A DNA stretch of 64,000 bases from Phoenix dactylifera (taxonomy: Eukaryota > Streptophyta > Magnoliopsida > Arecales > Arecaceae): positions 2,520,001 through 2,584,000 of the forward strand of contig NC_052409.1 in assembly GCF_009389715.1 (NCBI RefSeq). Reading direction: 5' to 3'. Below are positions 1 through 64,000 of the stretch, piece by piece. The position numbers and the translations under genes are program-made. Below the pieces are notes generated by a model. That model worked only from the letters and a program-made list of their open reading frames with translations. It was not told where the DNA came from and searched no databases. The number at the start of each line of letters is the position of its first letter. The stretch's first letter is position 1.

Positions 1-674
1 CCCTTGATTTCTATGACAACTTATTTTTGATCTATAATCCATTTGCAGCGTTGTATATAAGGAGGCATCAATGTGTCAAAATAAAACAGAACTTTGCATA
101 AAAGATTGGTTGCTAAATTATAAGCAATCAATGGCTAAATATAAAACGGCAGCATAATAAATAGCTTGAATGCAGCACAAAATCTAATTCAGATTGTATC
201 TTTTTATAAAAAAAATAATAATTATTTTTTTACGATATCAACCATAGATCATTTTTCGCAACACACTTCGAACTCTCTTTCATCTATCTATATAGATCTC
301 TGCAAAGAGCAAGTTGCAAGATGATTCTTTTTTTCGCATCAAAGATGCAATCCGACCTTTATCTTGAGAGTTTATGTTGTTCGGGCTAAGATAACCATCA
401 TGTAGTAATATAATAGAAAGTTCGGTGAAATGGCCATCGTCTTCTCTTTCACTGTCAAAGAAGTCCGGGCGTTCTTCCTTTCTCGTGATAGAAATTTCTT
501 TTCCTCGATTAGAATAAAAATAGCAAGAAAATGTAGCACGTGTTGGAGTGCGACTTCACACGTGTGGGCCAAGTGGGTGGTACCAGGAACCGGGCTGGAG
601 AGTATATATCACTCACCGGACACAAACTGATAAATGCTACGGCTAGTTCCCGTTTAGAGAACTAAGTTTACCAC
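1..674. other. Left-edge non-coding DNA
   Basis: AT-rich sequence with no credible gene. The short open frames on both strands near 372-630 have no recognisable domain and overlap each other antisense. A TATA-like run (gtatatatc) lies near 600 but no transcript can be attached to it. The nature of the last 40 bases before the gap is unclear; they may already belong to the element that follows. Confidence 0.5.
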
Positions 675-774
675 NNNNNNNNNNNNNNNNNNNNNNNNNN
701 NNNNNNNNNNNNNNNNNNNNNNNNNNNNNNNNNNNNNNNNNNNNNNNNNNNNNNNNNNNNNNNNNNNNNNNNNN
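675..774. other. Assembly gap of 100 N
   Basis: Exactly 100 undetermined bases, the usual placeholder for a scaffold join of unknown length. The left end of the Ty3/gypsy element is therefore not visible, and the true distance between the flanks is unknown. Open frames that appear to cross the Ns are artefacts. Confidence 0.98.
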
Positions 775-1170
775 CCGGACCGGGGACCGATCACGCCCGA
801 CCCGTCCGTCTCGAGCGGGCTCGGATGATACCTCCGGAATAGCGGCAGTCTCACCACCGGAGGGCTGATACAGCGTCAGCTGCCGGTCCGTGCCCACGGC
901 GTCTCCCTGATCGGTGGGCCCGGACTCGTCGGTCGGCGTCGGAGGCACCTCCTTGCGGGACTTCTTCGCCGGCGGGGCCCCGCTCGGAGGAGCTCGTTTC
1001 CTCCTCCGGACCGCTTCCAGTAGGGACGACCTACCAACAGCCGGTCCCTTGTCCGACCGCATGACGTCGTCAATCTCTGCAACAAGAACGAGATGGTCGA
1101 GGGCTGAGAAACCGAAGGAAAGAACGAGACGAAAGAGGAGAAAAGAGTCAAAAAAGAAATGGTGGCGGGC

Positions 1171-1842
1171 TCACGGTCGGTGGGGACCGAGCTCAGACCG
1201 ACATTCACCAAGGTATCCTCGGAAATAAGGCGGGCCACCGGGGGGAGCTGGCCCTCGGCAACCAACCCCTTCAAGGCAAGCCAAGCCATCGGATTCCTCC
1301 CTCGACAGTCTCGATAGGCCGATCGGGGACTTCATCGGCGTCTCCCAGGTCGCCCTGATTTCCCAAGAGGGATCTACATCGATGAAGAAGAAACGCTCCT
1401 TCCAGCCGTGAATGGAGGAAGGAGCCTCTTTGACGAGGCCGCACCCTCGCCGCGCCGCAAAGCACCACCACCCTTTGTCCTGAGGGTGGCCACTCAGGCT
1501 GTAGAACTCCCAAAAAACATTCAGAGTGGCGGGAATCTCGTGCATGCGGCAGAGAACCTGGAAGACCGTCAGGGCACGCCACGAGTTCGGCACCAGTTGC
1601 GTCGGCGCAACTCTTAAACCCCGGAGTACCTGCACGACTAAGTCCGAAGGGGGAAAGCGGAACCCGGCCTGGAGAATGCCCTCATTGATGGCGATCTTCC
1701 CTGGAGGAGGATGGGACATCCTCTCCTCAGGCCCCGGGAGCGTAACGTTGCAGGCCTCGGGAAGGTGGTACCGAGCCACGAGTTTGTCTAAGTCCTCGGC
1801 GACCAGCTCCGACTTAATGCGGTCTGCTCTCACTTCGCCCAT
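1171..1842 (-). CDS. Antisense extra reading frame of the Ty3/gypsy element (Transposase_28-like)
   Basis: A 223-codon frame on the strand opposite to the element's LTR. Its middle part resembles the plant domain called putative gypsy type transposon (Transposase_28). It has the pattern of a hydrophobic stretch, then QLVPNSWRAL, then a Cys-Arg segment, then a GWKERFFFIDVD block in the second half. This domain is common in proteins carried by plant Ty3/gypsy and some CACTA elements, and its biochemical role is not known. The start at MGEVRAD is the first Met of the open frame and may not be the real one. It could also be a fragment of a host protein with this domain, but the LTR beside it makes the element origin more likely. 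Confidence 0.6.
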   Translation of the reverse strand: MGEVRADRIKSELVAEDLDKLVARYHLPEACNVTLPGPEERMSHPPPGKIAINEGILQAGFRFPPSDLVVQVLRGLRVAPTQLVPNSWRALTVFQVLCRMHEIPATLNVFWEFYSLSGHPQDKGWWCFAARRGCGLVKEAPSSIHGWKERFFFIDVDPSWEIRATWETPMKSPIGLSRLSREESDGLACLEGVGCRGPAPPGGPPYFRGYLGECRSELGPHRP

Positions 1843-2441
1843 TCCTAATGGCCAATAAACCTACGGTCAGGACGGGGACAAGAAGGGGGGAAAGACCGGA
1901 ACGACTGGGGTACACTAGTACAAAAGGAGAAAGTACGAAGAGCCCTAAGTAGAAGAATGGGGTAACTCACCGGAAGAGAAGGAAGAACGGCTCCGAGAGC
2001 GTCAAAGGAGAAGCAAGCGAACAGTCCGACGGCAACAACGGCAGCGCAAAGGGGAAACTCGAAAATGTCTGTAAAGAGGAAGACGGACGGGGGAGGGCCC
2101 CCGGTTAAATAGGCGGAAAGGCGGGTGATGCCTCGATGACGCCAGAGGACGCCTGGCCGCCGAAGGGTCGCTCGCGCCCCAAAGGCAAATCGACACCATT
2201 AAGGAAGGATGTCCGCCGAAATCCTCAGACTGCCAGGTCAGCAACAACCGCCATACGCCATAAAGAAGGCGGGGAGCTCGAAGCGCGCGCGCCTCTCCGA
2301 GGGATGGCGGCAATCTCGAAGCATCACTCCCTTCACCCGTTCCCCTTCTGGTTCCAGGCTCGGAAGTGGGGGGCTACTGTTACGGGGGAACTAAGCCGCC
2401 ATGCTCCACGTGACCGGCACGCGCGCCCATGAAGACTACGG

Positions 2442-2690
2442 CTGTCCTTTGATCCAGCAATCCGACCCCGAGTCGGACATCTTCGGCTCCACAGCCCGAC
2501 CTCGAGTCGGCTGCCCTTCGATCCAGCAGTCCGGCCCCGAGTCGGACATCTTCGGCTTCGCGGCCCGACCCCGAGTCGGCTGCCCCTTAATCTAGCAATC
2601 CGACCCCAAGTCGGATATCCTCAGCACCGCAGCCCGACCCCGGGTCGGCTGCCCCCTGATCCAGCACTCCGACCCCGAGTCGGAGATCTC
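2442..2690 (+). repeat. 69-bp tandem repeat, about 3.6 copies, inside the LTR
   Basis: Units start at 2442, 2511, 2580 and 2649; the last is partial. Each full unit contains two near-palindromes of the form ccgac-ccCga-gtcgg, so small hairpin-forming motifs recur about every 35 bp. Units differ at several bases, so the array is not freshly expanded. Confidence 0.85.
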
Positions 2691-2734
2691 TTGATAACGA
2701 CAGGCTGCTTCCCAGAGGCACGCCGAGGCCTCCT

Positions 2735-2878
2735 GCTCCACTACTCCCTGCAACGGCTGTATCCGATGCTGTTCCACGATCTCCTGTATCAGCCGTACAA
2801 AGCGGAACTCCACTACGCCCTGTCATGGCCGTACCCAGCGCTGCTCCACGACGCCCTGTAACGGCCATGTCAGTGGCC
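2735..2878 (+). repeat. 36-bp tandem repeat, four copies, inside the LTR
   Basis: Units start at 2735, 2771, 2807 and 2843, each with the pattern tccac-ga-ccctgta-cggccgta. The copies are diverged but keep the same length. The array lies just upstream of the LTR's TATA box. Confidence 0.75.
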
Positions 2879-3196
2879 ACTCCGCCGCGCCCACGATGAC
2901 AAACCCCCCTCAGAGACCCCCCAGCCAGGTATATATGCGGCTGGGGGGAGAAGGGGGGTAAGCAATATCTTCCAGAGCACTCTCTTGCTTGCGATTATTA
3001 TCTCTCCTTCTCCTCCAATCTTCTCTGACTTGATCGTCGGAGGGCCCCCACTACCCCAGTGGTGGTGCGAGGCTTGCTCGCAGGTTTCCCGGTGGAAGGT
3101 GGAGCGTAACCAACACCAACCAAGACAACTCAGACGGAACCCCGTTCACACCGCTGTGTCAATCGTTCTCGGTTTGGACCACCAGCAACAGTTACA

Positions 3197-3812
3197 TTTT
3201 ATTATTTAGTTTTTTGATATCACAGACAATGACAATTCATGTAGAAAGCAGTGCATGCCATGATCCGTCCTCCCCTGTTCTCTGAAAAAGAAAGAAACAA
3301 GACTTTGGTTTGGAATATCCGTGATGCTGGATTGTGAACTCTGCAGTTGCTGCACCATTAACTAATGAATCTTTCAGGGCAAGCTTCATCGGACTGGTTC
3401 AAAGCTCGTAAAACGGAGGTAACTTGCAATAAATGAATAAATTTAGAGAGCAGCACCCAAGTATAGGTGAGCACTGGAGTTTGCTGGTTTCACTGCAAAA
3501 TTCTTGATCTTGAGGTCAGACTTGTGAAGCAGGACTATTTTGGGTAGATGGATGAATTAGCTGAATTAGATCAAAAAGTTTGTCAGTGTGAATGCAGTTA
3601 AACGGACATATGGCATTCAAACTCATACAGATTTTAAACTGTTGTGGTACTTTAAATTGATGATTGGGTAATGGCGGTTGCTGATAGCCTCTGGACTGGT
3701 CACTCAATTGATGATTCTTTTTAAATTTAATTTAAATTTCCTATTTGAATCAGCCTGACATGACTTGTTACAGCAGGATGGAGTTAAGCTCATGCACCTC
3801 GGTTGCTCTGTG
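3197..3812. other. Non-coding stretch between two LTR elements
   Basis: AT-rich single-copy-looking DNA without a supportable gene. The longest open frame (minus, 63 codons) has no domain character. It ends at the target site of the copia element. Confidence 0.5.
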
Positions 3813-3891
3813 CCAAGTGTTAGATTTTTATTAAATAATAATTAAAAGTTTTCATACTTAAAATATATATATTATACATATATGTTAACAA

Positions 3892-3969
3892 GGGAGTTTG
3901 GCTTGGTGGTTGGTGCGTTGTTTGGGTGGGGATGAGATAACAGGTTCGATTCCCCATTCCCTCCTTTTT
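3892..3969 (+). repeat. tRNA-like / SINE-like module in the 5' LTR
   Basis: Shows an A-box-like tggcttggtgg (3899-3909), a perfect B box ggttcgattcc (3943-3953) and a T5 run (3965-3969), with gggag and ctcc at the ends where an acceptor stem would pair. The order and spacing are those of an internal RNA polymerase III promoter and of tRNA-derived SINE heads. The arms do not fold into a full cloverleaf, so it is not a working tRNA gene. Captured SINE or chance likeness cannot be told apart from one family. Confidence 0.55.
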
Positions 3970-4424
3970 ATTTCTATTACGTAAAGCTCGGTTCTCTTCT
4001 GCTCGTTGGGCCTGTGCTTGTCCGAGCCGAGGTTCTCTGCATCCGAGCTGTGCCTGTGCTTGTCCGAGCCAAGGTTCTTTGCGCATGTGCTTGTGCTCGC
4101 TGGGCCCTGCCTCTGCTCGTCCGAGGTTCTGTGCGCCTGTGCTCGTCCGACCCACCTTAACTGAAGCGCGAAGAGCCAAGGCCGAGGTCGGACCACAGGT
4201 GTGATGAGCCCAGAGGAGCCGAGGTCGGACAACGGGTATGATGAGCTAAGAGGTGCGTGGGCCGTGCCTCGTACCCATAGCACGAGGAGCCACGTCGCTT
4301 CCTCGTTAGCACCTCTTCGCAACCGACCTCGCATCCGCTGGCCATACTCCCAGTGTTTTTTCAAACTTTCTTACCGGTTTTGACCGTTGGATCGGTTTTG
4401 GGTTGCGTCTGTCCCGAAGAAGTC

Positions 4425-4432
4425 TATAAATA
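4425..4432 (+). promoter_or_regulatory. TATA box of the copia LTR
   Basis: TATAAATA in a context typical of plant core promoters. It predicts element transcription starting near 4455-4465, which would put the U3/R border about two thirds of the way through the LTR. The 3' LTR has the same box. Confidence 0.7.
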
Positions 4433-4825
4433 GACCTCTTCGGATTAGACAGGATATATATATATATATAATTTGAAAGCAGAGAACTTCTATTCTCCCT
4501 GTTTGCTATTTTTCTTTCAATCAACAGGCTTACTGCATACTGATTCTGGGTTCGAAGGCTTCTTTGATCCATGCAAATCATTGAGGCAGAAGGAACAGTG
4601 CGAGAGGCTGTTGTATCTCAGGAGTAGAACGCCATCTAAGCCTAGTGCACTGTAAGGCGGCGAAATCTACTTCAAGGAAAGTGACCAACATACCACGCCT
4701 CAGCATCTCGGGTTCCATTTTTCCACTTTCTCTATTTATTTTCTCTAAGCCTATTTCTGCCTATTATTTGTTGAAATAGAGTATTATAGATTTAAAATTT
4801 TCTGGGACAGTTTATTCCCAACATT

Positions 4826-4838
4826 CTTGAAGTAGATT
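4826..4838 (+). other. Putative primer-binding site of the copia element, self-complementary to the LTR
   Basis: The 13 bases start two nucleotides after the 5' LTR, the usual place for a primer-binding site. They do not match the initiator-Met tRNA site (TGGTATCAGAGC) used by most plant copia elements. They are exactly complementary to AATCTACTTCAAG at 4664-4676 in the same LTR (10303-10315 in the 3' LTR). Whether this pairing primes reverse transcription is inference. Confidence 0.5.
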
Positions 4839-4878
4839 ATTTCCTACATATAATAGGCTAGTACTTAGAGTTACCCCA

Positions 4879-7800
4879 ATGGCCAATGCAAGTGATCCGG
4901 TTCCTCCTGAAAAATTTAATGGAAACAACTTTAAACGTTGGAGACAGAAGATGGAAATCTTCTTAACTACACTTGGGTTATTTTCCATAATCTTTGACTC
5001 TCCTCCAAATGAGGAAGAGAATGAACCAGCTAGAACTTGTAATTTGGAGGAATTTAAGAAGAAAGACTACCTGTGTAGGGAAAGGATTCTGTCCTATCTT
5101 ACTGATCCCCTTTTTGATGTCTACTGCACTTTTAAAACCTCCAAGAAGATTTGGGATGATCTTAATAAGAAATATGGTATCCAAGATGCCGGAATGGACA
5201 AGTATGCTGCTAGTCAATTCCTGTCTTATAAGATGGTTGACACCAAGCCCGTAGTTGACCAAGCCCATGAGTTAACAGTGATTTATCATGAATTAGGCTT
5301 AAGGGGAATGGGAATAACTGAGAGCCTTCAAGTTGCTTGTACCATTGACAAGCTCCCACCTTCTTGGAAAGACTTTGGGTTATCCCTGAAACATAAAACC
5401 GAGGATATGACAATGAAAACTCTATTGTCTGCCATTAGGATCCAAGAACAACACCTTGAGAAAGATAATGAGCAACTCATGAATTCTGAGCTTCTAACCA
5501 AGGTGAATTTTGTAGAAAGCCAGAATAAGATCCATAAGTTCAAGAACTCCAAATTTGAAAAGGGTGGACTTAGAAACAAAAGAAAACCTATGAAGCCAAA
5601 ACACCATATCAATAAGAATGATCGAAAGCCGATTTGCTACAATTGTAGGAAACTCGGTCATATGGCTCGAATATGCCGGATGAAGAGGAAGAAGTATCAG
5701 AACTATGAACATGCGCCTTCTCAACCTGCAAATCTACAAACCAACATGGTGCTATCCAGTATTGGTCCTACTAGTACTGATGATCGGTATGTAAGTTTAA
5801 GTCCATAATTAAATTTGGCAATTTGCTCTACCGATTGGTTAGTGGATACAGGTGCGAATGTTCATATGTGTACTGATCATACCCTTTTTACTACTTATCA
5901 GGTCCGGAGTGGCCTAACAGTAACTATGGGGAACTCCACCTCGGCACGAGTGCTTGAAACTGGAAAAGTACTTCTAAGGCTTACGTCTGGAAATGTGCTT
6001 ACACTATTTAATGTGTACCATGTGCCCGATGGAAGGAGAAATCTGATCAGTGGATCTCTTCTAAATAGGAGTGGTTATTCTTTGTTATTTCAATCTAAGA
6101 AAGTGATTATAACAAAGAATGGAACATTTGTAGGCAAAGGCTATGAGTGTCATGATTTGTATGTAATAAATAATGTATCTTTGGATTTTTCTTCTGATAA
6201 CAATAATAAAATTGTGCTTTCAATATGTTCTTCATCTCTTTGGCATGCTAGATTAGAACATGTGAATAATAATACTATTAAAAGAATGATTAGCTCTGGT
6301 TTATTGCCTAATGTTTCATTAAATGAAAAGGAAAGGTGCCAAATTTGTGTTCAATCTAAACAATCTAGAAAACCATTAAAAATAGTAAATAGAAATTCAA
6401 CTTTATTAGAATTAATACATTCAGATGTATGTGATCTAAATGGAACTTTGACTAAAGGGGGTAGAAGGTATTTCATTACCTTTATAGATGATTATTCTAA
6501 GTATTGTCAAGTTTATTTAATGAAATCTAAAGATGAAGCATTTGAGATGTTTAAGACTTATAAATCTTTAGTAGAAAATCAACTTGACAAGAGAATAAAG
6601 ATTCTCAGGTCAGACAGAGGAGGAGAATACACCTCTAATGACTTGAATGAATTCTGTAGAGTTAATGGAATTCTACATGAAGTTACACCTCCCTATTCAC
6701 CTCAGTCTAATGGAGTGGCTGAAAGGAAAAATAGGACTCTGCAAGATATGGTAAGATCTTTGCTTGCCAACTCAGGTTTACCTGAGGTTTGGTGGGGGGA
6801 AGCAATGCTTACTGCATGTTTCCTGCTTAATAGGGTTCTATTTAAAGGTTCTAATAAATCTCCTTATGAACTTTGGAAAGGAAGAAAACCTAACCTAAAC
6901 TTTGTAAAAGTTTGGGATTGTTTGGCTAAGGTTAATATTCCTTTAATCAAGAAAAGAAAATTAGAACCTAATACTTTTGATGCTGTGTTTCTTGGTTATT
7001 CTCTTAATAGTGTTACTTATAGGTTCTTAGTCATTAATTCTGATATTAATGGCATAGATAAGAATACTATAATTGAATTTAAAGATGCTTCTTTCTTTGA
7101 AGACATTTTTCCATTTAAGGATAAAATAGAAAAGCATGTAATAGATAGATCTAATGATGCATCTTGTAGTTCGCCATCTAATTCTCTAATTATTCCTAAT
7201 AATGAAAATGAAAATGAACTTAATGATATTAATGAACTTGGTAAAGGAAAAAGAATTAGGAAAAAGAAAGATTTTGGATCTGATTTCTATACTTTTATGG
7301 TTGAAGATGATCCTAAAACTTATAAAGATGCTATGAACTCATTAGATTCTATGTTTTGGAAGGAAGCTATTAATAGTGAAATGAATTCACTTATGACCAA
7401 TAAAACATGGTTTTTAACTGACTTACCACCTGGTAGTAAGGCTATAGGTTGTAAATGGATATTTAAGAAGAAATTAAGACCTGATGGTTCTATTGAAAAA
7501 TATAAAGCAAGATTAGTTGCTAAGGGTTTTTCTCAGAAAGAGGGTATTGACTACTTTGATACATATTCTCCTGTAACTAGGATAACCACAATTCGTACTT
7601 TAATTGCACTGGCTTCAATCCATAATTTGATAATTCATCAAATGGATGTCAAGACTGCCTTCCTTCATGGTGATTTAGAGGAAGAGATCTATATGGATCA
7701 GCCAGAGGGATATGTGGCTCAAGGACAGGAAAGAAAAGTTTGTAGGTTAGTCAAATCCCTCTATGGTTTAAAACAAGCTCCTAAGCAATGGCATAGGAAA

Positions 7801-8857
7801 TTTGATAAAATTATTATTTCTTATGGCTTTAAAGCAAATGAATCAGATAAGTGCTTATATTCAAAGTTAGAAAATGATTCATGTATTATCTTGTGTTTAT
7901 ATGTTGATGATATTTTAATTTGGTACTGATATGAATATGGTGACTGATATCAAAACTTTCTTATCTAATAATTTTGATATGAAAGATTTAGGTCAGGCAG
8001 AGGTAATTCTTGGTAACAGGATTACCAGAATACCTGATGGTATAATTTTTGATCAATCACAATATATTGAGAAAATATTGAAGAAATTTGATAAGTACAA
8101 CTGTAAACCAGTGAGTACACCTTATGAGCATGGTTTGAACTTGAAATGCAATAAAGGTGATCCAGTGGCCCAAGAGAAATATGCTCAAATTATTGGGACA
8201 CTGATGTATGTTGCAAATACAAGTAGACCTGACATTTCTTATGCTATAGGAAAGCTTAGTAGGTTTAATAGTTGCCCTAGTCTTAGTCACTGGGAAGCAC
8301 TGGATAGAGTACTTAGATACTTGAGAGGTACAATATATTATGGTTTACATTACTCAAGATTTCCCACTGTACTTGAAGGATACAGTGATGCTAGTTGGAT
8401 CACTGATTCAGTGAATCAAAAAGGAACTAGTGGATACATATTCATGTTGGGTGGTGCAGCTGTTGCTTGGAGATCATTCAAACAAACTGTGATCACAAGA
8501 TCCACTATGGAGGCTGAGATTGTAGCCTTAGATTCTGCAAGTCAAGAAGCAGAATGGTTTAAAAATCTTATGTCTGAAATACCTATTATGGAAAAGCCTA
8601 TATCTGCTATCTCTTTGTTATGTGATAATGAAGCTGCAATTAATACTTGTAGAAATACTGAGTATAACAAGAGAAACAGAAGACACATTAGTGTGAGACA
8701 TAAGACTATTAGATACCTAATTAAAAATGGTATCATAACTTTGGAATTTGTTGGATCTAAAGATAACCTAGCAGATCCTTTAACTAAAGGACTGGCTAGA
8801 AACAAAGTCATAGAAACATCAAAGGGGATGGGATTGAAACCCATAAGGAATCATTGA
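4879..8857 (+). pseudogene. gag-pol region of the copia element
   Basis: Parts in order: a gag-like N-terminal part (about 4.9-5.8 kb) ending in a CCHC zinc knuckle (CYNCRKLGHMARICR); an aspartic protease with the DTGA motif; an integrase with an HHCC-like zinc region and a DDE core (about 6.2-6.9 kb); a reverse transcriptase with a YVDD box (about 7.3-8.2 kb); and an RNase H (about 8.35-8.8 kb). The order protease-integrase-RT-RNase H is that of Ty1/copia. The region is largely open with about two breaks, so it is treated as a recent fossil. Confidence 0.9.
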
Positions 8858-9418
8858 CAATGGCAACCCAACCTATTCTGACTGGAGATCCCAAGATGAA
8901 AGGTTCAACGGGAAAAACAAGTTGTTTAATGATTAGTTAGCACTATTATAAAATGACTTTATGTCATTTGGTCTCTCCCTGTGATGTGAGTGCTAAATAC
9001 AGCAGAGGTATACGGAAGAGTTTAAAACTCTGAATGAGTCCGAGTCTATGGCAAGGTGCTGTGCTGCGAGCACCCTTGGAGGACTCACCTATGTGAGTGT
9101 GACTGTGTGGCCGCAGTCTATGGGGATAAGGGTTTAACCCCTAGAGCACTCATGAAACTGAGATATTGGTGCATAAGGCCAGAAAAAGCACCACCTATAA
9201 TGAACCCAGTATTTGCATTTGTCATAGGTGAAGTATATAGAAATCTGAACCAAAGGATTTGGTTCAAAGCTTTTTAGCTACCACTATACCTTTCAGATGA
9301 AAATATACTTTCACTAGGTAAAGGTTCAAAGCCGCAAGCTACCTTTATTGAAGTCGTGACATAAACAAGCCCGGTTTGACTATTTTTTATTTTATAAAGT
9401 TTTGAAAACATTTTAATC
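8858..9418 (+). other. 3' non-coding region of the copia element
   Basis: About 560 bp between the pol region and the polypurine tract, with no credible coding frame. It includes a stretch with gtgagtgtgactgtgtgg-type motifs like those I associate with 3' regions of other plant copia elements. Its function is not known. Confidence 0.6.
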
Positions 9419-9429
9419 AGGTGGGGGAA
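9419..9429 (+). other. Polypurine tract of the copia element
   Basis: Purine-rich aggtgggggaa (one T) directly against the 3' LTR start, the expected primer site for plus-strand DNA synthesis. Confidence 0.85.
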
Positions 9430-10462
9430 TGTTAGATTTTTATTAAATAATGATTAAAAGTTTTCATACTTAAAATATATATATTATACATATATGTTAA
9501 CAAGGGAGTTTGGCTTGGTGGTTGGTGCGTTGTTTGGGTGGGGATGAGATAACAGGTTCGATTCCCCATTCCCTCCTTTTTATTTCTATTACGTAAAGCT
9601 CGGTTCTCTTCTGCTCGTTGGGCCTGTGCTTGTCCGAGCCGAGGTTCTCTGTGCCTGTGCTTGTCCGAGCCGAGGTTCTCTGCATCCGAGCTGTGCCTGT
9701 GCTTGTCCGAGCCAAGGTTCTTTGCGCATGTGCTTGTGCTCGCTGGGCCCTGCCCCTGCTCGTCCGAGGTTCTGTGCGCCTGTGCTCGTCCGACCCACCT
9801 TAACTGAAGCGCGAAGAGCCAAGGCCGAGGTCGGACCACAGGTGTGATGAGCCCAGAGGAGCCGAGGTCGGACAACGGGTACGATGAGCTAAGAGGTGCG
9901 TGGGCCGTGCCTCGTACCCATAGCACGAGGAGCCACGTCGCTTCCTCGTTAGCACCTCTTCGCAACCGACCTCGCATCCGCTGGCCATACTCCCAGTGTT
10001 TTTTCAAACTTTCTTACCGGTTTTGACCGTTGGATCGGTTTTGGGTCGCGTCTGTCTCGAAGAAGTCTATAAATAGACCTCTTCGGATTAGACAGGATAT
10101 ATATATATAATTTGAAAGCAGAGAACTTCTATTCTCCCTGTTTGCTATTTTTCTTTCAATCAACGGGCTTGCTGCATACTGATTCTGGGTTCGAAGGCTT
10201 CTTTGATCCGTGCAAATCATTGAGGTAGAAGGAACAGTGCGAGAGGCTGTTGTATCTCAGGAGTAGAACGCCATCTAAGCCTAGTGCACTGTAAGGCGGC
10301 GAAATCTACTTCAAGGAAAGTGACCAACATACCACGCCTCAGCATCTCGGGTTCCATTTTTCCACTTTCTCTATTTATTTTCTCTAAGCCTATTTCTGCC
10401 TATTATTTGTTGAAATAGAGTATTATAAATTTAAAATTTTCTGGGACAGTTTATTCCCAACA
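9430..10462 (+). repeat. 3' LTR of the copia element
   Basis: 1033 bp and about 99% identical to the 5' LTR in the aligned part. It has one extra 31-bp unit (gtgcctgtgcttgtccgagc...) in the GC-rich tandem region and a shorter TA run. The tRNA-like module recurs at 9504-9581 and the 13-mer complementary to the primer-binding site at 10303-10315. Confidence 0.95.
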
Positions 10463-10467
10463 CCAAG

Positions 10468-11522
10468 TTCTGCACTAGTTGGTTAAAAAAATTCCGATCT
10501 ACCTATGATGCTGTGACAAGCTGGTGATCATGGTGGAAGTCTCCTTAATTTCCATCTAGTGAATCACCTGATAATGTCCTCCCTGCCAAAGAAATCTCTC
10601 ACTTGTTCAAGAATAGGCTCAACTGGAGGCAATCATGCAGGGTCTTTAGTTGCTAGTAAGTGAAGATGCATCAGAGAACTGCAATGAGTGTAGATTGAAA
10701 GCAATGGGCAGACATTGCATTAATGAGATTGCTTCTGTAGTCCATCAGTAAAATCCAAAGGCGTCTTCATGATCTAGTCAACCAAGTCATATGAGCAACC
10801 ATCTCTGCAAGCTGCTGTGCATCCAAGTCCAAACTAGTACCGATCAAACTCTTGGTATAGCTTAACCATGATGAACTGGCAGACTATCGTTTCCTGAACT
10901 CTAGGGCAGTGTCCACAGTCTCCATGGTGCAACACTAAAAGTTGAAACAGGAACTTGAACCTCAACCTGAGATCTCTGTCTTTAGTAATTGATTTATTTA
11001 TTCTATATTTTGCCCTCAGAACCAGTGAGCTGAAGCATTCCCCCTCTTATACATTGGGAACTATAGTTAACATAGTCTAAATAGATTGTGAAGTGCTAGA
11101 TTGTACAAATCAATGAAATCAAAAAATGAGTCACCCAATTGATTCATGGTCGTGTGTTTTTTTTTTGGTACAATATTAACATGTGTTGAATAATAAACAA
11201 AATCATAAAAGCGAGTCCGATTGTGGATTGGGTCGCCTTCTTTGCTGCTCACCACTTTAGGGAGTTCTTTGGACTCGTCATGTATCTATTTCTCTACTTA
11301 TAGGACAGTAAAATTAGTGCGAGCAGCCGATGTACCGAAAAATAAAAAAAAAACAAAAAGTGAGCCCAAAACTGGTGATTTGCCGAAAATATTGTAGCAA
11401 GACGCAAATGGACCTACGGGAGTCGAGTGAACCTGTTTGTGACTCCACAGATCCAGTCCAAACTCACTTCCCGACCTGCGTTTTATTATTCCTTATTATT
11501 CCAAAATCCTCTACGGACCTTC
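10468..11522. other. Non-coding DNA upstream of the Sm D3 gene
   Basis: No gene or known repeat recognised. Short open frames here lack domain signals. The last 150 bp or so should include the Sm D3 promoter. Confidence 0.5.
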
Positions 11523-11530
11523 TAGGGTTT
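11523..11530 (+). promoter_or_regulatory. Telo-box (TAGGGTTT) upstream of Sm D3
   Basis: AAACCCTA on the minus strand, 76 bp before the start codon. Telo-boxes are common near transcription starts of plant genes for ribosome and RNA-processing proteins, so this fits a constitutive, growth-linked Sm gene. Confidence 0.5.
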
Positions 11531-11605
11531 AGAAAAGTCTGACGGTGGGTTTTGGCAGCAGCAGCAGCAGTAGAGAAAGCCAGAGCGAGAGAGTACAAGA
11601 AGGAG

Positions 11606-14600
11606 ATGAGTCGGAGCCTGGGGATACCGGTGAAGCTGCTGCACGAGGCGGCGGGGCATGTGGTGACGGTGGAGCTCAAGAGCGGCGAGCTCTACCGTGG
11701 GAGCATGGTCGAGTGCGAGGACAACTGGAACTGCCAGCTTGAGAACATCACCTACACCGCCAAGGTAAAACTCTCTCTCTCTCTCTCTTGGATTCGACTT
11801 AGGGTTTCTTGAGGGCTGGGTTTAACGTTCCCCTCTTTTTCATAAGATTAGAAGTCGTCTCGCTCGTTTTCTTTTCGTCCGTTTTATATCGCAATCAATT
11901 CCGCGCGTTTTTTCTTAAATTTTTTGATTCGACTGTGGAAACCCTATATGCACATCTAATTTGATAGGAAAGAAGGTGTTAGGCATATCAACTAAGTCAA
12001 GGTTGAGGAATGGCAGCAATTTCCCGAGTGCTGAGTTAGATTTCCAGCTATCCGCATTCTCACTGCTAAAGCATATACTTTTTAGAAGAAGGCCAATGTT
12101 GTTGAACCTGATTTCCTTCCATATACCTCGTTGTAAATGCTGTGCATAGCGTTTAGAACCATAGAACTCCACCCAAATGGCTCAAAAGAGTTTAAAATAA
12201 ACCTCAAGGTGCAAATAACTAATCCTCAAATGAACCTAGATATTGTGCCCACTGTATACCCCATCACCTTATTGCATCATAGACATGCCCTTAATTATTG
12301 ATCAAAATATTTTTTTGTCAGCCCAATAAAGTTTTTTCCATCTAGAAATAAGCCATGGCTTGAAGGTGAAATCCAAGAAATTAAATAATCTACTTGTATC
12401 AACAAGGGGTTACTCTTGAATTGTTGTTTAACCCGTGATTTAGTACATGCTTACAAAGAAAGATGCATGATATTGCCAAAAGATATAACAATAGGCTACT
12501 TTCAACTGTTGTATGTTCACAAGCAGAAGTATTGAGAAAAGCCACAGCCTCCACCATGTGGTACTGCTCTCCAGGTTTAACCTCCAAGCTTCTTGACCTA
12601 TTTTTGTTGAAGCTAACGGTTGCGCTTCTTGTAAAGACCATGTATTTGTCTGTGTTAGGATGAATTATATTGATGGATGGTTTGACATGCATTGCATTTT
12701 TCTTCTTAATAGGATGGAAAAGTATCACAACTTGAGCATGTTTTCATCAGAGGCAGCAAAGTAAGGTAAGCTCATCATGCCCTAAATTTTGAATTTGTTA
12801 GTTTGGTTAGATCAACATCTGAATGATTTTTATTACAGGTTTATGGTCATTCCTGATATGCTGAAAAATGCCCCAATGTTCAAACGTTTGGATGCAAGAA
12901 TCAGAGTATGGAATACTTCTTTTTCTTATCTTATTTTGATAGAGTAAGCATTTTCCTCATATTTTAACGTATTTGTTGCTTCATCAAGGGCAAAGGCTCA
13001 GCTCTTGGAGTTGGACGTGGCCGTGCAGTTGCTATGCGTGCTAGGGTGAGTTATACTTTTTTAACAATCCCTGACTTTTGTTATAATATTCTGCAAACTG
13101 TTTATTTATCTGTCAAGTCAAGTTTAAAATGAAATATTTTTTTCTTGTCTTATAGGTTCTTATTAGTTTGAGCTTACTATTATCATTGTTGTCCATGGTG
13201 CTTATTTTTTTTTAGAAGAGCCACTAAGTTTTGTTGTGTTCTTCTGTCATCCTTTCATGTTCTTTGCTAACATTCATTTATCTTGTGAAGGTCTTCCTCT
13301 TCCAGCAAGCTGGTTATCCCTGCCTTCTCATGTGTTATTCTTATCTTAGATGGGCTCAGTAATACGTTGTTATCACCATGAAAAACAACTAAGATTAACC
13401 TGAAATTAATTGGTCAAAAACTAAACAAGATAAGAAACTCATGGATACAGCATTTTATTCAATTACTTATTCGAGAATTTTAGTTATCTTAGAATTCATA
13501 TTTCTTGTGTCCAAATAGTTTATTATAGTCATAGGAGTTTGAAAAGGCCATACATCTCCACTGTGTTTAATAATTGTTGTCCTTAGAGTTGGGATTTAAG
13601 ATAATCATTCTGGTTATCATGATGACTTGTCCCTTATATTAGCTAAACTTTTATATACATGTCATTTTTATAAACTAGTGAAATTAAGTACCCGAACAAG
13701 ACCAGATAGAAGCCAATTAATATCACCTAAAATATGGGCTTTCTCATTGGTTATGGCTTGATGTGATATCATAATGCATTCAAATTTTCTCCTTATAGGT
13801 AGATAGTTGTCCTTAATTTCAGTTTCCACGAGCAGTGGGAATATGATAATGCCCTAACCATTGCAAGGGCTTTGTAAAAAGGGAAATGTCTGTATCTTCC
13901 ACAAGGAGGGGAGGTCAGGTGAGTTGAAAGTAGCCATAAGCTAATCTTCCTATTGTTAACAAAAGAATAAAAATATTTGAAATGGCATGATAAGAACTCC
14001 ACGTCTTTCATTGGTAGTAATATGGTACACTTTATTCAGAGGTATTAAATTGATTTGAAAATATCAAATTAATAGGTAACATCTAGGCATGATGTCATCT
14101 TCAGATGAGCTTTCAAGGCAGCCTTCCCCTATTTGCTTAAGAAATGAAACCCCAATCTGTAGTTCAGGGCAGAGCTAGAGCGTTTCTCAACAATTCCACA
14201 AGCACTCTTGCCAATACACCAAATATCTTGGGAATGACTAGTGAGAAAACTACGTTATTATCTCCACCCATCCCCACAAAATGGACTCAGTTTAAGTTAG
14301 CATAATAGCGTTGATTGGTCTTCTTGTACTCTATCCCTAATGCCCTATGCTCCAGGACATGGACTTGTGCACTCACCAAGGTGACCTGAATACTCAATGC
14401 AACGAGGGCAAATCCCCTCAGGCGTACAGTCCCTAATTCTGATGAGAATTAGTCCTTTTGTGTTTCTAGGGGGGAAAGGGTATCTCCACCCATCCCCACA
14501 AAATGGACTCAGTTTAAGTTAGCATAATAGCGTTGATTGGTCTTCTTGTACTCTACCCCTAATGCCCTATGCTCCAGGACATGGACTTGTGCACTCACCA

Positions 14601-15167
14601 AGGTGACCTGAATACTCAATGCAACGAGGGCAAACCCCCTCAGGCGTACGGTCCCTAATTCTGATGAGAATTAGTCCTTTTGTGTTTCTAGGGGGGAAAG
14701 GGTACTTTTTATCATGTGGATTGAGTTTCCCTTTTTCAGATCCCCTCAAACTCTCGAGAGGATAGGCGCACTAAAAATAATGAAACTAGAGTTTGTTAGC
14801 TATCATAATGCACTTCCTCCTAATCTTATGAACTAAAACAGTGACTTCTACCAAAAAAAAGTAACACCGTAAAACTTTCCTGACTCAAAAAATGAGAAGG
14901 TTAAGTTGTCCAACGAGGGTAATAATACAGATGAATCTCAATGACTTGTCATTTAGTATCCAGTCTCCATTTAGTATCACCATCTGCATAGTGCTTCAGG
15001 CTGAAACACATCATCATCTTTATTTGTTTATTTACTTGTTTGTTGTTTGTTTGCTTGCTTGCTTGTTTGTTTGTTTATTTTGATGTTCTCTCATGTTGTA
15101 GGCTCAAGCTGCTGGTCGTGTTGGTGCTGCTGCTGGTAGGGGTGGTGTGCCTCCAGTAAGAAGGTAG
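11606..15167 (+). CDS. SmD3: Small nuclear ribonucleoprotein Sm D3
   Basis: Core Sm protein that joins the seven-member ring on U1, U2, U4 and U5 snRNAs and is needed for pre-mRNA splicing in the nucleus. Five coding exons: 11606-11764, 12713-12765, 12839-12905, 12989-13045 and 15102-15167. All have GT-AG introns and keep frame, giving 133 aa, close to plant Sm D3 (about 130). The Sm1 motif is in exon 1 ([13 protein letters not shown]) and Sm2 in exons 2-3 ([16 protein letters not shown]). An Arg/Gly-rich tail ([18 protein letters not shown]) offers sites for arginine methylation, as in other Sm D proteins. The start begins [15 protein letters not shown], the family N-terminus; an upstream in-frame ATG at 11552 would add 18 residues and is unlikely. 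The last intron (2.05 kb) holds a tandem duplication. Confidence 0.97.
14259..14702. repeat. 222-bp tandem duplication in Sm D3 intron 4
   Basis: Copy 1 is 14259-14480 and copy 2 is 14481-14702, head to tail. I see about three substitutions between them (about 1.4%), so the duplication is recent. The unit resembles no family I know. It lies about 400 bp before the last exon's acceptor. Confidence 0.95.
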
Positions 15168-16996
15168 TCGTCACCTTCTAGCACTTCACACGTCGCTCGG
15201 ATCTTGCCATCACAGAAAATCGTATTGATCCTTTTTTGAATCTTTCTCTGGTAGAAAGGGGATGTAAACAACGGATTGTTTAATGGATGCAAGGAAGACA
15301 TTTTTCTGTTACCAGTTTAATCCTCATGCGACATCTAATGACCTTTCCTGGAAGCCTCTTCTTGTTATTATGGCCTTTGCATTTTTCCTTCACTGCTTCT
15401 AGTACCTCTAAACATTTTATTGATGCGATGTTGTTCCTAAATGAGTGTGGAAGGTGTACATGCAGTGTTTTATCACAACTATGTGCAAGTTGATATTTGT
15501 TATTTCTAAGAGTTGTCGATGCAGGGCAGATAAATCATGTGATTCATGTCTCATCGATCTGTATCTACAATACTAGGTGGCTTTGTGAGTTTGACTAAAT
15601 AATAAATGTGGAGACAGGTTTCCAGTCGTTTGGAAATATTAAGGAACTTGTTAGCCTAGGGGGTAAAAAAAAAAAGAAGAAAGCAATTTGGTCGGGGCTT
15701 CTCTTGATGAGGCAAACGATTGGAAATGTCCAATCAAGCTGAACCCATTCAGCTGAGACTAGGTACTGGTTTGTCTTAAGCTCCCCAATTATCAAAAAAT
15801 TTTGCATCTAAGGATCATCCATTGTCGGTGCGGATCTTTGTGCATTTTTACGGTGGGGCATGCTGTTCTAGTACAGGTGGTGTTATATAAAAATGAAAGT
15901 TTGCATGAGATGGCATTTCCAAACTAGTTATCACCCTAGGTCCCCAACCATCCATCCTTGTTCCTAACCTTAACAACACCTTTCTACCTCTGCTTTTTTT
16001 TTATATGGAAGGGGTAATCCAGCTAGAACCGAGCTTGGCAGTATATTATTCAAAACTTGGCATTCCTCTTGGTGGAACCGAGCTCTTTACCGAGCTTCTA
16101 AACGTTTTCGCAAACCTAAGATATTCGAGGCCAGGCTGATTATGAGCTGAAGTTCAAGCTCGGCTCATGAACAAGCTCAGAGCCTGTTGTTTGGCTGAGC
16201 CTTGGGCTTTTTGTTCGCAACTCTGTTTTCGGCACTGCCAGTCTTGCTGGCAATTAGCAGTAATGAAGTTTTCAAACAGGCTACAGACTCCTACCGCTGC
16301 CTCTCCTGAAATGGCTGGTGGCCGATTGACCAGTGGCAATGTAGCTACCGGTGCTCCAGACATTAGGCAGGCAAATATTCCTCATCCGACAGGTGGTCGG
16401 ATTATAGCAAGGTGGTCGATATCACCATTTTCATTAACCCAAAGGTTCTGTAATAACTGGGACGAATACTTGATGGTAGATATCAACCTGGTACTGCTCT
16501 AATTCAAGATTTTCATGGTGCTGACTACATTGTCAAGGAAACTTGCGGGATTTCATTATGACAACTCAATAAACTGCAGGCGCCCAATGTCTGTAACCAC
16601 TGTCAGAATTTGAAGCTTTACAACATCCGTTGCCCTTACAACATTTGCCACTAGGATAAAAAAAGCTTGATATGTCTCATCATTACATGAACCAATCAAA
16701 TATAACCCTCCCAAGGATATTGATCTCTCTGAATGAATTCAGCAAACAGAGAACCGATGGAGCTGTGACCATTTCTTTTTTGCTCCACCATAGTTCTAAC
16801 CAGTTTAGGTATACATGCAAAACTCGCTGCCAGGCATATACAAATTTGCCTGATATGCAAAGACCAAGAAACTTCACTTGCAGGCTTATGATGGAGAATC
16901 AGAATAACTCGGCAACTGCTGAAGCTGATCCACTCTGCTTAGACCACCAAGCACCTTGTATGTGCAGAGGACTGCATTCACTCCTATGGCTGACCC
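15168..16996. other. Convergent intergenic region between Sm D3 and LAZ1
   Basis: Holds the 3' UTRs of two genes pointing at each other. Sm D3's UTR is probably the first few hundred bases and LAZ1's the last few hundred. Around 16020-16200 there are repeated ccgagct/gagctcgg motifs in both orientations, which may be a decayed foldback repeat. No gene seen. Confidence 0.5.
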
Positions 16997-19900
16997 TCAT
17001 TCCTTTGTAACCCACCTGCGCCCCCGAATTTCATACCCACCATATCCATGATCACTACTCTCTCCCCCACTTTCTGCACTGGTATAACCTGATTTCCTAT
17101 GACGTCTTCTTCCTCTGGAGGGCCCGCTATCACTAGCTGTTCCGTTCAACAGTGGGTCATCTATTCCACGAATAACTCTCCTGGTTGGTGATGATGAACC
17201 GATGCAACTATCATCTTTGACTCTCTTTCTCTCCTTTTCATGCTTTTTTATGTTTTGAGAGATCTTGTGAAGCTTCTCATTGAATTTTGTTAGACCCTTC
17301 TCCATGGGCTCCACCGCATGGGTGACTGTGAACTTCAAATCATTTACAATCTGCAGGGGTAAAAGGGATTAGGAATTCCACAATGCTGTCCATTAATCAA
17401 ATTTTTATTGTCAATAGAATCTGATACAGGATGATAAAAAAGGACTTGCAAATTCTTGAATCCAAGATCTGCATCCAAAATTCCATGAAAAATGTTTTGT
17501 AATTTTCTGATGTCGAGATATGAAACTAGACATCAGCTTCATGCGGAATTCTTCCATCAAAATTAGAAAATGATGTAATCAAGAGACATATTGTACTATA
17601 CTACTACTCCCTAACCCAGACCACATCCTGACTGGCTTAAAATATAGATTTAATTAGGGATGGCAGCTGGGCAGGTTTTTTTGGGTTTCTGATCTGTCCC
17701 GAGCCTTAATAGGACTCGTTTAGCAAAACCTTATAGGGTTTGGGATTTAAAATTAAAACATGTTAGGTTTTCGGATGGGTTTGAGGTTTGACCCTCGAGT
17801 GCCCACTACCCAAACCTGATAATATATAATTTATTTATTTTTGATAAAATCTTACAAAAAATATATACAATAGAGGGAGAATTATGGACTTAATGTTAAT
17901 ATTATGAATTATGGTTGTTTGTTCAAGTTTGAATTGAAAGTTTGATGTATTATTGATTATTACTTGATATTAGTTATATTCAATACCCGATCCGACCCGA
18001 GTAACCCGATCTGAATAAAAAGTAATCGGTCGGGTTCGGGTACCCGACCAGTTTACCATTTTTGATGGGATAGGTTCGGGCTTTTGGGGCAAATTTTTAA
18101 TCGGGTTTGGGATGGGTTCAGATAGGAGGACTTAAAACTAGTTCGAATATGGGTAGAGCAAATTTTGTGGGTACCCTACCCGTTGCCATTTCTAAATTTA
18201 ATATTGAAACCAAAAAAGTAATCTAAATCAATGATTCTTTATTTTGTGACCTTTATCAAGTATTTTTTGGAATGATCATCAGAAATTTCTTACGGAGAAA
18301 TGGAACTAGTACTCAGATCCATGCATTTTGTCAACGTGTCCTGCACAGGTCCAAGAGGACCAAAAAATTATAAAGATTTGGGCTGAGCAAGCTCATGAAT
18401 GAAGTAAGCCAGGTCTTAGGAGGAGAATCAGGGATTTCTCTTTGTGGTTTTGTCAAAGAAATTTGGGCCCTATGCTAATTGAAATGAGCTCCAGAAAACC
18501 TTATTAAGAACTCCTAGTGAGATTTGATAAAAATATGCAACTGAGATTGAGAAAGAGAGATCTTACATATTCTCCTCCTCCAAGGACAACATCACGCATG
18601 CTTTCTCTGATAGCTGTTCCACTTTTGATATCAACATCAGGCTGAGGAAGTCTAAGCTTTGTAGGTCGTTCACTGTCCCTAACCTCGTCAGGGTCCAAAG
18701 GGCAGTCCACAGATGCATAGTCTCCAAGAACTGAGATGCTTCCCAGAAAGCGCTCACCCATTAGTTCATATGGTGTAGCAGGGAAGACGTAGATGTGAAC
18801 AATAGAAGCAACGCCCATCTGTGCTGGAAGAATTTGTGAGTCTGTAAGAGCTTCAGCCAGCATCAGGATATTAGAAAATTTTCATGAACCACAGACAAAA
18901 TTTCAAGGAAACCGGTAATGTAAACATGAAAGCATAAGTTCCTGTTTAGATAAGACATCTGACTCCTGAAAACAGGACAAGTCAAATAAATAAGATAATC
19001 ATGTACATATGAATTAGTAATACTTGGTCTTATACACAACCATTATTTTTCCAGTGCATACAGATCACACTGTACAGCTGCTAAAGAATTGATCAACATT
19101 CTAACTTGTAGGAAAAGAAGATACATGCTTAAACAAAAATTCTCTCCTACTAACACAGCAAGAGGATACCCAAGTTTGCAAAAGCTTTTATACTAGTCTT
19201 ACACAACAGCAAGGCAAAAAGAGATGCTTTAACATATATTTACAGTAGCAGATTCTATCTAATAGGTTGTATCTGAATTTCGCATTAAATTAAAACAAAG
19301 TATCAAATACCTCTATACAAATAATGAAGTCCTGAATACTTGACTTAAATTGTAAGGCTTGAGCTATAGGGCTTTTGAACAAACCCCAGGTATAAAGCAG
19401 TGCAATTGCAACACCTTGCCACCAAGTCAAAAAGACGATTGACTTGAATACCAGAAATTTGGCCAATGGTTTTATATGAGCCAGTTCATCCTTCGTCGCA
19501 GCATAGAATTGAACTAAACAATACAATGCCCATGATTGGCTGAAATTAAGAACCACAGCCATGTAAGGGTACCTACAAAATTTATAAAGAAGGAACATCT
19601 AGTCATCTCTAATCAAGAAAATTGAAGTTTTCACATGTAACAAATACAGAATAAGAACGTCAAACATCTGCTCAATGAAACTTTTGTCATAAAAGCTGCA
19701 AACTCTAACTAGTACATGGAAACTCATATACCAAAACAAACTACCAAGTGCTCACACTGGCAATTACAATCTCAAATGAATGAACCAATAAGTTACCAGA
19801 ATATGATCCCAGATGAAGATAAAGTATAATACATACATACATACATGCACATATATACATATGGACGTATATATATGCACGTATGTATTAAATCGCATGT

Positions 19901-22900
19901 CAAAAAAGGAATGCTCGTACGTAGTGCAATGGCAGATCCATGAAATTTCATGGATCTTTTATGCTCCGGTCTGTAAGAGTACGTGACTAGGTTTCAGCAT
20001 TTGCGGGAGTAGTAACAGTGATCAGGATATGGGAAAACAATGCAATTTGACCTGCTATTGAGAAAATATTCCTTTATTTTCAAAAAGGAAAACAAGCCGC
20101 TCCCCAATTCCCTTTCTCTTTCTCTCACTCATTCTCATTCTCCTGTTTTTCTTTTCTTTCTTTTCCTCATTTACACTGGTTCCGTCCTCCATGTTTTGTC
20201 TTCTTCCCGACCTTCCACGGTCCACAGAGCAGCTCACATGCTCAAGGCAGACATGGCTATCTCTTGGCCTTAACAAATCTGAACCCATCCATCCCATGGT
20301 ACTTATTTGACTTTCTTTCCCTCTTCTTTTTATTTATTATAAATAACCAAAACAACTCTAAAAAATTGGGGTATTTTTCTTATTTCTTTCAAGGAACTTC
20401 TCTCTTGATCTTAGGAAATGCAAGCATCATGTCCACATCTTATCTGAAATTTTTAGTGCCCAGTTTATTTCTATTCTCATTCCTAGCCTTTCTTTAAGCT
20501 TAATAGTGCATTTGTTGTAATTTTTGATGGTTCTGTGAACAGGTAATTTGCATTGATTTGTTCAGCAATCTTGCTTTGAAATTTGGTTGCTTTGTCTATC
20601 TATAAGCATTCCTTTATTTTTGATTTAATACTTACTTTGAAAATCTGAATATTCGGGACTGATGAAATAAATTGCCAGAAAAAACTTTCTAGAATAACCT
20701 CCAAAGATGTTCGGCCATGTCAAAGAGTTCCCGACGCAGCACATGAACTTGCACTAAGAGGAGGAAGAGAGTTGGAGGCTAAAAACAAAAAGCAAAAAAA
20801 AAAGTTATTTTTCAAGTGGGAGTTCTTGGGGGTTTGCTTCACAAAAAGAAGTTGGAAACTTGAATGAGTTCAATCTAGCCACATATCATTACTTCAATGG
20901 TCAAAAAATTAGAAAAAAAGAATCTGACAAAGCAATAGTTAAATACACAATAAACAACAATTTAGGATCCACATACTGCAATCTCCACATTTCCGGGCAG
21001 CTTGTGCCATTGAACTCCAAGCTGTGAGCTAGCGAGAACAATTATTAGAAGAGTCGAAGTATGAAGCTAATTTGTGTGTGCAATCTATCAAACAAACATG
21101 GAAAAAATCTGGTGGCACTGTAATGTCAGATTCATGGACCGACGGAAGAAATAGGCTGTACCTAACTTGTTGACAACTTTTTCAAAGATGAAATAATCTT
21201 GAAGTCCTTGTATACTGTTGGGCAAAAAGGATGCACAGTATATTTTTTTATTTCATATCTTCTATTATTGATGAAATCAGACTGGAGAATGTTATTCAAT
21301 TTGTGACAGATCATGCATCAAACAATATATCTGTAGGGAATATGAAAGCTGAAAACCATCACACATTTTCAAGATCAAATGTGCATCCCATTGTATCAAT
21401 GTAATATTCAAAGAGTATGATAGTCTTGAATATGTCTCCCATATTAGAAGGTGCAAGAAAAATTATAAAAATTATACATTGATACCAACATGTCTTGGAC
21501 TTGACGAGACTTCACACAAATGGTCGTGAGTTTCAAAGACCTAATGCAACAAGGTTTGTTACACATTTCTATGCCTTCGATCTATCTTGAAATAAACCAA
21601 ACCATTTGATATATGGTTGTTTTAACTGAAAGGAGAGATCTGCCTAAAGTAGAAGTGCAGAAGGAGTACATGATACAAGGAGATAAGTTTTGGGAATGTG
21701 GAAAACAAGTTTTACGTGCAATGGAGCCTCTTTTCAAGGTGTTGAGAATGGTTGATGATGATGGTTCTACTTCAGCCTACATATAGTATGTCTTGCACAA
21801 AGCAAAATAGCAATTAAAGAGGTTTTTGTGGGAGAGAGTGAAGTATTTGCCAATTTTGAAGATTATTGATTATAGATGGAAATCTCCATATTGTCATTTA
21901 TATGCAGCGGCAGCTTATTTGAACCGTCTCATGATGGACATGTCAAATTAGTTACACAAGTGGGATTGGAAAGGTAATTCAGTAAATGGTGATGACACAT
22001 GAAAAAGACTACAAATAGCAGAGAAGTTAAGAAGCTACCATCCTTGGATTTAGACATTTTGGAATCATGGCTATAGATTCCCTATGTGTCTCATCCAAGT
22101 AAGGATTGTCTTAGGCCCCATTTGGGAGAGCTTTTGGAGGGCCAAAAAGCATTTTCTATCCCTCCAAAAGTACTTTTAGATGAAATAAGAGTGTTTGGTA
22201 AAAATTTCGAAAAGCTGTTTTAGCTTTTTTTAGAAAGCTAAAAACAGCTTTTTGGGAAAGCTCCATTTTGGAGCTTTCCGGAAAAACACTTTTAGGCTCC
22301 GTCGAGAAGCTATTTTTTTGACCAAAATACTTGTGATAAAATATAACAATTACACAAAATATCCCTTTATAATTCTAAAAAGATGTAGGAGGGTGAAAAA
22401 TTAATTTATACTAATAATTATAATATTTTACCCCTTTATTATTGTATTATACTATAAATATAATATTATATTATATTATATCATAATACATTGATATGTT
22501 ATGTTAAATAATTTAATATTATATTAAATTATTATGCTATAGTATATAATATTATATTATTATATTATAATAATATTATATTACATTATAGTAATATTAT
22601 ACTATATCATATATTTATGTATTAATATATATTATATTTTATTATGCTTTGTTGTATAATACTATGCAATGTCCTTTATGGTTATTTTGTCATACTAAAA
22701 GTACTTTCTCAGTTTGTTTACCAAACACATATTAAAGTGCCACAGCACTTTAGAAATATAGTTACCAAACAACAAATAGCTTTTTATAAAAGCTCTACTT
22801 CAGAAAACTCTACTTCCAAAAGCTCTACTTCCAAAAGCTCTACTGCCAACAGTTTCCCCAAACGGAGCTTTATTCATTTGTTTCCAATTATATCATAGAA

Positions 22901-25900
22901 ATTTATAAATAGTACATAAATATGTGAATCTGCTTTTTGATATTTTTTGTATTTTGTAATAGGGCTTTGGTTGGATATGCGGGGTGCTTCGGTTTCTATT
23001 TTGAGAATCTTGGCTATCAAAATTTTAAGACAACCTTAGCTCCTTGGCATGTGGGAGAACTTGGAGTGCTTTTGAGGCTGCACACACAAAAAAGAGGAAA
23101 TGTTTGGAACCTAAGAGGTTGCAAGATTTGGTGTTTGCGAGTGAACAACCATCTAAAGAAAAAACATAGCAAAAAAACAGAAGGCTGATTCAAAGCCAGT
23201 CAACCTTGATCAAAACAATGCTTATGTAGATGATTTTGAAGGAGTTGAACTTCAAGAATATGGTGGGGGAGTAATGAAGGAGAATGAGAGGAAGATGAGG
23301 TTCATTCCCACCTAGATGCATCCAAGCATACTCTTGATGGATTATTCTAGTTTCAAAATTATCTTGTATGATTTGTTTTGGACAATCACTATGATGTGAT
23401 TTGATATAGAGTTGGATCTATGATATTTAAGACATTAGATGTTTTTGATGCTACAATATGTTGGTAGGCAATGTGAATCGTATCACAGATGGTTATAAAT
23501 ACATATCATTTTGCTATATTCACAACTATTTAATTTTAAATTATTAAATATCCTGAATTTTCCTACACTTTTCCCTAATTTGCCTGATGTTTTCTAAATT
23601 CCGGATTTCTCAACCTTGCTGAATTACTTCCGCATGGCGAACTTGTGACTATGCTCAAAAATGCACTAATGCATCACTGACATAAATTACAGAATAAATA
23701 AGTCCTTAAAGAGTTAAAATATTACATACCAACAAAAAAAAAAAACCCTAGTTCACCTTAGATGTAGAGCCCAAAGCACATTGACTGAGTCTTAGATGAT
23801 TGCATTAACAGACCCCTCAACTTCAGAGCGAATTCTAAGTACTAGAACATATTATAAATACTGCAGAATCCATTCCATTCCTAACCTTTGGAGATCCCTC
23901 AACTTACAAGATATTCATAGTGGGTGCTCCCTCCAATTCTATAGACCAGAACATCAGGTTGCTGCATGTTTGTATTTCTATGTCTTTCTTCCTAACCATC
24001 CACAAAATAAGTTCTTTGAATACAAAAGGCTTATTTTTCATATCAATCGAAATAATTAGGAACATTGTTAAATGCACTTACCGTGCTTTTGTGATTGAAT
24101 AAAATTCAATTATAGGAATTCATTTTATGGATATGTGATTAGTAGGATAGATCATGGTGACAGAGGGCTGGCTGGAGCAATTCCAGTGGATTGCTGTAAT
24201 GGTTTAGGATTCATGGACTAGTTATCAGTAGGTTTGGAGTACGCCAGGGGTAGGGCTAAGGATTTCTACTAAAGTTTTGGTTAACTAGGATAGGAACTTA
24301 GGGTTACAGCTGGAGATTGCGGTCAATAATTTTTGGTGAAATGCTGGGAATAGGCACTGCATGACTTGAGTTCATATGACTCGAGAGACTTCTAGCTGGC
24401 TGCACAACTTAGATATAAATTATGGGTTTCATAAGGGATTAGCATTTTAGAACATTGTTATATATTGTAATATGCCTAAACATGTTCCAATCTTCTGCAA
24501 GAAGACAACACCAAAACAATCACTCATATTATACAATCTGATGTTGTTAAGAACAAACTGCATCAAATAACGGAAAACTTGAAAGGAAAAAACAAGAACA
24601 TAATGCATCACGGCACCTTTTCAGTCATAAAATACAGATCTAGTAAACAAATGAATTCAAAATCAAGTTAAGAGTGGAAAATTTAGCAAGTAGATATAAC
24701 AATAACCACAAGACGAAAGCCAGAATCCAACTATTTGGGGATGAGCAGTATGAGTCTCTCATTTCATTCAGCTGGCAAAATAAAGCAAAAATCCAACATG
24801 CCATCTATCTTCCATCCATTTAAATTTCATATGATCTTACCCGCAATTCAGTTTGAACTCTCCTTCACAATATACGTTGAAAGCTTCAAGAACCACTGCT
24901 AAAATGGCAGTGACAGTCTTTATTATCATCTGTGCAGAAAAGGTGAGCACTTTCGTTATCTTATTTTGCCTTCATATGAAAAGGTTGAAAATTCTTCATA
25001 GACAAATGGATGACATACATATTGAACAATTCCAATCTTAATAAGCTGATAAAACCATCTGCCAAGTTTCCATGGACTTAGAATATAATTCATAGGAAAA
25101 GGATGCTTTATAACTCCCTTTTCAGAAACAAATTCCAATAGGGGTGCAGAAGAACATGAACCACCCTGCCTCTCCAAAAACTCAACCGTTCTCTCTTCTC
25201 CACCTAAATAAGTACAGGATTGTGAACAGAAGTCATAAACAAGAACCTGTCAGCATGATGAAGAGGCACATATAACATAGCAACAAACCAACGAACAAGG
25301 CCTTTTTATATATGGAAAGTAAAACTGCCAGCACTACGAATTTGTCAACCCAATATAGTTGCAACTAGGCAACATGATTATGATCATAAAAATATTATAA
25401 TTTTAAATTTAAGGCATCTGTTCAACTAGCAACTTCTTTTCTTGCCCATTCCCTAGTTTATGCTCCCAAGAAAATCGTTTCTTTTGAATTTCTGCAGAAA
25501 CACTACGAGAATCATGCAACTCTAAATAACAGCACCAAGCATAAAAGCACCATCATCCAACTAGTTTTTCCTGGATCATATAAAGCATTCCAGCTGCAAC
25601 TAAAATAATGGGTGTACCGATTGGCAAGATGTAAACAAATAATGCATGCTTAACATGAATATATCTGATGCATGCGCATATGAAGAAAAAAAAGGTGGAG
25701 TAGAATTATATCACTGGAGCTCCTCTGAGAGAGGCCTACCCAGGCAAGCAACTAGATATCTTCCGAAGCAATACATGGCAAAGGCCTCGTAACAATCACG
25801 CAGGATCTCACAATCAACACTAATCGATGGATTCACCAATGATACATACTGCATTAAAAACAAAAATAGCTTCAGCAAATTTTTCAAATGCAACACTTGA

Positions 25901-28900
25901 CATTGCTAAAATAATTCAAATACTTGTTAGACGACGCTTCAAGGGATATTAGAGCAACCAATGCAATCGATAGACTTGTAAAAGAATGGAAAAACTTTTC
26001 TCAGGAGTTTAATGGAATGATAGCAAAGCAAGAAGACCACAGTCAAATTTTCAGCAACACGAAAAAAAAAATAATCACCATTTTTAACTCTAGATGTCAA
26101 ATGTAGTGAGTCCATTAGAAGTAACAAAGAAACCTCACAATCAGGGTGAGCGGAACCGTCCCAAACCGGGCAGTTCCGGCCATTCTAAGCCATCCCAGCG
26201 GCTCACCGGAACGGTTCCAGCAACAAAAATGAAAACCGTTGCCGAAAGCAAGGAAGGAGAAGGAAAGAACGAGTGAGCGGGGGCGGGGGGAGAGGGAGAG
26301 GAAGGGAGGATGGCAGAGGCCGGCGCCGGGGCAGCAGCTGAGGCCGGCGTCGAGGCAGCGGTGGAAGCCGCAGCCGTTCCCCTGTTTCGCTGGGGTAGCA
26401 AGCAAAGGCCGAAGCCGGACCCCTGTTTCAAACGAAACAGGAGAACGATTGCGGCCGCCGCCCCTCCCCCCCCCCCCCCCCCATGCGCCAACGGCCCTCT
26501 GCCGGCCTCCCTCCCTCTCTCCACTTTCTCTCTCTCTTTTCCTCTCTCATTCGTCCTATAGCAAATTGTGGATAATATTAAGTTTATGTAAACCTGTATA
26601 TGGCAAAACATTAATTGCACAACTAACAAAAAGACTACGAATATGTACATGGTAATTGAACTCATTGTCAAAATAAACTCAAAATCCAAAGTGCTTTAGA
26701 AAGAGTGTGCTATTTCCATCAGTTATACGAATTCATCTAGAAAGAAATTTAAACAAAAAGGAAATCAATTTAATAGGTCTTTGCAAAATGACAAGCTTAT
26801 AATTTGACATCACATAGACAAGGTTGGGAAGCATAACCTGAAGTCTAATTTAGCTAATGGTACATTGGCTATGCGCTTAGCTGTATTTGACAATGTACTT
26901 GTTATACATCTTTACAAATGGCTGATATACATTAGATCCTATACTTTGGTGCATAGAACAGATAGGAGTTATCCTTGTTTTGGCCATTTGTTGTACCAAC
27001 AAATTACCCGCTTGTGCGTCTCATAATCACAAATCTGCAGGCAAGATCATCTTCAAATCCTTCTGAATGATCCATGCTAAAGCCCCTCTTCTCCAATGAT
27101 AAGTTTGGGAGTAAAACAAGTTCATTTCTAAAATTTATTCTGCTAGGGTTGTACGGCTGATATAAGCTCATAAATTATTTCATCCTGAGAATATTGCCTG
27201 TTAAACTTAATCATAGTTGCATGATTACATGTTAGTTCGAGCAATTAAAAAAAAAATCTGCTGAAGGGCAACAAGTTTGCGTTAGATGGAGAGATAATAT
27301 ATGATATTGGTGCGACCTTGTGTAAGGATCTATGTTATTACCAACCTTTTCAGTCTATTCAAGGCTGTATTATATTGGCAACATGCTTTTGGTCTTTTAC
27401 AAACCTAAATGAAGCCTTGCTTTGAGTCTTATCTTAGTCTAATTAAGCTGAATTAGAAAATGGTGAGTTCATTGGTCTTATAAGCATATATATGTGTGTG
27501 TGTGTGTAATAACATTTCTTGAGTGGGTGCAAATTATCTCTGGCCTTTTTTGTTGCAAGTCCTACAAAATGCAAGTAGGAGAAGGCACCTTTCAATCTGA
27601 ACCATATACTCATGTAATATGGCTGATCACCAAAAATACTGGAGTTGTTTCATTTGGTAATGCGAGCAAGATCTTAGTCGTGGCAATTATAAAAAACATA
27701 ACACGCTCAAATTTGCTGGTCACATCCTTTTCATGACAAGATAGCAAAATCAATAGGTCACCTTCTATGCAACATAGAACATGATCTCACTTTCACGATT
27801 TAACTTCCTCAATTTACTGAACATCCATTGAGATAGAGAACTAGTTGAAAACAAAGAGTCGACATAATATCATACTGAATGATATTATCATAAACTCTTA
27901 CCATAGGAGTACAAAAACAATATGCAAGGATAAGGGAGATATGATGTAATGCCCTATGTAATAGAGTGATATGATATGGCAGATGGTGATATTGTTCAGC
28001 ATAGATGCAGATTGCTTATACAAACAATGGGATGCACCTAACTGTATTTACACCTAACAAGGCCAAGTTTCACTTCTCCTCTCTCCCAAAACTCTTCCAA
28101 CTTCATTTGCAAAATTCATATTAGGATCTGGCATTTGAAGGCCAAAAACCACTAGGTTTGCAATATGTACATCATTCAGGCTGACAATTAATTAATTACA
28201 GCAATGCCTCCACCACCAACTTGCACCGAATAGTAGGTATGTTAATTGAGTACCCACAATTATCCACCATACCAGCCGAACATGTCTTGACAAGACTAGT
28301 GGTTTTTAGTATCAAACATAACACATAGGAACATATTAACCACATGACATAGCACCCTGAGTTGCAATAAAGATCTAACAATATGCAAGAGCACTTGCCA
28401 CAGTTTTGGGGCTGCATGAATTAATTTCAACTATACGAAGTTACACAATGTTTTGATTGGCAATGGTTGTATCTGCATAATTTGGTTAAACATATATCAA
28501 CTTATCCTGATTTGGGGGCTATGTTGAAGCATTTATCAACTATCATTATTTATTTGTTAATTTTAGATTTTAATAACAAATTAATTCAACATGAGCGAAA
28601 AAAAGGAAAGTATGATGTTGCTTCATATATAACCAACTTTAGCAGCCAAATGCTTTTGCCTAAGGTACCATACCCACTCTGGAAACAAGATGACATTCCT
28701 GAACCTGCCTTTGAAGAATTTTTTAGCTCACTTCTAAAATTTCTTGCACTCTAATTTAAGTTCAATGAATCTATGTTCAGGTGGTGCCACTTTATGATTT
28801 TATGCAAGAACTGGTTCTCCAGAGTACTTCTATAAAGAGGGAATAATTGGCATTGCATCAAAGCCACTTATTGCTGTTTGTAAAAGATGTTTTAATGTTT

Positions 28901-29436
28901 TACTTTCATAATTTAGATGATAAAGAGATTGCGGTCTCACAAGTTAAGCAAACCCTAAATGTTCTTACATTATCATGTCTAGTATACATTAAAATCATTG
29001 GAGCAACATCTTACGGACGGTAAAGTGGTTTGACAAAGAAACCATGTTCTTGCAGCAAAAAGTCAAGCCTTTTTTTTACACATTCATGCAAAGAACCATC
29101 TATATATCTGAGTAGCAGATATCTTACCGACTCGATAGCATAGCAAGGGACCATTAGGATGACACCAATCAGAAACTTCTGCTCCTGAAAAGCCATAGGC
29201 AAAAGTAACCAGTGAGATCACCAAAAGCTTTTTTTCCAAGCACACCACGAAAGAACGTGTCCAAAAGCAAGGAGACAAGGTGGAACCTCAGGATTCTTAT
29301 ATGCTGAAAGGTGATTGAATAGGAGAAACATGGAGAGCGTCAGTGAGATGACTACAAAGAGACCAGCAATCAGTGTGGCCCACACGGGTGGCGAGTAAGA
29401 TAAGAGACTCGAGGAGAATTGCTCTGTTATCTTCAT
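16997..29436 (-). CDS. LAZ1: LAZ1-type membrane protein (DUF300 / OST-alpha family)
   Basis: Seven-helix protein of the organic solute transporter alpha family. In Arabidopsis, LAZ1 and its homologue act at the vacuolar membrane in brassinosteroid signalling and cell-death control; that role is from the family. Eight coding exons read on minus: 29436-29287, 29184-29128, 25848-25740, 25203-25019, 24929-24841, 19572-19311, 18818-18567, 17350-16997. All junctions are GT-AG and in frame, giving 485 aa. Helices are visible near residues 19-43, 52-74, 89-106, 157-185, 198-222, 233-260 and 279-297. Landmarks are AYKNPEEQKFLIGVILM, GEERTVEFLERQG and LGDYASVDCPLDPDEVRDSE; the charged tail is cytosolic-like. 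Introns of 3.3 and 5.3 kb carry transposon fossils. An upstream leader exon is likely. Confidence 0.95.
17655..18194. mobile_element. hAT-type MITE in LAZ1 intron 7
   Basis: 540 bp with imperfect terminal inverted repeats TAGGGATGGCAGC / TAGAAATGGCAAC. It is flanked by an 8-bp duplication, gatttaat / aatttaat, with one mismatch. TAGGG-type termini plus 8-bp duplications are typical of hAT elements. The interior holds repeated cccgacc/ggtcggg motifs near the ends and an AT-rich centre, with no coding capacity. Confidence 0.8.
20690..23170 (+). pseudogene. Decayed hAT transposase in LAZ1 intron 5
   Basis: Antisense to the host gene. Readable pieces in order: a post-BED-like segment VRPCQRVPDAAHEL (about 20715-20755); a DUF659-like GGTVMSDSWTDGRNRL (21110-21160); VTDHASN (about 21300-21325); and, after an inserted MITE, the hAT C-terminal dimerisation block FEAAHTKKRKCLEPKRLQDL (about 23070-23135). 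In-frame stops and frame changes occur throughout (for example right after the GRNRLYLTC segment), so it is long dead. No terminal repeats or target duplication could be fixed, and the ends given are approximate. Confidence 0.75.
22114..22869. mobile_element. Tourist-like (PIF/Harbinger) MITE inside the hAT fossil
   Basis: 756 bp with terminal inverted repeats GGCCCCATTTGGGAGAGC / AGCTCCGTTTGGGGAAAC and a TTA on each side, as expected for PIF/Harbinger insertion. The centre (about 22390-22640) is almost pure A/T with many ataatatta palindromes. Near the right end, about four 16-bp units (aaaagctctacttcc) are repeated in tandem. It splits the hAT transposase remnant, so it is the younger insertion. 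A hAT MITE is the alternative if the TTA match is chance. Confidence 0.7.
26140..26565. repeat. GC-rich block inserted in a LAZ1 intron
   Basis: A GC-rich island in AT-rich intron sequence. It starts near aaccgtcccaaaccgggcag, with an inverted echo (accggaacggttcc), continues through Gly/Ala-coding-like cggcgccggggcagcag repeats, a notI-like gcggccgccg, a run of 18 C and a CT tract ending near 26545. The ends are sharp in composition but show no clear terminal repeats. It could be the GC-rich 5' end of a LINE or of a retroposed transcript; I cannot name it. Confidence 0.45.
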
Positions 29437-30270
29437 CGGGTAAGCTGCCTCTCTTCTGCCCTAAACTCTCATAGCCTCCGAGTATAATCCAAATCTTGAA
29501 TAAATCATTTGAACATTGCAACTCTCAACCAATGAAATTCGCAAAATCCAATAAAAGGAGCAGCTTTTTTTCCTATTTCCAATGTTTTTCACATGCAGCG
29601 ATCAAAAAGACTGCTACTTCGTAAGAAGCCGACTTGACAATTCCGCAGGATGACCTAGAACACAAAGATAAAGCACTTGTCAACACGTAATCCTTCTTAT
29701 AAATGATGGCAGCTAGAATTCAAAAAGAAAAAGAAAAAGGTGCGAATGCCCACCAAGAATCTAACAATCCGTAGCCCAAAACAGTCGAGTTCCTATTCCC
29801 AGATGCCCAAAAAACCCAACAGAAAAAGATTTAAAAAATAAAGAAAGCGAGACCTAGAATTTTAATGCCGCAGGCGCCCTAAAAGATCCCTAGAAACTAG
29901 ACTTCCAAGACCCTTCCTCCCATCAAAACAAACCAATCAATCCGACGGACCGTCAGAGGGCAAGATTCGCTTCCGCTGGTCCGCTCCCACTCGATCCAAG
30001 AACCCTACGAACTCGAAAGAGGAATTCGAAAAAGGAAGAGGAGAAGAAGGAGAGAGAGATTATGAATCAAATCGAGAAAGGGAGAGGAGGAGGAGGAGGA
30101 GGAGGAAGAGAGGATTCGCGAAGGCGAGTCGGCTTCCTTCGGCCACTAGTCAGCGACGAGGGAGTCGAGAATCCTGAAGCCTGCGCTTATCGTGCAGGCG
30201 ACGCGCGATGCACCGAGAAAGGGATGGTGCCACCGGTAGCGAAAGCTGCGGCTGAAGATGAGATGTGATG
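29437..30270 (-). promoter_or_regulatory. Leader and promoter region of LAZ1
   Basis: Upstream of the start codon on minus. A possible leader exon lies near 29880-30060, where minus reads a C/T-rich start (ctctctctccttcttctcc) followed by ttctaggtctcgc. Splicing to the acceptor-like gtttag near 29462 is inferred, not proven. The plus-strand Gly-rich frame at 30062 is a shadow of this purine-rich tract. Confidence 0.35.
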
Positions 30271-30643
30271 GGAAAACCACAATTGGTCAATATCATCCGT
30301 ATGATTGAGTCTGGACGGATGATAGGGTTCGCAATCGCAATAAAAGGACGACAACACGAGATTATCGTGTGTTTATTATAAGCACGAGCTAGCCAGGGAG
30401 GTCAAACCAAAGACGGACAGTTGGGTGAGACCGGCTTTTTCTTTTTTTCAAAAAAAAAAAAAGAGAAACAAAAGATCCCTACCCTCGTTGGCTTATAGAG
30501 TACTCCTCATTTCTGGTTTGAAAATTTCTTTGCAGCTTAAGATAAATCTTTATTCAGATACCTACCAAACATAATCCCACATTTATAATTGTCAATGTTA
30601 TTTTTGGTTTTTGAAGAGTTTTGGAGGAGGAAAAAAAAAAGAG

Positions 30644-31075
30644 TTTTCTTGTATGAATACCCATCTAAAAATTAAAATTTATGTGTATACACTCTTAAAA
30701 TTTACATTTATTTCTGTACCATCAGAAAATATTGATTTTGTATAAATGCTCCTAATATAACAGTTCTTCTAATATCGTTAATAAAAACCATATTTAATTT
30801 AATTAAAAAATAAAATTTTAAGATTACTTTTTTGTCCTCCATCGATCGCCTTGTAAATATTTTTCACTTCTACCCATTAAGAATATTTTAGTCATGTGAA
30901 TTTGAAATCGTTAATTTTTTTAATGGCGTTAGATGATGTGGGTATATATGCAAAAATAAGGATAAAAAAAAGTAGAATAGTAAAATAAGTGTTTTATGAG
31001 GTATACATGATATCAAATTTGGGAGGGTATTCATGCAAAATTCAATATTTAAAAGGGTATTCATGCAAAAAATCT
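30644..31075. mobile_element. MITE-like element with TTTTTTGTATGAATACCC ends
   Basis: Left end ttttcttgtatgaataccc (30644-30662) and right end gggtattcatgcaaaaaa (about 31055-31072) are inverted copies. A second, inner copy of the right motif occurs at about 31025-31040. The interior is AT-rich with no coding frame. A target duplication is not clear because the flanks are A-rich. Confidence 0.6.
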
Positions 31076-31079
31076 AAGA

Positions 31080-33888
31080 AAAAGAAAGTCTTACATCAGA
31101 ATGAAGCTCAAAAAACATTTTAGAGCCAAATGTCTAAAAAAACTAGATTCTGAAAATACTATTGCAAGCTATTTCAACAAAATTGAAGAAAAAAAGCAAC
31201 AAAAATAACAACACATTAATGCCAAGACCATTGATTTCACATTTATATAATATTCAATCACTAGGTTTCTCTAATCAAGGATTAGCATCATTTTTACATG
31301 TGTTTTTTATTCAAAGAACTAGGAGCTTTGCACCACCAAATAATAATACCAATGCTAACTTGAATTAATAATAGATGGTACAACTGAGTTCGCAATTAGC
31401 ATGCAATATAGGCATAAGAACAGAAATTCAGATAACTTTTTACATAAATTACACCGCACGCTCATTCCTGCACTCGCACGAAGAAATAAAAAAGAAGACA
31501 TCATAAAGAATTATCCGCTGCAAGCAAATAATCACATCTAACTTGTCTTGTTGGACATACTAGATACAGGACTCCAGATAGTGTGACTTAACACCAGGAA
31601 GATGTTCAATGATAAAGTAATCTTTTTTTCATGACTCAAAATTTTTGAAATTGGATAAAGAAATTGAAATTACCTTCAGATTAAACTTGAATACTAGAAA
31701 CTTAAAAATTAAAACTAAATACAAACTGAAATTAACTCGATTGTAGATTTGGATAGCATGTGCTGACACTACTCTCTCCATGAATCTCAGATTTTACCTA
31801 GAGAGCATTCACCAGAAAGATTGAAGCACAGGAATACTCAGATGTTTGATATTGCTAACTCTCCTATACATCCCATATTCTGATGATTGTCACCACTGAA
31901 AAATGAAAGACCGAGAATTTGCATGAAGAGTATAAAATTAGGATGACCATGGCTGATCATGGCAGCTTCAGTATGGAACCAATCAATCATCCATGTATGC
32001 GTGATTTCTCTTGGCAAATTGGCTCATGCACAACTCTTGCTGCTCGGCAAAGTCAGGGATCATACATAGCATTCCATTTCCAGTGCGCCGCTCCAGAGGA
32101 TACATGGTTGCAACTTTTACACATTTATGATGATTAATGGTTTGCTTAATTTTGCAACAGTAGCAGTATGAGATGAGAACAAGAAATTCCTTGCACTTTT
32201 GATATTATAAAATGACAAAATATCAAGATTATAAGAGCAAAGTCAAGTAATACCGTGTGCAGATTCATGCATACACTTTTCCATGCTGATATTCTTTTCT
32301 GCATAGAAATTTTATACATATGACACAGGCTTGTTCATTATTGCTTCAGAACCTCCACCATATAATGCAAGTTGTGAACGGATCAAATTCATCTTTTAAA
32401 AAGGAGAGTACCATTTGTGCAATGAACCAAGTGAGAGCATAATCTTTTCTTGCCTTCGCAACAACCTTGGGGAGGCAACTACTTATGACTTCATTTTCAC
32501 AAGGGAGGTAACCATCACAAATGTTCCAATCTCCCAACCAATCATCTGGCCGACGAGGCTGAGCTGTGACCTTGACTTTCTTATAGGATCTTGAGGTACT
32601 TCATGATGACCTTTACTGAGAAGATTTAAATTCAGTAACAACCACTATGTGGCATCCAAGTATTTCGCAGAATCTTATAGTCTGTTTCGATGGCTTTGGT
32701 TTATGCCTACATTTCAACCACATGCTTCATAATGTGTCTCTACCGAAGATTATTGGGTGATATCTTCGTCTAAAGTCTTTGGGCAATGATGAAAGATTTG
32801 AACAACGAGGGTAATTGTACGTGTTCATATCCAAGGACTACCACTTTGTGCCATTTTTTTTATTAAAAAAAAAAAGCCAAAGATACGTCAGTCAAAATGA
32901 ATCAATGATAGGAATTACGTCAAAAGTAAATTTGACTTCACATTAATACATTCAACCAAATATGCACACCATTATTATGACTATAGCATCCTAACCAAAT
33001 ATGGGAGGTATCATGGGCCACTTAGGTTATTACCATTTATTTCTGCCCCCAAGCTGAATTAACCATTCAAAAAATCTTAAGTACAATGCGACAAGAATGG
33101 GACTATTTCATTGGTTGGTATAAGTACTAAGCCACATATTACTTGACTAAAAAACCTTTTGATAATGTAATTAGCATATTTATCCGCATAAATAGAGGGT
33201 GAGTCTTGGAGCAATGGGATGCTTACTTCATTATGACTTCGAGGTGATAAGTTTGGACTAGGAATATAGCTTCTTCGCATGCGAGAGAGTAAGCAACGAA
33301 TATCTGACCTTCCCCAAACCCTATAATAATATGTTTATCTGTATAAATCTTTGATCAGAATATCTGATTTTGTAGTCACAGTAATCTAGCACAAAAATCT
33401 GAATATTGTAAATTATTAATCAATATTGTAATAGTATTCATCAAGTTCAATAAACAACAAGCATTACCCGAATTTAATGTAAGATCTGCTCACTGTACTA
33501 AAATATCAAGCATATCTCAAAAGTCAGAAGAATTATCTAAGAGAAGATAGACAAACCCTTGAATGAAATTTTAGACACTGAACCAGAAAAGTAAGTTCTT
33601 TTATTTGCCACCTGGAAATGGTGAAATACACAACAAATTATATCTACATTAATTTTAACACTCGGATCTGATAGATTGAATCAGTGTCATGATAAAATAT
33701 CATATGCAACATGCAGTCCAGCTATCGCAGCATCTGTTGCATAATTTAGCAACTTATGTTGCACACACTCAAGCAGTTGTCTGTTGCACATCACTTCACA
33801 AAGTTGGACTATACTGTTAAACATCATTAGCCTCCTCAATGATATCTGTTAAAAATCTGCATTGAGTTCTTAATCAGTATCTCTAGGG
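31080..33888. other. Long intergenic stretch between LAZ1 and the cyclin gene
   Basis: AT-rich with no gene I can support. Short frames, such as minus 32346-32537, have no domain. The end nearest the cyclin gene should contain its 3' UTR (about 33600-33888, minus strand). Confidence 0.5.
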
Positions 33889-36832
33889 TCATGTATCCAT
33901 CAGAAAAAAGGCTGGTTCAGATTTTGCTGCACACCCAAACTTAAACGTGCTATATTTCCGGTATACCGCAGTGAGCTTCCCATGTCCTGCCTTCTGATGG
34001 AATTCTACCATCATTCTGGAGCACTCTCTGCAATGGGAACCAAAGTATAGGAATATCAGTGTTGTAGCAGACTAACAGAAAATGTTGAAGTTTAGTACAT
34101 TCGCAAGCAAACAAAGAGGAAAAAAAGAGCTCACAAAAGCTGGTCCTCTGAGTAATTTGTATGTAGCTCACTAGCTCTACTCCAGTGCTTGAACCCTTTA
34201 AGAGCAGACTGAGCAGTGTAGACAGCAGCAGCGGCTAACAATGAAGGGCAGAACTTCAGCATTTGATACTCGACAAGACAGAGCTCAACAATGTAAAAAG
34301 ATAGAAGTTCTTGCTGTTTCAAGGCAAAAGGGATTATAAGTCAAAAACTATCACTGTATTTAGAAAAAATTCTTTTCTCATGCTGGTCATTTATATGAAA
34401 AGTATACCTTCTTGTCAGAATCAGCTGCTTTGAGGAACCTCCTCATGAAAACATAAGGGGTTGGCACAGACATGTTGAACCGCAACGTCTTGACTATCAA
34501 CCTCTCCTGTTGTACAAGGCTAGAGAACAATTAGCAGTTGCAGTAAACAAGGTATGCCATACCGTGCCGAACTAGACGGTATGGGGGTGTGCTGACACTT
34601 GGTACGCCGAACTGCCCCCATATCAGACATACCAACATAATAACAGAATAGCACTGGTACGGGGCCTAGTACCGAGACGCATACCTCGGTAGTAAATATA
34701 ATTAATAAACAAAAATAATAGGTTAATCCTATAAACTGAGAAAAGCATGACCATCACTAATCAGACTCTTAGAATTTTAATCTAGAATTAGACTGTTGGT
34801 ATCTAGAGTCATTTCAGAATGGACGTGGGACATAGGATATATATTTTATCTAGCCAATGGACATACATACTTAATAGTTCAATTTGAAGTCGTTACCATT
34901 TCAAGAACTTCTTCCCTTGTGTAAGCACGGTCTGATATTAGGATTAGGTCCTCCACAACAGGAACAGAAACTTCCTCATATTTGCATGCAAGGAGCATGG
35001 CTGTCACTCCTACCAACTGGAGCTTCTTCCTCACAACTGTTTGACGTGCTAAAAATCTGTCGATGATGTTCACAGTTAGAAATAAAGTCTCGTCCATAAG
35101 TTCAAATTTGTAGTGCACCTGTGTGAGAGAGAAATTATAGCAAGTTAGAAATTTCAAAAGCTAGAGAATGGAACTAAACTCATAATTCGGTGATAAGTTT
35201 TTAACCTCTATTAGCCAGTCAATCAGAATAGCACGCATCTTCTCATTAATGTCAAACTGGTTTGCAATGTAGTTAGGGCAGGCACGGCCTAAGTCCTGCA
35301 CAGCACACGAGCAAACATTTGTGTTATTTCATATGCGATGCTTTCAGAAAGTTCAAAAGTTGGTCTAACAAAATCTACGCTGGCCTTCTTTGTTGAACTA
35401 GGTGATCGGCTTAAGTCAAGAATCGCTTTAGCCACAATTTCATAAGTTTTAAATTTAACATAGCTTTGCAAACTTAGCATTCTATCAAACAATAGACTGG
35501 GGTTACATCCAAGACAATGCCTTGTCTTATGAAGAAAAATATCATTTCAACTTGGTTGTACCGATGTAAGGCGGCTTAACCTGTTTGGATTTAATCAAAT
35601 CAACCTTTGTTCCAAAACATGTGTTAAACAAACATGAAATAGACAATGTTGAAATCCTCGTACAAGAAGGAAGGAGGGGGAGGGGGGGGGGTGTGGGGGG
35701 GTGTCAAAGTTCACCTCAGTCTGCCTAAAGAAGCTGTAGATGTCCTCCACATACTCGACAACTGCCAATGGATTTTTCGAATCACAGCTGTCGATGTCTG
35801 GAATAGGCTCCTCCTGTAGATCCTCCATTTCAACCTCCTTGAGCTCACAGTTATCCTGGAAATAGCTTCTTTCCACAATCAGAATCATCTAATACCCGGA
35901 AAATATGATATTTCAGAAAACTAAGAAGATTTATCTCAAGACATGGCAGGCGAGAACAAACCAATTCTTCCATCTCCTCCACCATAGGTAAAGGCAAGTC
36001 ATTAGCTGATTTGAAATCATCAACATCTATGGCAGTGGAAGCATCCAAGGCCCTAGAACTTAGAGCAGACGGCAAGGGTTTCTTCTGTCTCTCACTCCCA
36101 ATTGGCTGAAGTCTTCTTGCACTAGAAATCTATACTAATATAAACCATCCGACTAAGGTATCAGTCATCCATGGAGTAACAAAGTAAGCCGCTATGTTCT
36201 CATTTTATCAATTGAGAGTACCTGGTGACAAGGTTGTGATTGGTTGGTTAAGGAAGCTGCGAATCTCCTGTATGGCAATCCATCAAATATTATTTCAAAA
36301 AGATAGAAACCAAAAAAATAAATTGACACTAAAGAACGTATGAGGGTTCTTTAGTTCAACCTTGTCATTGGTCGCCGGCCAACAAAACTTGGGGGGTTCT
36401 TATCATTCCCGGCACTCTTACTAGGAACAAGAAAACAAAACTTAGAGATTGAACTTAGATGCATTCAAAAAGATCAGACAATTAAAGATTAGAGTTCAGC
36501 GAATTACTCCTGCAATCCCTTCTTGATCACTGCACACGGATAGGGAGGAACGCCCACAATGTTTCTGATGTCTTTCAGTGCTCTTCTATTGTTATTCCCC
36601 ATGTCTGCGCCAAATTTCACGCCCTCCATTGGAACACCTTTACAATCTTTATTCCAAATTAGTAATCAAAGAACATAAAAGGGGCCAATTTTGGATCCCC
36701 CAGCTAGGGTTCCAGAGGCCAAAGTGCAGATCTTGAACTAATCCCACAAAAGAAATCACGAAATCCTGTGAATATACCTCGGGCACTGGTTGATTCCACC
36801 ATTCCTCTATGATTCCCACCAACTCTATCCAT
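33889..36832 (-). CDS. CYCB2: B2-type mitotic cyclin
   Basis: Regulatory subunit of CDK complexes that drives entry into mitosis and is destroyed by the APC/C. Eleven coding exons on minus: 36832-36778, 36637-36508, 36420-36361, 36267-36222, 36129-35962, 35855-35715, 35295-35206, 35118-34897, 34506-34408, 34313-34135 and 34027-33889. All have GT-AG introns and keep frame, giving 442 aa, usual for plant B2 cyclins. The destruction box RRALKDIRN is at residues 36-44. The cyclin box starts near residue 190 with [13 protein letters not shown] (220-232), and [14 protein letters not shown] follows; the C-terminal cyclin fold ends [16 protein letters not shown]. The YKFEL rather than FRLMP form after the signature supports B2 over B1. 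Exon 4 is only 46 nt. Possible G2/M control elements lie upstream. Confidence 0.95.
34550..34687. repeat. Small inverted-repeat element in cyclin intron 7-8 or 8-9 region
   Basis: Lies between the exons ending at 34506 and 34897. Left part aaggtatgccataccgtgcc and right part ggtacggggcctagtaccga...gcatacctc are inverted echoes, and ggtatg/ggtacg motifs recur between them. About 138 bp. It resembles small non-autonomous elements with ggtac-rich ends, but no target duplication is clear. Confidence 0.4.
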
Positions 36833-37077
36833 TGCTAATATCTACAGTAAGTGAAAAGAAAAACTAATTCAAGAAACCTCTCCAAACCCCGAATCTTTAA
36901 ACCCAGATCAGAAAATTTCGAAAAGATCACTAAAGATTCAACAACATCGAATAACTATTCCAAGAGATCGATCAAGACCTTCGGTAAAACTCCTCGGTTC
37001 TCTCAAAATTCTTGAATCCCTCTCAGATGACGCTGGAGAGAAGGGGAGCCAAAGAAGCAAGAACCCCAAAAAATGGA

Positions 37078-37122
37078 TCTCTCTCTCTCTCTCTCGCTCG
37101 CTCGCTCGCTCCCCCTCTCTCT
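37078..37122. repeat. CT/CTCG simple repeat upstream of the cyclin gene
   Basis: A run of CT dinucleotides followed by four CTCG units and more CT, about 250 bp upstream of the cyclin start codon on the gene's far side. GA/CT tracts are frequent in plant 5' leaders. Confidence 0.85.
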
Positions 37123-37248
37123 GAGCCGAATTAAGAGGGAGGGGAAGGGTTGGGGGGGGATTAAAAAACGAAAAAGATGGGTGAGATTGGATGTACGAAA
37201 GGGCGAGAACGGAAAGAGCGGACATTGTCGGCGGATGTTTCATTTAAA

Positions 37249-37323
37249 ACCAACGGCTAGTGAATAGTAGCCGTTGGATGGGGGCAGGGGATGCTTCCTT
37301 GAAAACCAGGGCTTTAACGGCTA
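37249..37323. promoter_or_regulatory. Cluster of three MSA-like (AACGG) motifs upstream of the cyclin gene
   Basis: Sites: accaacggcta (37249-37259), tagccgttgga (37268-37278, which reads TCCAACGGCTA on minus) and tttaacggcta (37313-37323). The M-phase-specific activator consensus is TCYAACGGYYA, bound by three-repeat MYB (MYB3R) proteins that time B-cyclin expression to G2/M. The first two form a 10-bp inverted pair (CCAACGGCTA) with an 8-bp spacer. They lie 417-491 bp before the start codon. Confidence 0.7.
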
Positions 37324-37329
37324 TATCTT

Positions 37330-38500
37330 GGCATGTGCTTTCAAAAATTCTGACGGTCAGTATCGTTTTTTTATCGATTGCTTGCTTGGATTGGCTACCA
37401 CTACTTTGTCCCCCCTGACGGTCCCGTTAGAACGCTCCATCCCATTTTCTTTTCATATCTCATGCTTTGCATGGAAACTGGAATGCATGCTAAATATACC
37501 ACGGCCCCACTCTCTAGCCAAAAGCAGCGCTGGATTAAATGATCAAATAATGATGATGATGATGAGGAGGAGGAGGAGGAGGTTCCAAGTGTATGGTGAA
37601 ACTTCAGTTGGTGTTAAAGATTAAAATCTATTGATTTTTCTTTTTTTTATTTTTGAGTTGCTAGAGTAACATTTATTTTTGAGTACGGATCTGGTAACCA
37701 TTGTTGTTGTATCTTTCGAAAATATCCGGTCCAATTTCTATCTAAATCTATCGAAATATAGATACAAATTTGAATATTAGACTAATATTTATATTTATAT
37801 ATGTATCAATAAAAACATAGATATTAGTATGGATAGACAACTATTTGATCCGTATTCGAATATATTTGAAATCTTATTTAATCTTATATAGATTTTTATA
37901 AGCTTTTAAAGAAAATATGTGACATATAGTAATATCTCTAATTTTTTAGTCACAAAGTTTAACTATCTTATGTATATCTATATTTGTATCCGTACTTTTA
38001 TATCTGATTTGTGACTGTATCTATTTAAAATAAATATGAAGATAAATATTTGTATCGGATTAATATTCGGATCTATATCCATATTTGTCAAACAAAAAAT
38101 GAATATGACTACCTATATATTGATATCCAACCTTTTCTGCCTACTTCGCTTACTTGGATAAAATAGTTGGAGATGAGCTGCATTTGGAGCATAGCTGGGT
38201 ATTTAGTGGGGTCCAATGCAACTCCGTCAATTTATGAGAACCTCATTATGAGCAGGCAGAGGAGCAAGGAGGTAAAATATTTCTGGTTAATTATTCTTGG
38301 GCCTTGGCAAACTGCAGTCATAAAAACATAGCGACCATCATTCTTTAGAACGCTTGGTTGTTTTCAATCTTGCTCTCGAAAACAGCGTCGGTAATTATTA
38401 GTATATTATTGAAAGGTGTATGCATAAATAATCTTTTGTATATATCAAATTGTTTTTTGGTATTTTTTCTTATATTCAAACTAGATTTTTGTGTATGTAT
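37330..38500. other. Intergenic DNA with simple repeats
   Basis: Includes a GAT/GAG trinucleotide run (about 37551-37582) and an AT-rich stretch (37640-38160) with many tatttgtatc/gatatccata motifs that may be an old MITE. No gene seen. Confidence 0.4.
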
Positions 38501-38507
38501 AATGGGC

Positions 38508-38708
38508 TTCAGGTTGTATCTTTCATATGAAAGAATAATTCTCCTTCTTTCGCGACATCAATCTTTGGATCGTGCAATATCCCCTTCCTTTGCATGCATA
38601 TAGAAGACATAGATTAGAGTGCTTTGAAATCTATGCAATATGTGATCTAACAATTGACATGGTAATAAAAAGATCAATTATTCTTTTACGCAAAAGATAC
38701 AACCTGAA
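38508..38708. mobile_element. MITE family copy A
   Basis: About 200 bp. The left end ttcaggttgtatcttt and the right end (minus) ttcaggttgtatctttt match as inverted repeats, extended inward by aaagaataatt on both sides. The interior shares the motif gagtgctttgaaatctatg with copies B and C. Confidence 0.75.
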
Positions 38709-39908
38709 CTTGTATACTGAACCCTAGTTATGACACAAATGCACTGAATGAATCTCAATAATTAGTGGCTTTCTTGAATTAAATCTGCCCAAATCTTCTT
38801 GAAATCTTTAATTTATGGTAGAATCCTAGCATATGATGTCTAGATCTTCACAGATTCTCCAATGCTAATATCATATAATTTTCCTTAGATCTCAAAGTTA
38901 ATTTGGAAGATGTGCTCATATGTCCCAAAATAATGCACTACAAGAGTTTCCAAGAGGAAAGCAAGAAAAATAAGGTTCATACGCAACACAGCCGGATGCA
39001 GGAGTTGATTAACATGAACGCTTCGCTAAATAATTTTGACAAAATAGGATATTAAACCACCTCAGGGTTGAATCAAATACAATATACATCTTGAAATTGC
39101 TTTTCTCTTTGATGATAACCCAATACAAGAGATTTCAGGACCTTTATTAGTTCTTCTTCATGCCAATAATCTAGGTTATGAAGCAATTTCTTGTTCGCTA
39201 TTCTTATAGATGGGCTTTGGAGTATATGCCTGGAATTCTTGATTGCAAACCTAACTTCCAAAGCTTGCTTCACTAATTCAAGCTTCTCATACACCACCAT
39301 AGGAGCTTCAACTCAAAGTCTATCACTAGAGGCAAGCTCCTTTCCAACCTATATTAGGTATTTTTGCTCACCTCATCATTAATCAACCCATCCATCATAT
39401 TATTCAAATTATTAGTGAATTTAAAGGCTGTTATCTAATAATCTCAGTACTGTGCCGAGTTAAAAAATTTTCGTTTTCTTTTTTTTGTTAGAGAGGTTAA
39501 GAAAATGATATGGGTTGGTTAAACTTGACATCCCTTTTCACCTACCAAAATTAAAGAAGTGCACTTATCAACTTCAAGGAATTTGAAAAAATGATTACAT
39601 GAGATGATCGCCACCATTCCCTCTTCCTCTTCGCTGAGTGCTGCACTTGCCAACATCTAGTTTGAGTAATCATTCATTTTCTTTATGATTTCTTCTGATG
39701 AAACCGTGGGTTCAATCTATTTGCTCGCTTGGTTTGAGAAGCTGCTGATACAAATTGTGGTTGTAACTAAGATATTTAATGATTTAATTAGAATAGTTAA
39801 AATTTATCCTATGATCTATCATCTAGGCGGGATGAGAAAAGGAGGAATCTATTTTCTTTGATAAAAAATTGAGAAGGAAGAAGCAACTACTTGAGAGTGC
39901 AGATGGAG
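38709..39908. other. Intergenic stretch between MITE copies A and B
   Basis: AT-rich. Open frames on both strands at 39073-39382 overlap each other and have no domain signal. No feature can be supported. Confidence 0.5.
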
Positions 39909-40122
39909 GAATCAAGGTTGTATCTTTCGTGTGAAAAAAAAATTCAGCTTCCTTCGCACGAACCCGCAGTTGGGTCATCTATTGCATGGATCTCAAAGCA
40001 CTCCAAATTTCGCCATTCAACGGCTTGAACGGATCTTAAAGTGACCAATGGATAACCCAACAGTGGATTCCCATGAAGGAATGTGAACTCTTCTTTTGTG
40101 CAAGAGATGCATTCCCGACCTT
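39909..40122. mobile_element. MITE family copy B
   Basis: About 214 bp with ends aatcaaggttgtatctttcg and (minus) taaggtcgggaatgcatctc, followed inward by acaaaagaagag. The same 8 bases, agatggag, lie at 39901-39908 and 40123-40130 and may be the target duplication, which would suggest a hAT origin. The interior carries caaagcactcc, the inverse of a motif in copies A and C. Confidence 0.7.
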
Positions 40123-40757
40123 AGATGGAGATGGTGCATAAGGATGAAAGTTTTTGTCTACTGGGGTGAGAAAAGAACGAGAGTTTTGCAGTCACACAGC
40201 ATAAGAGAAAGATGAGACCAATATGGACTTGGAAGGATCAATTTGAGAAATGCATTCTAGTTGAAATGAATCAAGCATTTGGAAAAAAACTTTGAACATG
40301 TACTTGTCCATATTTTAGAGCTTTAGGTGGTGTTTAGTGACCAAAATAGAATCACCAATATGATCTTACATCAACAGTGATATTTATTATAAGATAATTT
40401 GATTTTTGATGATTTAAGATCGCCATATTTGGTATGCTATATTTTTATGATTAAAAATTTTTATGCGAGTATTTTGTACATGGATGGGAAATTTATAGGC
40501 TCTCTCCTTGTCTTTTTTTTTAAAAAAAAAAAAAACCAACGAACCTGCGCGCAAAACATTCTCCACCTGTCGTCTCTGCGGGGAGTCCTCCGCTTCCACT
40601 CGCATTCCCTGAGCCACCTCCTCCTCCTCTCCTCCTCTTCCACATTAGCTATCGTCGAGGAAGGGGTAGGATTAGGGTTGGTTTCAATCATCTCCCACTC
40701 TATCTCAATTTCTCTCTCTCCTCCTCTCGTCCTCCCCTTCCTCCCCATTCCGTCACC

Positions 40758-43700
40758 ATGGCAACCGAACCCGTCTCCATCTCCATGCCCCTCTTGAGAG
40801 TCAACCAAATTTGTCGACAAAGCCTAACATCGTCGATCTGGGAGACGGAGGAGAAGGTGCCCGCAATGCCGGAAGGGGAAGCCGTGGCCGGAGGCAGAGG
40901 AGGAGAAGGGAAGATGGCGATGGAGAGAGAGCACGACCAGGAGGACTTGACCCGGGAGATGCTGGAGATCATCGATTCGGTCCGGTCGTTCGGCGACTTC
41001 CGGCAGACGCAGCGGAAGGAGTGCTTCAACCTCGTCCGCCGGCTCCAGCTGGTGACTCCCCTGCTCGAGGAGACTAAGGAGCTCGAGACCCCGATTTCTG
41101 ATGCGGCGTATGAGAAGCTGTGCGACCTTGCGAAGGCATTCGCCGATGCCAAGAAGCTGTTGAGATGCTGTTATGATGGGAGCAAGATCTATCTGGTGAG
41201 TATTCCGTCTGAAATGGATCTTATAGTTGTTTTAGATCATTGAAAGGGGCAAAAAAATTGCATCTTTTCTGATTCAAACCGTAAAAAAACGTTTTTTTTT
41301 TTTTTATTATCAGGCACTAGAAAGTGGGGTAGTGGCGGGCAGATTTCACGTCGTCTATGAAAAGTTGAATCGTGCATTGGCTGGGATGCCGTACCATGAG
41401 CTCGGTATTACATATGAAGTGAAAGAGCAAGTAGGCCTCTCGCCCCTTCAAATTTTTTTATGATGTTACAAAATTCTTTCGTGTATGATATTTTCTCTAG
41501 TTCTTTTTGCTGAATTTATTAATTGGTGATGCTAAATAAGTTTTGCTAGTGATATTAAATGAATTCTTGTAGATTTACTTTACAGATTATTGTCCATTGA
41601 TGATAGATTTTGGTAAGAAATTTATGTTTCCATTCTGCATGGTTTTGTTGTACTTTTATGGACTGCAAGAAGAATCGAAGGGTCTCTTATTGTCTAAAGG
41701 AATGGAGAGACTCTTGATAAATTTGGGATTTGGCTAGAAGTGTTGTCGGTTGGCTGAAAACAGGAGTTTAGTTATTCTGGTTATGGTTTTGGGTACAATA
41801 GGGAAAATGCCCTAGTGGTCATACCCCTTCTTCCCTTCCATAAGGATCCAGGGTTGAGTCTTTGCTGGTGCATATTCCCAAGTATCAGGACCCACATTAC
41901 TTATCTTGTGTGGATCTTCCCCACTTTACTCTAAAGTATAAAAAAAGTATGGTTTTGTGTCTACTCTTGGATTAATATAAAATGTGGCTTATGATTCATA
42001 TAATCAAGATAAGATGTCCATTGCTGGTGCAAGGTATAGTTTATAGAAAGTATTAGGACATTTCTTACTGGGATTTGTTGAAAAATAGCTTGTCTCTATG
42101 TTTGTCCTTTATTAAAACTATGATTGCTCAATATCTAATCTAGGAGTATATAAAGTTTATTAGTAGGCGATATGATAATTTCCATCTCTCTCATTGTAGT
42201 GTTGCATTAAATAGATGATATGCTACTGGTCCATTTCATAACACAAATTAGCATTGGTTGTATTTATATCGTATATGATGGGATGATAATGTTAAAATAG
42301 ATATTTTCTGTCCATTTTGTAGCCTACTTGCCATAATGAATAAGTTCAAATCTGTAGGTTACCTATATACTAAAAGATTTCATTATAATTCTGGACTTGC
42401 TGCACCAAATTTGGATGCATTATCTTGATTTAGTAGCACAAGACTTCTGCTTGATGGAAGTTGCCTCTGAATCTAATATGCAAATGTGAGTGCACGGAAG
42501 CTTTTGCCTGTCATTAATTTATTCCTCTATTGTTATACCTACTGACACAGTTCAATGTTCAAAGACCATAGAATGTTTAAATTTCAAAAAAAAAAAAGAA
42601 AAGAGGAAGGCTTGAATTATGAAGTGTGATTTAGTTCTCAAGTTCACATGTAGTCCATATGAAGGCTTGAATTATTTATGTTCACCCTTTACAGATCATA
42701 TATCTATTTCTATCTTTTTTCTTTCTTTCTTTTAATCAAAGAATCTCATTATTTATTTTTTTTAATTATTTATCTTATTAATTATGGTCTGTCAAAAACA
42801 GTTGTGTGTTGTCAGTGCATCTGAAAATTCTCGCCACAGAGATTATATCTTATGTCTTCATCTTTACATGTTGAGTATCAACGGTACTTAAATCGATGTT
42901 CATTTAGCAAATTTCATTGGAACCTTATATAGAAACATTTGTGTTATGATGTAATTTGATCCTTTACATTATAAATTAAATTTTCTCATAATCATGCTTT
43001 CAGGTCGAGCTAATGAACATGCAACTTCAAAGGGCTAAGAGGAGAACAGATACTCAAGACATGGAGCTGGCTATGGATCTGATGGTCGTACTCTCTGGCG
43101 AGGAGGATCGGGATGTAGATAGGGCAATATTAGAAAGGCTGGCTAGTAGATTACAGCTACAAACTCTCCCAGACATAAGAGCAGAAACAATGGCTGTAAA
43201 AAAGCTTATCAAAAAAAGAAGTGGGCAATATGCTGAAAGTACTCAGCAGATCATAGACCTATTAAACAGATTAAAACAAATTGCCGGTATTGAAGACAGT
43301 AATGGGCTAAGTGAAGTTGCCTTGCCTAAATATTTGGAGAAATGTCCATCTTTGATGATTCCTAATGATTTCCTTTGTCCAATATCTCTAGAGATCATGA
43401 TGGATCCTGTCATTGTTGCAACAGGGCAGGTGCTTCAAATTGTTCAATGTTATTGCTCTTTCATTGTATAATTGGCAATATTTGCTGACAACTTGTTTCT
43501 TTCCTTCCTTTTCCAGACATTTGAAAGACGAAATATACAGAAGTGGTTGGATGCTGGCCATCGAACCTGCCCAAAGACTAGGCAAACTTTGGCCCACCTT
43601 TCGCTGGCGCCTAACTATGCCCTTAGAAACTTGATTTTGCAGTGGTGTGAGAAGAACAAAGTTGAATTACTAAAGCAAGAGGCGGATCTTGACTCTGAGC

Positions 43701-44557
43701 CTGCGGATCATGAAGAAGAAATATCCTCACTAGTCCAGGATCTTTCTTCCATACATCTTGATAAGCAGCGAAGGGCAGTTAAGAAGATTCGCATGCTTTC
43801 CAAAGAGAGCCCTGATCACAGAATTGCAATTGCTCAGAATGGAGGCGTCCCTGCCCTAGTCAGTCTTCTGACCTATCCTGATTCTAAACTCCAAGAGAAC
43901 ACTGTGACTGCGTTGTTGAACTTATCAATAGATGAAGAGAACAAACGGCTTGTAGCTAAAGAAGGAGCCATTCCTGCTATTATCGAGATTTTGAAGACAG
44001 GCACTGTGGCAGCTAAAGAGAACTCAGCAGCAGCTTTGTTCAGCCTATCTATGCTTGATGATATCAAGCTGATGATTGGGAATTTGGATGGTATACCTCC
44101 ATTGGTAGATTTATTGCAAAATGGGACAATTAGAGGCAAAAAGGATGCTGCTACTGCACTCTTCAATTTGATTCTAAACAATAAGAACAAAGCCAGAGCT
44201 GTAGATGCAGGCATCATAGCACCTCTACTTCAAGTACTGGGTGATAAGAACCTGGGTATGGTTGATGAAGCTCTCTCGATTCTCTTTCTTCTAACATTAC
44301 ACCCTGGTGGGCGCAATGCAATAGGACAGCAATCATTCATTCAAACCCTTGTAGAATTCATCAAGGAAGGGACTTCCAAAAACAAGGAATATGCGCTCTC
44401 TGTTCTTCTAGAACTGGGATCACATAACCCATTGCTCTTATCGGCTGCACTCCAGTTTGGTGTTTGGAATCACTTGGCTGAGGTGGTAAATAGTGGAACT
44501 GACCGAGCTCAAAGGAAAGCAAGGGCCCTAATGAGCAAGTGTGAACAAGTACAATGA
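40758..44557 (+). CDS. U-box/ARM E3 ubiquitin-protein ligase (PUB, UND-domain class)
   Basis: Transfers ubiquitin from an E2 to substrate proteins. Four coding exons: 40758-41195, 41314-41430, 43004-43429 and 43517-44557, all in frame, giving 673 aa against about 610-660 in this class (PUB10-15). Parts: an N-terminal UND helical domain (about residues 60-290); a U-box (about 303-372) with [18 protein letters not shown] and CPKTRQTL; then ARM repeats (about 400-660) with blocks such as [16 protein letters not shown] and [15 protein letters not shown]. An 87-bp intron falls inside the U-box, right after ATGQ. The start is uncertain: Met codons at 40866 or 40914 would drop the first 36 or 52 residues, which are poorly family-like. 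It looks closest to PUB15-type proteins, but the exact orthologue is not settled. Confidence 0.93.
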
Positions 44558-45304
44558 AGCTTGGGAAGTCTCATTGTCTGGTCACCTTTCTTTTTCCTTC
44601 ACATGTGAAAGCAGCAAAATGGATGTATTTCTCGTGTTATCGAATGCTTTGCTTTCAGCTTATAATTTGATATTTTGAAGACGCTTACTTCCAATTCAGT
44701 GTCATATATTTTCAAGTTATACTTGCTGCAGTTCTCTCGAATTATGGTTGTTCTCAATCTTTTATCAGTAAATAACAGGTTGATTTGTGGTAACAACGAT
44801 GATTGACTATTATGGATGTCCATTATAAATATAACTTAGCAGATGACTGATTCTTAAGGTAATTTGATAATTTTTAGTTCTTTCTTAAGTTGTATTCTTA
44901 AATCTTTTTTTGATTATATCTACTTGATTCAGAACTAAGGCTATCTTGATGCTAACTAGAGAACAGAACAGATTCTGGAGCTAGTTACGGGATAGGTCAA
45001 GTTCTGTCCAAATGAATCTCATTGAGATTAAATCTTATTGCTCCAACCTGGCAAGGTTTGTACGATGAATTCATGATTCCATATCCTAGAGCTGTAGCTT
45101 CCTTGCATTCAGATAAGAATAAAATGGTATGCCATTTAGATACCATTAATGATGGAATGCATTCATCAGGATCTCACCAAAGATGGAACATTGATGATAC
45201 ACACACACACAGAGTAAATCAGGTGGTAATCGTGGCAGATTGGGTGCAAACACCTGAACTATGTTTTTTGACGATTAGGAGGGAGAAATTATATCCTACA
45301 TGGC

Positions 45305-45440
45305 AAATACCATGCGACCGTGCATGCCACCAATCATAACCACTCATTTTTGTGGGTTCCATTTATCAAGCACTCATCTCGGTGCACCGCTACAAGAATG
45401 AGTGGCTATGATTGGTAGTGTGCACGGCCACGTGGTGCAT
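45305..45440. repeat. Foldback (long inverted repeat)
   Basis: Arms of about 48 bp: left 45305-45352 (ccatgcgaccgtgcatgcca...) and right 45394-45440, with a loop of about 41 bp. Pairing is imperfect, with roughly one mismatch every 6-7 bases. A transcript would form a hairpin with a stem of about 48 bp. It lies just left of MITE copy C and may be a separate foldback element. Confidence 0.7.
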
Positions 45441-45468
45441 GACCGTTGTGCTTCAAAAGTAGTCCGAA

Positions 45469-45654
45469 GGGTCAGGGTTGTACCTTTGCATGAATCCATC
45501 ATTGGATCATCCACTGGTTGCTTTGAGATCTATGTAGGTGGATAAATGATTGGAGTTCGGAGTGCTTTAAGAGCTGTGCGGTCGGTGATCCAATTGTGGA
45601 TTTGCACGAAGGAAGGTGAATCCTTCTTTTGTGTCAAAGATACGACCCTGATCC
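45469..45654. mobile_element. MITE family copy C
   Basis: About 186 bp. Ends are gggtcagggttgtacctttg and (minus) ggatcagggtcgtatctttg, followed inward on the right by acacaaaagaaggattcacc. The interior has ttggagttcggagtgcttta, matching copies A and B. The shared terminal core of the family is TCAGGGTTGTATCTTT. Confidence 0.75.
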
Positions 45655-45884
45655 AGATCCTCCAACACAATCTCCACCACTGGATCCATCCCATTATTTA
45701 GGATTCCATTGGAGGATCTAATCTCCAGTGCCATTAGTGTCCAATCTTATTTGAATACTGGTTAGAAAATATTTTTAAAGGTTGGAAGTCAATAGGCATC
45801 GGTTATAGTAATTTAATTGCTTAAGAAATTAGTAGCAACTATTCTTAGTTTGATGTGCAGTTTGTAAAACATGTTCCTAATTTT

Positions 45885-46754
45885 TCAAGTATCAACCAGT
45901 TGTGGGACTAAATACACACCTATACCGGTCCTCACATACTCCCTCCGTTCAACTCCTGATATCCTCGTCGGGCTAAGGGTTCAAATCTAATCAGCCTCTG
46001 TGAACCCATGTTGCAATGTCCCCTAAGGCTGCAAATGGGTCGGGTTGACCCCGTGACCCGACCCGACCTGCTTAGACCCGATCTGACCCGTTTTGGAGGA
46101 TCGTGGGGCCGGGCCGAATCCTAAAATTGGATCATTTCATTTTTTTGGATTGGGTCTAGGTTTACTAAATTGAAACCCGAATTGACCCGACTCGACCCAT
46201 TTGAAATTTGGATTATTGTGGGTTTTCAATCCTACAACCCGACCCGATCCAACCCGAATTTGTAAAATTATTTAGGCCCGCGAGTTGTAGCCCGCAGAGG
46301 TGCAAACACAAATTCTGAAGCCATGAATGGGTTGATCTGAATCGGACCCGAAGTTTTTGGATTGGGTCTGGATTATACATAGACTCAACTCGACTCGAAT
46401 AACTCGTTGGGTCAACAATTGTAGCGGTGGACCCGCCCCAACCCTACCCGATCTTCTATTGGGTCGAGTTTGAATCTAAAATTAGGACCCGAATAAGAAA
46501 CCAGGTTAGGTCGGGGTCACTCATGACCCGACCCAACCCATTTGCAACCCTAGTATCCCTTAGTCCACATAGGCTATGGGCCAAATTTACTCTGATATCA
46601 TTTGTAACAACCCGAGAACTCACCAAAAATGTCTAACCGGAAGGTATTTTTTTGAGCTCTTTAGTCTTATATAAGTCTCCTGCATCAATTACCCAAGATT
46701 TTCTCGGCGAATAACCAATGTGAGACTATATGCACGCCCGCACGGATCCTCACA
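45885..46754 (-). mobile_element. TRIM-like mini LTR retrotransposon fossil
   Basis: Reads on minus. The 5' LTR is 46754-46603 (152 bp, TGTGAGGATC...GTTGTTACA). It is followed by tgatatcagag (46600-46590), a near match to the initiator-Met primer-binding site. The other LTR is seen only in part, from 45936 leftward (TGTGAGGACCGG...), next to a purine-rich tract (gaacggagggagta on minus). The internal region is only about 130 bp once the inserted MITE is set aside, and it has no coding part, so this is a TRIM. The left LTR is worn and fades out near 45885. An old, non-coding fossil. Confidence 0.7.
46024..46552. mobile_element. hAT-like MITE nested in the TRIM
   Basis: 529 bp with inverted termini taaggctgcaaatgggtcgg / tactagggttgcaaatgggt (right end read on minus). 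The interior is rich in gacccgacccgac and its inverse, so it can fold on itself. The TAGGG-TTGCAA-GGGT ends resemble the 17655-18194 hAT MITE (TAGGGATGGCA...GGGT), though the two are only distantly alike. Target duplication is not clear (atgtcccc against gtatccct). Confidence 0.6.
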
Positions 46755-46759
46755 ATGTT

Positions 46760-47690
46760 CATTGGGGTTAAAGAAAAGAGAGTAGGAAAAGAAAGAAGGC
46801 TCATTTGCGCGTAAACTAAGGGCGGCAAAAACTTATTCAATCTGACCTTGTCTAGGTTGAGTTTGGTCATTGGTTTTGCAACTAGAGACTTAACTCTGTG
46901 AAGTCCATTTCTCAAAATTTAAATAGGTGAGGTGTTAGCTAAGGCTTGGATCTAATTGGGATGGTGAGAATAAAGATTTTTTAGAACAAATCAATATGGA
47001 TAAGAAATTTTAAAAGTTTTCTTTTGTGGTAATCTTCCATTGAGCGAGTGAGGTCAAAATGGTTTGAGTTGAGTTGGCTTGGGTTGTGAAAGTTGACTCA
47101 ATAACATAGATTCGATTGACCCAATCCTAAATCAAATGGAATATGATTCAAGATTTTATACTTGTTTTTATATAGATTAGATAGGAGAGTGCAGCCTCGT
47201 CCCACAAGGAGATATTTAAGCTTCTTCATAATTTTCATTTAAGAATCTAAGAATTTTTTTTTGGAAGATTCCTAGGATCCAAATCTTGAAAGATAATACT
47301 ACTGACAACTTGAATTGTCCTAATTCTTACCCGGATATATGACCAGAACTAATTATGGGCCAATTTTGGATAATAGAAAATGTCAAATCTTAAATTGACC
47401 CTATCTAAAATGCGAGCAAAAATGAATATAAGTTAGCTCGATGTCCTGCCCATGATAAGCTCCTGCAGATTTTTCTTGGAAAAGAAAGTAGGATCAAATT
47501 TTTTTCATTTGGGATTCATACCTCTCAAAAGGCTCAAATCTTTGATCTTTTATATGCAAACAAGAGGGTGTTAATACATTATTTCTCCAACCCTACTAGG
47601 TCAAAACCACTTAAACCTGTTGCCACTTTTATTAATGCATATCGACAAAACCACCCTTAGTGCTCATTAATTTCCCATCCATGCCAACGT
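46760..47690. other. Intergenic DNA upstream of DSK2
   Basis: AT-rich with no gene recognised. Contains scattered gttgagt/gggttg motifs near 47050-47110 without a clear repeat structure. Confidence 0.5.
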
Positions 47691-47696
47691 GAGGCA

Positions 47697-47713
47697 CACG
47701 TGACACTCACGTG
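47697..47713. promoter_or_regulatory. Paired G-boxes upstream of DSK2
   Basis: Two CACGTG palindromes, 47697-47702 and 47708-47713, start 11 bp apart (about one helical turn), followed by cgtgacgcgcg. G-boxes are bound by plant bZIP and bHLH factors. They lie 363-379 bp before the start codon. Confidence 0.6.
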
Positions 47714-48075
47714 CCCGTGACGCGCGTCCCCGCCCGCCCCACCCCCCCTCTGACCTAATTCCGTCAAAACCCTCCCACGGCCTCTTTCTCTCTCTCTTCC
47801 CCTGCTCTTTTGAGGCCGGGAGAAGCTAAAAAAAGAATTCTTTCCTTTACCCGATTTGTGTGGGGGAAGGTATCCCTCGTTTTCTCCTTCACTCTTTCGT
47901 CCTCCCCGCTCCCTTTCCCCTCTCGCAAGCAATTATCGAAGAATCGACAGGAGAAAAGGGCGAGCAAGAGCCCTCCTCTTTCTCTCCTCCAATCCATCCC
48001 TTGTTCGATTCCTGATCGCAGATCGGGATCCGATCCTTCTTCGTCCAGGGTTAGGGCTTCCGATCCCCCCGTACC

Positions 48076-51000
48076 ATGGGTGCCGACGGCGACTCCGTCG
48101 ACGCGGGCGACTCGGCCGCCGCCGCCGCCGCCGCCGTTGGGGGTGGGGCCACCGTCCACATCCGCTCCTCCAACGGGTCCAAGTTCTCCGTCCAGACGGA
48201 CCTCGAGTCCACCGTGGGATCGTTCAAGGTCGTTCTTGCGGAGAAGTGCGACGTGCCGCCCGAACAGCAGCGGTTGATCTATAAAGGCCGGATTCTGAAG
48301 GACGAACAAACCCTAGCGAGCTATGGTTAGCCATTCTTGCTGATTTTTTTGGCTCTATATGATGGATTTTTTGATCTACAGTAGATGATATGGTTTTGAG
48401 TTAAGAATCATCAAAGCCTAATTGTTTATGTTGATTTGTTCATGAATTTGCTTAGTATAGATAAAGGAGTGTGGAATCTTGAATTAATGAGCACTGTGGA
48501 GATTGTTCCGACGGTTCTTTGTGATTGCCTGTTTGTTGTTGATTAGGAGTTAGTATTGGGATTATCTGCTGAAGTATGGACAACTAGGCAAGAACGGTGT
48601 ATTTCAGATCACTGTTGCTTCCTTTATGGCAAGGTTCAGAGGATTTTTTTTTTTTAATAAATTGATAGGTTCAGATGTTTAGGGTTTCGTTAGGTCAAAT
48701 GTCACCACATGACCCGATTTGATGGGGTGCTTTGATGTGTGAAGGAAACAACTTGCAAAAAATGCTTGAAAAAGCTACTTTACCTGAACCACTCACCTCC
48801 AAAAATCAAAGGCTTAACCTGAGATATGGAGCTGCAGTAGGATGCTTTTTTCGGAGTCTGGAATGGACCAATTATATTGTTGTGGCAGAGATAAGAAGAA
48901 TTTACGTATTCGGTTCTTGGTGTGTCAAGGAGGAAGAGAAACTTTTGGATGGGTTTAGAAGCACCTAGAAATGGGTTGGTCAAGGTTAAATACAAATAAC
49001 TTCATTTTGGATGGTACGAATGTGGTGGATATATGTTGGTCTGGCAAGAGTTGACAAGGTGAACCATGCTGGGTTTTACCAGACCTTGTATGGTGCAAGG
49101 GATTTCATTAATGGGATTTTTGTTTTGCTATTATATCTGCCTTACATAATACTAGATAATTTTGGTCTTCTAAGGAAGCCCAAGAAGCATATGATGGTCA
49201 TTTATAAATAAATAATATCTTGTTCTGGCTGCGATTGATAACAAGTCAATAGTAAGTATTGTACAACAGTAATAGTTGGAAAGAATAATGAGGAAAATCA
49301 TTGGTTTTGCTAACTAGCTTACTAGATTGGATAGTGTGATATAGAAATATGACCAATGGCATTAGAAGCATTAGATATTGCATTTCTGCAAGTGGCTAAT
49401 TGCCACTTGCAAAGGCTTGAGAACTTTCTTTCATGAATGTGTAATTGACAATTACTAGGATTTGAAGACAGGCCTGCACTTTAGCTTGATTTTGTAAATC
49501 ACTTATGACTCCTTGACTTGGTTGGAGTACATAAAGTCGTTTTTTCGATGTCATGGAGGCTAATTCGTAGGCATAGAATAGCATCAAGTAGGAAGAGTTC
49601 GATCATATTTGGCTCTTCTTTTTTTAAAAAAGTTTTTATTTTTATATATCTGAGTGTTTTTTTGGGCGATCCACATTGCCTTATTGCTCAACAGAACTGC
49701 TTTGCCTTTTAAATATAATATCAAAGGCTGAGTAATTATGGGGACGAGGCACTTCTTTTTCAACCTCTGTTGTCTCTGATGGGTACGGATTTTTTACTCT
49801 TCTTTATCTTGGCAGGTGTGGAGTCTGATCACACTATTCACTTGGTTCGTGGTTTTGCATCGTCAACTGCATCTACTGATCGAGCTTCAAGAACACCAAA
49901 CAGCATTTCAGAGGTTGCAAGGGGTGTTGATTCCAATGAAGGTGGGGGTTCTGGAGCTGCTTTTGGAGGTTCACCATTTCCTGGTCTTGATGCTAATATG
50001 CTAGGTGGTAGTGGAGGATCCAATTTGTTTGGATTTGGATTACCAGAGTTTGGTCAGGTGCAACAACAGCTGACTCAGAATCCTACTATGATGAGGGAAA
50101 TAATGAACCTGCCTGTTTTTCAGAGCCTGATGAATAACCCTGAGCTACTGCATAACATGATCATGAACAATCCGCAAATGCGTGAGATCATAGACCGAAA
50201 TCCTGATCTAGCACATGTACTTAATGACCCCAGCACTCTCCGACAGGCTCTGGAAGCTGTAAGAAATCCTGAACTCATGAGAGAAATGATGCGAAACACT
50301 GACAGGGCTATGAGCAACATTGAATCTTCTCCAGAAGGATTTAACATGCTCAGGCGTATGTATGAAACTGTTCAGGAGCCATTTCTCAATGCCACAACAA
50401 TGACAAGGGACGCAGGAAGCGATTTGGGTTCTAATCCATTTGCAGCCCTTCTTGGAAATCAGGGTGCTACCCAGTCTAGGGATCCATCTCCAAACCCTTC
50501 GACTACTGGTTCTGAAGCAACAACTGGGTCTGCTGAACCAAATGCTAACCCGCTTCCAAATCCTTGGGGCAGTGCTGGTAAGTTTTGCTTGTTTCACTTG
50601 TTTGCTTGATCTTATATGCCTTTTGATACTTTGAAAAGTTCTTTCAATAGCAGGAGGTCCACAAACAACCAATTCAAGGTCAAGTCCTGCCAGTGATGCA
50701 AGGACTTCTGGCGCTGGGTTAGGCAGGCTTGGATTACCAGAATTGGAAAGGATGGCTGGTGGTATGGCGGACCCATCCCACTTAAATCAGATTATGCAAA
50801 ATCCAGCCATGATGCAGATGATGCAGAGCCTCCTCTCCAACCCTCAGTTCATGAATCAGGTATCTGTTTCCTTTTAGCCTAGGGTTAGAACTCTTCGTGT
50901 GACCTGTCTTACCTTGTGATTGTTGATTGCCATTAGATCTTAGGTCTCAATCCCCAGCTCCGTAACTTGGTGGAATCCAATACCCAGATGAGAGATATGT

Positions 51001-52173
51001 TGCAGAACCCAGAATTTATTCGCCAGCTTACTTCTCCTGAGACACTGCAGGTAGCTTTAATCGTGCAAGACTTCATATTCTTGCGTCCTGGTATAAACTG
51101 TTCTTTCTGTTTCTTGCAGCAACTTCTATCATTGCAACGTTCACTTTTTTCCCAGCTAGGTCGGCAACAGGCAAGCCGGTAAGTCAGCACCTAAAGATGC
51201 TGTTTCTGTTTTGTGCTTCACTTTCTTTATCTGCTGTCTCAGACTCTCCATGAGCTTTTGATTTTGCATCTCATGAAAAGTTGTGACCATGGTTGTCTTA
51301 TTTGGTTATGATTCACTTTTCTTTTTTAATTTTCATGAAAAAATTCCTTTTGTAAGACGGGCCTATTATCGATTCATTCAGTTGAGTAGTTTGCCATGAT
51401 CCATGGACTGGATAGCATTCTTGTTTTGAATTCTTGCGCTGGTGTTCTGCTTTTCTTCTATTATTCTTCTATTATCTCTTAGACCTGATCAAGGGCTGTT
51501 TGTGCTATCAATTGCAGCGAACGTAATCCGGAAGGCAATGGTGCAGGTAATTAAAAATGTTCGGTCATCATTTGATTGTTCTATGTTAGTCACTTAGATT
51601 TGATGGTATGCCCAGAATTTCTATGAACACGTCTTTATAAAGATGGCAGTTGTCAGTTCATTAGCATAGTTCGGTATTTGTTTCAGTTTGTGGAGAGACC
51701 CACCCTATTAACTTGGCAATGCTGCGATATAGTCATAGAGACTAAAACTCCTGCGGCTCCATTCTTACGCTGGACCGAGGACTAATAGGCATTCCATTGA
51801 CAATTGAATTTTGGTCATGTTGCTTTGCTACAGGCACGCCAAACATCACTGGGCTGGATTCTTTGATGAACATGTTTGGTGGACTAGGGGGGGCTGGTGG
51901 TCTTGGTGTTCCAAATACTTCTAATGGTTAAATTTTTTATTGTTTTTTAGTTACACGCATCTTTTTTTTTTTCCTATGAAACGTCACATGAAAAATTAAA
52001 GAGAATATATCTTTTTTGTTGCAGTGCCTCCAGAGCAGCTTTATGCAACCCAGCTGTCTCAGCTACAAGAAATGGGCTTCTTGGACACCCAGGAGAATAT
52101 TCGTGCTCTGAGTGCGACTGCGGGGAATGTCCATGCTGCAGTTGAGCGGCTCTTAAGGGATATTGGTCAATAG
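48076..52173 (+). CDS. DSK2: DSK2-type ubiquilin (UBL-UBA shuttle protein)
   Basis: Carries ubiquitinated proteins to the proteasome; plant DSK2 also acts as an autophagy receptor. Eight coding exons: 48076-48325, 49816-50577, 50654-50859, 50937-51050, 51120-51178, 51518-51546, 51834-51926 and 52025-52173, all GT-AG and in frame. Together they give 553 aa, like Arabidopsis DSK2b (551). Parts: a UBL domain (about residues 25-98, split between exons 1 and 2); Met/Asn-rich STI1-type repeats (about 175-270, [19 protein letters not shown], and about 375-455); a Gly-rich linker; and a C-terminal UBA (about 510-549, [16 protein letters not shown]). The start [11 protein letters not shown] is followed by an Ala run in a GC-rich first exon. 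Intron 2 ends TAGCAG, so one extra Ala codon may be included by alternative acceptor use. Confidence 0.97.
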
Positions 52174-52877
52174 ATCACCATCATGTGTTATTGTCCATTT
52201 TGTTGTGGCTCACATCCATACCCACAGTTTCAGCTTTTCGTAATTTTGGCAAGAAATAAGTAGATATATGTGGCCAAGAGCTGTGTTACTACTTGCTGCG
52301 TAGTTACTGGAGCTATTGGTGCCTTCGCCATGTCACTTTGTCGGGATGATATATATGAAGATTCTTGGTTTCTGTAAATACACTTTAAATACTCCTTTGG
52401 CTTGTGAGTTGTCTATAATCCGTGTTATTCTTTCCTGTTTCTCAATTTGGTATTACAGTTATCAGCCATTTGTGAGGATAGGTTGGTTGATTTGATGGTG
52501 TTTGGCAGGGGATATAATCCACTGAATAAGGTGGAATATGGTTCTTATTCCGTAGTTATGTTGCCTGATAACAAAAGTGGCCAAACTTATACTGTTTAGG
52601 GATTTTGTTGTCCTTATCTACTCTTTAATCTAACCGAAAGAATGGGAGACTAATTTGTATTTGTGATAAAATCCAAATCTGTCATGTATGCTTGTCCTTT
52701 CAATCAAACACCAAAATTATCCCTTTTCATGGTATAAGCTTTATTCCTGCACAGAATGAATCATCTAATTCTATTCCGCTATCCAAATAGAGCCATAATT
52801 TTATGAGCTTCCTGAATATCCATACAATTGGAGTGGTGGAGAGCCCTACCTCATAGCACAGCCAGGAAGCTGCAACA

Positions 52878-52913
<36 letters not shown>

Positions 52914-53998
52914 TCTAACAATCAGGTATAAAACCAGTCCATTTGTGATGAGATATGGTAAACAGGTTCCTACTGATCAGATTGCAGGCTAAAGACATTG
53001 AGGGGATTGATAGTTTACTTCACTTGGGAATTTCCACCTCTTAATTTTTTTAAAAATCAACTTCGATGGTAACTTGTCAATTTGGTGGAGTGGAATTATC
53101 GAACCCTAGGGCAGCTTTTGTTACAGCAGGTGTTTCTTTGCTCTTGGATATAACAATCTCATTGGCTGAAATGAGAATGACATGGGAAGGGCTGATGTAT
53201 TGTATTACCATCCTAAAGGCAGAAAAATGACATTTGAAAGAGACTCCAAAGCAGTTATTTCTTGGATTTCAGCAGGAACTTAGCATCGGAGGCTTACTTG
53301 TCCCTAATGATGGATAATTGAAGACTTAAATCGGGTATCATTTCATGCGTGTTCAACATTCCAGCTAGATTAATTGGATGGCTTTCTATGTAGCTGATCA
53401 TATTACATCTTGAGTTATAGGATATCCCTTTTGAATTATAAGTTTATCTCCAAGATATATCGATGGTAGATTTGACTAGGTGTATTTATTGAAAAGTAAA
53501 CGGTTTAACCGGGACAAAAGAAAAAAAAAAAAGCCAGACTGAAACTCTCGTGCAAAGGGTAAAGTTCTCCTCTCCCCTTGGTTGGGCCATCAAGCTCAAA
53601 ATACCATCCAGCCGTAAATTACGAGAATTGTTGATTAAAATATTTTTGATCTTACGGTGGCAGCGCGTCGGAAAGTCTTCTAGATGCCCATCACCTCGAA
53701 TTCTCCATGGTCTTCAAACAAAAACCTCTCGTCCAAATCAGGAAAAATTCAAATTCCTGACTCGCATAGAAAATTTAATGCAACTTCCTCGTCCACCGTT
53801 CGATTTCTTCCAAAGTACATCTAGACCCGCCATGTTTGGAGTCCATGAACGAGCGAGATGGTTTTACAGTTTCATACGGACGGCAGATTCGACGTCCTCA
53901 TAAAGTTCCCTGTGCGAACCGTGTCGCCAGAAATATTGTCCAGTTTTTTTTTTTTTTTTGGGTAAATATTAGCGCTGTCCCGTTCGAAATCAGCGATC
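52174..53998. other. Intergenic region after DSK2
   Basis: Begins with the DSK2 3' UTR (to about 52450). A CT repeat lies at about 52879-52916. No gene supported. The open frame at 53550-53903 is in a region likely to be promoter of the next gene. Confidence 0.5.
52879..52916. repeat. CT dinucleotide microsatellite
   Basis: About 19 CT units with one interrupting GT. A likely polymorphic site. Confidence 0.9.
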
Positions 53999-54104
53999 AA
54001 ACCCTAAACACACAATCTCTCTCTCTCTCTCTGAGCTGCGATTGCGACGAGAACCACCGCCTCAAATATTCTCGTACCGGCGATGATCGGCATTGCTGGT
54101 AGAG
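53999..54104 (+). other. Probable leader exon of the gene at 59624-60829
   Basis: A telo-box (AAACCCTA, 53999-54006) is followed by a CT tract (54017-54033), then a GC-richer stretch ending agag|gtaatg, a good donor at 54105. This composition is typical of a plant transcription start. No other plus-strand gene follows before 59.6 kb, so joining it across a 5.5-kb intron to the acceptor at 59595 is the simplest reading. It contains an ATG (54083) that would begin a short upstream frame. Confidence 0.4.
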
Positions 54105-54107
54105 GTA

Positions 54108-57100
54108 ATGATCGTCTCGATTCTCTGTCTCTTTCCGTGTTATGTTTGAATTTCGATTTTAAATTTGCTTGGAATTTCTTCAGGTCATTCTTCAATTTAG
54201 TCGTCCTTTTTTTATGGCACGAATGAGAGCGATTTCGTGTTTAAATTTTTACTCCATGGGTGTCGAATCCAGTAAGATTGGACGCAAAACCTACCAAAAA
54301 TTGAAATTTTCACCGTAATCGAGCGCTATCGGGTCCCAGGTGCTTCCATTAAAATTCCAGTATGACAGCCCCTATGGTTCCATGATCTTCTTTCCCAAAA
54401 GTTCAAAATTTTTCATTCCCTTCCGTCCGAAAGTTCAAAGTTTTGCTTTTCTTTTCTTTTTTCGTTTGAAAACTATGGACCCAACTATAGCATCCTCTTT
54501 AATTCAGTAACTGTCTCAGTTGTCTTTTCTTGACGGCAACTGAATCTGGTAGAATGCAAACTCTGAAATATGTTTACAGCCTTGTCCAAGTGTCTTCAAA
54601 GACCTAACTTGATGATCACATGGTGATGTTCTTGGATATCATCTCTAAATTGTGCTGGCTTAACAGTCTTTGTGTCTCAATCTCTCTCTTAGTTCAGTTT
54701 ATATTGACATCCTAGCTGTTAGAGAGGAGCATCATCTGATACTGGAGATCCTATGGGAAAAGTCGGTCTTTTAAATCCCCCACAAAGAAAGGATTGTTTG
54801 CCATGATCATCAGCTTAAGAGAAGAAGAAGAAGAAACTATTACAGGCATTGAGAACCATATGTTTACTGAAATTATTTCTCAAAGGTCAGGGACCTCTCA
54901 CCTAAGGACAACATGTCTTCACGAGTCAGATCATTGAGGATCTTCCTCAGTTAAATTTGTTTGTTAGGCATGACAGCACTTGGTCAGGTGGTATTTATAA
55001 TCAGTCACATTTTCACAAGGCTTTATGCATACTCTCATCCCCTTACCGCCTTGGAACGTGGAGTTAGAGCTAAGGAATTAGAGCAGAATTTTAACCCTGT
55101 TGTGACATACATGGAATTTGAACTGTGCTCCAAATTTTGAGCTGAGAAATGTTACCTTTTACAAGTACTCTTCCAAAAATTAGAAATTCAATAAGTATCA
55201 TTTATATCTGCCCATGACATGTTGCTATGAATATGACTGTTTTTATCTTAGAAGCTAGATGTTGAGCTTTTTTGACCATATGCCGATGTTTTTCAGGTAT
55301 GCAAGACTTTATCATTGCCAGTCCAAAAGTTAATTTTCCTCCACATTATTGCAGACTTTCTTGTCTATTAGGTCCCATCATAGATGCTCAACATCTCTCA
55401 GGAGCTGTTGACATCAAGAGAAGGTCTTGGATAATAGTTTAGGAACTGCCTTTTATCCAAACCCTTTCCACTTTATTTTAAAGAATAGCAAAACTAATAT
55501 CTTCTAAAGCTAACTTAATTCCAGAATAGTAACTAACATAAGAACACAATCTGCTAAGACACATCTTTCTTGGCTTATAATCATAAAGCTTGACATCACT
55601 TTCAATTCTGGCTTGTGGAATGCAACTACTACACCATAGTTGGAAGGAGTCTGGATATTTATTGAATGGTCAAGAAAGATAAGGAAAGAGCAAAAATGAC
55701 ATATATGGAAGCTATGATTTTTTTTCCGCATGTGTCTGTTTTTTTTTCTTTTAAAAGCTAACAGTGACCATTGATACATCCCTCAATAGGAATAATTGTT
55801 GAGAAGAAATTGTAATGCAAACCCCAAATATGGCAAGGCTTTTCAGTTATAGTTATGATCTATGATTTCCTCCTTTTCTTTTTGGACAGTTTTTTCTTAA
55901 TGGTAAAGAGACTACAAATCACTAGCTCTAGGAGATCAGTGAGGCTGAAATAACACCCTTTGCAACTTCTGTTCTGCATCACTGGAGTAACATTTGGTAT
56001 CTTCAGTACTGCTTATTTGGGTCATTTTGCTCTAACCTTCTTTATTTGCATTGGCACATCCCTTTTTTGCTGGGATTCTATTGTTGTTGTATCATTCTGG
56101 TTGATTTTTATTCTCACAAGTTTTTTCTTTCGAAATGAACAGAAGGGGAGCTAGTAAAAATTTTATAAAGGATTAAGGTAATAGTAGTGACTGCTCAACA
56201 GCACTAACTTGTTAGCTACACACTAGCAGCTAGACAGGTTTAGACAACTATTTATGGTCAACTATGGGCTTTACATATTATATTGTCAACCCTATCAGGA
56301 ATTAAAAAATAAAAATATGCCATCACCGTCTTAGATTCTTTTTTTTCTTTCTGCTTCACTGACCTTAACACAAACACACACACTGTTTTGTAGATAGCGT
56401 CTCCTATACCAAGTTCTTCCAAGCTAGAATAGGTAATGAAAGATGTCTCTCCATGTTTGGCTGCTTATGTTTAATCAACATCTGACTGAACATTGTTCTA
56501 TAAATAGTATAATAAACTTCGAAATTTTAGAACTTGTTAACTTTAGATTCTTTGCAACTGCCAACTGGAATTTAAACATAGGTCTTTCATGGTTTTAATT
56601 GCAATCTTCTAACTGTAGTATGCAAAATTCATTTTATCATTTCTGCAGTAATGCATCTACTTCATGTTCACCTCACTGTGACCTTTTGTGTTCTCTTCAC
56701 TGAGAAAAATAGGTTACCCTTATATTTGCATGCAAATTTTCAATGAATAAGGAATACGCTTTGTGACCTAATTCAAAATGCAAAACCAATTAGCTTTTGA
56801 AGCTGAAATCCATATTCTTCTAAAAGTTTCTTGTGTAATTTTGTTACAAACATGCTGTAGTAGATTTTATCGATTACTAATAATAACCTTGATTTTGTTC
56901 ACTTGCTGTTTAGAACAAAAGCCTTTACATATATATCACCATAGCATTTACTTCAGAACTTATGAACTCTTTAAATTAGTATAGTGCATACTCATTGCTT
57001 ATGTTTCACTAATTAAAGAAAATTGTTCACATATGAAAGGACACAGCACGAGTTGTAGACACATTACTCCTAACCAGCAAGAGTATTTAATAGACACTGA

Positions 57101-59595
57101 TCAGTAAAATGAGTTCAAATTTTATAAAATGTAAGATTATTTCCCTGTCTTACGCAAACCTAAAATGATGCTCAACATCTCCTTGAAAGACTTTTTTCAT
57201 AAATTATTATTTCCCTGTATGACATACCACATGCAGTGTTCAAATTGTATGCTCCTGAGTCTTGGAATCATTGCACATTACCTTCCAGCAGCTCTATGTC
57301 TGCTCACTTTAGGTTGCTGGAGCATAACCAACTCCAACTACTTCAATTATTAAAGTTAGATTTAATCAATTCTTTTAGGCTGTATGTGGCTATTGGTCCA
57401 ATTGGATTTGGCTATAAATCCAAAGACCTCTCTCTCTCTCTCTCTCATGCATGCACACACACATGCATGGGCGTGCTGAACTCTGTGAAACACATACACA
57501 CCCCTCTCTATCAGTACGAAGCAGCTCCATGAATCTGACACTGAGTGCACTTGTGACTTTGTCATTCCATGAAGTTTGGCTGCAAAATTGGCTGCCCAAT
57601 TGACCTGTTGGCCTCAAAATATGTCTATAATCTCCATCTCTGGCCTTGACTCATGAGGAATGCAAGATTTAAGAGGGATGGATAATAGCTCATGTTAGGG
57701 TTGGGGCAGTGCTGTAGCCACCTGATCGCTGTCACTGAGTCACCCTCCAGCCAGATGTAGTAGCTGGGATCATTGTCTATGGTGTAGCTCACCCCTCCAA
57801 GGATGCTTGCAGCTCCACAATTGGCACAGAAGCATCTAAGAACCAAATTGCGTGAGCATGAAGAAGATGGCCTCTGGTGATCGTGTATGATACAGCCTGT
57901 CCTACAGTTACCATTTGTCTGCTTGATGAAGCCATGGAAATTGATTTTAAATGTTCCCTCAGGGGCTTTTTCTGTGTTGGGGGGTTGGAGGGACTGAAAG
58001 AAGTGTTGATGCGGACAGTGGGACTTTTGGTGCCTATTGGATGCCCAAAGACGAGGTCTGACCCAGAAGCTCCGTGGCTTGGGCACTAATATTGTTGAAT
58101 CCTCTGTGCAATGGGATGTGCTTGGCATTAAACATGCAATCATTCTATGTTGCACCAGATCCATGATCCCACATACTATGGGATATGTGACACACATTAG
58201 TGGTCCTTCTCGCCGCTTATTCGACAAAGCTTAGGAAGTCATTGAGGGAATGTAAGGGAAGCTTGAAGGGGATGTGAAGGCCAGCTGCCAGACAATAGCT
58301 GCTGCCAAGCATTGAAGCACATGCCGTACAAATTCATTTTTTTGCTGGCACATACAGTGTAGTATCTCTATTTGTCTATATACATGTTTTTGTGCATTAT
58401 GCACATACATATATTTGTATATACATACACCCACAAATCACTAGGGGAAAACTGTATGTGGAACATGTCATTTAAATGGAAATGGAAATCAAAATAGTGT
58501 TCAAGACTTCAAGTCAAATTTGATGTTCACAAAATTTGATGTTCACGGATACCTTGAGGTGATTGATATCAATACTTTGCGTTGATTATACAAAATAATA
58601 GAGAGATAGATGAAGATATGTTATATAATAAACCGAGAGTTGCATGGGTGACAAGGGGAGGTGCTTCTAGGGTGTTATATGATTAAAACATGTCTTGACA
58701 ATTGAAGGGAGAATTGGAATAACTGCAGTAAGGTCTTGAATAATAAGGAAGTTGGTCTAGCAAACAAAAAGAGCTTGGCATAAATGAGAATGTTAGGTAC
58801 GGTGTAGCATAGAACTTTAAAGTGAAACAAGTATATCAGAAGTATAGGAGTTGTGCTAATCGAGGACAAAGTGAAAGTGAGCCAGATAATCATGATAATT
58901 GTGCAAAAATTGATAAAGTAAGTCATAATGTACGGTGAAACTTTATAAAGGAGAGACCGGGGAACGAGTATATTAAAGAAGGTGTATGCTTGCACCAATC
59001 AAGGACAAAACAAAAGAGAATTGATTGAAATTGGATGGGTAATCTTTGAAGACCTAGTAAAGGTTTGGGAGAGGAGGGTTTTGCTCAGATCAGTCTTGAA
59101 GGGTCCAAAAGAGATTGGAATAATCTAATATGACTAGAAGTTGTGAGTGAAAAAATTGCAATAACACCATAGGTAGCCTTAGATATGAAGGCTATAGGAT
59201 GCTGACCAAATAGTTGGGAATGCATGAAGGCGCACAAAATCTGTCCACTGTTTCAATTTTCTGTCTCCCTTCATTATTCTTCTCGATTCTTGCGCAAAGG
59301 AGAAAATGATTTAAGGGAAAAATTGTTAAGCCAGAATATTTACCACTTTGAACATGCTTTGAGTTATTAACTGTTTTTGAATGTTGTGTTTCTTGTTCAA
59401 GCTCTGCACCTTTCATGCCAGTTCTATACTATAAAAGTTACTGCAATGTATGTTAGTTTCTGTTCATGTTTACTCTTTTTGAGTTGTTTCTTCATACTGG
59501 CATTTGGACATGAAATCTTATTACTGCTAGATTATGCATGTTCTACATTCCATTCATATCCATTGAATTTTGTTTTACTTCTGGTCATTCTTCAG
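54108..59595 (+). other. Putative 5.5-kb leader intron or intergenic DNA
   Basis: AT-rich with no exon seen. Contains GAA repeats (54826-54837), a CT tract (about 57428-57445), a LINE RNase H scrap, and many short open frames without domains. If the leader exon is right, this is an unusually large 5' UTR intron; otherwise it is intergenic. Confidence 0.4.
57625..57970 (-). pseudogene. LINE-type RNase H domain fragment
   Basis: On minus, the frame reads PEGTFKINFHGFIKQ, then GCIIHDHQ, then LEGDSVTAIRWLQHCP. This is the pattern of the plant RNase H domain (RVT_3) that follows reverse transcriptase in some plant LINEs (GxxKxNxDG, then G-I-RD, then EGDS). The first catalytic Asp (NFDG) is His here (NFHG), and no reverse transcriptase lies upstream, so it is a dead fragment. 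The open frame extends to 58227 but the upstream part is not domain-like. Confidence 0.65.
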
Positions 59596-59623
59596 CTTAT
59601 TATGGTCGAGCTGCTATCCACCA

Positions 59624-60829
59624 ATGATTCAACAAATGGTAGATAATTTTAGTAAGTACGGAATGGTTAGCAGTGGAAGTGCCATGGCTGCTGGAGACAA
59701 GCAACATTCAGTCTCAGTAAAAAAAGTGGCTTTAAGGGAGTTGCCAAATGAATCTAGGAACATCATTACAAAGCCAACCGGAACCTCTCCACTTCCTAAA
59801 GACAAAAGACTCACCCCAGATTCTGTGAAGGTAGTTGGTACCAAGAGGCCACAGCCTGATGATCCATCTAGTCCCTCCAGTCATCAGACCCCAGGCAACA
59901 TTGGTCCAAATGGACATCTTGTGTACGTACGTAGAAAACTTGAAACTGAGCAAGGCAAGATGAGCACTTTTATCAATATGGATAGTGCTGATTCTCCTGA
60001 GTCCAGGAAATCTAGCAACAATGGAACAAAAGAACAAAATGTGCAGCAGTGTCAGACCCAAGAGCCTAAGGCAGCTTCTCTTCCTGTCCCTGTACCAGTG
60101 GCATCTCCATCTATGTCATCTGGGAAACGATTGCTTCCTCATTGTCCAGGAAAGCTCATCACTGGGTTGGCAGCACTGGAACCACATGAGTCGATGGTTA
60201 CTTCCACCACACCAGTCCTAGCAGATTCCCAGACACCAGGTAATCAAGATTGGAAAGAAAGGTTTATTCAGTTGCAGATGTTCTTGAAGAGCTGTGACCA
60301 GTCAAGCCAGGAGGAGTATATTCTAAGTAAGTCATTTTGTTAAGTAATATAACACAATGAATCCATATCATTTATGTTCCACTAATTTTATACATAATAA
60401 TGTTGATTTAGTGCTTCGATCTTTATCGGCGGTTGGCCGTAGCAGGCATGCTGTTGAGTTGGAGAAAAGAGCAATACATCTCTTATTGGAGGAAGGTAGT
60501 CCTACCTGTCTGTTTTAGCATTTCTAAAGACAAATAGTGTTACTTCTGTGCAGAAACACTGTTTATGACTGTATACTATACAATCGAAATTACTCTGAAT
60601 GGTTGATGGTTGTACTATCATTTGAATTGGATGCTCTCTAAGCTAAGCCTTCTCTCCCTTCAGAATGATGATTCTACCAATGCAGACCCGTACTGATTCT
60701 TTTCTTTCTGCAGGTAAGGAGTTGCATCGTATGAAAGTTTTGAATGTTCTGGGGAAAGCTTTGCCCAAGGATCATACATCAATCTCAACTCATACCCCTT
60801 CTCCTCTAAAGGAACAGTTTCAGAAATAG
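59624..60829 (+). CDS. Conserved plant protein of unknown function
   Basis: Three coding exons: 59624-60326, 60412-60495 and 60714-60829. All are in frame with GT-AG introns, giving 300 aa, or 296 if the second Met (59636, MVDNFSKYG) is used. The N-terminal two thirds are low-complexity and rich in Ser, Pro and Lys, with short conserved-looking motifs (VALRELPNES, VKVVGTKRPQPD, GHLVYVRRKLETE). The C-terminal part is helical: DWKERFIQLQMFLKSCDQSS, then LRSLSAVGRSRHAVELEKRA, then LLEEGKELHRMKVLNVLGK. I have the impression of a family conserved across flowering plants but cannot name a function. Basic stretches suggest a nuclear location (inference). The acceptor at 59594-59595 opens the first coding exon. 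Confidence 0.85.
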
Positions 60830-61440
60830 AAGACAGTAGATACTGTCAAGTTTGTTTTTAAGTTATGGATGAGGAAGCTAGGATTTTGTTGCTCTCGGTG
60901 GGAGCGGGAGACTACTGCTGTTTTGTATTTTTTCGGCGTGTGGAATCAATTGCCTTCTTTTGGTACAAGTAGCTTCTGTAGCTTTAGTTTAAACCTGAAA
61001 AACTATGAGAAACATAATTTAACTGCTGAGACTGTACGATGTCACTAATTTTGGTATGATGTAATCCGTGTACATCAAACTCTCTAATATGCACCACGGT
61101 GAATTCTGATCAGAAGCTGATGCCATCAAATTCACTTTTCCCGTTCTCTAATGAGGTTTATTAAGTGTTGCACCGCATTGACAGGCTACTGCATGCTGCT
61201 TAAAATGCTTGGATTCTTGTGTTATACCAGATTGGCAGGTTAGTGCTTAGTGTTACCAACACACATGGGCTTCACATAGCTATGGTGCAAAATATTGTTC
61301 TTCGATTTCTTTCAGTGATGAAAAAAATTCCTCAGTAGATTTATGCATTTCACTTTTCTTGAATTTTTATTCCATACTTTTTTGGAAGAAAAATTTAGGG
61401 ATCGGCTATAAGGAAAAGAAAAGAGTTAGAAGATAACTGA
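60830..61440. other. 3' UTR and downstream DNA of the unknown gene
   Basis: The 3' UTR probably runs to about 61080-61100. No further feature seen. Confidence 0.45.
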
Positions 61441-61441
61441 G

Positions 61442-61537
61442 TTGATGATAACTCCTCTTAACAGATATACTCCAAAAAGCTCCATCAATTTGATGATAAC
61501 TACTCTTTAACAGTTATACTCCAAAAAGCTCCATCAA
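61442..61537. repeat. 48-bp tandem duplication
   Basis: Copies at 61442-61489 and 61490-61537 (ttgatgataact...aaaaagctccatcaa). They differ at about four positions, including one single-base indel. Confidence 0.85.
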
Positions 61538-61754
61538 AGTTTGCCTTTAGGGTACCTAGCAGCCAAAGAAATAAGGTTCTGACGAGGTTAAGAAGATTGT
61601 ACCAGGGGCTTAAATGTCTTGAAATGAAGCTGAGGCTTCTTCAGACTAGTTTCTGAATTGATGTCCATGAATTTTGTATATAAGGGTGCCACTTCTGTCT
61701 ATAGATTAATAACCTCAACTTCACTTTTGTAACCATGTCCTGTCGAAATGGCAG

Positions 61755-62090
61755 TTTGCCATGAAAATCTGGAGAGGATTATATCCCAAATTAGAAATTG
61801 AGCAGTCACCTGGGGTGTTCTCTGACTTCTTCTCAAAGAAGACAATGCAGCAAGTTCCTAAGAGAATTCAAACAGCCTTCCTCTCCCTTATTGCAGCGGT
61901 TTCATGGAGTGCATGGAAGGAACGGAACTCTAGAATTTTTCTAAATTAATCCTCTTCGACTTCAGCCTGTGTTTCTGCTGCTATCAGGCTTCTCAATTAC
62001 TGGTCCGAAGATGCAGACCTTGTGGCATTTGCAGCAATCTGGGCTAAGGTCAAAAATCTTCCAGCACACCCTTCAGAAGACCACTGATTG
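61755..62090 (+). pseudogene. LINE fragment (segment after reverse transcriptase)
   Basis: A 62-codon frame containing IAAVSWSAWKERNSRIF matches the W-x-I-W-K-x-R-N-x-x-I-F pattern found between the zinc-finger part of plant LINE reverse transcriptases and the RNase H. After a stop the reading continues with LLNYWSEDADLVAFAAIW-like sequence. No other LINE parts flank it. Confidence 0.55.
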
Positions 62091-62099
62091 CTTCCTTCA

Positions 62100-63331
62100 G
62101 AGGTCTTTGTGGTGGTAAAAGGCTCATGACTAGGTGAAATCATGAAGAGGATTCCAATTCAAATGCTAAGATTTCCAGTTACAGGTGTTCATATTTCAAA
62201 ATTTCTACCAATGTTTCAGATGTCCAGGCTGCAGGTCTCACCAGAAGTTTTCAGTGCTATTGAAAATTTAAAGACCAATATATTGATTCAGAAAGCACTA
62301 GTATGATGGTAAAAAACTGTGAGGGTCTCTCTGGCTTAGGAAATCTGCCATGAAGGAATAATCAGTCTCCATGAGTTTCTCTCGTGGTGTCATACGAACA
62401 ACGAGTAAGGAAATCCTCACACATAAATCGACATCTCTTTTTAGTTTAATCATATGACAAAACTCAACTATAATAAAAATTTAGTTGCAGATAAACAAAA
62501 TTCAAATCCTTCAAAACATCAAAAACAGCTGCAAATATAATGTCTTGAGGCGGCTGGAAACAAAAAGATACGACATGAACCCATGTTTAACTGTCTATTG
62601 GTCTTCAGGCACTGCTTTTAAAGCTCCTTGTGATTGCCCTGGTGACTGCACGAGCTTCACCCTTTCATGCTCAGCAGCAGGAGCTGAGAAACTTGTTGAA
62701 CTCCAGTGGCAGCTTCTTGCTCGTCGGCTGGGCCTGGCAGAACTGTGGCTCTGCATGGCATCTCCATGTAGCTGCACTGGAACTCAAAAACTCTGATACT
62801 GTGATAATAAAATCCACTACAAGAAACGTTAAGATCCATATTAATTATTATATCCATTGAGCCTTCACATTCTCCACTGCAACCCTTCTCTAGCAGTTAC
62901 AGTTCCACTAAATTTTAACTTGTTCTGCTTCCAAAGTTACTATTCAGCTCAAACTCCAGCGAAATCTAAAAGACCAGTACATTGGATCAGAATAGTAGAT
63001 AAAAATGATTTCAGACTGTAATCGCCTTCAGCAAATGGAAACCTACAACACAAACAATTGGAGTCAACTAGTTTAAGTCTCATGAAGCCATACAAGAAAT
63101 GAACACAGCAATTCTTTTCTTCTTCTGCTTTCCACTTCTAATCATCTAACACAATTCACCGTGCCGTGCTTTTTGTGCACAACAGAGGATCCGAACCTGA
63201 ATTTGATAGTCAATATATAGTACTTGAGCCATGAAAGATCTTGACATGAAAAATGACTGCTTCTCGGCCATCAAAAAGAGCAAACTATACAAAGGTCTAT
63301 GGCGATACGAAGTTGTTTAATGAAGTTGGTG
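62100..63331. other. Intergenic stretch, nothing recognised
   Basis: An open frame at 62485-62796 (+) has a CA/GC-richer patch (62610-62790) that is also open on minus. The patch could be an exon of an unseen gene or part of a repeat, but neither strand gives a recognisable protein. Confidence 0.4.
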
Positions 63332-64000
63332 TTGAATTAAATTAAATATTTTAAATCTTTCCTCCAAATTTAAAATTTGAATTCAAATTCATATTTTGAA
63401 TTCAAATTCCGCATCAACGGGCTTTCTGCTTCTTTTGGCCTGCATCTACTTTGACTTGGTCAACGGCCAAGTGTCAAGCATCCGCGCGCAAACAAGAGAG
63501 CAAACATGAAAAGATCTCCAAAGAAAACAGGCCAAGACAAGTGTCATGCATCTACATGCAAGACCAAGCATGAAATGACTCCCAAAGAAGAAAGGAAGCA
63601 TGGGCGACCAAGATGCAACAGGCCACAGGATCAAAAGAGCATAAGAAGACATGTCATCAATTCACGGGAGGATAGTCTGCTTCTTTTAACATGCCTGAAC
63701 CTATATAAAGTGCTCCAGAGATCATTTCAAGACAATGAAAAATTTATCTTCTCCCTCTTGTTCTTATTCTCTTCTCCACATAACTTCAATTATTTTTCTA
63801 AGTTTCTTTTGAGCCATTTGCAAGCGTGAACATGCTCTTCTTTAGCGCACTGATGGAGAAGGCGTAGTTCTATATTGTATCGTCATATCTCTAGGAATCT
63901 GTGTCAGCGGATCTATGCATGGGGACATAAACTTTTCTGGAACAACGCATCAGCATGTTTCGATCCACATGTCATCTTCTTTTATTTTTTATTTTATTAT
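63332..64000 (+). mobile_element. Possible LTR running to the window end
   Basis: Starts TGTTGAATTAAATTAAATAT and has a TATA box (ctatataaag, about 63702-63711) followed by a C/T-rich leader-like stretch (ttctccctcttgttcttatt), as in plant LTRs. A CA end is possible at ctggaaca (about 63945), but no partner LTR, primer site or target duplication is in view. It may be a solo LTR or the left end of an element continuing to the right. Confidence 0.4.

What the first reader, a model, noticed from the sequence alone, without database searches (positions are those of the whole stretch)
4664..4838. Copia element whose primer-binding site is complementary to its own LTR (candidate self-priming)
The 13 nt that begin two bases after the 5' LTR (4826-4838) are the exact reverse complement of AATCTACTTCAAG inside the LTR (4664-4676; also 10303-10315). 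A chance 13-nt complement within about 1 kb is very unlikely (about 1 in 10^4 to 10^5). The place is where a primer-binding site should be, and the usual initiator-Met tRNA site is absent. Self-priming by a folded-back transcript is established for the Ty3/gypsy element Tf1 of fission yeast. In Tf1, however, the primer is the first 11 nt of the RNA, while here the segment lies about 200 nt after the predicted start. I know of no such case in plant Ty1/copia.
Basis: partly seen in the sequence, partly recalled or inferred. Interest (0 to 1): 0.75.

Follow-up and report, generated by a model that had tools for sequence, protein, structure and literature searches.

The report
Plant copia element, self-complementary primer site
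A plant jumping gene carries, where most such elements bind a cellular tRNA to start copying, a 13-base site that matches a piece of its own end repeat instead; this looks like self-priming, which has already been predicted for a whole lineage of plant elements, so it is a fresh example rather than a new phenomenon.

Summary
The element is a Ty1/copia element with LTRs at 3818-4823 and 9430-10462 and a CCAAG target duplication. Two bases after the 5' LTR, CTTGAAGTAGATT (4826-4838) is the exact reverse complement of LTR 4664-4676; the copy in the 3' LTR (10303-10315) is identical. Of 20,000 dinucleotide shuffles of the LTR, 1 gave a match this long. No TGG, needed by any full tRNA, occurs before 4880, whereas L005 and both units of L003, more distant copia elements, carry TGGTATCAGA at the corresponding place. 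The claim of no plant copia precedent is wrong: Neumann et al. 2019 (PMC6317226, passages) predict self-priming for 12% of the plant LTR elements analysed and for the Ty1/copia lineage TAR by the same kind of test, and cite an earlier proposal for rice Houba and Osr-1. I could not test TAR membership (no named reference sequences) or covariation (no eukaryotic genomes held). The closest relative found (L001) has no readable LTR end. The one real difference from Tf1 is position: the primer segment lies inside the LTR, about 200 nt after the predicted RNA start. Pairing is not in the predicted minimum-energy fold. This copy is coding-defective. New member of a known kind.

The parts
3813..3817 (+). 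target site duplication CCAAG, left copy
   Evidence: right copy at 10463-10467
3818..4823 (+). 5' LTR, TGTTAGAT...TCCCAACA
4424..4432 (+). TATA-box-like CTATAAATA; predicted RNA start about 4455-4500 (inferred)
   Evidence: motif match only
4618..4628 (+). LTR stretch predicted to pair with the primer segment in the free fold (competing hairpin)
   Evidence: prediction only
4664..4676 (+). candidate self-primer segment AATCTACTTCAAG inside the 5' LTR
4826..4838 (+). primer-binding-site position, CTTGAAGTAGATT, exact complement of 4664-4676
4879..5808 (+). gag reading frame (Retrotran_gag_2, zinc knuckle)
5815..7929 (+). pol reading frame: pre-integrase, integrase, first part of reverse transcriptase; same frame as gag, separated from it by a stop
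7931..8857 (+). rest of reverse transcriptase and following pol region in another frame: coding break within RT
9420..9429 (+). polypurine tract, approximately GGTGGGGGAA, before the 3' LTR
   Evidence: read from the sequence
9430..10462 (+). 3' LTR
10303..10315 (+). identical copy of the primer segment in the 3' LTR
10463..10467 (+). target site duplication CCAAG, right copy

Best explanation
This is a plant Ty1/copia element whose family starts minus-strand DNA synthesis from a piece of its own transcript instead of a tRNA. SHOWN: a perfect 13-nt complement between the site two bases after the 5' LTR and an LTR segment, present in both LTRs, and no whole-tRNA site. INFERRED: in the particle, RNA 4664-4676 (of the same or a second packaged transcript) anneals to 4826-4838; a cut after 4676 (by RNase H in Tf1) leaves a 3' end whose extension copies 4825 backwards into U5. 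If the cut is in the same molecule, the first DNA covers 4825 back to 4677 and can jump to the 3' LTR only if the RNA's poly(A) site lies beyond that segment; if the primer comes from a second RNA, copying can run to the RNA's 5' end. Copying of the primer into plus-strand DNA would renew the site each round and keep the two 13-mers identical. Most likely it belongs to the self-priming plant copia type described as lineage TAR, but that filing was not tested.
For: Exact 13/13 complement at the primer-site position; 1 of 20,000 shuffles as long. No TGG before 4880. Of six loci scanned for TGGTATCAGA, two have it (L005 once, L003 twice), each time at the place inferred for an LTR end, in L005 also two bases after CCCAACA; the longest self-complement of L005 there is 8 nt (its LTR start is inferred). 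The 13-mer is identical in both LTRs, which differ by 10 transitions over 1,002 aligned bases. In a scan of 25-nt LTR windows the strongest predicted duplex with the site is at 4658, -21.4 kcal/mol; the best window that does not overlap the segment gives -12.3. A published survey finds this arrangement in a whole plant copia lineage by a comparable rule: at least 10 bp complementary to the 5' LTR, starting 0-5 bp after it (PMC6317226, passages); the element meets that rule.
Against: Only one element was examined; no covariation among copies. The 13-bp helix is not in the minimum-energy fold of the predicted leader (-99.8 free against -93.2 forced; highest pair probability 0.0001 to 0.009 over three assumed starts); the LTR segment prefers a local hairpin and the site prefers U5. 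It does form in the optimum of the shorter piece 4640-4878. Pairing beyond the 13 nt is no better than chance (747 of 5,000 flank shuffles as good). The primer segment is internal, unlike Tf1, so an internal cut or a second RNA must be assumed. The closest relative found, L001, gave no complement of 10 nt or more at the 11 candidate LTR ends tested, best 8 nt, and 9 nt at best anywhere in 3745-3800, though its LTR end is unknown.
Confidence: 0.68

Rival explanations
1. Coincidence: the real primer site has been lost or lies elsewhere and the 13-nt complement is a chance match in an AT-rich, coding-defective copy.
For: 60 of 62,938 false LTR ends in the same window reach 13 nt or more; this copy has coding breaks.
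Against: 1 of 20,000 shuffles. The LTRs differ by only 10 transitions over 1,002 aligned bases, so there was little time for a tRNA site to decay beyond recognition, and no TGG remains between 4824 and 4879.
Confidence: 0.12
2. The pairing is an RNA structure (a U5-leader stem that controls packaging, dimer formation or start of copying), and priming is by another molecule.
For: Retroviral U5-leader stems (recalled) and the U5-IR-like structure required by Tf1 (seen only as a reference title) are precedents; the site also pairs with U5 in the free fold.
Against: The pairing starts exactly where a primer site should, two bases after the LTR, leaving no room for another primer there; flanking complementarity is not above chance.
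Confidence: 0.1
3. A half-molecule tRNA or another host small RNA is the primer and the LTR match is secondary.
For: Half-tRNA primers occur in the plant copia lineages Osser, Bryco, part of Gymco-II (tRNA-Met) and Bianca (tRNA-Ile) (PMC6317226, passages).
Against: This is weak: the list is recalled and partial, and no plant tRNA set was held.
Confidence: 0.1

Closest known systems
TAR lineage of plant Ty1/copia (rice Houba, Osr-1; Arabidopsis ATcopia95)
   Same: Plant Ty1/copia; post-LTR site predicted complementary to its own 5' LTR (PMC6317226, passages; member names from PMC9033089, passage).
   Different: No difference was found, but none could be looked for: lineage phylogeny and the position of the primer segment in published TAR elements could not be checked here.
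Tf1 of fission yeast and the Tf1/sushi group (Ty3/gypsy)
   Same: Primer site complementary to the element's own transcript.
   Different: Ty3/gypsy, not copia; [quoted passage not shown] here the segment begins about 165 to 210 nt after the predicted start.
Tj1 of Schizosaccharomyces japonicus
   Same: Primer site complementary to a segment of the 5' LTR, proposed self-primer (PMC4600332, passages).
   Different: The segment is described as the 5' end of the mRNA.
Ordinary copia with tRNA-iMet primer (L005, a plant-type element in a Streptomyces record)
   Same: Same layout; site two bases after ...CCCAACA.
   Different: L005 has TGGTATCAGAGC; the window element has CTTGAAGTAGATT.
Half-tRNA-primed copia (Bianca, Osser, Bryco)
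   Same: Copia without a site for a whole tRNA.
   Different: Their sites match tRNA halves; no such match seen here (ten recalled tRNAs only).

Membership tests
Ty1/copia LTR retrotransposon | paired LTRs with 5-bp target duplication | tested here: met
   LTRs 3818-4823 and 9430-10462, CCAAG on both sides
Ty1/copia LTR retrotransposon | copia-type gag, and integrase before RVT_2 reverse transcriptase | tested here: met
   Pfam order Retrotran_gag_2, zf-CCHC, Pol_BBD, gag_pre-integrs, rve, SH3_retrovirus, RVT_2
TAR lineage | clusters with TAR in RT/RH/INT phylogeny | not testable with these tools
   No named TAR reference sequence was obtained; similarity to TAR is only recalled
TAR lineage | site 0-5 bp after the LTR complementary to the own 5' LTR over 10 bp or more | tested here: met
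   13 nt, 2 bp after the LTR; rule from PMC6317226
TAR lineage | no tRNA 3'-end primer site | tested here: met
   first TGG after the LTR at 4880
Tf1/sushi self-priming group | Ty3/gypsy polyprotein | tested here: not met
   copia domain order and RVT_2
Tf1/sushi self-priming group | primer is the 5' end of the RNA | tested here: inconclusive
   TATA-like motifs at 4424 and 4455-4470 put the start about 165-210 nt upstream of 4664; start site not mapped
Self-priming mechanism | LTR RNA cut and extended into minus-strand DNA | not testable with these tools
   needs RNA and cDNA end mapping
Self-priming mechanism | primer segment and site covary among copies | not testable with these tools
   no whole genome held for the window; L001 inconclusive

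The most novel reading that the evidence does not exclude
The primer is cut out of the middle of the LTR RNA, about 200 nt from its 5' end, rather than from the RNA's tip as in Tf1, and its release is gated by a switch between an LTR hairpin (4618-4676) and the 4664-4676/4826-4838 helix. The first minus-strand product would then end at 4677, which would force the strand jump to use only the downstream part of R.
Probability: 0.2. Interest if true: 0.55.

Novelty: new member of a known kind. Interest (0 to 1): 0.25.

Why it matters
It adds one well-delimited plant copia element to those with a self-complementary primer site, and it points to an open mechanical question. In the listings of my literature searches and the passages I read, I saw sequence predictions but no experimental proof of self-priming in a plant element; most listed papers were not opened. 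An internal primer segment would need a different cut and first strand jump from Tf1. Elements that need no tRNA might also escape host control by tRNA fragments (recalled idea; only the start of the abstract of PMC7472051 was seen, in the listing).

Tried and rejected
Searches for relatives. IMG/VR gave none in four scans: three by protein or alignment, in which 7, 5 and 36 stretches matched a pattern but none encoded a relative, and one for the paired 13-mers (0 stretches). Phages gave none. The single genome-contig scan gave 3 loci (L001-L003) and plasmids gave 4 records, of which I opened 2 (H1 and H2 = L004 and L005); H3 and H4, 34-35% identical, were not opened. L001 to L005 look to me like eukaryotic elements that are contaminants or misfiled (inference). 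They supplied controls (L003, L005) but no named TAR reference. L004 ends before its primer site; L002 and L001 do not contain TGGTATCAGA.

L001, 77% identical over a 102-residue RT stretch and 70% in the RT alignment of 182 columns, holds pol, then a single LTR-like region, then gag, so I tested it for a different but matching pair. At the 11 candidate CA ends examined the best complement was 8 nt; the longest in 3745-3800 that could be of interest is 9 nt, 3753-3761 with 3661-3669. Its LTR end cannot be fixed, and a degenerate TAGTATCAGT at 3616 (two mismatches) leaves even the tRNA-Met possibility open, so I count it neither way.

A longer duplex beyond the 13 nt looked attractive, but flank shuffles matched it 747 times in 5,000 and flanks from elsewhere in the window 664 times in 5,000; rejected. 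The whole leader is not unusually structured (z -1.45, 9 of 100 shuffles as stable).

A text search for the 13-mers in papers listed 13 papers, none with a title on retrotransposons (listing only). A search for DANTE-LTR listed only unrelated tRNA papers among the 8 shown of 540. The oil palm LTR paper PMC4608283 (one passage) has no whole word TAR or tRNA and mentions PBS once, in a definition. PMC2206039 and PMC4659654 (passages) use 'self-priming' only in the title of a PCR reference. The palm origin of the window was not tested.

Full report
The element. The window holds one retrotransposon with both LTRs that the repeat search could find: 3818-4823 (1,006 nt) and 9430-10462 (1,033 nt), flanked by CCAAG on both sides and ending TGTTAGAT...TCCCAACA. 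Pfam gives the Ty1/copia order gag, zinc knuckle, pre-integrase, integrase, SH3-like, RVT_2. The LTRs differ by 10 transitions and no transversions over 1,002 aligned bases plus 35 gap columns, a Kimura distance of 0.010, so the insertion is young (about 0.4 to 1.9 million years with the two rates assumed in the script). This copy is defective: gag and pol share a frame but are separated by a stop near 5806-5808, and pol changes frame within reverse transcriptase near 7929-7931.

The observation. CTTGAAGTAGATT at 4826-4838 is the exact reverse complement of LTR 4664-4676, and the same LTR segment stands at 10303-10315. The match starts two bases after the LTR. Among complements between the stretch 4815-4878 and the LTR it is the longest; the next is 9 nt. 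Of 20,000 dinucleotide shuffles of the LTR, 1 gave 13 nt under the rule that the match start 0-5 nt after the LTR. Against real sequence the result is less extreme: 60 of 62,938 positions treated as false LTR ends reach 13 nt or more; the 40 that were printed fall at three places, one in or beside a TATTA array.

No whole-tRNA site. Any whole-tRNA site begins with TGG; the first TGG after the LTR is at 4880, inside the gag start. Of six fetched loci scanned, two carry the usual tRNA-Met motif TGGTATCAGA: L005 two bases after ...CCCAACA, and L003 in both its units after ...ACA; L001, L002, L004 and L006 do not have it, but L004 stops short of the place and L006 repeats L001. The LTR ends of L003 and L005 are inferred, not fixed by an LTR pair. 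The longest self-complement of L005 at that place is 8 nt, inside its tRNA site. ARAGORN found no tRNA gene in the window and Rfam no family at its gathering score.

Structure. With the RNA start assumed at 4457, the free fold is -99.8 kcal/mol and the fold with the 13 pairs forced is -93.2; with starts at 4495 and 4500 the gaps are 3.6 and 4.8 kcal/mol; the pairs reach probabilities of 0.0001 to 0.009. In the free fold the LTR segment pairs with 4618-4628 in a local hairpin (-20.5 kcal/mol for 4615-4680) and the site pairs with bases of 4775-4789 in U5. In the shorter piece 4640-4878 the 13-bp helix is in the optimum. Pairing outside the 13 nt is no better than for shuffled flanks (747 of 5,000 as good) or flanks from elsewhere in the window (664 of 5,000). 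So the helix is affordable but would need annealing help or a second RNA; prediction neither proves nor excludes it.

Mechanism. The anatomy fits priming by an LTR-derived RNA: the 3' end of the segment (4676) pairs with 4826, and extension would copy 4825 and then U5. [quoted passage not shown] Here the TATA-like motifs found in the LTR are TATATA at 3864-3871, CTATAAATA at 4424 and a TATATA run at 4455-4470; taking the last two, the segment lies roughly 165 to 210 nt into the RNA. If cut from the same molecule, the first DNA would stop at 4677, and the jump to the 3' LTR would need the poly(A) site to lie downstream of that segment; poly(A)-like motifs occur at 4733-4780, which is compatible, but also upstream at 4429, 4473 and 4611. 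If the primer comes from a second packaged RNA, copying could run to the RNA end. All of this is inference.

Relation to what is known. Neumann et al. 2019 (PMC6317226; abstract, passages and part 2 of the reference list seen) surveyed 5,410 Ty1/copia and 8,453 Ty3/gypsy plant elements. They predicted self-priming for 12% of elements by looking for at least 10 bp, starting 0-5 bp after the LTR, complementary to the 5' LTR; [quoted passage not shown] PMC9033089 (passage) lists Houba, Osr-1 and ATcopia95 as TAR. The window element meets the same rule. I could not place it in TAR: no named reference sequence was obtained. My impression that its gag and RT look TAR-like is recollection, not a test.

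Covariation, the test that matters, could not be done. The closest relative, L001 (a plant-like contig in a Robertmurraya assembly; 77% identical over 102 RT residues; 70% in the 182-column alignment), has no definable LTR end and no complement of 10 nt at the 11 candidate ends tested. It does not support the reading; it cannot be called evidence against it either.

Verdict. Observation confirmed; self-priming is the best reading (0.68); novelty claim not supported. The element is a new member of a known kind. The residual interest is the internal position of the primer segment and that I saw no biochemical proof for plants in the listings and passages of my searches.

Noticed in passing
L004 (NZ_CP115454.1), L005 (NZ_CP115302.1): Two records filed as small plasmids of Kitasatospora and Streptomyces are Ty1/copia retrotransposon sequence (pol related to the window's RT; L005 also has an LTR end and tRNA-Met primer site), apparently plant contamination.
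   Followed up: partly
L001 3249-3800: A contig in a Robertmurraya assembly (coverage 0.3 in its title) runs from pol through a single LTR-like region into gag, as if from a collapsed or circular copia element; its primer site is unreadable.
   Followed up: partly
L003 1-10780: Contig in an uncultured Trichormus MAG carries copia units in tandem with short LTR-like regions between them and tRNA-Met primer sites at 3214 and 8265.
   Followed up: no
window 9622-9682: Two perfect copies of a 31-nt unit in the 3' LTR; the 3' LTR is 27 nt longer than the 5' LTR.
   Followed up: no
window 14259-14704: Two tandem copies of a 222-nt unit, 98% alike.
   Followed up: no
window 40758-44557: Reading frames with PUB10 N-terminal, U-box and Armadillo domains: probably a plant U-box ubiquitin ligase gene in several exons.
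   Followed up: no
window 49770-50609: Reading frame with a ubiquilin-like domain.
   Followed up: no
window 1171-1842 (minus strand) and 2439-2689: Reading frame with a Transposase_28 (gypsy-type) domain and a nearby 69-nt minisatellite.
   Followed up: no
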